The notes beneath the pieces were generated by a model. That model saw nothing but the letters and a program-made list of their open reading frames with translations. It made no database searches and was not told the DNA's origin. The translations under genes and the position numbers were made by a program. Positions 1 to 57,720 of a DNA stretch of 57,720 bases are shown piece by piece. This DNA is from a filamentous cyanobacterium CCP3. Its GTDB lineage: Bacteria > Cyanobacteriota > Cyanobacteriia > Phormidesmidales > Phormidesmidaceae. Position 1 is the first letter of the stretch; each line of letters begins with the position of its first letter. The stretch spans positions 1 through 57,720 of the forward strand of contig PYGV01000007.1 in NCBI GenBank assembly GCA_003022385.1. The letters run 5' to 3'.

Positions 1-181
1 CCTCAATGGCGGCATCTTCGTCGGCTTCGCTTTCCATTTCTACAAAGGCAAAGCCGCGAGGACGACCGGTTTCGCGGTCGGTGGGCATGCTCACCCGGCT
101 AACGGCACCATATTCGGCAAAGACCTCGGTAAGTTGGTCTTGGGTGGCGCTAAAGGCCAGGTTGCCTACGTAAATCGACAT
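1..181 (-). CDS. RRM-type RNA-binding protein (5' part, runs off the window)
   Basis: Only the N-terminal 60 residues are present; the gene continues beyond position 1. The protein opens with MSIYVGNLAF, an RNP-2-like strand, and carries RGFAFVEM, a textbook RNP-1 motif, near residues 41-48. This is the single-RRM glycine-tail family called Rbp in cyanobacteria, small single-stranded RNA binders often linked to cold response and mRNA handling. The start ATG (179-181) has a GGAG about 8 bases upstream. The C-terminal tail that would separate Rbp subtypes lies outside the window, so no numbered symbol is given. Confidence 0.93.
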   Translation of the reverse strand, partial: MSIYVGNLAFSATQDQLTEVFAEYGAVSRVSMPTDRETGRPRGFAFVEMESEADEDAAIE

Positions 182-372
182 GGACACATCTCCAAGTAGA
201 GAGAAAAAGTAGAAAGTTATAAGGAGATGTACTCAACTAAGGACGATGCCAAGCCGGTAATGCTACTAACAACTTGCTTGTCACACGATAGCACAGGCCT
301 ACCTGATGGCCAGTATCGGCCGTTGGCGTAGCCGCTCTGGAGGAGTATCACAGCACCGCTACTAAAACCCGT

Positions 373-576
373 CTAATCCTCTGGCAACACCCACTTGGGC
401 GGTTGCGAAGCCCGCTCCATCATTTTGCGCCGCACCGCCTCATCCGCCATTTCGAGCATCTTATCGAGGGAGGTGTCAGCAATAAATTTTGAGGCTTCAG
501 CGGTGTACTTCAAATTGGGACAGTCGTTCCCCAGCACACAGCCGTCTTTGCAATCTACTTCACAGTTAACCGCCAT
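373..576 (-). CDS. Small conserved cyanobacterial protein with N-terminal cysteines
   Basis: A 67-aa protein. Its first 20 residues hold four cysteines (CEVDCKDGCVLGNDC region), followed by a helical segment (KFIADTSLDKMLEMADEAVRRKMMER) and a C-terminal PPKWVLPED. The cysteine spacing could bind a metal or an Fe-S cluster, but that is inference. The pattern resembles an unnamed conserved cyanobacterial family; no function is known to me. It starts at ATG 574-576 and is flanked by non-coding DNA on both sides, so it appears monocistronic. Confidence 0.75.
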   Translation of the reverse strand: MAVNCEVDCKDGCVLGNDCPNLKYTAEASKFIADTSLDKMLEMADEAVRRKMMERASQPPKWVLPED

Positions 577-830
577 TTCTGTTTAACCCCATAGTTCAGC
601 GTTAGGGCACCTATTGATGAACAGCCCTTAAAAATTGTAACAACCCTAACCCGGTCCTTAGCCCCTTTCCTGAGGAAGGAAATTTAGCTCTGAACCCGTT
701 ATAGTTCGGCGCAGAGCTGCCGCAGGATAAGCTAACCCACGGTTTGCCCCTAGCTGCACCAAACGTTTCGCTTCCTCCACACTAACCTTCGTTATGGTTA
801 GTGCAGCCCCACTTACGGCTAGAGCGACCC

Positions 831-1079
831 ATGAGCTTACCGCCTAAGACCACGCCTCGCTGGCCCCTGTGGCTGCTAGCCAGTACGCTACTGCTGCTGT
901 TAGTACTGGCGGGCCTGTACTGGGTAGACCCCAGATTGCTCGACCTGCTGCCCGCTGCCCTCGGCTACAGCGACGCCCCTTTGACCGCAAATGCCTACCA
1001 GTGGCCATTTAACAATTTAGGAACGGGCGGCCCTCTAGTAGGTTGCATGGGGGTTTTTCCGATAGCATCAGGGCAATAA
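831..1079 (+). CDS. Possible small single-pass membrane protein
   Basis: An 82-aa frame from ATG 831 (an in-frame GTG at 801 is also possible). It has a clear hydrophobic helix (WPLWLLASTLLLLLVLAGLYW) after a basic N-terminus. Codon choice over the first 60 residues looks like that of neighbouring genes. The last 20 residues look less coding-like. It ends 23 bases before the preferred ATG of the lipase and could be co-transcribed with it. I do not recognise the family, and it may be a chance frame. Confidence 0.4.
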   Translation: MSLPPKTTPRWPLWLLASTLLLLLVLAGLYWVDPRLLDLLPAALGYSDAPLTANAYQWPFNNLGTGGPLVGCMGVFPIASGQ

Positions 1080-1102
1080 CCGGAAGCTTGCCGCTACAGA
1101 CT

Positions 1103-3019
1103 ATGGCCATTCGTCGTTTTTTCCTGGTTTTTGGGACTTCACTGTGGTTAACCGTGGGTGCCGGAGCCCTGGGGCCTGCGGCCAGGGCAGATTTGTCTCC
1201 CAATCTGATGTTGCAGGGGTTGAGCAGCTCATCGCTGGCCCAGAGCCTTCCCAGGCGCCTGCTGAGGGCTCCCCTGCGGGTAGCTGCGGGGCTTTCTCCA
1301 GGACTGCTGCTAGCCAGCCTGAGCCTGGCAGGCGGGGCGTTTATTGCCCTGATCTGGCTGCATCTGTACCAGCAGCAGCGGCGCTGGCAGCGCGTCGAGC
1401 TGGCCCGCCAGGAGGTGAAGGCATTTCGCGAGCGCCCGGCGGTCAAAAACGTGCTGGATATTCTGGACTACGAAGAGTACCGGACGTTTTACATCAATCA
1501 TCCCAAGGACGGCCGTCTGATTGACTTTGAGGCGACCGACTATCGGCTCAGGCGGGCGCTGCGATCGCACGACCAGATGGTGAAAATGCGCAGCGGCCTC
1601 GACGAAATCAAACGGCTGACCAGCCAAAACGCTGCCATTGCCCCCAAAACCCTGGAGCTGGTGCAGCAGTACGACAATGAAGAGTTCATCATTGAAACGA
1701 CGCTGCGCGACTGGTTTGACTCGTTTTTGGGCGGACTGGAGTACTTCGAGATCCTGATCGAGTCGGGCCTGGTGATGGCCGAGGAGATCAAGCCCTTTAT
1801 TATTTACTGGATCAATTTAATTGGCGATCGCCGCTACCGCCGCAAGGGCGGCTCGGGGTTCTACGACAAGCTGTTTCACTACATTCACTGGGCAGGCTAT
1901 GGGCGGGTGCAAAAGCTGTTTGAGCGCTTTGGCTTCAAAATTTTGCCGCCGCCTTACTCAACCCACGACTTCAGCGGCATTGATCTAGAAGACGACAGCA
2001 AGTACGACACCTACCGGGCGCTGTGTTTGGCCAAGGCGGCCCACCTGGTCTACGAAGACCGTGACTACGTTACCGATATCTCGCGCCTGTGGCTGAGCGA
2101 CGACATCGACAACCGCTGGAAGCGTCTTTCGAACCGTCAGTACGTGGTGGAGGTGATTAAAGACTGGCTGCGCGAGGGTGAAGAAACTAGCGAACGCGAT
2201 ATTCGCAACAACTTCAAGTACCTCAACATGCTGATTACCGACACCCAGGCGTTTATGTTTCGCAAGGGCGACAACCTGATTCTGGTATTTAAGGGCACTC
2301 AGCAGCTCAGCGACTGGAAAACCAATCTCAAAATTCGCCTTAAAGAATTTACGGTGCTGGCCGATCAGGAGGCGGTGCCCCCTACCGGGCGAGTCCACCG
2401 GGGCTTTTTAGACGCCTGGCAGAGCGTCGAAAAGCAGGTGATTTATTATCTGCGCAAGTGGTGGACCCCTGAAACCAAGCTGTGGGTGACCGGCCACAGC
2501 CTGGGGGGAGCCCTGGCAGCGGTGGCGACAATTGCGCTTGAAACCCAGGGGTTTGAGGTCAGCGGGCTGTATACCTTTGGCCAGCCCCGCGTGGCCGACT
2601 GGAAGCTGGTCAACTACATGAATGCCAGAATGGGCGATCGCATCATTCGCTATGTCAACAATAACGACATCGTGCCGCTGATCCCGCCGCAGATTATTCC
2701 CTGGGTGCCGACCCGGGTGTACGGCCACATGGGCCAGTTTCGCTATTTCAACGACGCTGGGACGCTGCGCCGCCAGTCGTTTATGACACAGCGCTTTCCC
2801 GACCGGCTGTTGGGCATTATTCGCGCCATTCTCACCTCTGGCACCCCCGACGCGATCGATGACCACAAGATGGAGTTTTATGTGGCCAACCTGCAAAAGG
2901 CCCTCGATCGCGAGGAAGAGGAGGCCAAGCTCGAAATTGAGCAGGGTCTAATCGCTGGCGATTTTGTCGAGGGCATGAAGGAGCGGATGCGAGCGCGGCG
3001 CAGCAGCCTAGAGGGATAG
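1103..3019 (+). CDS. Class 3 (Lipase_3) alpha/beta-hydrolase with long N-terminal extension
   Basis: A 638-aa predicted lipase. The start is placed at ATG 1103 because it opens directly onto a signal-like segment (MAIRRFFLVFGTSLWL); an upstream in-frame ATG at 1043 would add 20 unlikely residues. A second hydrophobic helix lies near residues 58-80. About 300 mostly helical residues follow, and the hydrolase occupies the C-terminal third. Visible catalytic parts are the nucleophile elbow GHSLGG (Ser466), NNNDIVP (Asp about 523) and DDHKMEFY (His588). NLILVFKGT and YTFGQPRVAD are typical Lipase_3 strands. Probable acylglycerol or galactolipid hydrolase, membrane-anchored. Substrate unknown. The N-terminal extension is not a domain I can name. 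Confidence 0.88.
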   Translation: MAIRRFFLVFGTSLWLTVGAGALGPAARADLSPNLMLQGLSSSSLAQSLPRRLLRAPLRVAAGLSPGLLLASLSLAGGAFIALIWLHLYQQQRRWQRVELARQEVKAFRERPAVKNVLDILDYEEYRTFYINHPKDGRLIDFEATDYRLRRALRSHDQMVKMRSGLDEIKRLTSQNAAIAPKTLELVQQYDNEEFIIETTLRDWFDSFLGGLEYFEILIESGLVMAEEIKPFIIYWINLIGDRRYRRKGGSGFYDKLFHYIHWAGYGRVQKLFERFGFKILPPPYSTHDFSGIDLEDDSKYDTYRALCLAKAAHLVYEDRDYVTDISRLWLSDDIDNRWKRLSNRQYVVEVIKDWLREGEETSERDIRNNFKYLNMLITDTQAFMFRKGDNLILVFKGTQQLSDWKTNLKIRLKEFTVLADQEAVPPTGRVHRGFLDAWQSVEKQVIYYLRKWWTPETKLWVTGHSLGGALAAVATIALETQGFEVSGLYTFGQPRVADWKLVNYMNARMGDRIIRYVNNNDIVPLIPPQIIPWVPTRVYGHMGQFRYFNDAGTLRRQSFMTQRFPDRLLGIIRAILTSGTPDAIDDHKMEFYVANLQKALDREEEEAKLEIEQGLIAGDFVEGMKERMRARRSSLEG

Positions 3020-3073
3020 AAACCCTTCTCCGCTTGACTCAGGCGACAATTATTTAGTTCTATGCCTGAGGTA

Positions 3074-4096
3074 TTAAGAGTTTTGGGTGCGTTCATAGTC
3101 TAAAAGAATACAGGGACCCAGCCACATCCTGTGTTCCTGAAAATTGATCGACAGAGTTAACCGTTCCTGGTTTGCGCTACAGGTTGCAGGAGCACCTTTA
3201 CCAGCGCTAGATTCTTGATAATCTAGCTGGTCGCTTAAGCTCATAACCTTGAGATTGGCGGCCTTACGATAGTGATATGGCTCTCCCGGCTTGACAACGC
3301 TAAAACTCAAATTTACGCCGTCGCTGCTGTCTTCTACAGCCTTGCGAATATCATCGGTTGTTTTGGCTCCAGCAGGAAAATACAGTAGCTTCTCGATGGT
3401 TACATTAGTGCCATAGGGAGGCTCAACTTTGGGCACCGAATCGACCCGAACGGCCAGAGTGTCTTCGTTTACAATGCGCCTGACCTCAGCATCAGACATC
3501 AAACTTGAGGCTGAGGCGTTGGGTTGATAAACACCTACCTTCGTATTGAGCGTCCAGGGGTTTAGACCTTGCTTAGTTTCAACAATGTAGCTACCTAGCA
3601 GTTTTAGACCAGAGTCTAAATCAAGACTGGCTAGGCGATCGTCGGTTGAGGCAATAATATTTTGATCGATTAAAAAAGTTTTGAATTTTTCAAACTCTAA
3701 CTCACTGCTGATGGGAGAAAGCACTTTATCAACCTGGCTCAGCACGATGAGCGAGCTGAGCGCGATCAAAATAATAAAGGTAGCCGTTGGTCCTTTGGCT
3801 TTAAATTTGAGGCCAGGTAAAACCTTAATAACATTTTCTCCCTCAGCCTCTATGCTCTCCGTCGGCGATACTCTAAATACCAAAATAGAGACGATAATAG
3901 TAGCTACAAGAGGAATGAATAACCATAGAGAGAGCAAAGCGGCCATTAGCCAGACGTTGTGTAAAGCAGTTGAGGCGACAGGTTCTCTAGCCATCCAGTC
4001 TTTGGCTATGGCGCCAGGGACCAAGGCAAAAACTGCGAAGCCAAAACTGACTGGAATAATCAGCCTTTTAATCCATTGACTAGCTTTGTACTTCAT
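3074..4096 (-). CDS. Membrane protein of unknown function
   Basis: A 340-aa protein with three N-terminal hydrophobic segments (about residues 10-32, 47-73 and 100-122), then a soluble C-terminal domain of about 215 residues with conserved-looking VEPPYGTNVTIEKLLYFP and a final SINFQEHRMWLGPC stretch. The start ATG has AGGTAAG upstream. Base composition is visibly more A+T-rich than the lipase and UPF0182 genes on either side, which could mean relatively recent acquisition. It converges with the lipase (54-bp gap). I do not recognise a family. Confidence 0.75.
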   Translation of the reverse strand: MKYKASQWIKRLIIPVSFGFAVFALVPGAIAKDWMAREPVASTALHNVWLMAALLSLWLFIPLVATIIVSILVFRVSPTESIEAEGENVIKVLPGLKFKAKGPTATFIILIALSSLIVLSQVDKVLSPISSELEFEKFKTFLIDQNIIASTDDRLASLDLDSGLKLLGSYIVETKQGLNPWTLNTKVGVYQPNASASSLMSDAEVRRIVNEDTLAVRVDSVPKVEPPYGTNVTIEKLLYFPAGAKTTDDIRKAVEDSSDGVNLSFSVVKPGEPYHYRKAANLKVMSLSDQLDYQESSAGKGAPATCSANQERLTLSINFQEHRMWLGPCILLDYERTQNS

Positions 4097-4537
4097 AGCG
4101 CTTACCTAATCTTTGGGCATAGCCCAACACAGCGGGCAAAACAGAACTTGGCTCATCAAAACATACGCTATTGATTCCTCAGCATGTTAATACCCCTGCG
4201 GCAGCAGTAGAGGCACTATCTTCAAAGGATATACCCAAGGATGTCACTGAAAAGAACTTCTATCTGGAACAAGGAATTCCGCGAGAGCTTATCAAAACTA
4301 AACATCGGGCAACTAAATACATCGCAGGCAGAATAATCTGCTGCGCTGCCCACAACTGCTACCTATAGGCGAAGGCTGTGCAGGGGCTAGCAGACGGGGA
4401 CTAGGCACGGAAATCTGAGCTGCTGACGCGATCGCGGTCCTAAAAAAAGTTAAGCCTAGGGGAACAGGCGACTAGCCTGAAGGAGGAGATCGCTAGACTT
4501 AGAGGAGTAATGACACCTCAGTCGCTACCGTCAAACA
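4097..4537. other. Divergent intergenic region
   Basis: About 440 bp between the minus-strand membrane protein and the UPF0182 gene. It should hold both promoters, but no clear -35/-10 pair stands out. A weak TTG-initiated frame at 4171-4368 lacks a ribosome-binding site and looks like chance. Confidence 0.5.
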
Positions 4538-7369
4538 TTGTCAGGTTTTAGTCTGAGGTTCAATCTGCCCCTAACTGCTATACCTGTGACCTATTCTTCA
4601 ACTAAATCACTCCGTGCCCGCCGACTGCTGCCGTGGTTAGTGGCCCTGACGCTGCTGCTGGTGTTCTCTGGCGGCCTGGTGCATCTGCTCACCGAGTCGT
4701 GGTGGTTTGAGTCGGTGGGCTACGAGTCGGTATTTTGGCTGCGCCTGAAGTGGCAGCTGGGGCTGGGGCTGGGCAGTTTTGTCCTCTACGGCGGGGGGCT
4801 GTGGGCTAGCTACCAGATTGCGCTGCGGCTGACCCGCGATCGCGCCTACCGATTTTTGAGCCGCTACAGCGACCCGGCTCAGCGCGACCAGTTCGCACAT
4901 CTGCTGCACCTGGGGATGACCGGGCTGATCGTTGTGCTGGCGCTGGGGGTGGCCCTGCGGGCGGCGACGGCCTGGCAGACGGTGCTGCAATTTCTCAACC
5001 CCACCGCCTTTGGCATTACCGACCCCATCTTTCAGCGCGATATTGGGTTCTACGTCTTTAAGCTGCCCCTATGGCAGGGGCTACAGGACAACCTGCTGGG
5101 CCTGCTAATCTGGGCGCTGCTGATCGCCGTTACGGTCTACACCCTCAAGGGGGAGGTGCGCCCCGAGCGCGGCTGGAAGTACTTTTTGACCGGCGAGGCC
5201 AAGGCCCACCTGTGCCTGCTGCTGGCGGCGATCGCGGTGGTGCTGGCGGCGGGCTTCTGGCTCGATCGCTTTTTGCTGCTGTACTCCGACAGCGGCGTCA
5301 TCTTTGGGGCGGGCTATACCGACGTGCACGCCCGCCTGCAGGCCTACTGGCTGATGGGGTTTGTCACCCTGGCGGTGGCGGTGCTGTTTATGGTGGCGCT
5401 GGCCCGCAGCGGCTTTTCGCTGCCGATTTTTGGCATTGTGATTTACCTGGGCGTGCTGGTGCTGGTCAATGGCCTCTACCCCTGGTTTCAGCAAAATTTT
5501 GTGGTCGAGCCCAACGAACTCACCATTGAGCGCCCCTATATTGAGCACAACATTGCCTTTACCCGGCAAGCCTACAGCCTCGACAGCGTCACTTCAGAGC
5601 CCTTTCCGGCCCAGAACAACCTCACCCGCGCCGTAGTCGAAACCAATAGCCCTACGGTAGACAACATTCGCCTGTGGGACTACGCTCCTCTGCTCAGCAC
5701 CTACAAGCAGCTGCAGGAAATTCGCCTCTACTACAACTTTGAGGATGTCGACATCGATCGCTACACCCTCAACGGCGACTACCGCCAGGTCACCCTCTCA
5801 GCGCGGGAACTGCCGGTGGAGCAGCTGCCGCCCGAAGCGCAAAACTGGATCAACCGCCAGCTCAAATTTACCCACGGGTTTGGCACGGTAATGAGCCCGG
5901 TGAACCAGGTCACCCCCAACGGACTGCCGGAGTTTTTCATTCGCAACGTGCCCCCAGACAGTACTGTCGATCTGCCGCTAGATCAACCCCGCATTTACTA
6001 CGGCGAAAGCACGCGCAACTACATTTTTACCGGGGCTAACACCGACGAATTTGACTACCCCGAGGGCGACACCAACGCCGCCTACCGCTACAGCGGAGCC
6101 GGGGGGGTGCCGCTGAACTCATGGCTCAGGCGACTGGCCTACGCCTACGACCTGGGCAATTTTCGCGTTTTAATTTCTAACTACTTCAGCCCCGAAACCC
6201 GGATTCACTACCACCGACTGATTACCGAGCGGGCGCGTCAGGTCGCTCCCTTTCTCACCTTTGACACCGATCCTTACCCGGCCCTCATCGACGGGCGCAT
6301 CAAGTGGATACTAGACGGGTATACAAGCAGCGATCGCTACCCCTACTCCGAGCCGCTCAATCGTCGCGACGACCTGATTTCGCTGGTCGATAGCGCCAAT
6401 CCGCTGATGCGCAACGGCGTCAACTACATTCGCGATGCCGTCAAAGTCTTTATCGATGCCTACGACGGCACGCTAGAGCTCTACGCCCGCGACCCCGATG
6501 ACCCGCTGCTAGCTACCTACAGCCGCATCTTTCCAAATCTGTTCAAGCCAATTGACGAATTGCCCGCCAGCTACCGCGATCACCTGCGCTACCCCCAGGA
6601 TATTTTCACCGTGCAGGCTCAGATGTACCGGGCCTACCACATGGAAAACCCCGAGGTCTTTTACAACCGCGAGGACCTGTGGCGCTTTCCTGAGCATGAG
6701 GAAGACGGGGCTACCGAGGCCATGGAGCCGTACTACATCATCATGAAGCTGCCCCGGCTAGAGCGGGAAGAGTTTTTGCAGATTTTGCCCTTTACCCCCG
6801 CCAACCGCGACAACATGATCGCCTGGATGGCGGGCGGCTCTGACGGCGACAACTACGGTCGCCTGCTGCTCTACGAATTTCCCAAGCAGGAGCTGGTCTT
6901 CGGCCCCACCCAGATCGAGGCCCGCATTAGCCAGACACCCGAGATTTCTGAGCAGCTCACCCTCTGGAGCCAGCAGGGTTCAGGGGTGATTCGCGGCACC
7001 CTGCTGGTGATTCCGGTGGAGCAGTCGCTGCTGTACGTGCAGCCCATCTACCTGCGGGCCGACCAGGGCGAACTGCCAGAGCTGCGGCGGGTGATTATGG
7101 CCTACAACGATCGCGTGGTCATGCGAGAAACCCTCGACCAGAGCCTGGATGCTATCTTTGGGGAAGCGAGCCTGCCCACCCCCGCCACGCCAGAGGTAGC
7201 CGACCCTGTCGGTACCGCTCCTGGGACCCCGGCTGACCTGGTGCAGGCCGCCCTGGAGGCGTATCAAACTGGCCAGCAGGCGCTGCAGCAGGGCGATTGG
7301 CAGCGCTACGGCGAGGCCCAGCAGCAGTTAGAGAGTATTTTGCAGCAGCTTAATCAACAGACTCCATAA
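4538..7369 (+). CDS. UPF0182 family membrane protein
   Basis: A 943-aa protein matching UPF0182. The N-terminal third has about seven membrane helices and includes the hallmark WWFESVGYESVFW. A large soluble domain follows (NELTIERPYIEHNIAFTRQAY, VPPDSTVDLPL, QTPEISEQLTLW, GGSDGDNYGRL). The C-terminal tail (about residues 870-943) is Pro/Ala then Gln-rich helical. Family function is unknown; it is a large envelope protein of cyanobacteria and actinobacteria. The reported start is TTG at 4538 with no convincing ribosome-binding site; GTG at 4586 is an alternative. The gene is followed by 145 bp and then the Asp-rich protein. Confidence 0.93.
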   Translation: MSGFSLRFNLPLTAIPVTYSSTKSLRARRLLPWLVALTLLLVFSGGLVHLLTESWWFESVGYESVFWLRLKWQLGLGLGSFVLYGGGLWASYQIALRLTRDRAYRFLSRYSDPAQRDQFAHLLHLGMTGLIVVLALGVALRAATAWQTVLQFLNPTAFGITDPIFQRDIGFYVFKLPLWQGLQDNLLGLLIWALLIAVTVYTLKGEVRPERGWKYFLTGEAKAHLCLLLAAIAVVLAAGFWLDRFLLLYSDSGVIFGAGYTDVHARLQAYWLMGFVTLAVAVLFMVALARSGFSLPIFGIVIYLGVLVLVNGLYPWFQQNFVVEPNELTIERPYIEHNIAFTRQAYSLDSVTSEPFPAQNNLTRAVVETNSPTVDNIRLWDYAPLLSTYKQLQEIRLYYNFEDVDIDRYTLNGDYRQVTLSARELPVEQLPPEAQNWINRQLKFTHGFGTVMSPVNQVTPNGLPEFFIRNVPPDSTVDLPLDQPRIYYGESTRNYIFTGANTDEFDYPEGDTNAAYRYSGAGGVPLNSWLRRLAYAYDLGNFRVLISNYFSPETRIHYHRLITERARQVAPFLTFDTDPYPALIDGRIKWILDGYTSSDRYPYSEPLNRRDDLISLVDSANPLMRNGVNYIRDAVKVFIDAYDGTLELYARDPDDPLLATYSRIFPNLFKPIDELPASYRDHLRYPQDIFTVQAQMYRAYHMENPEVFYNREDLWRFPEHEEDGATEAMEPYYIIMKLPRLEREEFLQILPFTPANRDNMIAWMAGGSDGDNYGRLLLYEFPKQELVFGPTQIEARISQTPEISEQLTLWSQQGSGVIRGTLLVIPVEQSLLYVQPIYLRADQGELPELRRVIMAYNDRVVMRETLDQSLDAIFGEASLPTPATPEVADPVGTAPGTPADLVQAALEAYQTGQQALQQGDWQRYGEAQQQLESILQQLNQQTP

Positions 7370-7514
7370 CATTTAGGGCCTGTAATATTCAGGGTGACAT
7401 TGCATCAGGTTTACGCACCGCTAAAGGTTGATTGTGCCAATATCAGCCACCACGGGCATACTATAGGGAATTCTCCGACCCGTGCGCTGAATTCATCGAA
7501 TTCAATAGACCTCT

Positions 7515-10500
7515 ATGTCTACTACGCCTCCCAATGTTCTGCAATTGGCTCGCCAGGGTGACCCAGACGCGATCGCGGCCCTGATGAATCGCCATTTAGA
7601 AACCCAGGGCATCACGGCCCATGTGGTGCAGCAGGAAAGTACGCTCCTGGTCGACCTAGAGGGTGCTCAAATTCCCAGTCAGGTCGATTTAGTTGCCTTC
7701 GTTAAAAAAGGCATCACGGGGCTGGAGCTAGCCGCTATTCAGCGTTTGACCATCAGGGGTAAACAGGTTGGGGCTACCGCCAGCGCCTGGAGCGAGGAAC
7801 TGGTGCTGCAAACGACCACCAGCGACGTTGAGCTGAATTTTGATGCCACCCCTGGGGACGCGATCGCAGATGACACCCTCGCAAGCGACGACCTAGACCT
7901 AGACTTTGACCTCGACAGCACCGCCCTAGACACTGCCGACTTTGGGGATCTAGACGCCGCCCTAGGCACCGATAGCAGCGCGGCCGATCTAGACCTGGAC
8001 TTAGGCCTGACCAACAGCGACCTGGGCCTTGAGGCTCCTGCAGACTTAGATTTTACCGACAGCGACTTCGGCCTTGACTTCACCGACGCTGGCTCTGGGC
8101 CAGAGGTTGCCGACAGCTTCGATCTTGACCTCAGCGATCCTGGTTCTGGGTCAGATTTCGCTGACGACCTTGACCTGGGCCTTAGTGACGACCTCGCCAC
8201 TGACCTCACCGCCGACAACGGCTTCGACTTAGACCTGGGGCTGTCCGAGGAGCCCCAGGCCGAACCGATCGACCTCGATTTTGATCTGGGGCTGACCGAA
8301 GCTGGGGCCGAGCCACCGACCAACTCTGCCGACCTTGATTTTGACCTGGGCCCTATAGATGAGCCAGCTGAAGGCGAATCGCCCATCGATTTAGACTTTG
8401 ATATGAACTTTAACGCTGAGCCAGCCGCCGCCAGCGATCTTGATTTCGATCTAGATCTTGGCGAAAGCGCCACAGAGGCCAGCACTGATCTTGACTTAGG
8501 GTGGGTCGAAGAACCTGCTGCCGACAACTCAGCCACCGATAGCCGGGAGGAGCTAGACCTCGACTTCGGCAGCACACCAGCAGAACCGCAGGGCGATCTC
8601 TCCACTGCGGAGCTGGACTTTGATTTGGGCCTGCCTGAAACCCCGGCTGAAGCCAGTGCGGGTGATGACCTGGAGCTGGACAGCGCTGACTTTGATTTAG
8701 GGTTTGACCCCGAAGCCACTGATAGCGAGGCTAGCCTGGGGGCTAGCGACGACCTCGATCTGGACTTTGGTACAGAGTTTGACCCGGCAGGCGACCTCGA
8801 CCTAACGGATGGCAACGGCGATTTTGGAGTCAACCTGGGCACCGAAGCGTTGGAGACGGACAACTTTGGGATAGACGATCTTGAGATAGACGATTTGGGG
8901 ACAGCAGATCCTGGCGCAGACACTTTTGGGACAGAGGCGTTTGGAGCGATCGCAGAGCTTGACAACCTCGAAACCGACGGCTCAGCCTTCGACCTCAACA
9001 CCCCACCGCCGCCGCTCACCGCGCCTGAGGTCGAAGCTGACCTTGACGATCTGTGGGGCAATAGCGATACCAGTGCGATCGCCCCTGAGTCAGCCGCAGC
9101 CGACCTGTCTGCCTTTGACGATCTGGCCCCCTTTGACACCGACCTGACAGCCGACAGCAGAAACTCCGAGGCAAGCCTCGACGAATGGAGCGATCTGGGC
9201 GCTATTTCTGAGAATTTAGGGCCAGAGACGCTGGGGGCCGATGCCGATGCGATCGCCTTTGCAGATTTGGGGTTAGAGACCGAAACCCCCTCCCTTGAGA
9301 CAACGGACACCACGGACGACTTACCTCCCGACCTGCTCATGGCTGATCAGCCCGCCTTTGAAGATTTAGGGGCGGCTGACGACCTCGATTTGGCAGAAAA
9401 TCTAGATTTAACCGACGACTGGGCTACGGCATCACCGGAGTTCTCCCTGGGCGAGACCAATACCGATCTAAGTGACGCAGCTGACCTCGACTTAGGCAGC
9501 GCTGCACCAGCTGAAGACAGCGCCCCCGCTATAGATACTCCCTTTACCGACGACTTCGGCGCTTTTGACCCAGCCGCAGAAAACGACCTTCCCTCTGATT
9601 TGCTAAGCGAAGATGCCTTAGCCACCGATTGGAGCACCACTACTTCAGACTTTGACGCCGATCTAGGTACAGATTTCAACACAGACTGGCCCGAGTCGGC
9701 ATCGACTGCCGAGCCAGGTGCGGGCGCCACCCCTCCACCCTGGGAAGACCCTACGCACGACTTTGCTCCTGATCGGGGGCTCGATACCCCTGGCGATGCC
9801 GACAACATTGTCCCTGAGTTTGACCCCGGCCTGGTATTTGACCCATCGGCAGACGCCAATGATGTCGCTCCTAACCCCTTCGCAGCCGACCTGTTAGACG
9901 ACGATCCCTACGCTTTTGCGGCTCCTGAGTTTGAGGCCGATGCCAGAGGTATGGATGCGTTTACCGCAGACTTGACCCCCGGCTTTGAGCCAGAGTTTAC
10001 GCCAGAGGCCGACGCCGACCTACCTTTTTCAACCATGGAACTCGATCAAACGGCAGCGGGCAACATGGTACCCAATTTGACCCTAGACGATAGGCCCAGT
10101 GACCTTGACGCCTATGATGAAGCCTTTCAACAGCCCGAGGCCTACGCAGTCGAACCCAACCCCGCGCCCATGGAGTTTGGTGACTACGCTGACGACGATT
10201 TAGCCTTTGAATCGGTCGAATTTGACGGCGATGATCTTGGTAACTCCGGGCTTGAAACACCAGGGTTCAGCGCAGGTGGGTACAACGACGAACCAGACTT
10301 TGCTACCCCAGCCTTTGAGGAGGAAGGGTTTGACAACGAAGCCTTTGACAACGAAGCCTTTGGAAATGAGGGTCTTGGGGCCAACATCTTTAGCGACAGC
10401 CACGAGGACAGTAACGGTTTAATTCAAAACCGCAACGGAGCCGCCCTTATGGAAGATGAGCCTGACGCGACGGACGACTTTATTCAAGAATTTGGCTCAG

Positions 10501-10982
10501 ACCCCTCTACCCACGTAGCACTTACCCCTGACCAATTTAATGACGACGGCAGCGTGCGCCGGTCTGGCAGCTCTGGCCTTCCCCTGCGGCTCATTGTAGG
10601 CCTGGGTTTGGGGGCCCTGGTACTGGCCCTGGCGGGTTTCTTGCTAAACGGAGTGTTGAATCGGCTGCGCGGCCCTGAGGGTAACCCTGCCGTTACGCAG
10701 CCGGTTCCCAATCCTGACGCTTTGCCCACAGACCCGACCGCTGTAGCCGAGGAAGATCTGTTCAGGCAGGCGGTAAATGCGGCTCAGACAGCGGCCAACG
10801 AGGCTCAGACGGCGAGCACCTCGGCCGAGTGGCAGAACGTGGCCGATACCTGGGCCCTGGCCATTGATCTCATGCAGCGGGTGCCGGCCTCAGACCCTAA
10901 CTATGCCACGGCCCAGCAAAAAGCCGTCGACTACCAGCCAAACTTTAACTACGCCCAGCAAAATGCTGAGCAACTGCGGTAG
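7515..10982 (+). CDS. Asp-rich repeat protein with C-terminal membrane anchor
   Basis: An 1155-aa, extremely acidic protein. Residues 1-95 form a compact domain (ARQGDPDAIAALMNRHLETQGITA, FVKKGITGLELAAIQRLTI) that I recall at the N-terminus of many unnamed cyanobacterial proteins. Residues about 110-1000 are low-complexity LDLDFDLGL/DDLDLDF-type repeats, later diverging to EAFDNEAF-like units. One transmembrane helix follows near residues 1025-1047 (LIVGLGLGALVLALAGFLL). The C-terminal about 75 residues form an Ala/Gln helical module (AEWQNVADTWALAIDLMQRVP, YATAQQKAVDYQPNFNYAQQ), also recurrent in cyanobacteria. The acidic region could bind divalent cations or act as a spacer; this is inference. 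Topology and function are unknown. Confidence 0.88.
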   Translation: MSTTPPNVLQLARQGDPDAIAALMNRHLETQGITAHVVQQESTLLVDLEGAQIPSQVDLVAFVKKGITGLELAAIQRLTIRGKQVGATASAWSEELVLQTTTSDVELNFDATPGDAIADDTLASDDLDLDFDLDSTALDTADFGDLDAALGTDSSAADLDLDLGLTNSDLGLEAPADLDFTDSDFGLDFTDAGSGPEVADSFDLDLSDPGSGSDFADDLDLGLSDDLATDLTADNGFDLDLGLSEEPQAEPIDLDFDLGLTEAGAEPPTNSADLDFDLGPIDEPAEGESPIDLDFDMNFNAEPAAASDLDFDLDLGESATEASTDLDLGWVEEPAADNSATDSREELDLDFGSTPAEPQGDLSTAELDFDLGLPETPAEASAGDDLELDSADFDLGFDPEATDSEASLGASDDLDLDFGTEFDPAGDLDLTDGNGDFGVNLGTEALETDNFGIDDLEIDDLGTADPGADTFGTEAFGAIAELDNLETDGSAFDLNTPPPPLTAPEVEADLDDLWGNSDTSAIAPESAAADLSAFDDLAPFDTDLTADSRNSEASLDEWSDLGAISENLGPETLGADADAIAFADLGLETETPSLETTDTTDDLPPDLLMADQPAFEDLGAADDLDLAENLDLTDDWATASPEFSLGETNTDLSDAADLDLGSAAPAEDSAPAIDTPFTDDFGAFDPAAENDLPSDLLSEDALATDWSTTTSDFDADLGTDFNTDWPESASTAEPGAGATPPPWEDPTHDFAPDRGLDTPGDADNIVPEFDPGLVFDPSADANDVAPNPFAADLLDDDPYAFAAPEFEADARGMDAFTADLTPGFEPEFTPEADADLPFSTMELDQTAAGNMVPNLTLDDRPSDLDAYDEAFQQPEAYAVEPNPAPMEFGDYADDDLAFESVEFDGDDLGNSGLETPGFSAGGYNDEPDFATPAFEEEGFDNEAFDNEAFGNEGLGANIFSDSHEDSNGLIQNRNGAALMEDEPDATDDFIQEFGSDPSTHVALTPDQFNDDGSVRRSGSSGLPLRLIVGLGLGALVLALAGFLLNGVLNRLRGPEGNPAVTQPVPNPDALPTDPTAVAEEDLFRQAVNAAQTAANEAQTASTSAEWQNVADTWALAIDLMQRVPASDPNYATAQQKAVDYQPNFNYAQQNAEQLR

Positions 10983-11058
10983 TTAAAGTATAGTGCTTCA
11001 ATTTTCCACGGCTGAGGGCAGCCGGGTAGAATAGGACGGTTGTATTCAGACCAAAGCC

Positions 11059-12354
11059 TTGATTGAACGCTATACCCTGCCCGAAATGGGCAACCTCTGG
11101 ACCGACGACTACAAATTTCAAACCTGGCTTCGGGTCGAAATCGCCGTGTGCGAGGCCCAGGCTGAGTTGGGCTACATTCCCAAAGAGGCGGTAGACGAGA
11201 TCAAGGCTAAGGCTAAGTTTGACCCCAAGCGCATTCTTGAGATTGAAGCTGAGGTCCGCCACGACGTCATCGCCTTTCTCACCAACGTCAACGAGTACGT
11301 AGGCGATGTGGGTCGCTACATTCACCTGGGCATGACCAGCTCCGACATGCTGGATACGGCACTGTCGCTACAGCTGGTAGACAGCCTCCAGGTGATTATG
11401 ACCTATGTGGAGAGCCTGATTCAGGCGATTCGCTACCGGGCCCAGGAGCACCGCGACACAGTCATGATTGGGCGATCGCACGGTATTCACGCCGAGCCGA
11501 TTACCTTTGGCTTTAAGCTGGCTGGCTGGCTGGCCGAAATGCTGCGCCACCGGGAGCGCTTGACGCACCTGCAGGATGCGATCGCCGTCGGTAAAATTTC
11601 CGGCGCGGTGGGTACCTACGCCAACATCGACCCGCAGATTGAGGCGCTGGCCTGCCAAAACCTGGGCCTGCGCCCCGATACCGCCTCCACCCAGGTCATC
11701 TCCCGCGACATCCACGCTGAGTTTATGAATGCCCTGGCCCTGCTAGGGGCTTCGATCGAGCGGTTTGCAGTAGAGATTCGCAACCTGCAGCGCACCGATG
11801 TGCTCGAAGTTGAAGAATTTTTCTCGAAAAAGCAAAAAGGCTCCTCGGCCATGCCCCACAAGCGCAACCCGATTCGCTCCGAGCGCCTGACCGGGATGGC
11901 GCGGCTGCTGCGGGGCAACGCTGTGGCCGCGCTAGAAAATGTGGCTCTGTGGCACGAGCGCGATATTTCCCACAGTTCGGTAGAGCGAGTGGCCTTTCCT
12001 GACAGCTGCATTCTCACCCACTTCATGCTGGTCGAAACCACTGAGCTAATCAAAAATCTGCTGGTCTACCCCGACAACATGGCCCGCAACATGAACGTCT
12101 ACGGCGGCGTGGTGTTTAGTCAGGGGGTGCTGCTGGCCCTGGTTGAAAAAGGTCTTGCCCGCGAAGAGGCCTACGCGATCGTGCAGGGGTGTGCCCACCA
12201 AGCCTGGAACACCGATGACGGCAATTTCAGAGCATTAATCGAGGCAGATGAGCGGGTGACTGCCCATCTATCGCCAGCAGAGATTGCCCACTGCTTCAGC
12301 CCCGAACGCCACCTTCGCAACCTCGATCAGGTCTATCAACGCCTGGGTATTTAA
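11059..12354 (+). CDS. purB: Adenylosuccinate lyase
   Basis: A 431-aa enzyme of the fumarase/aspartase superfamily. It catalyses two steps of purine synthesis (SAICAR to AICAR, and adenylosuccinate to AMP). Evidence: the N-terminal MIERYTLPEMGNLWTD typical of PurB, the superfamily signature GSSAMPHKRNP beginning near residue 262, and GRSHGIHAEPITFG with its conserved His. Length is normal. The start is TTG at 11059, giving the conserved MIERYTLPEM N-terminus. A TAGAAT -10-like box lies about 30 bp upstream, just after a CGGCTG/CAGCCG hairpin. Complete and apparently functional. Confidence 0.97.
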   Translation: MIERYTLPEMGNLWTDDYKFQTWLRVEIAVCEAQAELGYIPKEAVDEIKAKAKFDPKRILEIEAEVRHDVIAFLTNVNEYVGDVGRYIHLGMTSSDMLDTALSLQLVDSLQVIMTYVESLIQAIRYRAQEHRDTVMIGRSHGIHAEPITFGFKLAGWLAEMLRHRERLTHLQDAIAVGKISGAVGTYANIDPQIEALACQNLGLRPDTASTQVISRDIHAEFMNALALLGASIERFAVEIRNLQRTDVLEVEEFFSKKQKGSSAMPHKRNPIRSERLTGMARLLRGNAVAALENVALWHERDISHSSVERVAFPDSCILTHFMLVETTELIKNLLVYPDNMARNMNVYGGVVFSQGVLLALVEKGLAREEAYAIVQGCAHQAWNTDDGNFRALIEADERVTAHLSPAEIAHCFSPERHLRNLDQVYQRLGI

Positions 12355-12776
12355 GTTTAGGAATTAGCCCTAGACCTATCACTGGTAGCCCAGAGACCAT
12401 ACAGGGCGAATCCTTTTTGCCATAGTAAGGGCGGTCCCACGACGTGACTACGATTCCATTCGGCCAACCACGCCCTGGCTGGGCAGATATCGTTTGCTTC
12501 TGCGGCAGCGGTCTGTTTCAATCGGGGTAACTGAAGCTGGATTTGCCCTGACCATAGCCACTCCCTAGCCCCTTTGGGGCAGCTGAGTGCCCAGCACTCG
12601 CTCCGCGAACACCAACGACTTTGCCGAAGGAACGGCTACGGCTAATCGCAAAAACTAGAGCCGCTCGCTCGTAACGGCCCCACGAGTCTATGTCACAACG
12701 TCCTCACCTATAGGCGATCGCTGTATCAATGAGGCTTAGCTTGTTTTAGCGCCCTATCTTCCTTCAGGAGCAATCT
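12355..12776. other. Intergenic region, no gene seen
   Basis: About 420 bp between purB and the antiporter gene. Only a short GCCCC-TTT-GGGGC hairpin (12568-12580) and HIP1-type sequence are visible. An AGGAG at 12766-12770 serves the downstream ATG. No small gene or RNA could be supported. Confidence 0.5.
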
Positions 12777-14876
12777 ATGGCTGCATTGACCGCAGATAGC
12801 GCCGCAACCGGGCTATTGAGCTTTTTACCCAGTAGCCCGATCACGGCCTTTACGGTGCTGCTGCTGGTCACGCTGATTATTCCGCCCATCTTTGAGCGGC
12901 TGCGGCTGCCAGGGCTGGTAGGGCTACTGGCGGCAGGAGTCATCTTGGGACCCAGCGTCCTGGGGTTGCTCGACCCGGCTGGGGAGGTAGAAACCCTGCT
13001 GTCTGACGTCGGTAAGATCTACCTCATGTTTGTGGCCGGGCTGGAGATTGACCTCAAAGACTTCAAGCGCACCCGTAACCGATCGCTGGGGTTTGGCTTT
13101 ACCACCTTTGCCGTACCGCTCACAGCGGGCATCTTGCTCAGCCGAGCCTTTGGCTTCGACTGGATTGCAGCGGTGCTGATTGGGTCGCTGCTGGCCTCCC
13201 ACACCCTGCTGGCCTACCCCATCGTGATGCGCCTGGGGGTCACCAAAGAACCCTCGGTAACCGCTACCGTGGGGGCCACCATTTTTACCGATATTGGGGC
13301 GCTGCTGGTGCTGGCTATGTGCGTTGCCGCTCAGGCCGGAGAATTTTCGGCCCAGACGGTAATGGTGCAGCTGCTGCTGCTAGGAATTTTTGCCACGGCG
13401 GTGCTGGTCGGCATCGACTGGGCCGGGAAACAGTACTTTCGGCGCAACGGCGATCGCGAGGGCAATCAGTTTTTGTTTGTGCTGGCGGCAGTCTTTTTGG
13501 CGGCGGTAGGGTCGCAGCTGATCAACGTCGACAAAATTGTAGGGGCGTTTCTAGCCGGGCTGGCGGTTAACGACGTCGTCGGTAACGGCCCCGTCAAAGA
13601 AAAAGTCGAGTTTGTCGGCGGGGTGCTGTTCATTCCCTTTTTCTTTGTGTGCATGGGGCTGCTGCTCGACCTGCAGGTATTCAGGGAGTCGATGACTACT
13701 AACCTGGCCTTTACCCTGGCGCTGACGGGCACCCTGATTCTCAGTAAATTTTTGGCAGCCCTGACCACCAAACCCTTTTACCGCTACAGCTGGACTCAAA
13801 TTCTTACGATGTGGTCGCTGTCCATGCCCCAGGTGGCCGCTACCCTGGCTGCCGCCCTAGTCGGTCTACAGCAGGGCATTATCTCAAGCCTGGAGTTCAA
13901 CGCCGTCATTGTGATGATGCTGGTCACATCGGTGACAGGCCCGCTGCTGACGGCTCGCTATGCAAGGCGGTTGGTGACCTCCAAACTCCCCCGCGCTGCC
14001 TCTGATTCGCTGTGGTTTGACTACGGAGCCGCGCCCGAAAGCCGCCAGGACTCGACCATTACCGGCCCGTTTACGGTAGTCGTACCCATCTACAACCCGG
14101 TGACCCAGCGCTACCTGATCGAAATGGCCGCCCTGCTGGCCAGCCACGAGGGCGGCTACGTGATTCCGGTGACGGTGGCCCGCGCCCACGTGCATATGGA
14201 TGACCCCAATTTAGTTAGCGCCGTAGACCAGTGCCGCAAGCTGCTGCACAAGGCCGAAACCCTGAGCCAGGAGTTCAATGCCCAGGCCTACTCAGTGCTG
14301 CGCATCGACGACGATGTGTCAGAGGGAATTACCCGCACCGCCCGCGAACAAAATGCCAGCTTGATCTTGCTAGGCTGGAGCCGCCGAGGGTTGCGGGCTA
14401 AACTGTTTGGCACCTTAGTCGATGAGGTGTTTTGGTCCAGCCACTGCCCAGTGGCGGTGGCCCGACTGCTGAGCGAACCGACCGAAATTCGCCGCATTCT
14501 GGTGCCGATGAAGACGATGACGCCCCAGGCCGTGCGCACCGCCCGCTTTGCCCAGGTGTTTGCTGATACCCACCACGCCACGGTGACGCTGCTGCACGTT
14601 TGCGATCGCCACACCCGTGATGACCAGGTCAAAGCGATCGAAACAGCCCTGACCAAAATGATGGCAGACGGTCCCCAGATCAGCTGGAACCTGCTCACCA
14701 CGGTTGGCGACAGCCCCGCTGAGGTTATCCTAGAAACCGCTCAAACCCACGACATGATCGTGCTGCGATCGATGCGACGGCGCACGGCAGGCGGCCTCGC
14801 CGTCAGCGATGTCACCCACCAGGTCATTGACGAAGCCACCTGCTCTCTGGTGCTGTTTGGCGAGCCCCACACCTGA
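12777..14876 (+). CDS. CPA2-family cation:proton antiporter fused to two universal stress (USP) domains
   Basis: A 699-aa protein. Residues about 20-400 form a Na+(K+)/H+ exchanger domain with some 12 helices (LRLPGLVGLLAAGVILGP, FVAGLEIDL, VGAFLAGLAVND, all typical of CPA2/KefB-NhaS-like antiporters). Residues about 425-565 and 575-697 look like two UspA-type domains (ILLGWSRRGLRAKLFGTLVDEVFWSSHCPVAV; RRILVPMKT and later MIVLRSMRRR...SDVTHQVIDEATCSLVLFG). The USP domains probably sense nucleotide or stress state and regulate transport. The ATG has AGGAG 6 bases upstream. Ion specificity cannot be read from the sequence. Confidence 0.93.
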   Translation: MAALTADSAATGLLSFLPSSPITAFTVLLLVTLIIPPIFERLRLPGLVGLLAAGVILGPSVLGLLDPAGEVETLLSDVGKIYLMFVAGLEIDLKDFKRTRNRSLGFGFTTFAVPLTAGILLSRAFGFDWIAAVLIGSLLASHTLLAYPIVMRLGVTKEPSVTATVGATIFTDIGALLVLAMCVAAQAGEFSAQTVMVQLLLLGIFATAVLVGIDWAGKQYFRRNGDREGNQFLFVLAAVFLAAVGSQLINVDKIVGAFLAGLAVNDVVGNGPVKEKVEFVGGVLFIPFFFVCMGLLLDLQVFRESMTTNLAFTLALTGTLILSKFLAALTTKPFYRYSWTQILTMWSLSMPQVAATLAAALVGLQQGIISSLEFNAVIVMMLVTSVTGPLLTARYARRLVTSKLPRAASDSLWFDYGAAPESRQDSTITGPFTVVVPIYNPVTQRYLIEMAALLASHEGGYVIPVTVARAHVHMDDPNLVSAVDQCRKLLHKAETLSQEFNAQAYSVLRIDDDVSEGITRTAREQNASLILLGWSRRGLRAKLFGTLVDEVFWSSHCPVAVARLLSEPTEIRRILVPMKTMTPQAVRTARFAQVFADTHHATVTLLHVCDRHTRDDQVKAIETALTKMMADGPQISWNLLTTVGDSPAEVILETAQTHDMIVLRSMRRRTAGGLAVSDVTHQVIDEATCSLVLFGEPHT

Positions 14877-14893
14877 CCGCGTTTTCAACACAA

Positions 14894-14920
14894 AGCCCCC
14901 GGCAGCAGTTGTCGGGGGCT
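14894..14920. terminator. Bidirectional rho-independent terminator
   Basis: A perfect 8-bp stem (AGCCCCCG / CGGGGGCT) with an 11-base loop sits between two convergent genes (antiporter and DoxX). The minus-strand transcript has a T-rich run after the stem; the plus side is followed by TTAATTAAAAA-like sequence. Confidence 0.7.
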
Positions 14921-14960
14921 GGCTAATTAAAAAGCAATGGAAATCTAGTGATAGCTAACC

Positions 14961-15515
14961 CTACAGGCCAGACTTTGTCTCGGCCTTAGCTTCATCAGAC
15001 AGCTGAAAGACCGTTTCCAAAGACGCCCGCTTGCCGTCGGTTTGCTGGTTCAGCATGCCACCTAGCAACTTTGCCAGCAACGCGTCGACAGAAAAGCGGC
15101 CACCGCCGTTGATCACAAAGAAAAGGAAGGTCGCCGCGTACAGGGCAGACAGCTCCAGGTAGGGAATGCTCAGACCCGCCACCTTAACGTGGTGGTACAT
15201 CGCCACCGTCATGGTGAAAAACAGACCCAGCGCAGCCGGGCGAGTGAACAACCCCAGCGCGACTAGAGGAGCGCCAATGAGTTCGGTAAAGGCCGCCATA
15301 TAGCTGAGGGTGATGGGAAACGGCAGCCCCAAATAGGCCACGTAGGCCTGGGCAAAGCTTTCGATGTTGGCCAGCTTGTCGAGCCCGTTATGAATCATAA
15401 CAATACCGGCCACGACTCTCAGAATTGTCCAAGAAATCTGAAAGGCATTGTTAGTCGACTGATTGGGTCTAAGCACAAGGCCGCCCAGGGATAGGATACG
15501 CTGCTGAGCAATCAT
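14961..15515 (-). CDS. DoxX family membrane protein
   Basis: A 184-aa protein with four hydrophobic helices in the DoxX arrangement: ILRVVAGIVMIHNGLDKL, LIGAPLVALGLFTRPAALGL, MTVAMYHHV and ALYAATFLFFVINGGGRFSVD. DoxX proteins are small inner-membrane proteins linked in some bacteria to redox, thiosulfate or quinone functions; the role here is unknown. Starts at ATG 15513-15515. The last 25 residues are a polar tail. Confidence 0.92.
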   Translation of the reverse strand: MIAQQRILSLGGLVLRPNQSTNNAFQISWTILRVVAGIVMIHNGLDKLANIESFAQAYVAYLGLPFPITLSYMAAFTELIGAPLVALGLFTRPAALGLFFTMTVAMYHHVKVAGLSIPYLELSALYAATFLFFVINGGGRFSVDALLAKLLGGMLNQQTDGKRASLETVFQLSDEAKAETKSGL

Positions 15516-15841
15516 GAGGATTAAAAAAAGTTAACGTCTGTATTAATTATCCTAACGAAGTTTTTAGGGAAGTAAAGGGGCGGCTTATACAATTTGCTTT
15601 CTTCGCTAAAAAATGACTCAGGTTCATGCCGCTTCTCCCGAGCAAGGCGACAACCAGGGGCAGCAAGCCAGGAGAGGGGCAGGACGCAGGCAGGTCAGTC
15701 GAGGTGCACAGATGCGATGTCGGCTATCCTGAGCGCCTTAGCTACAGCTACAAAAAAGCCTGTAGCCAACAAAATGCTGGTAGCTACAGACTTTTCGCCT
15801 GGTGTGCTCTGGGTACAGAAAACTAGGGGTCTAGAGAAGTG
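15516..15841. other. Intergenic region downstream of the giant gene
   Basis: About 325 bp between the 3' end of the giant gene and the start of the DoxX gene (both minus strand). It contains the terminator at 15752-15789 and presumably the DoxX promoter. Short plus-strand frames here show no coding character. Confidence 0.5.
15752..15789 (-). terminator. Rho-independent terminator of the giant gene
   Basis: Read on the minus strand, a CTGTAGC / GCTACAG 7-bp stem (15783-15789 and 15760-15766), with possible inner pairing CAGC/GTTG, is followed by GGCTTTTTT. It lies 53-90 bp past the stop codon of the giant gene, in the correct orientation. Confidence 0.7.
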
Positions 15842-18800
15842 TTACTCCGCTACAAAAACATTGTCACGGGTTAATCCTAGCCCTGTGCCCAGGGTGGCAA
15901 TCTGAGTTTGGGCTTGACTACCTGTCCCATCAGGGTCAAAGAAGAGCGCGCCCGATGAGCTGTCATAGATCACCCGATGAGTGGCGGCTGTCGCGGTCGA
16001 GCCTAAATGTAGGGCGTCCGCTGCTAAGGTGCCGTTAGCCACCATTTGGCCGCCAAAGCCAGCCGCTGACAGGACGATGAGGTCATCTGCAACAGCAAAG
16101 TCGGCTACAGCGTCTACCCCATCTTGGGGAGAGTTGAAGGTAAAGCGATCGCGCCCACTTCCCCCGATCAGCGTATCGATGCCTGATCCGCCAATCAGCG
16201 TATCGTTGCCATTTCCTCCATCAAGTGAATCTTGGCCAGGTCCACCCAACAAAATATCGTTGCCGTCGAAACCTTTTAGCACATCGTTACCTGCACCGCC
16301 GTCGATGTAGTTATCTCCGGTATCCCCAAAGATCGTATTGTCATTGCTGGCGCTATTTACAAATAGGTCGATCTGACTCAACCCCTCAGAGGAGTTTAGC
16401 GCCAGAGCTATTCCAGCCTGGTAGCTCCAATTGCTGTCGAGGGTCCACACCACAACCTGGTTGCTGCCTGCATTTCTCCACAACACCTGGTTTTGGTTGT
16501 TGACGGTCTCAGCCGCTAGAGCTTCAAACCCAGGAAACTGATTCGCCGCGACCTGAGCACCGTTGAGCTGGATCGCAGTGCTGTTGACACCATTGCTGAC
16601 ACTCAGCAGGCCTGCGCTGTCACGAATCAGGCTAATGCTGCCAGCTGACTCTACAACGGCGGGCGGCACTGGACCGACAATATTGTTGCCGTTGATATCG
16701 ACCCCAAAGGTCGTCTCTAGACTAGTTGTGCCACCGCCCTCCAGGGGTAGGAGCGCTGCCGATACGTAGTTCCAATTGCTGTCGAGGGTCCACACCACAA
16801 CCTGGTTACGGCCTGCATTTCTCCACAACACCTGGTTTTGGTTGTTGACGGTCTCAGCCGCTAGAGCTTCAAACCCAGGAAACTGATTCGCCACGACCTG
16901 AGCACCGTTGAGCTGGATCGCAGTGCTGTTGACACCATTGCTGACACTCAGCAGGCCTGCGCTGTCACGAATCAGGCTAATGCTGCCAGCTGACTCTACA
17001 ACGGCGGGCGGCACTGGACCGACAATATTGTTGCCGTTGATATCGACCCCAAAGGTCGTCTCTAGACTAGTTGTGCCACCGCCCTCCAGGGGTAGGAGCG
17101 CTGCCGATACGTAGTTCCAATTGCTGTCGAGGGTCCACACCACAACCTGGTTGCTGCCTGCATTTCTCCACAACACCTGGTTTTGGTTGTTGACGGTCTC
17201 AGCCGCTAGAGCTTCAAACCCAGAAAACTGATTCGCCGCGACCTGAGCACCGTTGAGCTGGATCGCAGTGCTGTTGACACCATTGCTGACACTCAGCAGG
17301 CCTGCGCTGTCACGAATCAGGCTAATGCTGCCAGCTGACTCTACAACGGCGGGCGGCACTGGACCGACAATATTGTTGCCGTTGATATCGACCCCAAAGG
17401 TCGTCTCTAGACTAGTTGTGCCACCACCCTCCAGGGGTAGGAGCGCTGCCGATACGTAGTTCCAATTGCTGTCGAGGGTCCACACCACAACCTGGTTACG
17501 GCCTGCATTTCTCCACAACACCTGGTTTTGGTTGTTGACGGTCTCAGCCGCTAGAGCTTCAAACCCAGAAAACTGATTCGCCGCTACTGGAAAGCCATTG
17601 AACTTGATTGCGGTTTTCGCCGTACCGGTATCGACCATTAGGGATTGGTTGGCATCAAGCGTAAGCGCAACATCGCCAGAATTTTCAAGGAAAATTTGAG
17701 TTCCAAGCACGATTTTTTCCTGGCTATAGGGCGTAGTACCGCCCTTGCGGGAGAGATCGATACCCAGTTCGCCGTTGGGCAGGTTGGCTGAATTGTCAAT
17801 TAGGTACACCGCTAAGCTGCCAGGCTGTCCAATGTAGTTAGGAACTGGCTGAAACCGCAGCTGGGCGTCGGCGCTGAGGCTAAAGGCGTTTTTGGTTGAG
17901 AGATTGGATTTTGGCAGAATCTTCCACGTATTGCCATCGTCGGTAGAGAACTGCCAGGTACCCTCCGTCTGGGGGTTAGCACCATTTGAGACCACAGCGA
18001 TGCCAGTGAAAACTCCGCTGTCGGCACTATCGTCGAAGCGAGAGCCAAACAAGCTCGATACGCTATAAGACTCGACAATTCCCCGCTGAGCCTTGAGCAA
18101 CACTGAATTGTCAGTGGCTATGGGGGCATCATTTTTGGCCTCGACTAAGATGGTGCGGACTAGTGGCTCGGCGATCAGTGGCCCACCCGTGCCGGTATTG
18201 CCATTGTCGGCAACGGTGATGTTCAAGCTGTCTTCGCCTGAGAAGTTGGGCTGCCCCTGGTAGCTCAAACCGTTTTGAGCTTTTAGAGTGGTCTGTAGTT
18301 TGGCCAGAGTTGTGAATAGCGTCGCCTGACTGCCGCCTTGAGCGTAGGTGATGTCCTGCGCTGTGACCCCACCGGCAATGTCAGGGTTAACGGTCAAGGT
18401 GCCGTTGAGAACCTTGAGCATGACCGTTAGTTTGCCATCGGGGTGGTATTGAGAGTCGACATCGTCGATCGCAATGTCGGTAATAAAGAGGGCTGTATCC
18501 TCGTCGGCAACCAGCGTGGACGGGGAGTCGCCGATGCTTACAGTGGGCCCATCGTTGACCGGGGTGATGACAATAGAACGGCTTGATGTTGCCGTTTTAG
18601 CGCCGCCGCTGCCAACATTGCCATTGTCGGTGACAGCGATATCGACCTTGACCTCACCGTTGAAGTCGGCCTTGCGCTGGTACTGCACCGCCGTCAGGGC
18701 GGCCAGGGTGGTGTTGATCTGAGCCAGGGTACCGGTTAGCTGCACGCTGGCGGTGCCGTTCGTGCTGATCTGGCCTGCGCTGAGACCGTTGAAAACGTCG

Positions 18801-21800
18801 GTCGCTACGGTGAGGGTGCCGCTATCGACGGTAAGGGTGACGGTGAGGTTGCCGTCGGGGTTGCTTTCGTTGGCGTCCACATCGGCGATCGCAATACCCG
18901 AGAGATAGACTGCCTGAGTTTCATCTTCAACAATGCTGTTCACCGCACTGCCGTCGAGCAACAGGTCGCCAGTGGCCGTAATTTTAGGACCGTCGTTGAC
19001 GGCATTGATAGCCTGCTGAAGGGTTAGCCCACTGATGCTGATGGGGCTGACCTCACCAAGGCTCTCAATGCGATTGGGAATTGGATCAGCGCTGGCGATC
19101 GCTGCCACTGCCGGCCCACTGCCGCCGATTTGTCCCCCAATATTGGTATCGGCAACACTGCCATCGACCAGGTAAGCCACCAGGGGATGGGCTGGGCCCA
19201 GATCAGTCCCTGTCATTTGATCGTTGTAGTGCTCGCTGGTCTGCCGGAAGCGCAGCTGATAAGACTGGGGTAGGTAAAGCCCTTGACCTTCCTCCCAGCC
19301 CGCAACGCTGGTCCAGGTGGTGCCTTTGGCGCTATATTCCCAAACGCCGACGGTGCTGGCGGGCACATCTTTAATCAACACACCCCAGAAGCTAGCATCG
19401 GCCAGAATGCCATGGGTCACGGGCGTTTGGGTGTAGCCAAACTGGTCACCATCGGATCCATCAGCATTGCCTATGCCGCTGTCGGAGAAGCGGGGGCCAA
19501 ACAACTCTCCTACGGTTTTGGCCGGAGGCAGGGCGATATCTTCGTCCTGACCGGTGGCACTGAGTTTAATAGCGGTGCCGATATCTTTAGCGACAGGGCG
19601 CAGGTCGTTGACGGCTTCGATGGCACCCTTGAGGATGACTGTGTCTGCCGTGTAGCGCGTGGTGCCACCGACTCCAGCCTGGACCAGATTGATGCGCTGG
19701 CCCAAACCTAGGGCCTGGCCTTCGCCGTTGTCGACCAGATGCGCCCTGAGAGAGGGTATCTGGCCGTTGTAGTTGGGACCGGGCAGGAAGCGAATTTGAG
19801 TGTCCTTGGGCACCAGGTAGGCGTTGGTCTCGCTCACGTCGCTGGGCAGAGATATCCACTGGCCAAAGCGGATATCGTAGACCTGCCAGCTGCCTTTTTG
19901 ACTGGCAATCTGCAGATCGGTGGCGCGATCGCCCGTATAGGCGGGAAAATCTTGAACGATCGCCACGCCGATAAACGTGTTTTGATTGACGTTTTTGCTG
20001 TCAATGGTGTCCTGAAACGCGCTGGCAAACAGGGCCTCAATGTTGGGCGCATTGAAGGTCGTCAAGGGAACGTCTTCGAGGAAGGTAGGGAAGGCGGGCG
20101 CAGCGCCTGCAACCACCGTAGGCGCATCATTCACCGGGTTGATGGTCAGGGTTTTGCTGATCGTGCCCTGGCTGAAGGGGCCACCGGAGGTGGTAAAACG
20201 CGCGTCCTGAAGTTTGCCCGCGGTAAAGTCAGGGTGAGAGCTATCAACCAGTCGCCCGAGAATGGCGCCGGGCTTGCCGTTGAAGTTGGCTGTGGGGTCA
20301 AAACGGACTTTCGTATCGGCGGTCAGGAGCATGGCGTTGATTTCAGTCAACCCAGACTTGAAATCGACCCAGGCGTTGTTCTGCCAGTACTGCCATTTGC
20401 CTTCCAGGGCGGTGGAGGCATTGTTGATAATCGCTACGCCCTTGAGCTGGTTGCCATCGATATCGGCGAAATGGCTGCCAAACAGATCGGCAATCGTCGT
20501 GCCCTGAAGATCTTTAGTATCTTCATTGAGGGTCGGGAGACTCCCTGCCGTGCGGTTAAAGGTGATGCTCCAGCCGTTGAGGAGGCGACCCAGCTTTTCG
20601 GCATCAACGCCGCTGTCAGTGTCGTCTTCGATGTATAGTTTCCAGTCGCCATTCAGGGAAGTACCCGACTGCCCAATGAACTGGTTGAAGGAGGTAGCGG
20701 CGTTGGTAAACGCTGTCGGATCCAGGTCGTTGGCACCGCCGGAGTTGTTAGTGGGGCGGTAGATGTTGTTGTTGATCAGACTGGAGGTGCTGCCTGCCAG
20801 GGCCTGAGCACCAGCGTTGTTAAAGGTCAGGGTGAAGTTGTCCAGGGCGGTGCCGTTGCCCGCGTCAGACAGCAAGATCACCCGCTGGCCCTGGGGCCCT
20901 TCTAGCCAAATGTCAAGGTTATTGTCGGCGGTGACGCTGAGGCCCTTGAGGGTGACGGAAATATCTTCGATTTTGCCCAGTAGACCTTCCACCTTGAGCA
21001 CCGAGGGGTACAAATCGCCCCTGCCCGCCGCGGGGGAAGGGTCGGCGGTGGTAGCAGAGGCGCGATCGCTAATCCGTATGGCCTCAGTCTGGCTAAAGGT
21101 GGCGCTCAGGCTGTTAGTTGGGGCATCGTTAACGCCGTAAACCAGAGTCTGGAAGTTAAACGTTGGAGTATAGCTGTTGGGCAGATCGACGGCAATATTG
21201 GCCCGAGCACCCGAGCTGAACCCACCGCTATAGGGTGGACTCGTCACCCGATCATCGATCAGATTGACCTTGAGCAGCGGCGCAGGGCCAGCGTAGTTGG
21301 TAGCGGGCGAAAAGCGCAGCAGCGTGTTGGTCCTGAGCAAGAACTGAGGGTCATTAGTTTGAGGGTTGATGTCTGGAATATTGACCCAGCCCCAGGTGTT
21401 TTCGCCAATGACGGTGTAGTACTGCCACTGCCCCTGGCTGGGGCTGGCCTTGTAGTCCCCGATGGCAATGCCATAGAAGTTGTTGCCGCTGTTGCTCTCG
21501 AAGTACTGGCCAAACAAGGTGTTGACCGTAGCACCCTGGGGCTGAGGAATGCCGTCTTCCCAGGCAAAGGCCAGGTTATCGATGGGGGCGGTGGTCTGAG
21601 TGAGGCTGGGTGAAGTGCTCATGCCTGATCCTAGTGCAGTGATAGGGGTGGTAAAGGTCAAAACGTCGGTACTGTAGGGCGTGGTGCCGCCGATTGGTTG
21701 GGCACTGCTCCCCTCAAAATTGATGCGATCGCCTGTCGTCAAGAGATCCTCTGGAGACTGACCGTTGAGGTCGATCAGGCGCGCCGCCAGGCTGGGCGTA

Positions 21801-24800
21801 GACTGGCCCTCGACCCCCGGTTGAGGAATGAACCGCAGCCGGGTATTGGCCTCCAAAACCAGGGCTCGATCTGGAGTAATCGGCTGATCGAGGGTGAACC
21901 AGAGTAGCTGGTTGGCGTCGTAGTAAGCCCAGCTGCCCAGGCCAACCTGCGGGGTATAGCCGACCAGGGCAATACCGTAGAAACTGTCGCCGCTGTCATC
22001 GCTGTAAGCGGCCCCAAAGATGCTGCCTACGGTGGCCCCTTCATAGGTGTTGAAGCCGGTAAACAGGTTGGAGCCGTTGCCACTGGGGGCCCGATTGAGC
22101 ACGCCCGCCAGGGTCTGCTGAGACTGCTGCCCCAGTTCCTCAGCGGTGATGATTTCCTGCTGGTACAGGTCGAGGGCGGCCGGAATGTCGGTCTTGAGCA
22201 GGGTTTTCAGCGGCGTCAGGTTTTCAAAGGCCTGTTGAATCGCTTCGGCAGAGGTGCCGACAGCGGTGGCGGCACTGGCGACGCGATCGTAGGTGTCGCC
22301 CAAAACCTTCACAATCGTCGCCTGCTCGATCTGGGCCTCGCTCAGCGCGTTGCCCGATAGCGTCGGTAGAATCTCCTGCTGGTAGAAGTCTGCAACCACG
22401 CTTTCCACAAACGTTGACAGCCGATCTTCAAAGGTGTCGCCGCTGTTGAGCACCGCCGTCCTCAGCTTCTCGGCAACAAAATCGAGCACGTTGATCACCC
22501 CATCGGCGGTAATGCCTTCGGGGCTGTAGCCCCCGGCCACGCGGCTGAGGTTGTAGACCAGGGTGTCCACAATGATGTGGCTCTTGTACACCTGCAGCCC
22601 CAGGGCCGCATCGGCTGACCCACTGCGAATCGCCTCAATCGGGTGGAAGGTACTCAGATCCAGCGCATCGGGCAGGTTGAAGAAGTCCTTAACGATGTCG
22701 CTGCTGGCCTCCAGGTCGCCACCGTTGCTAACGGCAATCTGGGTAGCCAGGGTGGTCAGCGGCGACACAATGCCGCTCTCGGGGCTGGCGATCATTGGAT
22801 TAATAATCGGCAGACCGCTCTGCAAATCGCGCCCGCCAATCACGATGATCTGACCATCCATCAATGTCAGTTTGCCGTCGCCATCGATGTCAAATTCAGC
22901 GGGGTCGATGCCAAAGCTATAGCTACCGTCGCCCAGGGTCGTCCCCCAGACCTCGCCCTCGTCAAACTTCAGGTTAAAGTTGGCATCGAAGAAGACCGTG
23001 GCACCGACCACCTCCGACTGCACCGCAGAGCCACTTTGTTTGGCCCCGCCAACCTGGAACTTGAACAGATCAAACTCCCACTTTTGCTCAAAAATCGTAA
23101 AGCTAAACAACCCTAGATCAACTTCGACAAGCGCCCTGAGGAAAGCGTAAATTCGTCCGTAAAGTTCAAACAGCGATAGCGGATCGCTAATACCGGCAAT
23201 GATCTCTGAGCCGCGCACTTTGCCATCGCTAGAGCCCAGATTGTCCTGGTATTCGCCCTTATCTTCCAAGTCAAAGTTGACATTGGCGCCAACCCCAACT
23301 CCGAGATAACCGGTAAGGCCCTCTCCGACTTCAACCCCAGCTTCGACTTCAGCCGTGGCGTACAGCTCAGGCTTGTCGTCAATGCCAGATTCAGTGCTGG
23401 ATAGATAGCTATCTAGGGTCCAATCGGTCAAAAAGAATCCGTCAAACACCTGATAACTCTCAGCTAGGCTAAAATCAGCCTCTGACCATTGCCGGAATCC
23501 ATAGGTATCGTAGCCAAAGCCCAGCTGGGCACCGACCTCAAACCGGCCCTCTAACACCCCTTTGACCGGGAAAGGAGGAAAGGGCCTAAACTCAATCCTT
23601 GGATTTAGCTCAAGCTTGAGGTCAGGAACTTCATAAAGAACCAGGTTGACGTCTTTGCCAAACAGCAAATTTACCAAGCTGACTGGGTCTTCGAGAATAG
23701 GAAAGCGCAGCCCTTCGATCGCCTGAATTTTGTCCACCAGCTTCTTAAAGAACGAGGCATTTTCATTGCCGGATTGAGCCGCCTGCTGACCAATACCCTC
23801 TGTTCCGGGCAGTTCTGGCTTGGTTGTCTGGTGATCAATGGTTGACGTTTCAGTAGCCTCTGCTGGCAGATCGGTACTGTTCTCAGCTGGCTCCTCTCCT
23901 CCTGGTGTGAGTAACAGGTGGTATTCATCCAGCATCGGAATGACGAGGTTATCGCCCGTCTCAAGCTTGGCCGCCAATTCCTCGACCGTTTCAATAAAGT
24001 CGAGGACTTTAACAACTGTTTCAAAGAATTCAGCGTACTTTGCCTCCCCCCTCTGCCTCGAGATTTGGGAGAGCACCAGAGCAAGCTCTATAACAGAGAC
24101 CTCGCCATTGGCATCTTTATCAAACTGAGACTCTAGGCCAATAAACTCTAAGAACTGAGTGTCTTGGTTGAGAGCCTCAACAAAGGGCTTGATGGGCTCA
24201 AAGACGCTGTCGACCGCTTCAATTACAGGAGCGGCAAACTTGGTAATAAAGCTGCCGAGATCTAGGCCCAAATCTTTGAGGCCAATAGCCAAGGAGAGAT
24301 CGAAGTCTTCGCCCTTTGACTTCTCTGCCTGGGCAGCTATACCTAAATCTAAGCTGAGGGACGGGAACGACGTTTTGCCCGCTACGCTAGTGACTAAATT
24401 GAAGGCAACCCCTAGGGAGCCGCTTGCGGTGTAGTCAAACAGCTCCTTAGCCCGGCTGCTGAGTTCAGAGATGCTGACTTCAGCTTCACGAACCGGCACG
24501 CCAACTTCGTTCAGAGCATAGGTATCTTCGGCGGCACTGGCCCCTGTGCCGGTCTTAACGACAAACCCCTCAGCATTGTTGAGGGCTAACCGAGTGAGGG
24601 ATCCTTGGGTTGCGGCCCCAGTAATCTTGACGTTGTCGCCTTGAATAATGAAGAGATTGGGCAGCTCATCTTTGTCAGCATTGCCCGCCGCATCGGGGTC
24701 GGTAATTGAGATTTCCAGCGGAGCGGCTCCAGCGGTTGCTGGCTTTGGTCCTGTAACCACTAAATAATCGACGACCTGGTGGATAGCCTTGTCTTCGTTA

Positions 24801-27800
24801 AACGGCTGGATGTAGTAGAAGGTGCCATTGGGTAAACCATCGGAGGCTTGAGCTTTGGTGACGCGGAAAATAACATCGCTGCCGGTCTCGATATTGCCGG
24901 GTTCTGTGCCCGTAGAGAAGTCAATCCCATAGCCATTGACATCGCGCAGCAGGACCGAATTGCTGCTGCCCCCCGTTATGAGCTGCCGCCGCAGGGGCAG
25001 CCTGGGATCCTGAGGCTGCGGATCGTCGGGATCAACGGTGGCGGCACCGAGAGTAAAGTTGATTGGATCTAGCTTCAGGCCAGGGAAGAATTCTGAATCT
25101 TCTTTTGCGCTGGGAGAAAAAGCCTCTCGATTGGGATCGACAAGCTTGAACAGCTCGACAGTAAAGAGGTTGATGGCATCGGAGGTATTGTCGATGTCTT
25201 CTAGGGTGATGGAGAGACTCCCATCTTGAGCCCCTTTGTCGTCGAGGAAGTCTGCCAACGCTTCCTCGCCTGCAGATTTATCCCCGTTGTACAGGGTTGG
25301 GATGGCCTGGGCCTCGGTTTCGGTCTCGATCGCAAAGGCGTACTTGCGCGCAATTTCGACATCGACCGTTTTTTTGCCCACCAGGCTAAAGCCCACCCCC
25401 AGGGCGGCCTCGCTGTGGGTATCACCCTTTGACAACAGGCTCTCCGACTCGGCATCTTTCTCCAGAGAGCCGAGGATGTCTTTTTCGCCGTCGTACTCCT
25501 GGAAGAAGGCATGGGGGTCTTGGGTAAACAGGCGGGCGTCGATCTTGAGACCCTGGATGTCCTTTTCGCCCGTCCAGTCGACCCGGAAGCGGCGGGTGGT
25601 GCCGTTAAACTCGACCGAAATTTCATCGATCTTGTCGTAGTCTAGCCCCTCAAGAATCAGGGGATGCTTCCAGTTGTCCTCGGTTTTGGCATAGCTGGCG
25701 AAGGTGTTGCCGGAGGAGAGGTCGAGGTCGATGACGCGGCCACCGATATCGTAGGCTCTGACCGTAACCGTTTGCTCCGCTTGGCCAACCTTAGGGTCTT
25801 CATCAAGCCAGATGGTGACCTGGGGTTTGTGACCGTTGATAAAGTCATCGAGGGGAATTTGCTCCAGCTCAGCGCGCAAAAAGGCAATGTTGCCCGTCGC
25901 CTTGAAGTTGTTGAGATCGAGGTAGATATTGGCATCGGCCCCCGTATTGGTCGCCCCGGTTTCATCTTCTGAAATATCGAGGGTAAAGGTGCGATCGCTG
26001 AGGTTGAGGGCAATACCTACCCGCATATCAAAGTGGAAAATAGAGGCCAAGGACCCTTCGGTTTCGAGCCCCAGGGCAGGCAAGCCTAAATTGGAGTCGA
26101 GGCCAATTTCAAACAGGTCGTAGTCCTGGCCAAAGGCCAGACTCATGCTGATGGTTTGAGCATCGGCATCATACTCAATGGAGACCTCAACCCCGGTACC
26201 ATCGAGCTGTTCGTTGAGGGCATCGCTGAGGGCCGAGGCCAGCGACGGCCCGGTAATGTAGCGCTGCTGCTCCAGGTTGCGCGAGAAGGCGCGAATGAAG
26301 TCGGTCAGGAAGGGGGGCAGCTTGCCTGACAGACTACCCACCAGCGGCAGGCTGTAGTTGTTGATAATTTCCTCTAGCTTCGAGAAGCCATTGGCCAGCG
26401 AACCGGTCACGGTTTCATTGTCGAGGCGGCGATCTTTGACGGTCAGCACCAGGGGCGACGGCGCGTTGGAAAACTTCTTCGAGTAGAAGCCGTCGATGCC
26501 CTCGGCCTCGTAGACCTTCATCTCCAGGGGCAGAATGCGATCGATATCGTAGGTCTTGTCATCCAGGGCGGTGAGCTTAACCCGCTGGAACCGCGTCCAG
26601 TTGTTGCTGTCAAAGTAGGCAGAATTTTGCTTCCACAGATCATTCTGGGCGTAGGGATCGTTGGCGTAGTCCGCGGGCAGCAGCGTTTCAGGTTTGACGC
26701 CATCCTCAGCGACTAGCTTGATCTCGGTATCTGCCTCATCAGACGCAAAGGAGGTGAAAACAGCGAAACGGTTCCAGCGATCGACGGCCACATCGGTATT
26801 GCCTGGAATGGCCACCTTGCCGATGCTGTCGCCCACCTGCACAACGATCGCTGCCGCATTGGCCAACTCGGATACAACGCCCCACCCAGCAGGCTGATCG
26901 GGCCGCAGAGTGGTCTCGAACAAGCTGAGATAGCCGTCCTGATTGATATCAAAACTGTCGAGGGTAACGTTGAAATTGGCCAGGTCGGTGCCCACGCTCA
27001 GCGCGCTGAGGTCGTCGCCAAAGTAAAAGCGGCTGTCGCTGAGGGCAACTCCGCTGTGCTCTCCGGCATCGAGTTCGCCGTTGCCGTTGACGTCAAAAAA
27101 GACGGCGCTTTTAAGGCGAATCGGCTCAGCCCAGGTCTCTTTGGTCACGCTCACCTCGAGTGCATCGGTGAGCTGGTCGCTGGCGCTGTCATCGACCTCA
27201 GGGTCGCGCTGATAGAAGTGGAGTTTGCGACCATACTGGTCGTAGACGGCAATAGTGACGGTCTGGGTACCGTCGTCTTCGAACTTGGGCTCCTCCGCCA
27301 GGTGAATCTGCATCTCCTGGGCAATATTTTGGTCCCAGCGGGGGTTAAACCGCAGCGAAACCCAGTTGTCTTGCCCAGCATTTGCTCCGGTTTGTACCGT
27401 ACCAGGGTCAGAGAGCGGTCTGACCAGGAACACCGCCGAGGAAAACTCTTCGGTATTGTCGATGTCCGGGTGCTCGGCAATGGTGAGGTAGCCCTTGTCG
27501 GCGGGGCTGCTGCTGTCGAGCACCTGCTGCCCCGGCAGAATGAAGCGGAAGCCCACGTTTTCGTTGTCGTAGATGCGCCCCGAGGCTTTGGTGTCGATCG
27601 CGGCCAGCTGGTAGCCGGGGCTGGAGCCGTTGGGGTCGCTGAGCAGCTCTAGTTCGACCGCCTCAAAGCGCTTGGTATTCTCCTTGGCCTCTTCGACGGT
27701 AGCTTTGCCAGTGGCGTCGAGCAGGCGAGTTTCACCGATGCCGCCGGAGATGAGATCGACCTTTTGGGTGCGGGCGGAGTCGCTGTACAGCTCGATCGTG

Positions 27801-30800
27801 TCGGCGTCGATCACTTTGACGTAGTAGAAGCTGTCGTCCGAGAGCCCCTCGGGCACCTCGCCTTCGCTGCTTTCGCTGGTGAAGACAACCTTGGCCCCTT
27901 CCAGCAGGCGGTGGATGGGCAGGGTAATGCGATCGCCCGCCAGATCCACCCCGCTGGCCTTAAACGTCAGGTCAAAGCCCTCGGCAATGTAGTCGTCGAT
28001 GGGGAAGATCACCACGTTGCCAATGTCCTGGCCGGGGGCGATGTACAGGAAGTTTTCGCCCTCGGGGGTGAGGTTGACGTACTGCTGGTAGTCGTTGGCG
28101 GTGGCGGGGGCGCTGGCCCAGCCCTTCACCCGGTAGTGAATCTTCAGCCCCTCGGGGTTGCGCACCTGGTCGGTGTTGAGTTTGAGGCCAAAAAAGCCGA
28201 TTTGCCCGGGCTCAGAAGCATCGAGCACCGTGTAGGCGCTGACCGAAGGCAGGTCGTTGTCGCGCACGGTGACGGTAACCGGATCCACAGCCATCCCCGC
28301 ATAGAGCGGATCGTCGGATTGCACCTTGGCGTGGACGTAGCTCTGGAAATCACCGGTAACGGCGTTGTCATCCTGGGCGCGCACCGTCACGGTCTGGGGC
28401 GCGTTCCAGTTGTACTGGTTAAATTTCAGCTCAATGGTATCGCCGTAGTATTTTTTGTCGAGGGCCAGGGTGCTGGAATCGTTGCCCGTCAGATCACCGG
28501 GCCGCAGGGTGATCAGTACGGGGCCGGTGGGCTTGCTGCGCAGGCTGACCTGGAACTGGCCGCCGTCTACCCCCTCGCGAATGTCGGCCAGCTGGTTAAT
28601 GATCACACCGGCCTGGTCGTTATCGACGATGGGCAGCTCGGCCAGCAGACCAGGCAGGTTACCGTAGACCGCATCGTTGCTATCCACGGCAATCGAGAGG
28701 CGCGGAGTAGGATCTTGACCGTTGTCCACCAGGTTTTCAGGGGCCACAGGCCGCAGCAAAATCTGCTGGTCCCAGCTGGTGGGCAAAATGGTGAGCTTCA
28801 TCTGCTCCTGGGGGGTAATGCTGACCCGCTCCTGCAGCAGCTGATTGGCGTTGAGCCCAGCCCCGACCCGATAGGTGGCATCGTCGCCATCGACTCGAAT
28901 GCCCACCTGTTTGAGAATATTCTGCACCGTGACCGACTGCTGAATGTCGGCCACAGTCTTGCCCGCGATCGCCCCCTGGAGGGCCGTAGCGGTAGCGCCC
29001 GTCAGCTGCACGGTGTAGGCCCCCTGACCGTCGCGGCTGACCGACTGCACCAGCGGTGAGCTAAAGCGCAGGCTGTAGTCGCTGGCCGAATTGGCCAGAC
29101 GCGACTGCACCGTCAGGCTGCCGTTGGCGTTGACCGTCAGGGCAAAAGGATAAATGCGCTCAAACTGAAGGCGATCGCTGGCGCTGTTGCGCAGCACCAG
29201 GCTGACATTATCCTGGGGCTGAGAGTTGAGCTGGAGCACGTAGAAGCCACCGCTCTGCTGCCCCTCGGCCAGGGTGCGGGTCGGGTTGGCCGAGGGCGCC
29301 AGGTGGCTGGCCACCACGCTGGCGGGCTGCCCGTTGCCACCCACGTAGGCCAGGGTAACGCCCGGGCGATCGTCGTCCTGGATCAACACATCGATGGTGC
29401 GATCGAGACCCGGTCGAGCCGTCAGATCGTCGGTGGAGAGCAGCTGCAGCCGCACCCGCTCGTCTAGCTCAACCCGGTTGTCCTGGCGGCTGACCACCTC
29501 CAGCACCGCCTGGGGATTGCTGGGGTCAAAGACCACTTCGTTAGATTTTTGAGCGATGGTACCAAACCGATAGTGGCCGTTGTCGAGGCTGAGGAAAACG
29601 CTATCGACGCCGCTGTCGTTGAGGAAAGCGAGGCTCTCCAGGTCGCCAATCTGGCCCGCCCGGCCGCTGAGCGGATCGACGTAGGTGCGATCGCGGTAGC
29701 TGAGCCCGCCGCTGCCGTCAAACTCCGGCAGAAACGCCCGCCAGTAGCTCTCATCCCCCCCGGCTCGCTCGTAGACAAACAGCTCCGGCTGACCATCGAC
29801 AATCACATCGCCAAACTTGAGCGACAGCGGGGTGTCGCTGGGCAGCACAATGCTGCGGAAGGGGTTGGCCTCATCAGCTAGGCGCACCAGGCCGGTCATC
29901 AGGGTAAACGCGCCGTTACCTAGGTAGGCCTGGATGCGGTTGTTCGCATCGAGCACCACCGCATCGAGCACGCCGTCCTGGTTGATATCGGCAAAGTCAA
30001 AGCTCACCAGGGTTTTGGGCAGACCCGAGCCCAGAGTCGAGCCGGTCTGGTCCTCCAGATCCACGACCACGGGGTCTCCGGCAAAGGCCACGCCGTTTTC
30101 CACCTGGTTGAGGCGTACCTTCAGACCGCCGTCCTGGCTCCACACCAGGTCGAGGTCGCCGTCGCTATCAGCATCCACCAGGCGGGCCTCCGAGCCGCTA
30201 AAGCCCGGTGCCAATCCGGCGGTATTGACCTTGGGCTGGTAGACATTTTGGGGGGTAAAGGCCGGATCGCCGGGCTTGGTTGAGGTGTTCTCGTAGAACT
30301 GCGCCCCAACTTTCTCGGTGAGAATCAGCAGGTCAGCCTTGCCGTCGCCGGTCAGGTCGCCAGTGACCACGGCGGGGCGATCGCCTACGTAGCGATCGCC
30401 CGAGATTGGCAGCTTGGTCGAAGCCCCCTTGTTGACGACCACGCCCTCCAGAGCCTCAAAATCTTGCCCCTGGATCGCGCCACCCTCGGCAAAGTTGGGG
30501 CGGCGATCAAAGCGACTGAGGTCGGTGGGGGAGATCTCGTCGATCAGGTGCTGTTGCCGCAGCGTCTCCAGTTCGTAGGCCAGCCCCACATTGCTGGAGT
30601 AGGTCTGCACCTGGTCACTCTGGCTGCTCAGCTGCACGGTGATCTGGCTGATATCGGCCAGCAGGTCTGAACTGGTGCCAAAGGTGAAGGGCACCGTCAG
30701 CAGCGACTGCCAGTTGTTGGCATTAACCGTGACAGTCACGGTGGCGATCGCCGGTTCCGAGCCGCCGGTATAGCTGTAGCGGCGGAAGGTCAGCTCGATA

Positions 30801-33800
30801 GGAGCCGTGGAAGCCTCGGTTATCAGGTCAGGATTGAGCCGGAATAGCACCTGGCTATTGGCCGAGTCGAGGGTAAACACCAGCGGCGGCGTGTTGAACA
30901 CCTCCTGACTGAAGCGGCGAATGTCGCTCTGGCTCAGATCTCGGTTCCAGAACCTGGCCCCGTAGACTACCCCCCGGAAGCTGTCTACTGAACCCACATC
31001 GGCAGCGCCAAACAGAGCGGTGACGGTCACCGGAGCAATGGTCGTAGTCCCCAGGCTGCCCGAGCCGATCAGCCGCCCGTCGGCGTAGATCTGGGCGCTC
31101 ACTCCGTCGCTGACCAGGTTAATCTGGTAGGCCTCATTCGCCTTCAGGGGCACGGTGCTCTGCACCGTCACCGGCTGTCCCTGACCGTTGAGAAACTGCG
31201 CCACCAGGCGACCATCCGTAGCGATCGACAGGTTGCCGTGGCCGTTGACCCCCTGCACCAGCTGCACCGGCTGGCCTTCATCACGGTTGCCGCTCCAGCG
31301 CAGGCCCAGCTGGAGGGTAAAGCGGCTGCCCAGAACGATAGGTTCCTCCAGGGCCAGGTGGTCGGTGCCGCCCTGGAGCTGGAGCGATCGCTGCAGCCCT
31401 GTTTCCACCACCTTATAGCGACCCACCAGCGGACCGCTTTGGCCGCTGGTATCAGCGGTCACTGTCACCTGGGCGGTCTCCCCTTCGGTGATGGTGAGCT
31501 GCCGAGTTTGGGGATCAGCCTCAAAGCCGTAGGTAGGATTGGCCGGGTTGGGCGGCTGATAGAGCTTCACCAGCTCCTCGGGGTCTAATTCTGCGGGTGG
31601 CTCAGCCAGGGCCAGATTGAGGTAGGTAACGTTGGCCCGCTGGCCACCAAACTGGTAGGCCGCATCGGTGGTCTGGGTGGGGTCGGTGACAATGGTGGCG
31701 GTAATTTGCCCCAGCTGGTTGGGGTCGTTGAAGCCATCGTTGACGCCCCGAACACCCACCAGCCGAGGCTGATTCCAGTCAGCGGCGGTGAAGGTGAGCC
31801 GATTGGTAGAGAGCGTCACCTCATCGCTGCCGACAATGCTGCGGGTAGCCTTCAGATCGACGGCCACCTGACCGTCACCGTCAATGGGAGCCGAAGAAAG
31901 CTGTACGTAGACGTACTCGTTCCAGCTCGACTGCCGCACCCGAATGGGGAAGGGATTGCCTTCATTAGCCAGCAGGTGCCCCTGCTCAAAGGTGAGTTTC
32001 AGGTCGGCGCTCTCAGAGCTGAGGCGCAGGGCCTCGGCATCGGCCAGCTCCTGGTTGGCCACCAGCTCCAGAGAGAAGGATTGGATCACACCGTCGAGGG
32101 TCAGGGTACCGTTGAGAATTTTGCCGTCAAAATCGCCCTGTACCGTAGTCACCGCAAACCGCTGGTCGTCGGTGAGGTTGAGCTTGGTCTCGCTGAGGGC
32201 CAGGCCGGCAGTATCGGTAATGGTAATTTCGGCGCTGTTGTAGTTCTGGCCGTCCCAGCGCAGGTCGTCGAGGTTGAAGCGCAGGGTCATCGCGCCATCG
32301 TCGGCTTCCCGCACGATGATCTGCTTCACCGGCTCCAGCTGGGTGGTGTTCTCGTTGCGATCGGTGTCAGGGTTATAGGTGTAGCTGCTCTTGAGGCTGA
32401 GCATTTCAACGCCGGGCCGGTCGGTGTCGACGATCGCGATCGCCCCGCTGGCTCCGACCACCTGGTAGCGGCTGGCGTCGGCATTGGCCACGCCGCTCAG
32501 GGTGAGCTGAATGCGCTGGTCGCCCTCGGCCCGAGCATCGTCGGGGGCGTTGACGTAGACAATGCCCTTGCGCGCCCCCTCAGGAATGTAGATTGAACCG
32601 CTGAAGCCGTCACCAAAGCTGACATTCTGGGTTTGGGTCTGGGCCGTGCCGTTGACATCAAGGGCGGTAATGACTTGAAAATCGAGCCCCTGCCAGGCCT
32701 CGCCGCTTTGAGCCGTGGGCTTGAGGGTGCCGTCTTCGGCCAGGGTGAGGTTAGACAGGTCAAAGTTGACCGTAATGCCGCCGCGCGGTGCAGGCTTGCT
32801 CAGCAACAGCTCGAAGGCGGCCAGCTGATCGCTGCCCTCCACAGTGCGCTGCTGATCGCCGGGCACGCTGACGACCACCTGGGGAAAGTCAAAATTGCGG
32901 TTGACCAGGCCAAAGTTGGTCGCTTCCTCCGCCAGCATTTCCTGCAGGGCCGGGTCAGCCAGCTGCACGCCGGGGTTCCACAGCAGGGCATCGCCGTTGT
33001 TGAAGATCACCGAGGCATCAGCGATCGCCGATGCCGGCGCCTGGTTATTCAGGTTCGTGCCCGAGCCTTCGTCCAGGTTGTACTGGGCCTTCAGGGTGCC
33101 AACATAAATATCGCCGTCCGCCACCAGCTGATCCCAAAAGCGCAGGTTGCTGACTAAGCCCTGGGCACTGCCGGTGCTGGCTCCGATCGATTGCAGCGTC
33201 AGGCTGGTGTTGGGGGCAATGGTCTGGCTACCCGCGCGATCGCCATCGACATACACATCCAGGCGATCGCCCGCCGACACCAGCGACACCCGATGCCACT
33301 GCTGACTGTCCAGCTGATTATTGGCATTGCCCACAAAGTTAAAAGCACCCACGCCCTGCAGCTGACCGTTCACCAACACTAAAGAACCCCGGTTGCTCTG
33401 CAACAGCGTGCCGTCGGCGCTGGGGTTGACCCAAAACTCAATGGCGTAGTCACCAGCCAGGGCGATGTTGGGCAGCTGAATATAGTTGCCCCCACCAATT
33501 TGCAGCGCCACCGGCTCCGGTACGTGCAGCCGCGACTGCTCATCCACCAGGGTCAGGGTGCGGTTGGGCAGCGCATTGTAAAACGGATCGGCAGAGCTCA
33601 CGTCGAAGGTCACCACAGCCCCCGGTGCCCCGGTCAGATTGACCTGCTGGAGCTGACTCCAGGTGTCGCGATCGCTGGTAAAAACGACGTTTTGGCCGCC
33701 AATGTTAACCGTCACATTGCCAGCGGGGCGGCTGGTCAGCCCCACAAATACCTTCGTGACGCCGCCTTGCAGCAGCATCTCCTGGTCAACCTTGAAGCCA

Positions 33801-36508
33801 TACTCATCGACCAGCCGCAGCCCCGCCTGAAACAGACCCGAATCGGCGATTGTGACCGTAACGCGATCGCCATTTTGGGTGACGGGCATCAGCACGTAGC
33901 CCTTGTTAATGCCGTCCTGCATGCCGTTCTCGGCATTATTGGCACCCTGCAGCTGCCCTCCGCTGGGAGCCCCGCTGGCCCCCTGAATCGCGGGATACAA
34001 AAAGCCTTCCTGGTAAGCGTAGGCAGTCGTGGCGGCACCGCCGTCAGCCTTCTCCACCCGGTCCATCGAGACAATGCGCACCTCGACCGACTCCAGCTCC
34101 TCCTGGATCTCGTCAAGCACAGGGTAAATATTGATAATGGCGCTGCTCTCGCCGGGCTGCACCACCACAAAATCTTCGATCACGTATTCCAGCCCGGCCC
34201 CGGTAGTCGTAGTCGATCGCCCGGTTTCCAGGTTAATGCGCTTAAACCGCAGTTTATCGTTCAGCCGCTCCACCTCCTCTGGGCCAAAGCTGCCGGTGAC
34301 GACGATCTCGTACTTGATTGCTAAGCCGTTGCCGAGGGAATATTCGTCCCGTTTAGACCCCGGCACAGCCTCATCGCCGTCGATCACATAGTCCTGGGTG
34401 GGGTTCTGCCAGTCTTTCAGCTGAACTTTAACCTTGCCAATGGCAGTGCTGTCCTGCACCTCAGCCTTGGTTTCGTACAGCTGCTCCGCAGCATTTTGCA
34501 GCACCTCAAGCTCGTAGCGCACCGGCAAAATGATGCCGTTGCGGTTGTGCAGTTCCCGCTGGGTAGGGTTGCCGGGGAAGACAGTGTAGTTGTTCCAAAA
34601 CTCAATTTTTTCAACATTGGTGGCCACCACCTGATTGGCCCCGTTGTTGCGATCGCTCACCGTAAACCGCATGCTGCCATCAGCCAGGGTTTCAGTCGCA
34701 ATATTGAAGTCTGAATATTCGCCCACTACGCGCAGGGTGTCGAGACCTGCGCCGCCGTCTACAGTGGTTTGCCCCGTGGCCGATCGCCAGCCGCTGCCGT
34801 TGGCGACCTTGATCTCCGGCAAATCCCGCGTATTGGGGTTGAGTGTCGGATTGCCGCCATTGTTAGGGTCAGGGTGGGGACCAGTCTCACCATTGGAAAC
34901 ATCGCCGTAGACAAGAATGTCGTCGCCTGACCCACCCTCTAGAAGATCGTTGCCATTGCCGCTCTCCAGATAATCGTCGCCGTCGCCGCCGTAAAGTCTG
35001 TCGTTGCCCGCTCCACCCCGCAGCAGGTCATTGCCTCCTTCCCCATAGAAGGTGTTGTTGCCGCCGCCGCTGCTGCCATCACTTAAATCAGTGGTAACAA
35101 TGTCGTCTCCCGCCCCGGCATAGACCGTATCATCGCCCTGCCGGGTGCGAATATTGTCGCGGCCATCGCCCGTTCTAATCGTGTCAGCTCCGCTGCCGCC
35201 GGTAATATCGTTATCACCGTTGTAGGCATCGATCTGGTTGGTGCCCCCAGCCACGGTAATAATGTCTTTGCCCTGGCTACCGTGGATGGTGTCATTGCCC
35301 GAGCCGCTGGTGATCGTGTGGGTGCCGGTATCGGGGTCAGCAAAGGCACCGTTGCCGGCATAGATGGTATTGTTGCCCTCGCCACCGTAGAGCGTATCAG
35401 CCCCCGCATTGCCGTAGAGCGTATCGTCACCGGCTTCACCATAGAGCGTGTCGCTGCCGTCGCCGCCGTGGAGGGCGTCGTTATTGTCGCCACCGTAGAG
35501 GGTGTCGTTACCGGCATCGCCACGGAGCGTATCGCTGCCCGCTTCACCGTAGAGCGCATCGTTGCCGTCGCCACCGTAGAGCGTATCGTTGCCGTTGCCG
35601 CCAAAGACGAGATCATTGCCTCCATCGGCGTAGACAATATCGTCACCGCCAAAGACATGAATGCCAAAGAGCGACTGAGTGTTATTCCCAATTCGGTACA
35701 GATAGCTGTTGGGGCCAGCAGAGCTGCCGTACCAGACATCGTTGCCGTCGCCGACGTTCCAAACAACAGTGACATTTCCTCCACCTAAGTCGCTGTCCTG
35801 ACCGCCATGATTGCCCGGGCCAGCCCACCCATAACCATCAACAAAGGCCTGAAATGAGCCAGGGACTCTGACTATGTCAATGTCTGGATCATTGTCAAAT
35901 CCATCATCAAAGACACCTGTACTTGAGAAAAACCGAGAGCCCTCGTTGTCGTCAAACAATCCAGTGTCATCGTCAATAATTTCTACGGAGCCAGGATTGG
36001 CTTCATAGACAGTTCCCAACGAAAATACTTCGTTGATCGAACTGTCAAGCTGAAGTGAACTGCTTTCAATAGAACCACTGGTTTTTTCTAGTTGCCAGTC
36101 TGCCGCCAGGACTGTGCCGGTTATGTTGACTGAAGCTGCTATATCAGCACCAACAAGCTGTGACAGCTCGTCAAGAAATGCTGCGCCAGTTTCACCTGCT
36201 GCCACACTGCAGCCATAGATCAAAAGATCAGCTCCCGGAGCCAAGGCAGCCTGCCACCTTTGCAAATAGGCTGCATTATCTTGTAATGTCGCTGAGGACA
36301 AGACAGCACTGCCCAGCATGATTGCCGCTTCAGCCCCGTGAGAAAACAGGTGAATCGCGCCTAGATTTTGATGCTGGCTCAGCACCTCGGTGATGTACTG
36401 TACCCCGTCTTCCCCAAAGGGAATGGTATAAACCTCGCCGCTGAAATTGTTCAGCACCAGATTATTTTGGGCAAGCGAAGCATCAATAAACGCAATGGAC
36501 TGACTCAT
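15842..36508 (-). CDS. Giant DUF4347 / RTX / LamG / Calx-beta surface or secreted protein (6,888 aa)
   Basis: One uninterrupted frame. The start is set at ATG 36506-36508, which opens the DUF4347 domain and has GGTGAG upstream; the frame itself extends 18 codons further. Domains in order (approximate residues): DUF4347, 1-165; RTX GGxGxDxLY repeats, 283-540; LamG-like, 993-1150; Calx-beta-like, 1207-1370; second LamG-like, 1704-1873; FG-GAP/VCBS-like (GDLTGDGKADLL), 2043-2320; further Calx-beta-like segments; EF-hand/dockerin-like DVNGNGELDAGEH, about 3140; a large unassigned middle; SdrD-like DANFNLKFDEGEVWGTT, about 4500; six related modules, 4808-6270; a P/proprotein-convertase-like domain, 5143-5330; two cadherin-like repeats, 5830-6126; four Trp-rich repeats, 6290-6705; C-terminal RTX repeats and an M10-type tail. 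C-terminal RTX implies type I secretion; no HlyB/HlyD-type gene lies in the window. Probably an adhesin or a calcium-stiffened surface fibre. Confidence 0.93.
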   Translation of the reverse strand: MSQSIAFIDASLAQNNLVLNNFSGEVYTIPFGEDGVQYITEVLSQHQNLGAIHLFSHGAEAAIMLGSAVLSSATLQDNAAYLQRWQAALAPGADLLIYGCSVAAGETGAAFLDELSQLVGADIAASVNITGTVLAADWQLEKTSGSIESSSLQLDSSINEVFSLGTVYEANPGSVEIIDDDTGLFDDNEGSRFFSSTGVFDDGFDNDPDIDIVRVPGSFQAFVDGYGWAGPGNHGGQDSDLGGGNVTVVWNVGDGNDVWYGSSAGPNSYLYRIGNNTQSLFGIHVFGGDDIVYADGGNDLVFGGNGNDTLYGGDGNDALYGEAGSDTLRGDAGNDTLYGGDNNDALHGGDGSDTLYGEAGDDTLYGNAGADTLYGGEGNNTIYAGNGAFADPDTGTHTITSGSGNDTIHGSQGKDIITVAGGTNQIDAYNGDNDITGGSGADTIRTGDGRDNIRTRQGDDTVYAGAGDDIVTTDLSDGSSGGGNNTFYGEGGNDLLRGGAGNDRLYGGDGDDYLESGNGNDLLEGGSGDDILVYGDVSNGETGPHPDPNNGGNPTLNPNTRDLPEIKVANGSGWRSATGQTTVDGGAGLDTLRVVGEYSDFNIATETLADGSMRFTVSDRNNGANQVVATNVEKIEFWNNYTVFPGNPTQRELHNRNGIILPVRYELEVLQNAAEQLYETKAEVQDSTAIGKVKVQLKDWQNPTQDYVIDGDEAVPGSKRDEYSLGNGLAIKYEIVVTGSFGPEEVERLNDKLRFKRINLETGRSTTTTGAGLEYVIEDFVVVQPGESSAIINIYPVLDEIQEELESVEVRIVSMDRVEKADGGAATTAYAYQEGFLYPAIQGASGAPSGGQLQGANNAENGMQDGINKGYVLMPVTQNGDRVTVTIADSGLFQAGLRLVDEYGFKVDQEMLLQGGVTKVFVGLTSRPAGNVTVNIGGQNVVFTSDRDTWSQLQQVNLTGAPGAVVTFDVSSADPFYNALPNRTLTLVDEQSRLHVPEPVALQIGGGNYIQLPNIALAGDYAIEFWVNPSADGTLLQSNRGSLVLVNGQLQGVGAFNFVGNANNQLDSQQWHRVSLVSAGDRLDVYVDGDRAGSQTIAPNTSLTLQSIGASTGSAQGLVSNLRFWDQLVADGDIYVGTLKAQYNLDEGSGTNLNNQAPASAIADASVIFNNGDALLWNPGVQLADPALQEMLAEEATNFGLVNRNFDFPQVVVSVPGDQQRTVEGSDQLAAFELLLSKPAPRGGITVNFDLSNLTLAEDGTLKPTAQSGEAWQGLDFQVITALDVNGTAQTQTQNVSFGDGFSGSIYIPEGARKGIVYVNAPDDARAEGDQRIQLTLSGVANADASRYQVVGASGAIAIVDTDRPGVEMLSLKSSYTYNPDTDRNENTTQLEPVKQIIVREADDGAMTLRFNLDDLRWDGQNYNSAEITITDTAGLALSETKLNLTDDQRFAVTTVQGDFDGKILNGTLTLDGVIQSFSLELVANQELADAEALRLSSESADLKLTFEQGHLLANEGNPFPIRVRQSSWNEYVYVQLSSAPIDGDGQVAVDLKATRSIVGSDEVTLSTNRLTFTAADWNQPRLVGVRGVNDGFNDPNQLGQITATIVTDPTQTTDAAYQFGGQRANVTYLNLALAEPPAELDPEELVKLYQPPNPANPTYGFEADPQTRQLTITEGETAQVTVTADTSGQSGPLVGRYKVVETGLQRSLQLQGGTDHLALEEPIVLGSRFTLQLGLRWSGNRDEGQPVQLVQGVNGHGNLSIATDGRLVAQFLNGQGQPVTVQSTVPLKANEAYQINLVSDGVSAQIYADGRLIGSGSLGTTTIAPVTVTALFGAADVGSVDSFRGVVYGARFWNRDLSQSDIRRFSQEVFNTPPLVFTLDSANSQVLFRLNPDLITEASTAPIELTFRRYSYTGGSEPAIATVTVTVNANNWQSLLTVPFTFGTSSDLLADISQITVQLSSQSDQVQTYSSNVGLAYELETLRQQHLIDEISPTDLSRFDRRPNFAEGGAIQGQDFEALEGVVVNKGASTKLPISGDRYVGDRPAVVTGDLTGDGKADLLILTEKVGAQFYENTSTKPGDPAFTPQNVYQPKVNTAGLAPGFSGSEARLVDADSDGDLDLVWSQDGGLKVRLNQVENGVAFAGDPVVVDLEDQTGSTLGSGLPKTLVSFDFADINQDGVLDAVVLDANNRIQAYLGNGAFTLMTGLVRLADEANPFRSIVLPSDTPLSLKFGDVIVDGQPELFVYERAGGDESYWRAFLPEFDGSGGLSYRDRTYVDPLSGRAGQIGDLESLAFLNDSGVDSVFLSLDNGHYRFGTIAQKSNEVVFDPSNPQAVLEVVSRQDNRVELDERVRLQLLSTDDLTARPGLDRTIDVLIQDDDRPGVTLAYVGGNGQPASVVASHLAPSANPTRTLAEGQQSGGFYVLQLNSQPQDNVSLVLRNSASDRLQFERIYPFALTVNANGSLTVQSRLANSASDYSLRFSSPLVQSVSRDGQGAYTVQLTGATATALQGAIAGKTVADIQQSVTVQNILKQVGIRVDGDDATYRVGAGLNANQLLQERVSITPQEQMKLTILPTSWDQQILLRPVAPENLVDNGQDPTPRLSIAVDSNDAVYGNLPGLLAELPIVDNDQAGVIINQLADIREGVDGGQFQVSLRSKPTGPVLITLRPGDLTGNDSSTLALDKKYYGDTIELKFNQYNWNAPQTVTVRAQDDNAVTGDFQSYVHAKVQSDDPLYAGMAVDPVTVTVRDNDLPSVSAYTVLDASEPGQIGFFGLKLNTDQVRNPEGLKIHYRVKGWASAPATANDYQQYVNLTPEGENFLYIAPGQDIGNVVIFPIDDYIAEGFDLTFKASGVDLAGDRITLPIHRLLEGAKVVFTSESSEGEVPEGLSDDSFYYVKVIDADTIELYSDSARTQKVDLISGGIGETRLLDATGKATVEEAKENTKRFEAVELELLSDPNGSSPGYQLAAIDTKASGRIYDNENVGFRFILPGQQVLDSSSPADKGYLTIAEHPDIDNTEEFSSAVFLVRPLSDPGTVQTGANAGQDNWVSLRFNPRWDQNIAQEMQIHLAEEPKFEDDGTQTVTIAVYDQYGRKLHFYQRDPEVDDSASDQLTDALEVSVTKETWAEPIRLKSAVFFDVNGNGELDAGEHSGVALSDSRFYFGDDLSALSVGTDLANFNVTLDSFDINQDGYLSLFETTLRPDQPAGWGVVSELANAAAIVVQVGDSIGKVAIPGNTDVAVDRWNRFAVFTSFASDEADTEIKLVAEDGVKPETLLPADYANDPYAQNDLWKQNSAYFDSNNWTRFQRVKLTALDDKTYDIDRILPLEMKVYEAEGIDGFYSKKFSNAPSPLVLTVKDRRLDNETVTGSLANGFSKLEEIINNYSLPLVGSLSGKLPPFLTDFIRAFSRNLEQQRYITGPSLASALSDALNEQLDGTGVEVSIEYDADAQTISMSLAFGQDYDLFEIGLDSNLGLPALGLETEGSLASIFHFDMRVGIALNLSDRTFTLDISEDETGATNTGADANIYLDLNNFKATGNIAFLRAELEQIPLDDFINGHKPQVTIWLDEDPKVGQAEQTVTVRAYDIGGRVIDLDLSSGNTFASYAKTEDNWKHPLILEGLDYDKIDEISVEFNGTTRRFRVDWTGEKDIQGLKIDARLFTQDPHAFFQEYDGEKDILGSLEKDAESESLLSKGDTHSEAALGVGFSLVGKKTVDVEIARKYAFAIETETEAQAIPTLYNGDKSAGEEALADFLDDKGAQDGSLSITLEDIDNTSDAINLFTVELFKLVDPNREAFSPSAKEDSEFFPGLKLDPINFTLGAATVDPDDPQPQDPRLPLRRQLITGGSSNSVLLRDVNGYGIDFSTGTEPGNIETGSDVIFRVTKAQASDGLPNGTFYYIQPFNEDKAIHQVVDYLVVTGPKPATAGAAPLEISITDPDAAGNADKDELPNLFIIQGDNVKITGAATQGSLTRLALNNAEGFVVKTGTGASAAEDTYALNEVGVPVREAEVSISELSSRAKELFDYTASGSLGVAFNLVTSVAGKTSFPSLSLDLGIAAQAEKSKGEDFDLSLAIGLKDLGLDLGSFITKFAAPVIEAVDSVFEPIKPFVEALNQDTQFLEFIGLESQFDKDANGEVSVIELALVLSQISRQRGEAKYAEFFETVVKVLDFIETVEELAAKLETGDNLVIPMLDEYHLLLTPGGEEPAENSTDLPAEATETSTIDHQTTKPELPGTEGIGQQAAQSGNENASFFKKLVDKIQAIEGLRFPILEDPVSLVNLLFGKDVNLVLYEVPDLKLELNPRIEFRPFPPFPVKGVLEGRFEVGAQLGFGYDTYGFRQWSEADFSLAESYQVFDGFFLTDWTLDSYLSSTESGIDDKPELYATAEVEAGVEVGEGLTGYLGVGVGANVNFDLEDKGEYQDNLGSSDGKVRGSEIIAGISDPLSLFELYGRIYAFLRALVEVDLGLFSFTIFEQKWEFDLFKFQVGGAKQSGSAVQSEVVGATVFFDANFNLKFDEGEVWGTTLGDGSYSFGIDPAEFDIDGDGKLTLMDGQIIVIGGRDLQSGLPIINPMIASPESGIVSPLTTLATQIAVSNGGDLEASSDIVKDFFNLPDALDLSTFHPIEAIRSGSADAALGLQVYKSHIIVDTLVYNLSRVAGGYSPEGITADGVINVLDFVAEKLRTAVLNSGDTFEDRLSTFVESVVADFYQQEILPTLSGNALSEAQIEQATIVKVLGDTYDRVASAATAVGTSAEAIQQAFENLTPLKTLLKTDIPAALDLYQQEIITAEELGQQSQQTLAGVLNRAPSGNGSNLFTGFNTYEGATVGSIFGAAYSDDSGDSFYGIALVGYTPQVGLGSWAYYDANQLLWFTLDQPITPDRALVLEANTRLRFIPQPGVEGQSTPSLAARLIDLNGQSPEDLLTTGDRINFEGSSAQPIGGTTPYSTDVLTFTTPITALGSGMSTSPSLTQTTAPIDNLAFAWEDGIPQPQGATVNTLFGQYFESNSGNNFYGIAIGDYKASPSQGQWQYYTVIGENTWGWVNIPDINPQTNDPQFLLRTNTLLRFSPATNYAGPAPLLKVNLIDDRVTSPPYSGGFSSGARANIAVDLPNSYTPTFNFQTLVYGVNDAPTNSLSATFSQTEAIRISDRASATTADPSPAAGRGDLYPSVLKVEGLLGKIEDISVTLKGLSVTADNNLDIWLEGPQGQRVILLSDAGNGTALDNFTLTFNNAGAQALAGSTSSLINNNIYRPTNNSGGANDLDPTAFTNAATSFNQFIGQSGTSLNGDWKLYIEDDTDSGVDAEKLGRLLNGWSITFNRTAGSLPTLNEDTKDLQGTTIADLFGSHFADIDGNQLKGVAIINNASTALEGKWQYWQNNAWVDFKSGLTEINAMLLTADTKVRFDPTANFNGKPGAILGRLVDSSHPDFTAGKLQDARFTTSGGPFSQGTISKTLTINPVNDAPTVVAGAAPAFPTFLEDVPLTTFNAPNIEALFASAFQDTIDSKNVNQNTFIGVAIVQDFPAYTGDRATDLQIASQKGSWQVYDIRFGQWISLPSDVSETNAYLVPKDTQIRFLPGPNYNGQIPSLRAHLVDNGEGQALGLGQRINLVQAGVGGTTRYTADTVILKGAIEAVNDLRPVAKDIGTAIKLSATGQDEDIALPPAKTVGELFGPRFSDSGIGNADGSDGDQFGYTQTPVTHGILADASFWGVLIKDVPASTVGVWEYSAKGTTWTSVAGWEEGQGLYLPQSYQLRFRQTSEHYNDQMTGTDLGPAHPLVAYLVDGSVADTNIGGQIGGSGPAVAAIASADPIPNRIESLGEVSPISISGLTLQQAINAVNDGPKITATGDLLLDGSAVNSIVEDETQAVYLSGIAIADVDANESNPDGNLTVTLTVDSGTLTVATDVFNGLSAGQISTNGTASVQLTGTLAQINTTLAALTAVQYQRKADFNGEVKVDIAVTDNGNVGSGGAKTATSSRSIVITPVNDGPTVSIGDSPSTLVADEDTALFITDIAIDDVDSQYHPDGKLTVMLKVLNGTLTVNPDIAGGVTAQDITYAQGGSQATLFTTLAKLQTTLKAQNGLSYQGQPNFSGEDSLNITVADNGNTGTGGPLIAEPLVRTILVEAKNDAPIATDNSVLLKAQRGIVESYSVSSLFGSRFDDSADSGVFTGIAVVSNGANPQTEGTWQFSTDDGNTWKILPKSNLSTKNAFSLSADAQLRFQPVPNYIGQPGSLAVYLIDNSANLPNGELGIDLSRKGGTTPYSQEKIVLGTQIFLENSGDVALTLDANQSLMVDTGTAKTAIKFNGFPVAANQFSGFEALAAETVNNQNQVLWRNAGRNQVVVWTLDSNWNYVSAALLPLEGGGTTSLETTFGVDINGNNIVGPVPPAVVESAGSISLIRDSAGLLSVSNGVNSTAIQLNGAQVAANQFSGFEALAAETVNNQNQVLWRNAGSNQVVVWTLDSNWNYVSAALLPLEGGGTTSLETTFGVDINGNNIVGPVPPAVVESAGSISLIRDSAGLLSVSNGVNSTAIQLNGAQVVANQFPGFEALAAETVNNQNQVLWRNAGRNQVVVWTLDSNWNYVSAALLPLEGGGTTSLETTFGVDINGNNIVGPVPPAVVESAGSISLIRDSAGLLSVSNGVNSTAIQLNGAQVAANQFPGFEALAAETVNNQNQVLWRNAGSNQVVVWTLDSNWSYQAGIALALNSSEGLSQIDLFVNSASNDNTIFGDTGDNYIDGGAGNDVLKGFDGNDILLGGPGQDSLDGGNGNDTLIGGSGIDTLIGGSGRDRFTFNSPQDGVDAVADFAVADDLIVLSAAGFGGQMVANGTLAADALHLGSTATAATHRVIYDSSSGALFFDPDGTGSQAQTQIATLGTGLGLTRDNVFVAE
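16138..16350 (-). repeat. C-terminal RTX calcium-binding repeats of the giant protein
   Basis: About seven GGxGxDxLx nonapeptides (FGDTGDNYIDGGAGNDVLKG onward, ending GGSGRDRFTF). They are followed by about 95 residues resembling the M10/serralysin-type C-terminal segment. Such repeats fold into Ca2+-filled beta rolls and sit next to the uncleaved type I secretion signal. Confidence 0.88.
16426..17584 (-). repeat. 345-bp tandem array (3.4 copies) coding Trp-rich W_rich_C-type repeats
   Basis: Direct repeats with an exact 345-bp period: the landmark TCCAATTGCT occurs at 16426, 16771, 17116 and 17461. Each unit codes 115 residues containing NQVLWRNAG, VVVWTLDSNWNY and GVDINGNNIVG. Copies differ at only a few positions (GSN/GRN, QFSGF/QFPGF and a few silent sites). 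The W-x-N...VW-x-LD-x-NW pattern matches the Trp-rich C-terminal domain described in Synechocystis proteins. Confidence 0.95.
17690..22090 (-). repeat. Six divergent copies of an unassigned ~110-150-aa module in the giant protein
   Basis: Copies begin near 22085, 21600, 20540, 20110, 19610 and 18140. Each has the scheme (V/I)xxLFGxxFxDxxxxxFxGIAI, then GxWQY...W, then L..nt.LRF.P..nY.G..p.L...L(I/V)D. They are interleaved with one P-like domain and two cadherin-like repeats. I cannot name the fold; a beta-sandwich is likely. Confidence 0.7.
34900..35660 (-). repeat. N-proximal RTX calcium-binding block of the giant protein
   Basis: Roughly 20 GGxGxDxLY-type nonapeptides in a row (NDTLYGGDGNDALYGEAG and variants), broken by a few irregular inserts (FADPDTGTHTITSG). 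The coding DNA is correspondingly repetitive. RTX blocks close to the N-terminus, in addition to the C-terminus, are typical of cyanobacterial giant proteins rather than of simple toxins. Confidence 0.9.
36010..36508 (-). other. DUF4347 domain region of the giant gene
   Basis: The first 165 residues match DUF4347, common at the N-terminus of very long bacterial surface proteins. Visible motifs are AIHLFSHG and LLIYGCSVA: a His and a Cys, each after a hydrophobic strand, arranged like the His-Cys dyad of clan CD cysteine peptidases (caspase/gingipain type). Family assignment is confident; peptidase activity is inference. Confidence 0.8.
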
Positions 36509-36788
36509 GGTTCTCACCCTAGAGTGGGCAGTAAATGAATAGAGACGCAGGCAAATAGACACCTATGGCTTCGCAATGAGCACAGACGCAGATCAAGCTG
36601 GCGCTTAACTAAAGCCTTGATTAGATAGCAGCGTTTAGAGCAGATTTAAGCTGGACCACAAGATCCGACTCAAAAACGATTACAGAAATATTGCATGGCG
36701 ACATTGATCGAGCTAACACCTTAGAAGCATGTAGGGGCTAGGGGCTAGGTCGAAAGCTAATCCAATATAAAGATGAGGTGAATGTAAA

Positions 36789-37496
36789 TCAACAGACAGT
36801 GCTCAGCACTCGCTGTGTCTCGATTTCAGGCTCCAGCTCAAAGGATGGCTTAAGGAATTTGCTCTTGATGACACTGATACAATGCTCAATGTCAGTTTGA
36901 ATATGCCCAAAGCATGACGTCAAATAACTACACTTTTCCTCGGGCGTTTCACCGTGAGCAACGTAGCTGTAACAGCCGCTAAAGAGCACAATTGCAATCG
37001 GTTCTTTTTGCTGGCTTTGCAGCATGGCCTCGGTTAGAGCCAGCTGCAGAGGGGTGCCCTCCCGCTTATAGACGAGATTTATGGCGGCGCGAGCGCAGTC
37101 GTCTTGCCAGGGACCAGCCGCTAGCCAGGTATTGCACACATGATGACCGGCGGGATAGCCGGTAGGCAGATAGCTTCTAATACTGGTGGTAAAGCCCTCG
37201 TAATGTAAGTTTGGGAATGCCCGAACATACTCCCGCATAATCGCTGAGCTTTGAAGATTCAACTCGCCTTCTAAAGGCTCGACTACGGCAATCTGGCGAC
37301 CCTGAGCAATAATATTGATGCCGTTTTTGAACACAATTCGTCCCATCCCAGGAGCGTAGGTGGGGGGCTGGGCGACATCCCAATCAGCAGGTACTATACC
37401 GCTGTATCTGAGAATATCGAGATTGAGCATAGCTGGGTTTAGATCAGAAGCGGCGATCGCGATCGCACAGTCCTGCACCACTAATGTAGAACTCAT
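36789..37496 (-). CDS. Conserved hypothetical protein, Cys-rich, upstream of the giant gene
   Basis: A 235-aa soluble protein with nine cysteines, several of them in the second half (HHVCNTW, DDCARA, SGCYSY, EKCSYLTSCFGH, EHCIS). The N-terminal half has alternating strand-like segments (GRIVFKNGINIIAQGRQIAVVEPL). No signal peptide or membrane helix. I recall similar unnamed proteins in cyanobacteria but no function. It is on the same strand as the giant gene and about 280 bp upstream, so its product could relate to that protein, but a shared transcript is not shown. Starts at ATG 37494-37496. Confidence 0.75.
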   Translation of the reverse strand: MSSTLVVQDCAIAIAASDLNPAMLNLDILRYSGIVPADWDVAQPPTYAPGMGRIVFKNGINIIAQGRQIAVVEPLEGELNLQSSAIMREYVRAFPNLHYEGFTTSIRSYLPTGYPAGHHVCNTWLAAGPWQDDCARAAINLVYKREGTPLQLALTEAMLQSQQKEPIAIVLFSGCYSYVAHGETPEEKCSYLTSCFGHIQTDIEHCISVIKSKFLKPSFELEPEIETQRVLSTVC

Positions 37497-37529
37497 ATCA
37501 ATCCAATTTTCTACGGTGACTCAAGTATG

Positions 37530-37573
37530 CCCGTGTTCCTACGGGAACATCCCCGTGGTTCTACCGAGATAAA
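37530..37573 (-). promoter_or_regulatory. 22-bp direct repeat with internal inverted repeat, putative operator
   Basis: Two copies of CCCGTG(G)TTC-TAC-type sequence with a 22-bp period (37530 and 37552) lie 34-77 bp upstream of the minus-strand ATG at 37496. The proximal copy contains a perfect TGTTCC-TACG-GGAACA inverted repeat (37534-37549). A two-helical-turn spacing suits a dimeric regulator binding twice. The regulator is unknown. Confidence 0.4.
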
Positions 37574-37849
37574 TTCTTTTGTAAGTGAAGAATTATAAGC
37601 GTTATTTTTAGCTTTAATTAGGGAATAGCCTTGTCAGGATTGGCTTCTCGTTGGTTGTAAGTTCACTGCATAATTTACAGAGGCAACGGGCTCCTTGTTG
37701 GCAACCAGACTCAGGCTCTGCACATGCTCCACACACCAACCTATCCTGCCTGGTCGACTTGGTGACATCCTGTAGACAAGGCTTAATCGCTTAGAGTAGC
37801 CGTTTCGGCCAGCCATGGCGCCTCAAAACATTAACTTTTGTATCTAGTT

Positions 37850-37872
37850 GCCTCATCATCTTGTGATGAGGC
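37850..37872. other. Perfect 9-bp-stem hairpin in the leader of the 148-aa gene
   Basis: GCCTCATCA - TCTTG - TGATGAGGC, located 54-76 bp upstream of ATG 37926. No T-run follows, so it is more likely an mRNA leader structure or a protein-binding site than a terminator. Confidence 0.5.
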
Positions 37873-37925
37873 GTAACGGAACTTGATAATTAATTCAGAA
37901 ACGCAGATTTATCAAGGACATACCC

Positions 37926-38372
37926 ATGGGTTTAATCAAGTCTATTTTTGGGGCTATCTTTGGGCTCATTGGCGGCATCTTCAAAACCGTTGGCGGCCTG
38001 GTAGGCCTGGGTAAAAAGTCTGAATTTTTCATGGAGCTAGACGAGGCCGATGACGGCAGCCAGCCTGCGATCGCCCCTAGCGCTCCCGCTCCAGCACCAA
38101 AGGCTGAACCTGCGGCAGCGGCCAAATCCCCTGCCGAGGCGGCAGCTAAAACCTCGGCTAAATCAGAAACCAAAACCCCTGCCAAGACTCAGACTAAACC
38201 CGCTGCCCAGAAGGAAACTAAAGCTCCAGCAGCAGCCCCAGCCGAGCCTGTGCCCACTGGCTTTGCCTCCAATTACCTGACCAGCGTTGGCACATCCATG
38301 CCGCGCCGCCGCCGCCCCGGTCCCAGCCTGTCGCCTTTTATGGATATGGCTAAACAGGTAAAAGCACGCTAG
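37926..38372 (+). CDS. Conserved cyanobacterial protein: amphipathic N-terminus, Ala/Lys/Pro-rich linker, Arg-rich end
   Basis: A 148-aa protein in three parts. Residues 1-30 are a glycine-rich amphipathic helix (GLIKSIFGAIFGLIGGIF) likely to lie on or in a membrane. Residues about 45-110 are disordered Ala/Lys/Pro/Thr repeats. Residues 112-148 hold a compact motif (FASNYLTSVGTSMPRRRRPGPSLSPFMDMAKQVK) that looks conserved. GGACATACCC precedes the ATG, and a strong terminator follows 40 bp after the stop. It resembles unnamed cyanobacterial proteins; a role as a membrane-surface adaptor is inference only. Confidence 0.78.
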   Translation: MGLIKSIFGAIFGLIGGIFKTVGGLVGLGKKSEFFMELDEADDGSQPAIAPSAPAPAPKAEPAAAAKSPAEAAAKTSAKSETKTPAKTQTKPAAQKETKAPAAAPAEPVPTGFASNYLTSVGTSMPRRRRPGPSLSPFMDMAKQVKAR

Positions 38373-38410
38373 AGCCCAATTTAGGTTTAATCAACCATTA
38401 CTTAAATCAA

Positions 38411-38442
38411 CCAGAGCTGCTAGCAGCTCTGGTTTTGTTTTG
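38411..38442 (+). terminator. Strong rho-independent terminator
   Basis: A perfect 24-bp palindrome (38411-38434, arms ACCAGAGCTGCT / AGCAGCTCTGGT) is followed by TTTGTTTT. It ends the 148-aa gene and lies before the stop of the convergent 359-aa gene. Confidence 0.88.
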
Positions 38443-38450
38443 GAATGCCC

Positions 38451-39530
38451 CTAGGGAGCAGCGGCCAAAAACCGCAGGCTGCTATAGAGGTGAAAGGCTC
38501 CATCCCAGGAGGAGGGCAGCGATCGCGCTAAATCTACGTGGGCCTTAAACGAAGGCAGCAGCTCGATCAGATCGAGGGCACTCTGGCCGAAGCCGCTGAA
38601 GTCGGTGATTGGTCCTGGAGCAATACAGCCTTCAAAGTAAATCTTCATCGATTTCCAGGCTGTAGCGGCAATCAGCGGTGAGGGAAATGTCGCCGCCGGG
38701 GGCAGAGGTATGGCATCGCGGTATTTGTAGGTGCGATCGCAAAATCGCAGCACACACCCCCGCTGATGCAGGTGCCAGTCAATCACCTCGCCATAGTCCT
38801 GGGTGGCCTCTCTGCGCTTCAGCTTGCCTCGGGCATCCAGATCGACTACCGATTCGTAGATGGGCAGCTGACCTACCACCCACTGAGTAATCTCGCCCCA
38901 GTTCAGCTGAATGGTGCCCTGCTGACCTGCATCATTTTGGCAAATTACCGTGAGCTGCGGCTCGATCGCCTGAATTGCCTGCACCCGAAAGACGGGCAAT
39001 CCCTTGATTTGCTCTGCCGTGGCCCAGCAGGCTGGGGTACCCTCAGCCTGCAGGCGTTCACAGAAGTACTGCAGTTCTCCCGCTGCGCCTACCCGCAACA
39101 GCCGCCAGTACTTGCTGGGCAACCGGGTACGAGCCGTATAGGCATCAATCTGCATCACTCGGGCCAGGCTCTGAGCTGAGGCTTCGCGGCGATCGCCCGT
39201 AACCGGCTCCAGCACCAGCACCGCCGCCCCAGTTGCTCCCGGCTGCTGCTTCGCTGCACTGAGGTCATGCTCCCGGCGCTGGGCCAGGCGATCGCGCACC
39301 CGCTGCACCCCCTCGCGGGCGTTGATCAGCACCTTGGTATTGGCAGTACTTTGCAGCAGTCGAGTATAGGTAATCTGGGCCTTTTCTAGCTCGTCCTTGG
39401 CCTCCCAATAGTGACCCATCGCTAGCTTGAGCCAGGGGTCTTGGGGGGTCTTTTGCTGCCACTGCTTAATCAGCTGGGCGGCCTGGGTCAGCTGCTGAGC
39501 CCCCAAGGCGGCAGAAACGAGGTCGTACAT
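38451..39530 (-). CDS. TPR-like conserved hypothetical protein
   Basis: A 359-aa protein. Residues 1-75 read as two TPR-like helical pairs (AAQLIKQWQQKTPQDPWLKLAMGHYWEAKDELEKAQITY). A helical stretch and a globular C-terminal domain follow (YWRLLRVGAAGELQYFCERL, LPVFRVQAIQAIEPQLTVIC, SSWDGAFHLYSSLRFLA). No signal peptide. I recall the arrangement as a cyanobacterial conserved family without a known role. It lies 52 bp downstream of the 431-aa gene on the same strand and may share its transcript. Confidence 0.8.
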   Translation of the reverse strand: MYDLVSAALGAQQLTQAAQLIKQWQQKTPQDPWLKLAMGHYWEAKDELEKAQITYTRLLQSTANTKVLINAREGVQRVRDRLAQRREHDLSAAKQQPGATGAAVLVLEPVTGDRREASAQSLARVMQIDAYTARTRLPSKYWRLLRVGAAGELQYFCERLQAEGTPACWATAEQIKGLPVFRVQAIQAIEPQLTVICQNDAGQQGTIQLNWGEITQWVVGQLPIYESVVDLDARGKLKRREATQDYGEVIDWHLHQRGCVLRFCDRTYKYRDAIPLPPAATFPSPLIAATAWKSMKIYFEGCIAPGPITDFSGFGQSALDLIELLPSFKAHVDLARSLPSSWDGAFHLYSSLRFLAAAP

Positions 39531-39582
39531 AGGTGAAGCGGTAGAAAGCTATGCCTGCTACGACTCTAACACCCGCCCCCAG

Positions 39583-40878
39583 CTAGCGGGAGCTCGTGTG
39601 GGAGAGGTCGACGCTACCAAAGTTGAGGCTCAGGGCGATATTGATATTCTCAAACATGTTGACCAGCCAGGCTACCGTCTCACTGGAGGCGGTTTCGTAG
39701 TGGTTAAACAAAATTGAGAAGCGTCGCTCTAGAAACGGCCTTACCTTTTGGCAAATCAGCAAAATTCGCAGCAGTAGCCCCGTCGTTTGCAAAGGCCCCA
39801 GGTTGTTGATGAGGTCGAGAAACACGTAGTGCTGGCGGCCAGCAGAGGGATCAACCACCAGGAAGTTAAATAGATTACTACAGGTCCGCACTTTGAGAAA
39901 ATCATCGACGGGCCTACCATCGCTGTCGGTGAAGGTGGAGAGCAAATGGTCTTGCAGCATCGCCTTGAACTGCCGCTGGCTATAGCCAACATTCACATCG
40001 GCGATGATGTAATCGAACAGGTCTTCTTTGAATTCGCGAAACGAGGCCCCCTGGTTGTGGGTTAGCAAAAAGCGCTGGGCTCCATCGCGGTAGCTCTGAC
40101 CGTAGTCGCGACGACGCGCAAACTGCTTCAGCGACGATACCAGTTCCTGGTCGTTGAGCAGGGTTGGGTTATGTACCACCCGCAGTTTGTCTAGGCAGTC
40201 GGTCTGGCCCTGCTGGTATAGTCGCCTCTGGCGCATACGATAGGTGACGTAGTGAGTCAGATCAACCTCAAACTTGTGCTGGGCCTCAACCTGCATGTTG
40301 CGCACGTACTGCTGGTGCTGAAGGTCGCTGTCTTCGGTCACCAGACAGTGTTCGTAAAGGTAAGGGTAGCGGTTAATCAGCGACCCCAAGGGGACGGCTT
40401 CGGCCTGACGGTTGCGGGGCAGCGCCGAGTGACGCGCCTCAATAATGCAGGCTAGACGCTTCAGGGCTAGGTACTGCTCGGTATCGCGAAAGCCTTCGGT
40501 CACCTGGCGCAGACGACGAACCGAGCGCGAGCGCGACAGTTCTGAAACGCGACCGCTAGGCACCGTCTCAAGTAGCTCCACCAGAATCGGAATGGCGGGC
40601 TGTAGCTGAGTATTGGTTTGCCAGCGATTGATCAAGATGTGGCAGCAGCGATTGAGGATGAAGCGGAAGTACTCCTCAATTTCCTGGCTAGCCAGCAGGC
40701 GATCGAGCGCAGCGACCACATCGCGGTCGGGATAGCCGCACCCATCCAAAAACAGCGCCTGAAACCGATCGATCATGGCATCGGGGGAATCTACCGCCAC
40801 ACAGGCGAGCAAGTGGCTGTACAGTCGCTGCTCGTCAGCGGTAGTAGTTCGATTGTTATAGGTCGCTTTTGTCTTCAC
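39583..40878 (-). CDS. Conserved cyanobacterial hypothetical protein
   Basis: A 431-aa, mostly helical soluble protein with strongly conserved-looking blocks (YFRFILNRCCHILINRWQ, SLINRYPYLYEHCLVTEDSDLQHQQYVR, RFLLTHNQGASFREFKEDLFDYI, CSNLFNFLVVDPSAGRQHYVFLDL). GTG start at 40876-40878. No signal peptide, membrane segment or catalytic motif that I can name. It precedes the TPR-like gene by 52 bp; the two are probably co-transcribed. Confidence 0.82.
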   Translation of the reverse strand: MKTKATYNNRTTTADEQRLYSHLLACVAVDSPDAMIDRFQALFLDGCGYPDRDVVAALDRLLASQEIEEYFRFILNRCCHILINRWQTNTQLQPAIPILVELLETVPSGRVSELSRSRSVRRLRQVTEGFRDTEQYLALKRLACIIEARHSALPRNRQAEAVPLGSLINRYPYLYEHCLVTEDSDLQHQQYVRNMQVEAQHKFEVDLTHYVTYRMRQRRLYQQGQTDCLDKLRVVHNPTLLNDQELVSSLKQFARRRDYGQSYRDGAQRFLLTHNQGASFREFKEDLFDYIIADVNVGYSQRQFKAMLQDHLLSTFTDSDGRPVDDFLKVRTCSNLFNFLVVDPSAGRQHYVFLDLINNLGPLQTTGLLLRILLICQKVRPFLERRFSILFNHYETASSETVAWLVNMFENINIALSLNFGSVDLSHTSSR

Positions 40879-41480
40879 GGATTCACCGCCCTTGCCCCAC
40901 CTACAGGCAGGCTTATGCGTCTAGGCCCCCACCGACTGTAGTGAGAAAAACTTTGGAATAGACCAACAGTTAGAATACGCAGATGGAAGATGCACGGTTT
41001 CGTTGGCAGTAACAGTCCTTAGACCTAATTAAAAACCCTATGGATGCTTATCCGCGTCAGTTTTTACACTGGAATGCCGTACGAATACCTTTAGAGTACT
41101 GCGTGAATTTTCTAGTTTCTGAGATTATGTCAGGGGCGTTAACAAAATTCCGGTAAAGTTTGTTACCAGACCATAAGGTAACTATAAACTCCAGCCCGAT
41201 CTGCATCGGCCAAGCGGCAAAACACGACCCTCCATCAATTCAGTGCTTTAAACCGTAGACTGAGGCCTTACCGTTGGGAAGAGGGCTCAGGGCCATCACC
41301 AGCCCCAGAGCCGCTTTCAGATCGCCGCTTATGCCAAATTGAGGCTTAGGATACTCCATTTCGGGGCAGTTTCTCGAATTCGTCCGATCCGTGTACCCTT
41401 ACAATCAAATTACAGTGGGGCAGACTTGTGTAAAAAACTGGTATGCTGCCATCTCCGCTACAGCACAGCAGTTAAAAGCT
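40879..41480. other. Divergent intergenic region upstream of murF
   Basis: About 600 bp between divergent genes. The murF frame stays open back to a GTG at 41391, but those 30 codons look poorly conserved. A 38-codon frame from ATG near 41040 lacks a ribosome-binding site. No RNA gene or clear promoter is identified. Confidence 0.5.
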
Positions 41481-42839
41481 ATGGGTTTTTCGTCGCTAGC
41501 TACCCTTGGAGCAGTCATTGGGGCACCGCTAGATCTGATTCCGCCACCGCTGCGAGACAGGCCAGTATCAAATATCACCACAGATACACGAAGCCTAGGG
41601 GAAAATGCGCTGTTTGTAGCGCTTGTGGGCGAACGCTTTGACGGCCATAATTTTGTGGAGCAGGCGATCGCCAGTGGCGCGATCGCCGCTGTGGTTGAGC
41701 AGGGCAAACAATCCCATCTGCCCTGTTTGCCAGTAGCCAATACCCTGACAGCCTATCAAGCTCTGGGGCACTGGTGGCGGACTCAACAGCCTGCCAAGAT
41801 CGTGGCCATTACCGGATCGGTCGGAAAAACAACGACAAAAGAGCTGATTGCCGCTGCTCTCGCTACCCAGGGGCGGGTGCATAAAACCCAGGCCAACTAC
41901 AACAACGACATTGGCGTTCCCAAGACTTTGCTACAGGTTCAGCCTGACCACAACTTTGCGGTGGTTGAAATGGGCATGCGCGGACCGGGAGAAATTGCTC
42001 GTTTAGCGCGCACTGCCGTGCCCGATGTGGCGGTCATCACGAACGTGGGCACCGCCCACATCGGCCGTCTGGGCTCAGAGCAGGCCATTGCCAACGCCAA
42101 ATGTGAACTTTTAGCGGAGCTACCCATCTCAGGTATAGCGGTGCTCAACTACGACAACGCCAGACTGATGTCCACCGCCAACAGGGTGTGGGCCGGACGC
42201 ACGATTACCTTTGGCCTGGAGGGTGGAGACGTACAGGGCCACCTGCTCGACAGTGAGACCTTGGTGGTGCAAGGGATAAGGCTGCCCCTACCCCTGCTTG
42301 GTCGTCACAACGCGCTCAACCTGCTGGCCGCGATCGCCGTCATGCAGGCGCTCAACCTCGACTGGCGCGGGCTGAGCGCCGGTCTTGAGGTCGAGTTGCC
42401 CAGCGGTCGTGCCCGGCGGGTGGTGCTGCCCAACGACGTGGTGCTGCTCGATGAAACCTACAACGCTGGGGTCGAGTCGATGACCGCCGCCCTGCATCTG
42501 CTGGCTGAGACCCCAGGCCAGCGACGCATTGCCGTACTGGGCACTATGAAAGAACTAGGGGAGCAATCTGTAGCGCTGCATCGCCAGGTGGGTCGAGTGG
42601 TCAGCCAGCTAGGGCTAGATCGACTGCTGATTTTGGCCGATCCTGAGGAGGCGGCAGCTCTAGCTGAAGCGGCGAGCGGGGTTGAAACCGTCGCCTTTGA
42701 TAATCACAGCAGTGTAGCCCAACACCTGTCAGCGGTACTGGAGCCGGGCGATCGCGTGTTGCTAAAGGCATCGCGATCGGTTGCTCTAGACCGGGTGGTC
42801 GATCAGCTGGTTACCGCCCTTAGCGGCTCTGAACCATAG
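41481..42839 (+). CDS. murF: UDP-N-acetylmuramoyl-tripeptide:D-alanyl-D-alanine ligase
   Basis: A 452-aa Mur ligase that adds D-Ala-D-Ala to the UDP-MurNAc-tripeptide in the cytoplasmic phase of peptidoglycan synthesis. Evidence: TDTRSLGENALFVALVGERFDGHNF in the N-terminal domain, the ATP loop GSVGKTTTKEL near residue 113, NYNNDIGVPKTLL and VEMGMRGPGEI, all diagnostic for MurF. ATG 41481 gives the usual N-terminal length; GTG 41391 would add 30 residues. Convergent with the DUF3086 gene (28-bp gap). Confidence 0.95.
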   Translation: MGFSSLATLGAVIGAPLDLIPPPLRDRPVSNITTDTRSLGENALFVALVGERFDGHNFVEQAIASGAIAAVVEQGKQSHLPCLPVANTLTAYQALGHWWRTQQPAKIVAITGSVGKTTTKELIAAALATQGRVHKTQANYNNDIGVPKTLLQVQPDHNFAVVEMGMRGPGEIARLARTAVPDVAVITNVGTAHIGRLGSEQAIANAKCELLAELPISGIAVLNYDNARLMSTANRVWAGRTITFGLEGGDVQGHLLDSETLVVQGIRLPLPLLGRHNALNLLAAIAVMQALNLDWRGLSAGLEVELPSGRARRVVLPNDVVLLDETYNAGVESMTAALHLLAETPGQRRIAVLGTMKELGEQSVALHRQVGRVVSQLGLDRLLILADPEEAAALAEAASGVETVAFDNHSSVAQHLSAVLEPGDRVLLKASRSVALDRVVDQLVTALSGSEP

Positions 42840-42867
42840 CCTTTTTAGCACGCCCTGGTCGTTGGAG

Positions 42868-44046
42868 CTAGTAGTAGTCGTACTCAGCCACCGGATTCAT
42901 GGGATCGGGGGCAAAGGCCAGCCACAGCGGAAACTGGAGCAGCGCCAGGCTGATCACTGACTCGGCCTCGTCTACAACAATAAAGGGCAAGCCATTGTCA
43001 GCGGTAATGCGATCGGCCCGCTGGGCCAAAGGTTCGGGCGCATCGAATAGCATGACTCCTTGGCCGGTGCCAAAGTCAGCCCGAGAGATGCCCAGACAGT
43101 CTTGCAGGCCCCGTCGCCACTCGCCCAAACGCTCGGGGCTGTTGGAGAGCACCAGGGTACGCAGGCGGTTGCCGTAGAGGGCATAAAGAATCGACAGCGC
43201 GGCCGAGGCCACCAGCACATTTTGTAGACGACTGCCCATGCTCTTAACCGCACCGCGACCGCCCTGGGCAAAAAACCAGTTTGAAACCCGCTCTGCGTGG
43301 ATTGGTTCAAAGGTGCGGCGCAGCTGCCACAGAGGGCCGTAGTAGTCTGGCCGCATGCGGTACTGGTCGAGCAGGCTGCGAATGCGCTCGGTTTGATCTT
43401 GAAAAGCATTGGCAGCAAAGGCAGGCTGGACGGAGGCAGACTCAGCAACAGCTCGACGGGCCGAAGCCGGGCGATTCGCGGCGCGTTCGGAAGCCGACTC
43501 AGAACGAGCATCCATCCCCGCCCGGCCTCGATCTTCTGCCCTTTCTGCGCCCTCAGATACCGCCCTGGAGCGCGGTGACGGGGCCAGCTCAAGCTGCTCT
43601 GCCGCCACCGCCAGGTCTTGCAGGCTGCCCACCAGGTAGTCTTTAAACCCCTGCACCCGCACGGCCAAATCCTGGGAAGACCCCGCAAAGGTGGTGCGCA
43701 TTTCAGCCTGAATCCGCTCTTGACGGCGCTCTAGGGCTTCAATTTCCTTTTGCAAGGAACGTTTGCGCTGCTCCAGGTCAGCGGTGCCCTGCTGCACCAT
43801 ACGGCCAATATCGCTCTGAATTTTTTGAAATTGGTCCTGGGTGAGCCGATTGTAGGCCGATTGCAGATCGGCGATGCTGCGTTTCAGGTCGGCTTCTTGC
43901 TGGCGCAGAGCGTCAATTCGGGTGCTCCAGTCTGATTTGAGACCGGTAGAGTCAGCCGCTCCTAGCCCCGAACCAGCTTCGGGGCTACCATTGCCACCAG
44001 CACTCTCTGGCCCCAAGCTCGATTTTGATAGCTCCTCTGCGGTCAT
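42868..44046 (-). CDS. DUF3086 domain protein
   Basis: A 392-aa protein. Residues 1-35 are low-complexity and 36-125 a coiled coil (IDALRQQEADLKRSIADLQSAYNRL onward). A disordered Ala/Arg/Ser-rich segment follows (about 150-205), then a conserved C-terminal domain with FFAQGGRGAVKSMGSRLQNVL, LRTLVLSNSPERLGEWRRGLQDCLG and FIVVDEAESVISLALLQFPLWLAFAPDP. This matches DUF3086, found in cyanobacteria. It is third in a same-strand cluster behind mlaE and DUF3119 genes (66-bp and 104-bp gaps), so a role tied to envelope lipid transport is inferred. Confidence 0.88.
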   Translation of the reverse strand: MTAEELSKSSLGPESAGGNGSPEAGSGLGAADSTGLKSDWSTRIDALRQQEADLKRSIADLQSAYNRLTQDQFQKIQSDIGRMVQQGTADLEQRKRSLQKEIEALERRQERIQAEMRTTFAGSSQDLAVRVQGFKDYLVGSLQDLAVAAEQLELAPSPRSRAVSEGAERAEDRGRAGMDARSESASERAANRPASARRAVAESASVQPAFAANAFQDQTERIRSLLDQYRMRPDYYGPLWQLRRTFEPIHAERVSNWFFAQGGRGAVKSMGSRLQNVLVASAALSILYALYGNRLRTLVLSNSPERLGEWRRGLQDCLGISRADFGTGQGVMLFDAPEPLAQRADRITADNGLPFIVVDEAESVISLALLQFPLWLAFAPDPMNPVAEYDYY

Positions 44047-44112
44047 AAACGGTTCCCATAGACCCTGATGTCAGGGTATCAGATGAGCGCCAGGTTCGCC
44101 CTTAGCCGTTGA

Positions 44113-44514
44113 CTACTCTGACGCTTTAGCTAAGTCTTTAGCCCAGGCACAGTGAGCTTCTAGGCAGGTTTGCAGTTCGCTGGGGTCAAACAGCACCGGC
44201 AAAAAGTGAATGCTGTTGACCTCGCGAAAGTAAAACAGCACTGGCACCGGCTTCCAAAAAATCTCCCAGTGCTGCCAGTCGGCGTAGGGAAAGTGGCGAA
44301 TGACTTTGTCGCGCCGGTAGACATCGAGGGCGCTGTCGGTAAACCGCAGCGTCAGGGTGAGCGTCTGCACCAGCAAAAACAGGCCAAACAGGCCAACCAC
44401 GCCTCCAAGCCAGAGCTTGACCAGCGCCAGCGGCAACGCTAGCCCAATCACAGCCAGGGGAATGCGATAGCTGCGGGGCAATTCGGTAGAGGTTGTCGCG
44501 GAGGGAGAGGTCAC
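44113..44514 (-). CDS. DUF3119 family membrane protein
   Basis: A 133-aa protein with two adjacent hydrophobic helices (YRIPLAVIGLALPLALVKLW and LGGVVGLFGLFLLVQTL). A PH-like cytosolic part follows (LRFTDSALDVYRRDKVIRHFPYADWQHWEIFWKPVPVLFYFREVNSIHFLPVLFDP). Matches DUF3119. GTG start at 44512-44514. It lies between mlaE and the DUF3086 gene on the same strand; the trio is probably one operon. Confidence 0.88.
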   Translation of the reverse strand: MTSPSATTSTELPRSYRIPLAVIGLALPLALVKLWLGGVVGLFGLFLLVQTLTLTLRFTDSALDVYRRDKVIRHFPYADWQHWEIFWKPVPVLFYFREVNSIHFLPVLFDPSELQTCLEAHCAWAKDLAKASE

Positions 44515-44618
44515 GGCTGGCAGGCAAGATAGGACTACTTATCACTTATCAAAGTATAGAAGGTTCAGCGATCGGCACCAGATCGAACCAGGTCAAGCGC
44601 TTGGAACGACTGCGATCG

Positions 44619-45608
44619 CTAAAAGTTGTTGATAACCGCACTGCCTGTGCCCTGAAACATCACCCAGGAGAGAAAAAAGTTGCTGATAAAAATAGCCAGT
44701 AAGGCGGTCACTACGGCCGTGGTAGTCGATTGCCCCACCCCCTTAGCGCCACCGGTCGTGGTTAGCCCCCAGCTGGTCCCGATGACTGCAATTAAAATGC
44801 CGAAGAAAAACGCCTTAATCAGCGAACTGACCAGATCCCAAACGGATAAAAAATTCTTGGCGGAATCTAAGAAAACGTTGACCGGAATATCGTACTGGTT
44901 GGTAGCAATCAGCAGCCCGCCGGTCATGCCGGTAATAAACGACAGGACATTGAGCAGTGGCAGCATGAGCGCGCAGGCAATTACCCGTGGAATGACCAGG
45001 TAGTCAATCGGGTCGGTTTTGAGAATTTGGAGGGCGTCGATTTGCTCAGTGACGCGCATGGTGCCAATTTCAGCCGCAAAGGCTGACCCTACCCGCCCGG
45101 CAATGATGACTGCCGTTAGCACCGGGCCCAGTTCTCGGGCCAGGGTGAGGGCGAGCACGCCGCCTACCGCTGTTCCGGCCCCAAAGCTGAGGAACTCTCG
45201 CGTCACCTGGATTGTAAATACCATGCCGACAAAGGCAGCGGTAATTAGGGCAATTAGCAGTGATTCTGGCCCCACAGCCGCCATTTGCTCTAGGGTATTG
45301 CGACGATGGATAGGACGAGAGATCAGGTGAATGACCACCTGGCCCGACAAAAAGATCGCCGCCAGGGCCCGTTGGCCCCACTGCCTCAGATTTGAGCCAC
45401 CTACCGCCTGTGTCAAAGCCTGCCCCCATGTGTATGTGTACACGTGAAACTGAGTAGTGCCGAGCTGATGATAGCTGACGGCCTGGATCAGACCGGCCCT
45501 GGCGCGCTGCTCTGCAAGTGCGTTGTAGCGGTGGGGAGACAAGGAAAGCGCGATCGCCCGACTTCCTGATTCTCTCTGTAGGGGTTTCGCCTGCAGGTCT
45601 GTAGACAA
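44619..45608 (-). CDS. MlaE-type ABC transporter permease (Ycf63 family)
   Basis: A 329-aa permease. The core (about residues 80-329) has the MlaE signature helices: MAAVGPESLLIALITAAFVGMVFTIQ, LARELGPVLTAVIIAGRVGSAFAAEIGTM, VTEQIDALQ and PRVIACALMLPLLNVL. Orthologous to plastid Ycf63 and the plant TGD1 lipid permease, so it likely moves phospho- or galactolipid precursors between membranes. It needs an ATPase and an MCE-domain protein, neither of which is in the window. The TTG start gives an N-terminal extension of about 75 residues whose true length is uncertain. Confidence 0.93.
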   Translation of the reverse strand: MSTDLQAKPLQRESGSRAIALSLSPHRYNALAEQRARAGLIQAVSYHQLGTTQFHVYTYTWGQALTQAVGGSNLRQWGQRALAAIFLSGQVVIHLISRPIHRRNTLEQMAAVGPESLLIALITAAFVGMVFTIQVTREFLSFGAGTAVGGVLALTLARELGPVLTAVIIAGRVGSAFAAEIGTMRVTEQIDALQILKTDPIDYLVIPRVIACALMLPLLNVLSFITGMTGGLLIATNQYDIPVNVFLDSAKNFLSVWDLVSSLIKAFFFGILIAVIGTSWGLTTTGGAKGVGQSTTTAVVTALLAIFISNFFLSWVMFQGTGSAVINNF

Positions 45609-45791
45609 AGCTCTAAAGGAACTCTACCCAGGATTTGAGGCTTTGACAACTGCCGCTGCTGAATGGGGGCGCCCGGTTGAAGGCAACGCCTGAGCCTGGG
45701 GGGACCCAGTGGTCATTGTCTATCAGACTCATTTATCCTGAAGGTCGGAGTTTAATTCATCTGGTCTAATCCATTTGTTTGAGTGCAGCTT

Positions 45792-47378
45792 ATGAATGCA
45801 AAACCGCCGACGGTTCGAGGGGTTGGGGCGGGATTGAGTCGCCTGCGCCCGGCCTTGTTAGGCCTGGTGGCCGTGGTTGGCCTCTGGTTATGGTGGCCGG
45901 CAGCCCCAGCGGCAGCGCGGGAACCGATTCAAACCGCTCAAACCATTCAGCCCTACCTGGACCGAGTGGCCGAGGCGGTGACCGAGTTTACCCTCGACAA
46001 CGGCATGAAGTTCATCGTGCTGGAGCGACACCAGGCGCCGGTGGTGTCTTTTATGATTCATGCCAACGTAGGCGCGGTGGATGAAGCCGACGGCAAAACC
46101 GGCGTGGCCCACTACCTAGAGCACCTGGCTTTTAAAGGCACCAGCCGCATCGGCACCAGAGACTTTGCCGCCGAGCAGGCCATCTTTACTCAGCTCGATC
46201 AGGTATTTGAGGACTTTTTAGCCGCTCAAGCCGCAGGCAACACTGTCCAAGCCGCCGAACTGGAGGCGAAGCTGATCGCTTTGCAAAAGGAGGCAGCCAG
46301 CTTTGTGGAGCAAAACCAGTATGGCCAGATCGTTCAGCAGGCTGGGGGAGTAGGCCTTAACGCCACTACCTCCGCCGATGAAACCCGCTATTTTTATAGC
46401 CTGCCCGCCAACAAGTTAGAACTGTGGATGTCGCTGGAGTCAGAGCGGTTTTTAGACCCGGTATTTCGAGAATTTTACGAAGAAAAGGATGTAATTCTCG
46501 AAGAGCGCCGCATGAGGGTCGACAATTCGCCCATTGGCACCATGATTGAGCGGTTTTTAGAAGAATCGTTTGTCAACCACCCCTACCGACGCCCGGTCAT
46601 TGGCTACCAGGATGACCTATTTGTCGCGACCCGTGACGATATTCAAACGTTTTACGACACCTACTACGGCCCTGCCAATTTGACCGTCGCCATCGTAGGC
46701 GATGTTGAGCCAGCTGAGGTACAGCGGCTGGCAGAGGTTTACTTTGGCCGCTATACGGCTCGAGCGGTGCCGCCTGAGCCCACTATCAATGAGCCGCCCC
46801 AGACTGCCCCTAAGGAGTTTTCGCTGGCGCTGCCCTCTGAGCCCTGGTATCTAGAGGGATACCACCGCCCCAGTCTCAACCACCCCGACCACGTTATCTA
46901 TGGCATGATTGAGAGCCTGCTGGTGGGGGGCCGCACCTCCAGGCTCTATGAGACGGTGGTAGATGAGGCTCAAGTGGCCCTGGACATCGGTAGCTTGAAC
47001 GGGTTTCCGGGCGATCGCTACGACAATATCTTCTTGATCTACGGCTTGACTGCTCCGGGCCACACCCCTGAGGAGATCGGGTCGCTGTTTACCCAGGAGC
47101 TGGAGCGGCTGAAGCAGGGGCCTGTTAGCCCCGAGGAACTCGATCGCGTTAAAACCCAAGCCCGCGCTGGACTACTAAGAGCCCTGGACTCTAACAGCGG
47201 CATGGCCTCGCTGCTAGCCGAATACCAGGCCAAAACCGGCAACTGGCGCAATATATTCAACAACATCAGGACCATTGAGGCGGTCTCGGCAGCAGATATT
47301 CAGCGCGTGGCGCAGAGCCTGTTTCGCCCTGAGAGCCGCACTGTGGGCAAGCTGGTGCCTGCCCCAGCAGCAGAGTAG
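45792..47378 (+). CDS. M16 family zinc peptidase, catalytic subunit
   Basis: A 528-aa exported peptidase. A signal/membrane segment (LLGLVAVVGLWLWW, then AAPAAA) precedes the M16 domain. The inverted zinc motif HxxEH is intact as HYLEH (His107, Glu110, His111), and the third-ligand segment EKDVILEERR lies near residues 230-240. LTVAIVGDVEP and the C-terminal FPGDRYDNIFLIYG segment mark the second half-domain. ATG 45792 is preferred over GTG 45783 because the signal peptide follows directly. The next gene encodes a non-catalytic partner, as in processing-peptidase alpha/beta pairs. Confidence 0.93.
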   Translation: MNAKPPTVRGVGAGLSRLRPALLGLVAVVGLWLWWPAAPAAAREPIQTAQTIQPYLDRVAEAVTEFTLDNGMKFIVLERHQAPVVSFMIHANVGAVDEADGKTGVAHYLEHLAFKGTSRIGTRDFAAEQAIFTQLDQVFEDFLAAQAAGNTVQAAELEAKLIALQKEAASFVEQNQYGQIVQQAGGVGLNATTSADETRYFYSLPANKLELWMSLESERFLDPVFREFYEEKDVILEERRMRVDNSPIGTMIERFLEESFVNHPYRRPVIGYQDDLFVATRDDIQTFYDTYYGPANLTVAIVGDVEPAEVQRLAEVYFGRYTARAVPPEPTINEPPQTAPKEFSLALPSEPWYLEGYHRPSLNHPDHVIYGMIESLLVGGRTSRLYETVVDEAQVALDIGSLNGFPGDRYDNIFLIYGLTAPGHTPEEIGSLFTQELERLKQGPVSPEELDRVKTQARAGLLRALDSNSGMASLLAEYQAKTGNWRNIFNNIRTIEAVSAADIQRVAQSLFRPESRTVGKLVPAPAAE

Positions 47379-47509
47379 CGGCTAAAAAGGCTAGGAAACT
47401 GCCAGCTCCAGTCAACTGCTGATAACCAATGACTGATAGAAACAAGTTGCCAGGACAGGCACAGCCAGGACATTCACCTTTCAGACCTACGGTATTGGAA
47501 CGCATAGTG

Positions 47510-49009
47510 ATGAACGCGATCAGCTGGTTTATGGGTACCCGTCGCAGCCTACGGCGCCGAATGATGCCCCTGCTGGCCCTGCTTGGGCTGTTGGGGGTGC
47601 TGCTGCTGGCCTGGCAGCCCTCAGCAAGCGCCCTTACGCCGCGCCACTACGATGAGCTAGAGTTTCCGCCTCTGCGCGACATCGAGATTCCGACCTATGA
47701 GCGCTACGAGTTGCCCAACGGCATGGTGGTGTATCTGCTCGAAGATCACGAGTTGCCCCTGGTTAGCGGTAGCGCTACCTTTCGCACTGGCAGCCGATTT
47801 GAGCCCGCTGACCAGGTTGGGCTAGCCAGCCTAACCGGCGAGGCCATGCGCCTGGGAGGTACCACCACGCTGGATGCCGATGCCCTTAACCAGGCTCTGG
47901 AGCAGCGGGCCGCTTCAATTGAAACCAGCATTGATACCAGTGAGGGCAGCGCCAGCTTTAGCGCTCTGAGTGAAGATGTCGCCGACGTCTTTGCCCTGTT
48001 TGCCGATGTGGTGCAGCGGCCTGCCTTTGCCCAGGACAAAATTGATCTGCTTAAGAGCCAGTACAGCGGCAGCATTGCCCGCCGCAACGACGACCCCGAC
48101 AGCATTACCAGCCGAGAGTTTCGCAAGCTGGTGTACGGAGCCAACAGCCCCTACGCCCGTACGATAGAGTACGCGACCCTAGCCGCCTTTAATCGACAGG
48201 ATATCGAGCAGTTTTACCAGGCTTCGATTCGTCCAGAGCAGACCATTTTAGGCATCGTAGGCGACTTCGACAGCGCTCAGATGAAGCAGTGGATTGCCGA
48301 CTACTTTGGCGACTGGCAGGGTATTGGAACCGCCTTGAATACGACGCTGCCACCTGTAGAGCAGGCCAGGGCCGGTGTCTTTAGGGTGGCGCAGCCCCAG
48401 CTGACCCAAAGCTACATTCAGCTGGGCCACCTGGGCGGGCAGCTCAACTACCCCGACCACGCGGCCCTAGCGGTGATGAACGAGGTGCTCAACGGCTTTA
48501 GCGGACGGTTATTTAACGAGGTGCGATCGCGTCAGGGGTTGGCCTACTCGGTTTACGCCTTTTGGGCCCCCCGCTACGACCACCCAGGGCTATTCATTGG
48601 CGGTGGTCAGACTCGATCTGAGGCCACTGTGCCCTTTATTCAGTCGACGATGGCCGAAATTAACCGCATTCGCACCACCCCGATTAGTGACCAGGAGCTG
48701 ACGCAGGCGCAAGATGCCGTACTGAACAGCTTTGTGTTCAACTTCCAAAGCCCCGACCAAACTCTGGCCCGGCTGATTCGCTACGAGTACTACGACTACC
48801 CCCAAGACTTTGTATTTCAATTTCAGGATCAGGTGCGCGAGACAACCGTAGCCCAAATACAGGCCGCCGCGCAGACGCATTTGAACCCAGAGCAGATGGT
48901 GATCTTGGTGGTTGGTAACCCAGCTGAAATTCAGCCCGGCCTCGATGCCCTGGCTCCCAATACCGCCGTTACGCCTATCGATATCGCCATTCCTCAGCCG
49001 GGGGCTTAG
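47510..49009 (+). CDS. M16 family peptidase, non-catalytic partner subunit
   Basis: A 499-aa protein from ATG 47510; an in-frame ATG at 47429 is possible but would put 27 polar residues before the signal helix (MPLLALLGLLGVLLLAW). The M16 fold is clear (ERYELPNGMVVYLLEDHELPLVSG, QTILGIVGDFD). The HxxEH position reads GLASLTGEAM, so zinc and catalytic residues are missing. The C-terminal R/Y motif (RSRQGLAYSVYAFW, about residues 339-350) used by partner subunits for substrate binding is present. It probably forms a heterodimer with the preceding gene's product in the periplasm. Confidence 0.92.
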   Translation: MNAISWFMGTRRSLRRRMMPLLALLGLLGVLLLAWQPSASALTPRHYDELEFPPLRDIEIPTYERYELPNGMVVYLLEDHELPLVSGSATFRTGSRFEPADQVGLASLTGEAMRLGGTTTLDADALNQALEQRAASIETSIDTSEGSASFSALSEDVADVFALFADVVQRPAFAQDKIDLLKSQYSGSIARRNDDPDSITSREFRKLVYGANSPYARTIEYATLAAFNRQDIEQFYQASIRPEQTILGIVGDFDSAQMKQWIADYFGDWQGIGTALNTTLPPVEQARAGVFRVAQPQLTQSYIQLGHLGGQLNYPDHAALAVMNEVLNGFSGRLFNEVRSRQGLAYSVYAFWAPRYDHPGLFIGGGQTRSEATVPFIQSTMAEINRIRTTPISDQELTQAQDAVLNSFVFNFQSPDQTLARLIRYEYYDYPQDFVFQFQDQVRETTVAQIQAAAQTHLNPEQMVILVVGNPAEIQPGLDALAPNTAVTPIDIAIPQPGA

Positions 49010-51471
49010 GGCGCGTCATCAGCGCCGCCAGTGTCGGCATTGCTAGAGGAAATCTCTCCAGCGGTGGCAAACCAGTCGCCGGGCAGCATACGAGTAGGGT
49101 CGTCGGACGCCTCGGGGTCGTCCATATTGTCGGTGGCAACGCTGTCGATGCGCACGCCGTAGTGGGGAGCGCCCAGCTCGTTGTCACGGCTGGGGACGGT
49201 GCCTTCGGGATGAGGCTGCGATCGCACCACCACCTCAATCCGAGTCAAATCAGCCAGCACCTCCTCTGCCCGCTGATAGCGATCGGTAAAGTCGTAGAGC
49301 ACTAGACGCGTCACAATATCGCCAAACTCTGGATCGAGGTTAGGAGCCTCATGGCGCCAGATCAACTCGCCGTTGACGTCGCGGCGAATCGCATAGGCCG
49401 GAATGCCGGTTAGCGCCTCAACGGCCGTGATGCCTAAAGCGTAGAGATCGCTGCCAAACTTGGGCAGCCCCGCCGACTGCTCGCTGGGCATATAGCCCTG
49501 CGTACCCACGCCAATCGTGGAGGTAGAGGTGAGGTTGACTCCGGTATCGGCCAGTTTATTAGAAATGAGTTTTACGGCCCCAAAGTCGATTAGCACCAGC
49601 TGCCCATCGGCCTGCCGTCGAATGATGTTGGAGGGCTTGATATCGCGGTGAATGACGCCCTGGTTGTGGACAAAGGCAATCACCGGCAGCAGCCCCAGCA
49701 GCAGGTCGAGCACATAGGCCTGAGGCATGGGGCGGCGGGAGGCCAGCTCATCCTTGAGCAGGCGGCCCTCGACCATTTCTTCAACCAGGTAAAACGAATT
49801 TTGAGCCTCAAAATAGGCCAAAAGTCGAGGAATTTGGGAATGATGGCCCAGTTTCTCCAGAGTTTCGGCCTCCCCCTGAAAAAAACGCCTGCCCAGGCGG
49901 TGCGCCCTGGGGTCATTGCTGATAATGCGCAGCTGCTTGACAACGCAAATGGGCGAGCCGGGCCGCTGGGTATCTTCAGCCACATAGGTTTCGCCAAAGC
50001 CCCCTGACCCCAGCAGCCGCACAATGCGGTAGCGGTTGGCCAGCAGCAGGCCAATCACCTCCGCCTCCCGCAGCTTCAGCAGGTCTTGCAGGTCGTCCTG
50101 CTGACTGATGATCTCCTGCACGATGGGCGAGGTGACATACTGCTCCAGGGTTTGGCGCAGCCGCTGCTTGCGCAACTGCTCAGTGACAATATCGGCCACA
50201 ATGTAGGTGCTGCCCAGCACCATCAGTCCGGCTATGGGTGCCCCGGTCGGCAGCAGCACTCCAGCCCCGGCGAACGCGCCATAGCTGAGCCAAAACCAAC
50301 CGCCATTGGCCGCGGCTGTCCAGCCCAAACGAGCAATTGGGCGATTAAAGCGGCGCAGTAGCAGCACAAACCCGGTGCCGCCGACCAGCACCAGCAGCCC
50401 CCGCAGCCAGGGATGAGGAACACCCAGGCGCAGGGCCTTGCCGTCGCGCAGGTTAGCAATATCGGTGGCTAAAATTTCGACCCCGGCCATCGCCTCGCGG
50501 TGCAGCAGAGTTTCTGAAAAAGGAGCCTGGTGAAAGTCTTGAGTAGACTTGGCGGTGCCCCCAATCAGCACAATTTTGTCTTTGAAGTAGCGGCCATTGT
50601 TGAGGTATTCGGCCCAGGGATCGGGGTCAAGTACGTACCAGAAAGGCATGTGGCTAAAGCTGCGCGATGGCCCATAAAAGTCTAAAAAGTCTCCTCGGTA
50701 GGAGGGAGGGTCAATTCCAGCCGCAGACAACGTGGCCTCGGCAAAGGATTGAGTAGCGGCGACCTCGCTGTCGAGGCTGCTGGCGCTGTCGAGATCAGCC
50801 TGAGTGAGCCCTAAAGCATTGAGGTAGGCGCGCCCATGGCGATGGATGCGGCCATCGGGCTCGATCGGAAAATTGATGTTGCCGGTGTGTACATCGGTGT
50901 CGAGGAATGGCGGAAAGGGCTGGGTTGGGCGCACTAAGTCTCCCTGGCGCATTCCAGCGTTGTCAATGGTGATGGCTAACACCACGCGATCGCCATAGCG
51001 AGCCAGCACATCGGCCAGGGCCTGATCGTCCGCTGGGCCATAGCTGCTCTGCGAAAACATCAGTATGTCCAGCGCTACCGCCTTGGCCCCGGCCTCTAAC
51101 AACCGCTCGATCGCGATCGCATAGGCCTGGCGCTGCCACGGGGTGCCCGCTAGGGGAGCCAGATGGCTGTACTGCTCAGGGTCAGTGCGGTAGTATTCGG
51201 CCTGCCCAAACGATTCATCATCCATCGCCAGAATCACAATGTCGTTGGGGGTCACAGCCGGACCGCGAATTTCAAAGAAGAGGGTTTGCAGACGTCGCTC
51301 TAGCAGCTGCGTTGGCAGCGAGTCGGTAGCTACATGGGCTGCCACAAAGCTCAGCCACAGCCCAGCCAGCGACAGCTTGACCCAGTCTCGCTTAATCTGC
51401 CGCTGCACCCAGCCCTTGACCCGATAGGTGGTAGAGAGGGTAGCGGTCTTGGTTTTAGAAGACGAGAGCAT
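49006..51471 (-). CDS. CHASE2-domain serine/threonine protein kinase
   Basis: An 821-aa membrane receptor kinase. An N-terminal helix (LSLAGLWLSFVAAHVA) is followed by an extracytoplasmic CHASE2 sensor (IVILAMDDESF, KAVALDILMFS, YFKDKIVLIGGTA), then about three membrane helices near residues 370-445. The C-terminal kinase has the glycine loop GSGGFGETYVAE, VVKQL with the catalytic Lys, HRDIKPSN and DFGAVK, so it should be active. The acidic tail lacks a named domain. Start chosen at ATG 51471; the frame opens at TTG 51495. Its stop overlaps the 3' end of the M16 partner gene by 4 bp on the opposite strand. The ligand is unknown. Confidence 0.94.
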   Translation of the reverse strand: MLSSSKTKTATLSTTYRVKGWVQRQIKRDWVKLSLAGLWLSFVAAHVATDSLPTQLLERRLQTLFFEIRGPAVTPNDIVILAMDDESFGQAEYYRTDPEQYSHLAPLAGTPWQRQAYAIAIERLLEAGAKAVALDILMFSQSSYGPADDQALADVLARYGDRVVLAITIDNAGMRQGDLVRPTQPFPPFLDTDVHTGNINFPIEPDGRIHRHGRAYLNALGLTQADLDSASSLDSEVAATQSFAEATLSAAGIDPPSYRGDFLDFYGPSRSFSHMPFWYVLDPDPWAEYLNNGRYFKDKIVLIGGTAKSTQDFHQAPFSETLLHREAMAGVEILATDIANLRDGKALRLGVPHPWLRGLLVLVGGTGFVLLLRRFNRPIARLGWTAAANGGWFWLSYGAFAGAGVLLPTGAPIAGLMVLGSTYIVADIVTEQLRKQRLRQTLEQYVTSPIVQEIISQQDDLQDLLKLREAEVIGLLLANRYRIVRLLGSGGFGETYVAEDTQRPGSPICVVKQLRIISNDPRAHRLGRRFFQGEAETLEKLGHHSQIPRLLAYFEAQNSFYLVEEMVEGRLLKDELASRRPMPQAYVLDLLLGLLPVIAFVHNQGVIHRDIKPSNIIRRQADGQLVLIDFGAVKLISNKLADTGVNLTSTSTIGVGTQGYMPSEQSAGLPKFGSDLYALGITAVEALTGIPAYAIRRDVNGELIWRHEAPNLDPEFGDIVTRLVLYDFTDRYQRAEEVLADLTRIEVVVRSQPHPEGTVPSRDNELGAPHYGVRIDSVATDNMDDPEASDDPTRMLPGDWFATAGEISSSNADTGGADDAP

Positions 51472-51572
51472 GGGCAAGGGGGCGGCGGGGGGCAACCCCT
51501 AGCTTAATCACCAAACCGCTGCGCTGGGGAACGAGTTTACAGAATCTTAGCTACAGGCGGCGATCGCCAGCG

Positions 51573-51734
51573 CTACTGCCCCTGCCCAAATACCGCCTGC
51601 AACCGCAGCGCCAAAAAATGCAGCAGCCCCGGCGACAGCTGAGGATGAGGCGCGGTGTCGGCAATAATCAGCGTGGCCAGCAGAGCTAGCAACAGACGGT
51701 TCCACTTAAGATCTCGGTAAACGCGAGTGGCCAT
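51573..51734 (-). CDS. Possible 53-aa single-pass membrane protein
   Basis: ATG at 51732-51734. It encodes MATRVYRDLKWNRLL, a hydrophobic helix (LLLALLATLIIAD) and a short LLHFLALRLQAVFGQ amphipathic end, with codon use like neighbouring genes. It begins 4 bases after the stop of the ester-cyclase remnant and could have been its downstream partner. No clear ribosome-binding site. I cannot name a family. Confidence 0.45.
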   Translation of the reverse strand: MATRVYRDLKWNRLLLALLATLIIADTAPHPQLSPGLLHFLALRLQAVFGQGQ

Positions 51735-51737
51735 AGG

Positions 51738-51885
51738 TCATATCCAAGTATTGAGGGGGGCAGGCAGCCCCGCCAGGTGGGCCACAAAATCTGGGGCGAG
51801 CAGATCGATGGCCTTTGACGATCGCGCGATCGTCAAAGGCTTGGTAAACCTGAAGCGCCAGGTCTTGAGGTTTTGTCGTCAGCAT
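51738..51885 (-). pseudogene. Frameshifted, truncated SnoaL-like ester cyclase remnant
   Basis: From ATG 51883-51885 the frame reads MLTTKPQDLALQVYQAFDDR, then AIVKG. In the next frame the text continues AIDLLAPDFVAHLAG, then LPAPLNTWI and a TGA at 51738-51740. Joined, this is the first ~47 residues of a SnoaL-like polyketide-cyclase/ester-cyclase protein (YQAFDDR...LLAPDFVAH is the family's opening helix and strand). A net +1 (or -2) frameshift falls at the end of a perfect 30-bp palindrome, and the remaining ~80 residues of the domain are absent. It is divergent from the TetR gene, the usual position for a regulated target. Confidence 0.6.
51811..51840. repeat. Perfect 30-bp palindrome at the frameshift
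   Basis: Each 15-base arm begins GCCTTTGACGATCGC and meets its exact complement with no spacer; the centre GATCGCGCGATC resembles overlapping HIP1 octamers. No T-run follows on either strand, so it is not a terminator. It overlaps codons for AFDDRAIVKG of the ester-cyclase remnant. Confidence 0.9.
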
Positions 51886-51920
51886 GGCCTAACCTGCTGT
51901 AGACTACTGAAAGCAATAAA

Positions 51921-51940
51921 ACCAAACTAAACGGTTTGGT
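51921..51940. promoter_or_regulatory. Putative TetR operator
   Basis: Inverted repeat ACCAAAC - 6 bases - GTTTGGT with perfect arms, midway between the divergent TetR gene and the ester-cyclase remnant. Its right arm overlaps the -35 of the plus-strand promoter, as expected for autorepression. Binding is inferred from position and symmetry. Confidence 0.55.
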
Positions 51941-51965
51941 AAAATTCGTCAATGGCCGCTAAAAT
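51936..51965 (+). promoter_or_regulatory. Putative promoter of the TetR gene
   Basis: TTGGTA (51936-51941), an 18-bp spacer and TAAAAT (51960-51965), a good sigma-70-type match. The -35 sits in the operator arm; the predicted start (about 51972) falls in the palindrome at 51970-51983, leaving a leader of about 150 bases. Confidence 0.5.
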
Positions 51966-51969
51966 GAAG

Positions 51970-51983
51970 GTATAGCGCTATAC
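51970..51983. promoter_or_regulatory. 14-bp perfect palindrome at the predicted transcription start
   Basis: GTATAGCGCTATAC, flanked by GAAG and ACTTC, which extend the symmetry with one bulged base. It could be a second operator or a 5'-end hairpin of the TetR mRNA. Confidence 0.4.
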
Positions 51984-52120
51984 ACTTCTGCTTTGGTGGC
52001 TGAGGCATGCTCCAGGATGAGCGATCGCCTGGGTTAGGTAAACGACAGCACCCCAGACTACTGTGGCGCTGAGTAGTCGAGTGCTATACATGAGTCAATT
52101 GGTTAGGAAGGTATCAACGC

Positions 52121-52723
52121 GTGGTTCAAAGTCCATCAGTGCTCAATGACAAAGCTGTGCAGATTTTGCAGGGAGCGATGCAAGAGTTTCTGCAAAATGG
52201 CTATGCCGGCACCAGCATGGACAAAGTGGCCTCCACAGCTGGGGTCTCTAAACCCACGGTCTACAACTATTTCAAGGATAAGGAGGGGCTGTTTCGATCG
52301 CTGATTCAGTACGTGGCCCAATCGCGCTGCCAGCAGGTGATGGGCGACGGCAACCTGGAAGGCCGCCCCGAAGTCGTGATTCGACGGTTGGTGACCAATG
52401 CCATTGAGAGCGAGCTGCACGACCTGGACTACCAAAACTTTGTGCGGCTGGTGGCGGGCGAATCGGGGCGGTTTCCGCAGCTGGCGCAGGCCTTTGTCGA
52501 ATACCTGACCAAGCCAGCCGCTGACCAGCTGACCGCCTACCTGAAAAGCTGCCCAGACCTCGACCTGCCCGACCCGGAAGCCACGGCGCGGGTGATCCTG
52601 GGGGCGACGGTCTTCTTCATCATGACCCAGTGCGTGATGCACGGCGAGCACATCATGCCCATGGAGCCAAAGCGCCTGGTCGATAGCCTGGTGGATCTGG
52701 TAATGCGATCGCAGGCGGCCTAG
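52121..52723 (+). CDS. TetR/AcrR family transcriptional regulator
   Basis: A 200-aa regulator. The N-terminal TetR DNA-binding domain has the standard helix-turn-helix (TSMDKVASTAGVSKPTVYNYFKDKEGLFRSLI, residues about 26-58). The C-terminal ligand/dimer domain (about 75-195) resembles the AcrR/AefR-type core. GTG start at 52121 with AGGAAGG about 8 bases upstream. It is divergent from a decayed ester-cyclase gene and has an operator-like repeat in its own promoter, so autoregulation is likely. The inducer is unknown. Confidence 0.93.
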   Translation: MVQSPSVLNDKAVQILQGAMQEFLQNGYAGTSMDKVASTAGVSKPTVYNYFKDKEGLFRSLIQYVAQSRCQQVMGDGNLEGRPEVVIRRLVTNAIESELHDLDYQNFVRLVAGESGRFPQLAQAFVEYLTKPAADQLTAYLKSCPDLDLPDPEATARVILGATVFFIMTQCVMHGEHIMPMEPKRLVDSLVDLVMRSQAA

Positions 52724-52782
52724 GGGCGCTTGATTTCCTACCAATTTGACTAGTGGGCAGTGCCCACCCTTGTATCTTAAAA

Positions 52783-53826
52783 CTAGGCTTCAGCCAGTAA
52801 CTCGGGCAGCTCTATTGCCTCGCCCTCGGGGCCTTCGAGCACAAACCCGGCGTCGCGAATCATGGCGTAGTCGGCCTGAGCGGCCTGACCGGGAGTGGTG
52901 AGGTAGTCGCCCACAAAAATTGAGTTGGCGGCATACAGCCCTAGAGGTTGAAGCTGCCGCAGCTGCACTTCTCGCCCCCCGGCAATGCGAATTTCTTGGG
53001 CGGGCAGCAGCAGACGATACAGGCACAAAATGCGCAAACACTGGCGCGGGTTGAGATCCTGCTTGCCTGCTAGGGGCGTTCCAGGAATGGGAATCAAAAA
53101 GTTCAGAGGTACACTAGTCACCTGCAGCCGTTGCAGCGCCAAAGCCATATCGATAATGTCGTCGTCGCTTTCGCCCAGGCCAAAGATGCCGCCCGAGCAG
53201 GTGGTCATTCCGGCAGACTGGACAGCTTCAATCGTAGCGATGCGATCGCCAAAGGTGTGGGTGGTGCAGATCTCGCCGTAGTTGTTTTCGCCCGTGTTGA
53301 GGTTGTGGTTGACCCGGTCTACCCCGGCTGCTGCCAGCTGCTGAGTCTGCGCCTCGTCGAGCAGGCCCAGGCAGGCGCAGATTTTCATCGGGTAGCGAGC
53401 TTTGACCTGGCGCACGGCATCGAGCACGTCGCCAAAGACGCGATCGGAAGGCGATCGCCCCGAGATCACCATACAAAACGTACCGGCCTTAAGGCTGTTG
53501 GCCCGCTCCGCCGCCGCCAAAATTTTTTCCTGGGCCATGAACGGGTATTTCTCAATCTCAGCGGTAGAAATCTTCGACTGTGAGCAGTAGTGGCAGTCTT
53601 CGGGGCACAGCCCGCTCTGGGCATTGAGCAAAAAGTGTAGCCGCACCCGGTTACCCCAGTAGTGCCGCCGCACCCGGTAGGCTGCTGCCAGCTGATCGAG
53701 CAGTTCGGTGTCGGGGGCCGCCAGCACGGTCTGAGCCTGCGATCGGCTGAGCACCTCCCCCGCTAAAGCCTGATCTGCCAGAGCTTGCCAATCGACACGG
53801 GACGGAGCAATAGGAGTGGCAGTCAT
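52783..53826 (-). CDS. bioB: Biotin synthase
   Basis: A 347-aa radical SAM enzyme that inserts sulfur into dethiobiotin, the last step of biotin synthesis. The [4Fe-4S] motif CxxxCxxC is CPEDCHYC (Cys74, Cys78, Cys81). Other BioB blocks present: [58 protein letters not shown] and IRIAGGRE with the conserved Arg near the [2Fe-2S] site. Normal length, ATG start. Its 3' end converges with the TetR gene; a short GTGGGC/GCCCAC hairpin (52753-52767) lies between. Confidence 0.97.
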
Positions 53827-54159
53827 AGCGGTGGAATCGGTAGGTTCAAGGTGATCAAGGTTTCTATTGTCTCAGATTAGCTCCCTCTGAGAGATTGATT
53901 CTAAAGGCTCAATCCGTTCTTGCTGGATGAGAAGCAAGGGTGATGGCCCCAAAGGGCCGGTCTTTGACCATCGCAAAAACCGCTTGCTAAACTCTAATGA
54001 AGTTTGGCAAGCGGCTTGAGTGGTTTGGAATAGTCGGTGGTGGCGTTACAGCGGATAGAGACAATCAAGCCGAACACCTCATGTCATAGTGTCTTGATTC
54101 CGCATTTTATAGCTTAATCAGGGTCAGTTGTGATTTAAATTGCTTCGAGACACTCTAGC
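53827..54159. other. Intergenic region between the DUF4330 gene and bioB
   Basis: About 330 bp on the minus-strand reading path. It contains a terminator at 53975-54014 that separates the two genes; the bioB promoter should lie between that and 53826. No small gene seen. Confidence 0.5.
53975..54014 (-). terminator. Rho-independent terminator of the DUF4330 gene
   Basis: Minus-strand stem CCGCTTGCCAAACT / AGTTTAGCAAGCGG (14 bp, one wobble pair) with a 7-base loop, followed by TTTTT. It is downstream of the DUF4330 gene and upstream of bioB. Confidence 0.82.
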
Positions 54160-54696
54160 CTAGCTCTCTTCGAGCACCCGCACATCGACGGCGCTGGTGT
54201 TGAAGTTGTAGAGGTCACCGTCTAGCTCAATTTGGGTGCCCACTTTGACTTTGCTGTTGCCAAATACTGGGCCCGTGCTGGTAATTTGAGCGTCATCCTC
54301 AAGGGTAATCAGCATATCGAGGGTGTAGTTCAGCTCCGGGCGCGGGTCAGGCAGCGCGACTACCGTGCCGTCGGGCTGGGGCACCGCCGTACTGCGAGGC
54401 AGCAGGCGCGCGTCTTTGATTTTGACCTGGCCATAGGGCTGGTTGCGAATGATGATGTTAGTGGTTTCTGAGTTTTTGATGGTCTCAAACAGACGCTCGG
54501 GGTCAGAGGAGGTAAGCCCTCGCACCATAACGTCCACTTCGACTGGCTTGGTGGTTGCCCCTACCTGCGCCACCGACCCTGAGGTGCCGGGGTAGAGAAA
54601 AATGCCAAACAGCACCATCAAAATAATCAGCGCCGCCGCCAGGTCCAAAATGCTGACTTTGCCGAATAGGCGACCTTTAGCGTCAAGTAGGGTCAT
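54160..54696 (-). CDS. DUF4330 domain protein
   Basis: A 178-aa protein. The N-terminus MTLLDAKGRLFGKVSILDLAAALIIL is the characteristic DUF4330 opening, leading into a single membrane helix (about residues 16-36). A periplasmic-looking beta-rich part follows (PVEVDVMVRGLTSSDPERLFETIK, VKVGTQIELDGDLYNFNTSAVDVRVLE). The function of DUF4330 is not known to me. Divergent from the M48 protease gene; ended by the terminator at 53975-54014. Confidence 0.9.
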   Translation of the reverse strand: MTLLDAKGRLFGKVSILDLAAALIILMVLFGIFLYPGTSGSVAQVGATTKPVEVDVMVRGLTSSDPERLFETIKNSETTNIIIRNQPYGQVKIKDARLLPRSTAVPQPDGTVVALPDPRPELNYTLDMLITLEDDAQITSTGPVFGNSKVKVGTQIELDGDLYNFNTSAVDVRVLEES

Positions 54697-54951
54697 AGCT
54701 GAGGTGCCCTCAATAGAGGGAGAAGATAGGTATGTTTAGAACAGCGGAATGATCGATACCATTGAAGCACAGGCGGGCTCTTTTGCGGCAGCTGCCAGCG
54801 ATCGCTTCAGGCGCGGCAGACCAGATCTAGGTGAAATCCGCCCTGGGCAACGGGGCCAAATTTATTATTGGCCACTGTCTGTGGCGACTGTTAGGCCGGG
54901 CAGGGCAAGATGGAAAGAGTCATGACCCTCAGCAGCACGTGAGGCGCTTCT

Positions 54952-55800
54952 ATGCTCTCTCCTCTCACCTATCTAAAAAAGAATTCTTTTTTGCGCCGTG
55001 GTTTGTACGGCCTGATGGCGACCCTGATGGCAATTACCATTGGTCTCGCCACGCCTACCCCTTCCCATGCTGGCCTGTTTGACCTGATTTTTCAGGGCAT
55101 TCGCTATGTTCAGCTGGGCAACATGTCTGAGCAGGATGAAGTTAACCTGGGCACCCAGATTGACCGTCAGCTCAAGGCCCAGGGAGTGCGAATTTACAAC
55201 CGCAACTCCAGCATCAATGCCTATGTCAACGAAATTGGCCAGCGGCTGGCAGCGAATAGCGATCGCCCCAACCTGCCCTACACCTTTCAGGTGGTAGACG
55301 ACGACAGCGTTAACGCCTTTGCCACCACTGGCGGCTTTGTTTACATCCAAACCGGGCTGATCAAAGAGGCCGCCAACGAGGCCGAACTGGCCGGGGTAAT
55401 GGCCCACGAGATTGGTCACATTACCGGACGGCACGCCATTAATCAAATGCGGCAGCAGGCCCTGGCCAGCGGCGTTGCCGGTGCCCTTGAGGTGCGGCAA
55501 GATGCTCTGGTGAACATCGGTGTGCAGCTGGCCCTGCAGCTACCCAACAGCCGCGAAGCCGAGTACGACGCCGATCGCCGCGGGTTTAACAACCTGGGCC
55601 GGGCGGGCTACGACACTCGCGGGTTTATCAGCTTTATGCAAAAGCTGGAAGGGGGCAGATCCGCCGAATTTCTCAGCACCCACCCCAACCCCGGCAACCG
55701 GGTCAGCAACCTACAAAGCATGAACAGCGCAGGCACCTACGCCAATAACGGGGTGGGTACCGACACCAACGCCTACAAAAACCGTATTCGAGGTCTGTAG
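54952..55800 (+). CDS. M48 family zinc metalloprotease
   Basis: A 282-aa exported protease. A signal peptide (LMATLMAITIGLATPTPSHA) is followed by the M48 domain with HEIGH (His152, Glu153, His156) and the third zinc-ligand segment SREAEYDADRRG (Glu204), both intact. The upstream FATTGGFVYIQTGLI strand is typical of BepA/YfgC/Oma1-like members. It probably degrades or repairs misfolded envelope proteins. The C-terminus includes LSTHPNPGNRVSNLQ, common in this group. No TPR tail. It converges with coaX (5-bp gap); its terminator lies inside coaX. Confidence 0.94.
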   Translation: MLSPLTYLKKNSFLRRGLYGLMATLMAITIGLATPTPSHAGLFDLIFQGIRYVQLGNMSEQDEVNLGTQIDRQLKAQGVRIYNRNSSINAYVNEIGQRLAANSDRPNLPYTFQVVDDDSVNAFATTGGFVYIQTGLIKEAANEAELAGVMAHEIGHITGRHAINQMRQQALASGVAGALEVRQDALVNIGVQLALQLPNSREAEYDADRRGFNNLGRAGYDTRGFISFMQKLEGGRSAEFLSTHPNPGNRVSNLQSMNSAGTYANNGVGTDTNAYKNRIRGL

Positions 55801-55805
55801 CGACT

Positions 55806-56630
55806 TCAGATTTGCTCCGGTTGACGGCAGACCCGCAGCCCCCAAAAACCCAGGTCTGGATCGAGGTCAATCCCTTGAGCCAGACCTGGGTTTTGTTTTG
55901 CGATGGCCTGATAGATGGCCGCACTGTCGCCCCCGGTCAGCACCACAGCTCCAGCGGGCCAGTCAGCCCGCCAGGCGGCCATAAAGTCACCAATGCCCGC
56001 CAGTTGAGTGTGCAAAATGCCGCTGGCGATCGCCCCAGCCGTATCAGTCGCCCAGCGCTGGGGCCACTGACTTAGGTCTAGGTCGAGCGCTGGCAGCTGA
56101 TCGGTGTGGGCGTGGAGGGCGCGAAACTGCGATCGCAGCCCCGGTAAAATTGCGCCGCCAATCAGGCGCTGATCTACCCCAGCGGTAAAGGTCAGCGCCG
56201 TGCCGCAATCAATCACCAGCACCGGCCAGCCCCAGCGATCGCCCGCTCCCACCAGGGCGAGGGCGCGATCGACCCCCAGTGTAGGGTAGGTATTGTGCAG
56301 CGGCACTTCAGCCAGGGTGACTTGATGCAGCGCCGAATAGTTAACCAGCCAGGAAAGCGGGGCCTCCACCACCGAGGCCAGCCACAGCTCAGGACAATCT
56401 TGCCAATCCACGTCTCCATCGATTAGAGCAGACGGTAGAGCGACTGGAGGATCGAACTGAAGCCACACGCTAGGGGCGAAGTGATGCCGCTGTAGCGTGT
56501 GGGCCTGGGCTTCGGACAGGGGAGCCGTGTGCCAACTTCCCAACCAGCGATCCCTTTCAAAAGCGCCCCAGTGCCAGCGGCTGTTGCCAATGATTAATGT
56601 CAGCCACAGAGCCTGATCACCGGAACTCAT
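55806..56630 (-). CDS. coaX: Type III pantothenate kinase
   Basis: A 274-aa kinase catalysing the first step of coenzyme A synthesis. Evidence: the N-terminal IGNSRWHWGAF (phosphate loop of the type III fold), TLGVDRALALVGA, VLVIDCGTALTF with the catalytic Asp, IGGAILPGLRSQFRAL and the C-terminal VVLTGGDSAA. Start at ATG 56628-56630; an in-frame TTG at 56660 would add 10 unlikely residues. The 3' end codes NPGL...DPDLGF over a terminator-like inverted repeat that serves the convergent M48 gene. Confidence 0.92.
   Translation of the reverse strand: MSSGDQALWLTLIIGNSRWHWGAFERDRWLGSWHTAPLSEAQAHTLQRHHFAPSVWLQFDPPVALPSALIDGDVDWQDCPELWLASVVEAPLSWLVNYSALHQVTLAEVPLHNTYPTLGVDRALALVGAGDRWGWPVLVIDCGTALTFTAGVDQRLIGGAILPGLRSQFRALHAHTDQLPALDLDLSQWPQRWATDTAGAIASGILHTQLAGIGDFMAAWRADWPAGAVVLTGGDSAAIYQAIAKQNPGLAQGIDLDPDLGFWGLRVCRQPEQI
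55845..55899 (+). terminator. Rho-independent terminator embedded in the coaX coding sequence
   Basis: A perfect 15-bp inverted repeat (55845-55859 and 55880-55894, core CCCAGGTCTGG / CCAGACCTGGG) with a 20-base loop is followed on the plus strand by TTTTGTTTT. It lies 45-100 bp after the stop of the M48 gene, in the correct orientation, but entirely within the last codons of the opposite-strand coaX. Confidence 0.8.
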
Positions 56631-57224
56631 TGCCAAGTTTTTAGCGGCGGAAGAAGACAATTTTCAGTCAAATTCAAACCTGGTTCTTTGGGGCCTAGCA
56701 CTTCTTTTAAACAGAAGGCCTGGGCGGAGATGGGGCGATCGCGCCTTAACCCTTTAAACAACTGAAGAGTGACCATCGTGGCCACTCTCCGTTAAGTCTT
56801 TTACAGTGTATGTGCCAGACAAAGTTAGGATTGCCCTGGTTGGAATAGGCTGCTTAACCGAGTTAAACACCTCTTGAATGAACAAAGAATTCAACAGAAT
56901 GGGCGAACTCTCTAAACTACAGATGCTTCTCACAGCCCGTTGTCTGACCGACAGTTAGGATAGGAAAGGTCAATAATGACCGCCTCTGGAAGGGTTGTTG
57001 TAAAGCGTTTTTGGGTTTGTTGCTAACGAGAGCACCAGCTAATCATGGCGTTAAAACCGATTTGGGCTGGCGAGTTATTCAGTTGTTTTCTATGTATCTA
57101 AACTATCACAGCCAGAGAGCAGTGGGAAGGCCATTGACCTCTTGTTACCGGCTGTTACAGGGGTTAGCAATGTTAACAACATTTCCCGCAAAAAATAGTT
57201 AGCCGGATCCCTCATGCCCATACA
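56631..57224. other. Intergenic region between priA and coaX
   Basis: About 590 bp with no convincing gene. It holds an imperfect hairpin (AGAGTG/CACTCT arms, 56766-56788) and A+T-rich stretches. A 63-codon frame near 57011 lacks a ribosome-binding site. It should contain the coaX promoter. Confidence 0.5.
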
Positions 57225-57720
57225 CTAAGCCAAATTGAGCGGATCGACGTCAATGGTAAGGCTCACCGAGGCCGGACAGTACGGCTTCAGATCCTGTAGG
57301 TTCGGTAGAGGGTGCTCTAGCGGGCCCTTAACCAGCAGGTGCCAGCGATACCGACGCGCCACCCTTGGTATGGGGGCAGGTGCTGGACCTAGCATTTGGT
57401 AGGCTGAGTCTTTGAGCCGCTGGGCCAGCTGCCGAGCCAGGGTTTCAGCCGTTTCTTGCACTGCTTTGGAGTCGGTGCTGCTCAACCGCAGCAAAATCAT
57501 TTGCCCGGCGGGAGGATACTGCAACATCTGCCGCTGCGCCCATTCTGTGGCGATAAACCCCTCGTAGGCGTGCCGGGTCACGGCCTCAATCACCGGATGG
57601 TCGGGGGTGTAGGTCTGCAAAAAAACCTGGCCCGGTTGGGTGCCCCGCCCGGCCCGACCCGCCACCTGAATCAGCATTTGCAGGGCGCGCTCACTAGCCC
57701 AATAATCATTCATATATAAG
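57225..57720 (-). CDS. priA: Primosomal protein N' / replication-restart helicase PriA (3' part)
   Basis: About 165 C-terminal residues; the gene runs off the window at 57720 in the same frame. WASERALQMLIQVAGRAGRG is PriA helicase motif VI region, followed by PGQVFLQTYTPDHPVI, EWAQRQMLQYPPAGQMILLRLSS, and the terminal VSLTIDVDPLNLA typical of PriA. PriA reloads the replisome at stalled forks. Nothing suggests it is broken; it is only cut by the window edge. Confidence 0.94.
   Translation of the reverse strand, partial: LYMNDYWASERALQMLIQVAGRAGRGTQPGQVFLQTYTPDHPVIEAVTRHAYEGFIATEWAQRQMLQYPPAGQMILLRLSSTDSKAVQETAETLARQLAQRLKDSAYQMLGPAPAPIPRVARRYRWHLLVKGPLEHPLPNLQDLKPYCPASVSLTIDVDPLNLA

Follow-up and report, generated by a model that had tools for sequence, protein, structure and literature searches.

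A decayed SnoaL-like gene (for an ester/polyketide cyclase-like protein) in a filamentous cyanobacterium very probably reached its present state through two successive mutations, an older deletion and then a template switch which perfected a quasipalindrome and so shifted the reading frame. The DNA analysed (the window, 57,720 nt) is one whole contig of a draft assembly of 519 contigs (genome G000), and the named relatives found by protein search place its host in or near Nodosilinea. The argument depends on comparison with the closest sister genome, which carries the same truncated gene with an imperfect palindrome and an unbroken frame.

The gene remnant and its relatives

The remnant lies at 51738..51885 on the minus strand and was delimited by means of orthologous ORFs of 156-159 aa in relatives and a three-frame translation. 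From the start codon (51885-51883) only N-terminal codons are left, and the stop of the original frame is at approximately 51738-51740. The minus-strand ORF 51885..51706 translates as MLTTKPQDLALQVYQAFDDR-AIVKG-HRSARP... and the three-frame translation showed that the orthologous frame (AIDLLAPDFVAHLAGLPAPL) is picked up again, in another frame, immediately beyond a palindrome. The change of frame falls within the downstream arm of this palindrome.

The remnant aligns to the N-terminus of intact SnoaL-like orthologues. An intact orthologue matches the SnoaL-like polyketide cyclase family PF07366 over most of its length (E 1.8e-32, 112.3 bits), whereas some two thirds of the domain are absent from the remnant, and the in-frame copy in the sister genome scores 14.2 bits, under the gathering cut-off of 28.4. 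The descent of the remnant from PF07366 members is seen from intact copies between the same neighbours, a TetR-family gene and a CHASE2-kinase gene, in nine genomes. We infer that the remnant is functionless. A second, intact copy of the gene was looked for in G000 and not found, a weak match to a different SnoaL-like protein being all that came up, and plasmid records gave no match.

A protein search of 59 genomes, together with a DNA search of the locus, divided the relatives into three classes. Nine genomes of the genus carry the intact gene, of 156-157 aa, with the same genes on either side (G004, G005, G009, G011, G012, G013, G019, G021 and G022). G008 ("Filamentous cyanobacterium CCT1", PYER01000296.1), the closest sister genome, has the gene in the same place, truncated to 48 aa but still in frame (AFDDR-AID-WAVDLLAPDF); a TetR + CHASE2 tree pairs this genome with G000 at a support of 100. 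The third class, again of nine genomes (G007, G024, G027, G015, G010, G014, G018, G025 and G003), is without the gene at the locus, and no convincing remains of a decayed gene were found in these nine genomes, with one weak DNA match, in G010. Three of these genomes, G015, G024 and G010 (loci L024, L022 and L030), carry at another place an intact homologue of a different sequence type (L004, L005 and L006), which suggests either loss of the gene followed by regain or its relocation.

The palindrome and its imperfect counterpart

An inverted-repeat search located the palindrome at 51811..51840. It is perfect over 30 bp, as the first-pass annotation had stated: the arms (51811-51825 and 51826-51840) are of 15 nt each, 100% complementary, with a spacer of 0 nt and therefore no loop. 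Base composition by itself predicts about 7e-5 such palindromes per window. In 521 kb sampled from G000, however, there were five loop-free palindromes of at least 24 bp, two of them of 42 bp and none inside an ORF of at least 80 aa. As long loop-free palindromes are not rare in this genome, neither length nor rarity is decisive, and it is the comparison with G008 that decides. The window itself holds another perfect palindrome without a loop, of 26 bp, at 38409-38434, outside any ORF of at least 80 aa.

In the direction of the gene, the in-frame sequence of G008 is GGCCTTTGACGATCGCGCGATCG-ACTG-GGCC and the window reads GCCTTTGACGATCGCGCGATCG-TCAAA-GGCC. Pairwise and multiple alignment place the replaced segment, TCAAA for ACTG, at 51814..51818 on the minus strand; its net gain of one base is the frameshift, which belongs to the window alone. 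TCAAA faces TTTGA in the opposite arm, and the two are exact reverse complements. In G008 the palindrome is imperfect, with an inner core, CGATCGCGCGATCG, and outer GGCC/GGCC stems flanking a mismatched bubble. The 14-bp core (51819..51832 in the window) is common to both sisters and occurs in none of the intact orthologues. The longest perfect palindrome at the site thus measures 6 bp in the intact relatives, 14 bp in G008 and 30 bp in the window, so that the inverted repeat is closer to perfection in the derived window sequence than in either the G008 or the intact state. The predicted folds agree with this: the G008 hairpin is interrupted, with paired arms on either side of the bubble (-6.9 kcal/mol), and that of the window is unbroken (-14.6 kcal/mol). 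Beside the palindrome, in its upstream arm, the window reads AAGCC, one G fewer than the AAGGCC of G008, and for this reason the outer stem can be given as at least 3 bp but not surely as 4 or 5.

The direction of the change follows from the relatives. The frame is kept in 15 intact relatives (nine of them at the locus in the genus), and intact orthologues both at the locus and elsewhere support the frame of G008 as ancestral. The truncated allele is represented by just two sequences, which leaves some room for the opposite polarity, with a perfect palindrome as the ancestral state and the in-frame G008 form derived from it. This is hardly conceivable, as all the intact orthologues match the frame and spacing of G008 (GAC/GAT, a codon, then GCC) and TCAAA is found in none of them; nor does any of them hold the perfect palindrome in frame, a finding that would have told against the first-pass annotation. 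That annotation had looked to intact orthologues for both a preserved frame and an imperfect palindrome over the AFDDR codons. The frame is indeed preserved, but the palindrome is not there, the longest perfect one being the 6 bp mentioned above. The upstream arm, GCCTTTGACGATCGC (51826..51840, minus strand), encodes A-F-D-D-R, codons present in almost all orthologues, and because this arm is conserved it is assigned as the template of the switch and the downstream arm as the one overwritten. The placing of the lesion also needs adjustment: the frame does shift, as had been noted, yet not exactly at the edge of the palindrome, since the replacement covers 51814-51818, whereas the palindrome extends to 51811.

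These observations are best accounted for as follows. In the lineage that had already lost part of the gene and had gained the 14-bp core, giving a quasipalindrome, synthesis across this structure would, in the lineage of the window only, have briefly copied the upstream arm (TTTGA) and not the parental strand. The switch would have written TCAAA over ACTG before synthesis went back to the correct template at the outer GGC/GGCC, leaving a palindrome perfect over 30 bp and one additional base to shift the reading frame. A single replication event would then lie behind the change, and the same sequence would result here from fold-back of the nascent strand and from switching to the other strand. 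At the level of the aligned sequences the bases themselves, their polarity, the order of events and the exact templating are established. The earlier suggestion that a template switch, in perfecting the palindrome, made the frameshift is therefore borne out by a sister copy that is imperfect and in frame, and by differing bases that reproduce the other arm exactly. G008 serves as a proxy for the starting sequence, and its ACTG could include later changes of its own.

Independent point mutations, together with the insertion of one base, could also have produced the palindrome by chance if the gene was no longer under selection. The gene was truncated beforehand and, outside the replaced segment, 18/138 aligned positions of the remnant differ between G000 and G008, so changes are evidently tolerated. 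But chance would have to supply, within 5 nt, one specific insertion and no fewer than three specific substitutions, for which the branch length in the tree gives about 4e-9, and even a random 4-to-5-base replacement would yield TCAAA just once in 1024. Stepwise intermediates were absent from the 28 genomes of the genus, in which the truncated allele occurs in only one sister, G008. Chance mutation is thus very improbable. By codon position, the G000/G008 changes number 3/1/1 before the palindrome and 3/2/8 after it; the third-position excess on the downstream side might reflect a recent shift or past constraint, in numbers too small to rely on.

An artefact of sequencing or assembly has to be considered, as G000 is a draft, the analysis used the assembled sequence, and hairpins are hard templates. 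A sequencing error had been named beforehand as a possible refutation. A simple base-call error fails to explain a templated 4-to-5-base replacement, which is neither a dropped nor a doubled base, and straight after the palindrome the window is collinear with the orthologous sequence, unlike fold-back chimeras. An artefact is very improbable.

A template-switch scan was run over 72.5 kb of aligned G000/G008 DNA, taking clusters of at least 3 changes within matches of 14 nt and using reversed and complemented sequences as controls. Clusters templated by the reverse complement were found at three places, with 0 in either control. At 10-11 nt the reversed control gave about as many matches as the real test, and only long matches are meaningful. 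The palindrome at 51811-51840 is one of the three places, and one of the other two is at approximately 14894-14920, where a terminator-like hairpin is apparently inverted between the two genomes (AGCCCCCGGCAGCAGTTGTCGGGGGCT vs AGCCCCCGACAACTACTGCCGGGGGCT).

The older deletion and the surrounding sequence

The first-pass annotation had also seen the palindrome as the origin of the lesion and had noted that the rest of the domain is missing. That this lesion ruined the gene is not supported. Comparison of the window with G008 and the intact relatives revealed a 3' deletion junction at 51750..51754 on the minus strand (approximate, with about 2 nt of uncertainty from microhomology), and it is identical in the two sisters (...CTCG/CTCA, then ATACTTGGATATGA). 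About 430-445 nt are missing relative to those intact relatives that retain the downstream spacer; the microhomology at the junction is 2 nt by eye. As both sisters end at the same junction, the deletion predates their split, and as the in-frame G008 copy already lacks the 3' part, the palindrome was not what inactivated the gene. The first of the two steps was a separate deletion in the common ancestor of G000 and G008, which took away the 3' two thirds of the gene along with the spacer that follows.

Directly behind the remnant is a 53-aa ORF (51573-51734, minus strand, MATRVYRDLKWNRLLLALLATLIIADTAPHPQLSPGLL...), which can be recognised in ten genomes of the genus, G000 among them. Its changes fall mostly at third codon positions and searches of Pfam and NCBIfam gave zero matches; the pattern suggests that it is probably a real, undescribed small protein. 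The deletion put the original stop of the remnant within a few bases of the start of this ORF (51734-51740). In the window the shifted frame overruns that start instead, and altered translational coupling of the remnant and the ORF is possible.

The palindrome might alternatively be a selected functional element, either a terminator or an operator for the neighbouring TetR-family regulator (TetR_N/TetR_C_7), whose start is about 280 bp away; the other long palindromes sampled in G000 do sit outside long ORFs. Such a role is highly improbable and was dropped: the palindrome is present in G000 only, an Rfam search with it was negative, and its hairpin is followed by no T-run on either strand. 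The conserved intergenic elements are two others. At 51928-51940, ACCAAACCGTTTA is conserved in 20/20 compared loci, and at 51970-51983 the GTAT(N6)ATAC element, as GTATAGCGCTATAC or a close variant, is present in 16/20. They are candidates for operator and promoter elements of the TetR-family gene and of the gene once partnered with it.

Relation to known systems

Mutation by template switching is an established mechanism in E. coli, phage T4 and yeast, and the palindrome described here is a new, well-resolved natural instance of it. The account of quasipalindrome correction in PMC7202029 includes the work of Ripley (1982), the thyA hotspot of E. coli and the lacZ reporters QP5 and QP6. As in those systems, an imperfect inverted repeat became perfect with bases copied from the other arm and the frame changed. 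Here, by contrast, the event was natural, took place between cyanobacterial species in a gene already truncated, and is read from compared sequences. Comparative genomics has been used to identify template-switch mutations in great apes (PMC7954356), RNA stems (PMC8794818) and yeast proteins (PMC8604942). The present case shares with these a phylogeny-based explanation of a multinucleotide cluster as one nearby reverse-complement copy, but two of the studies concern eukaryotic genomes (PMC7954356 and PMC8604942) and the third RNA genes, whereas here a bacterial gene remnant acquired a frameshift.

The 14-bp core holds two CGATCG words, and CGATCG is the centre of the HIP1 octamer GCGATCGC, described in PMC4390886 as abundant in cyanobacteria. 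It is conceivable, if rather unlikely, that HIP1-like words (GCGATCGC or CGATCG) act as ready cores for template switching in cyanobacteria, with palindromes growing stepwise (6, 14, 30 bp) and leaving characteristic multinucleotide changes and frameshifts. The remnant is an unusually clean natural case, its polarity being given by a sister species and intact relatives, in which one short template switch would explain a cluster that might otherwise be read as several substitutions and an insertion. Such events can mislead reconstructions of pseudogene histories, as the obvious lesion need not be the one that killed the gene.
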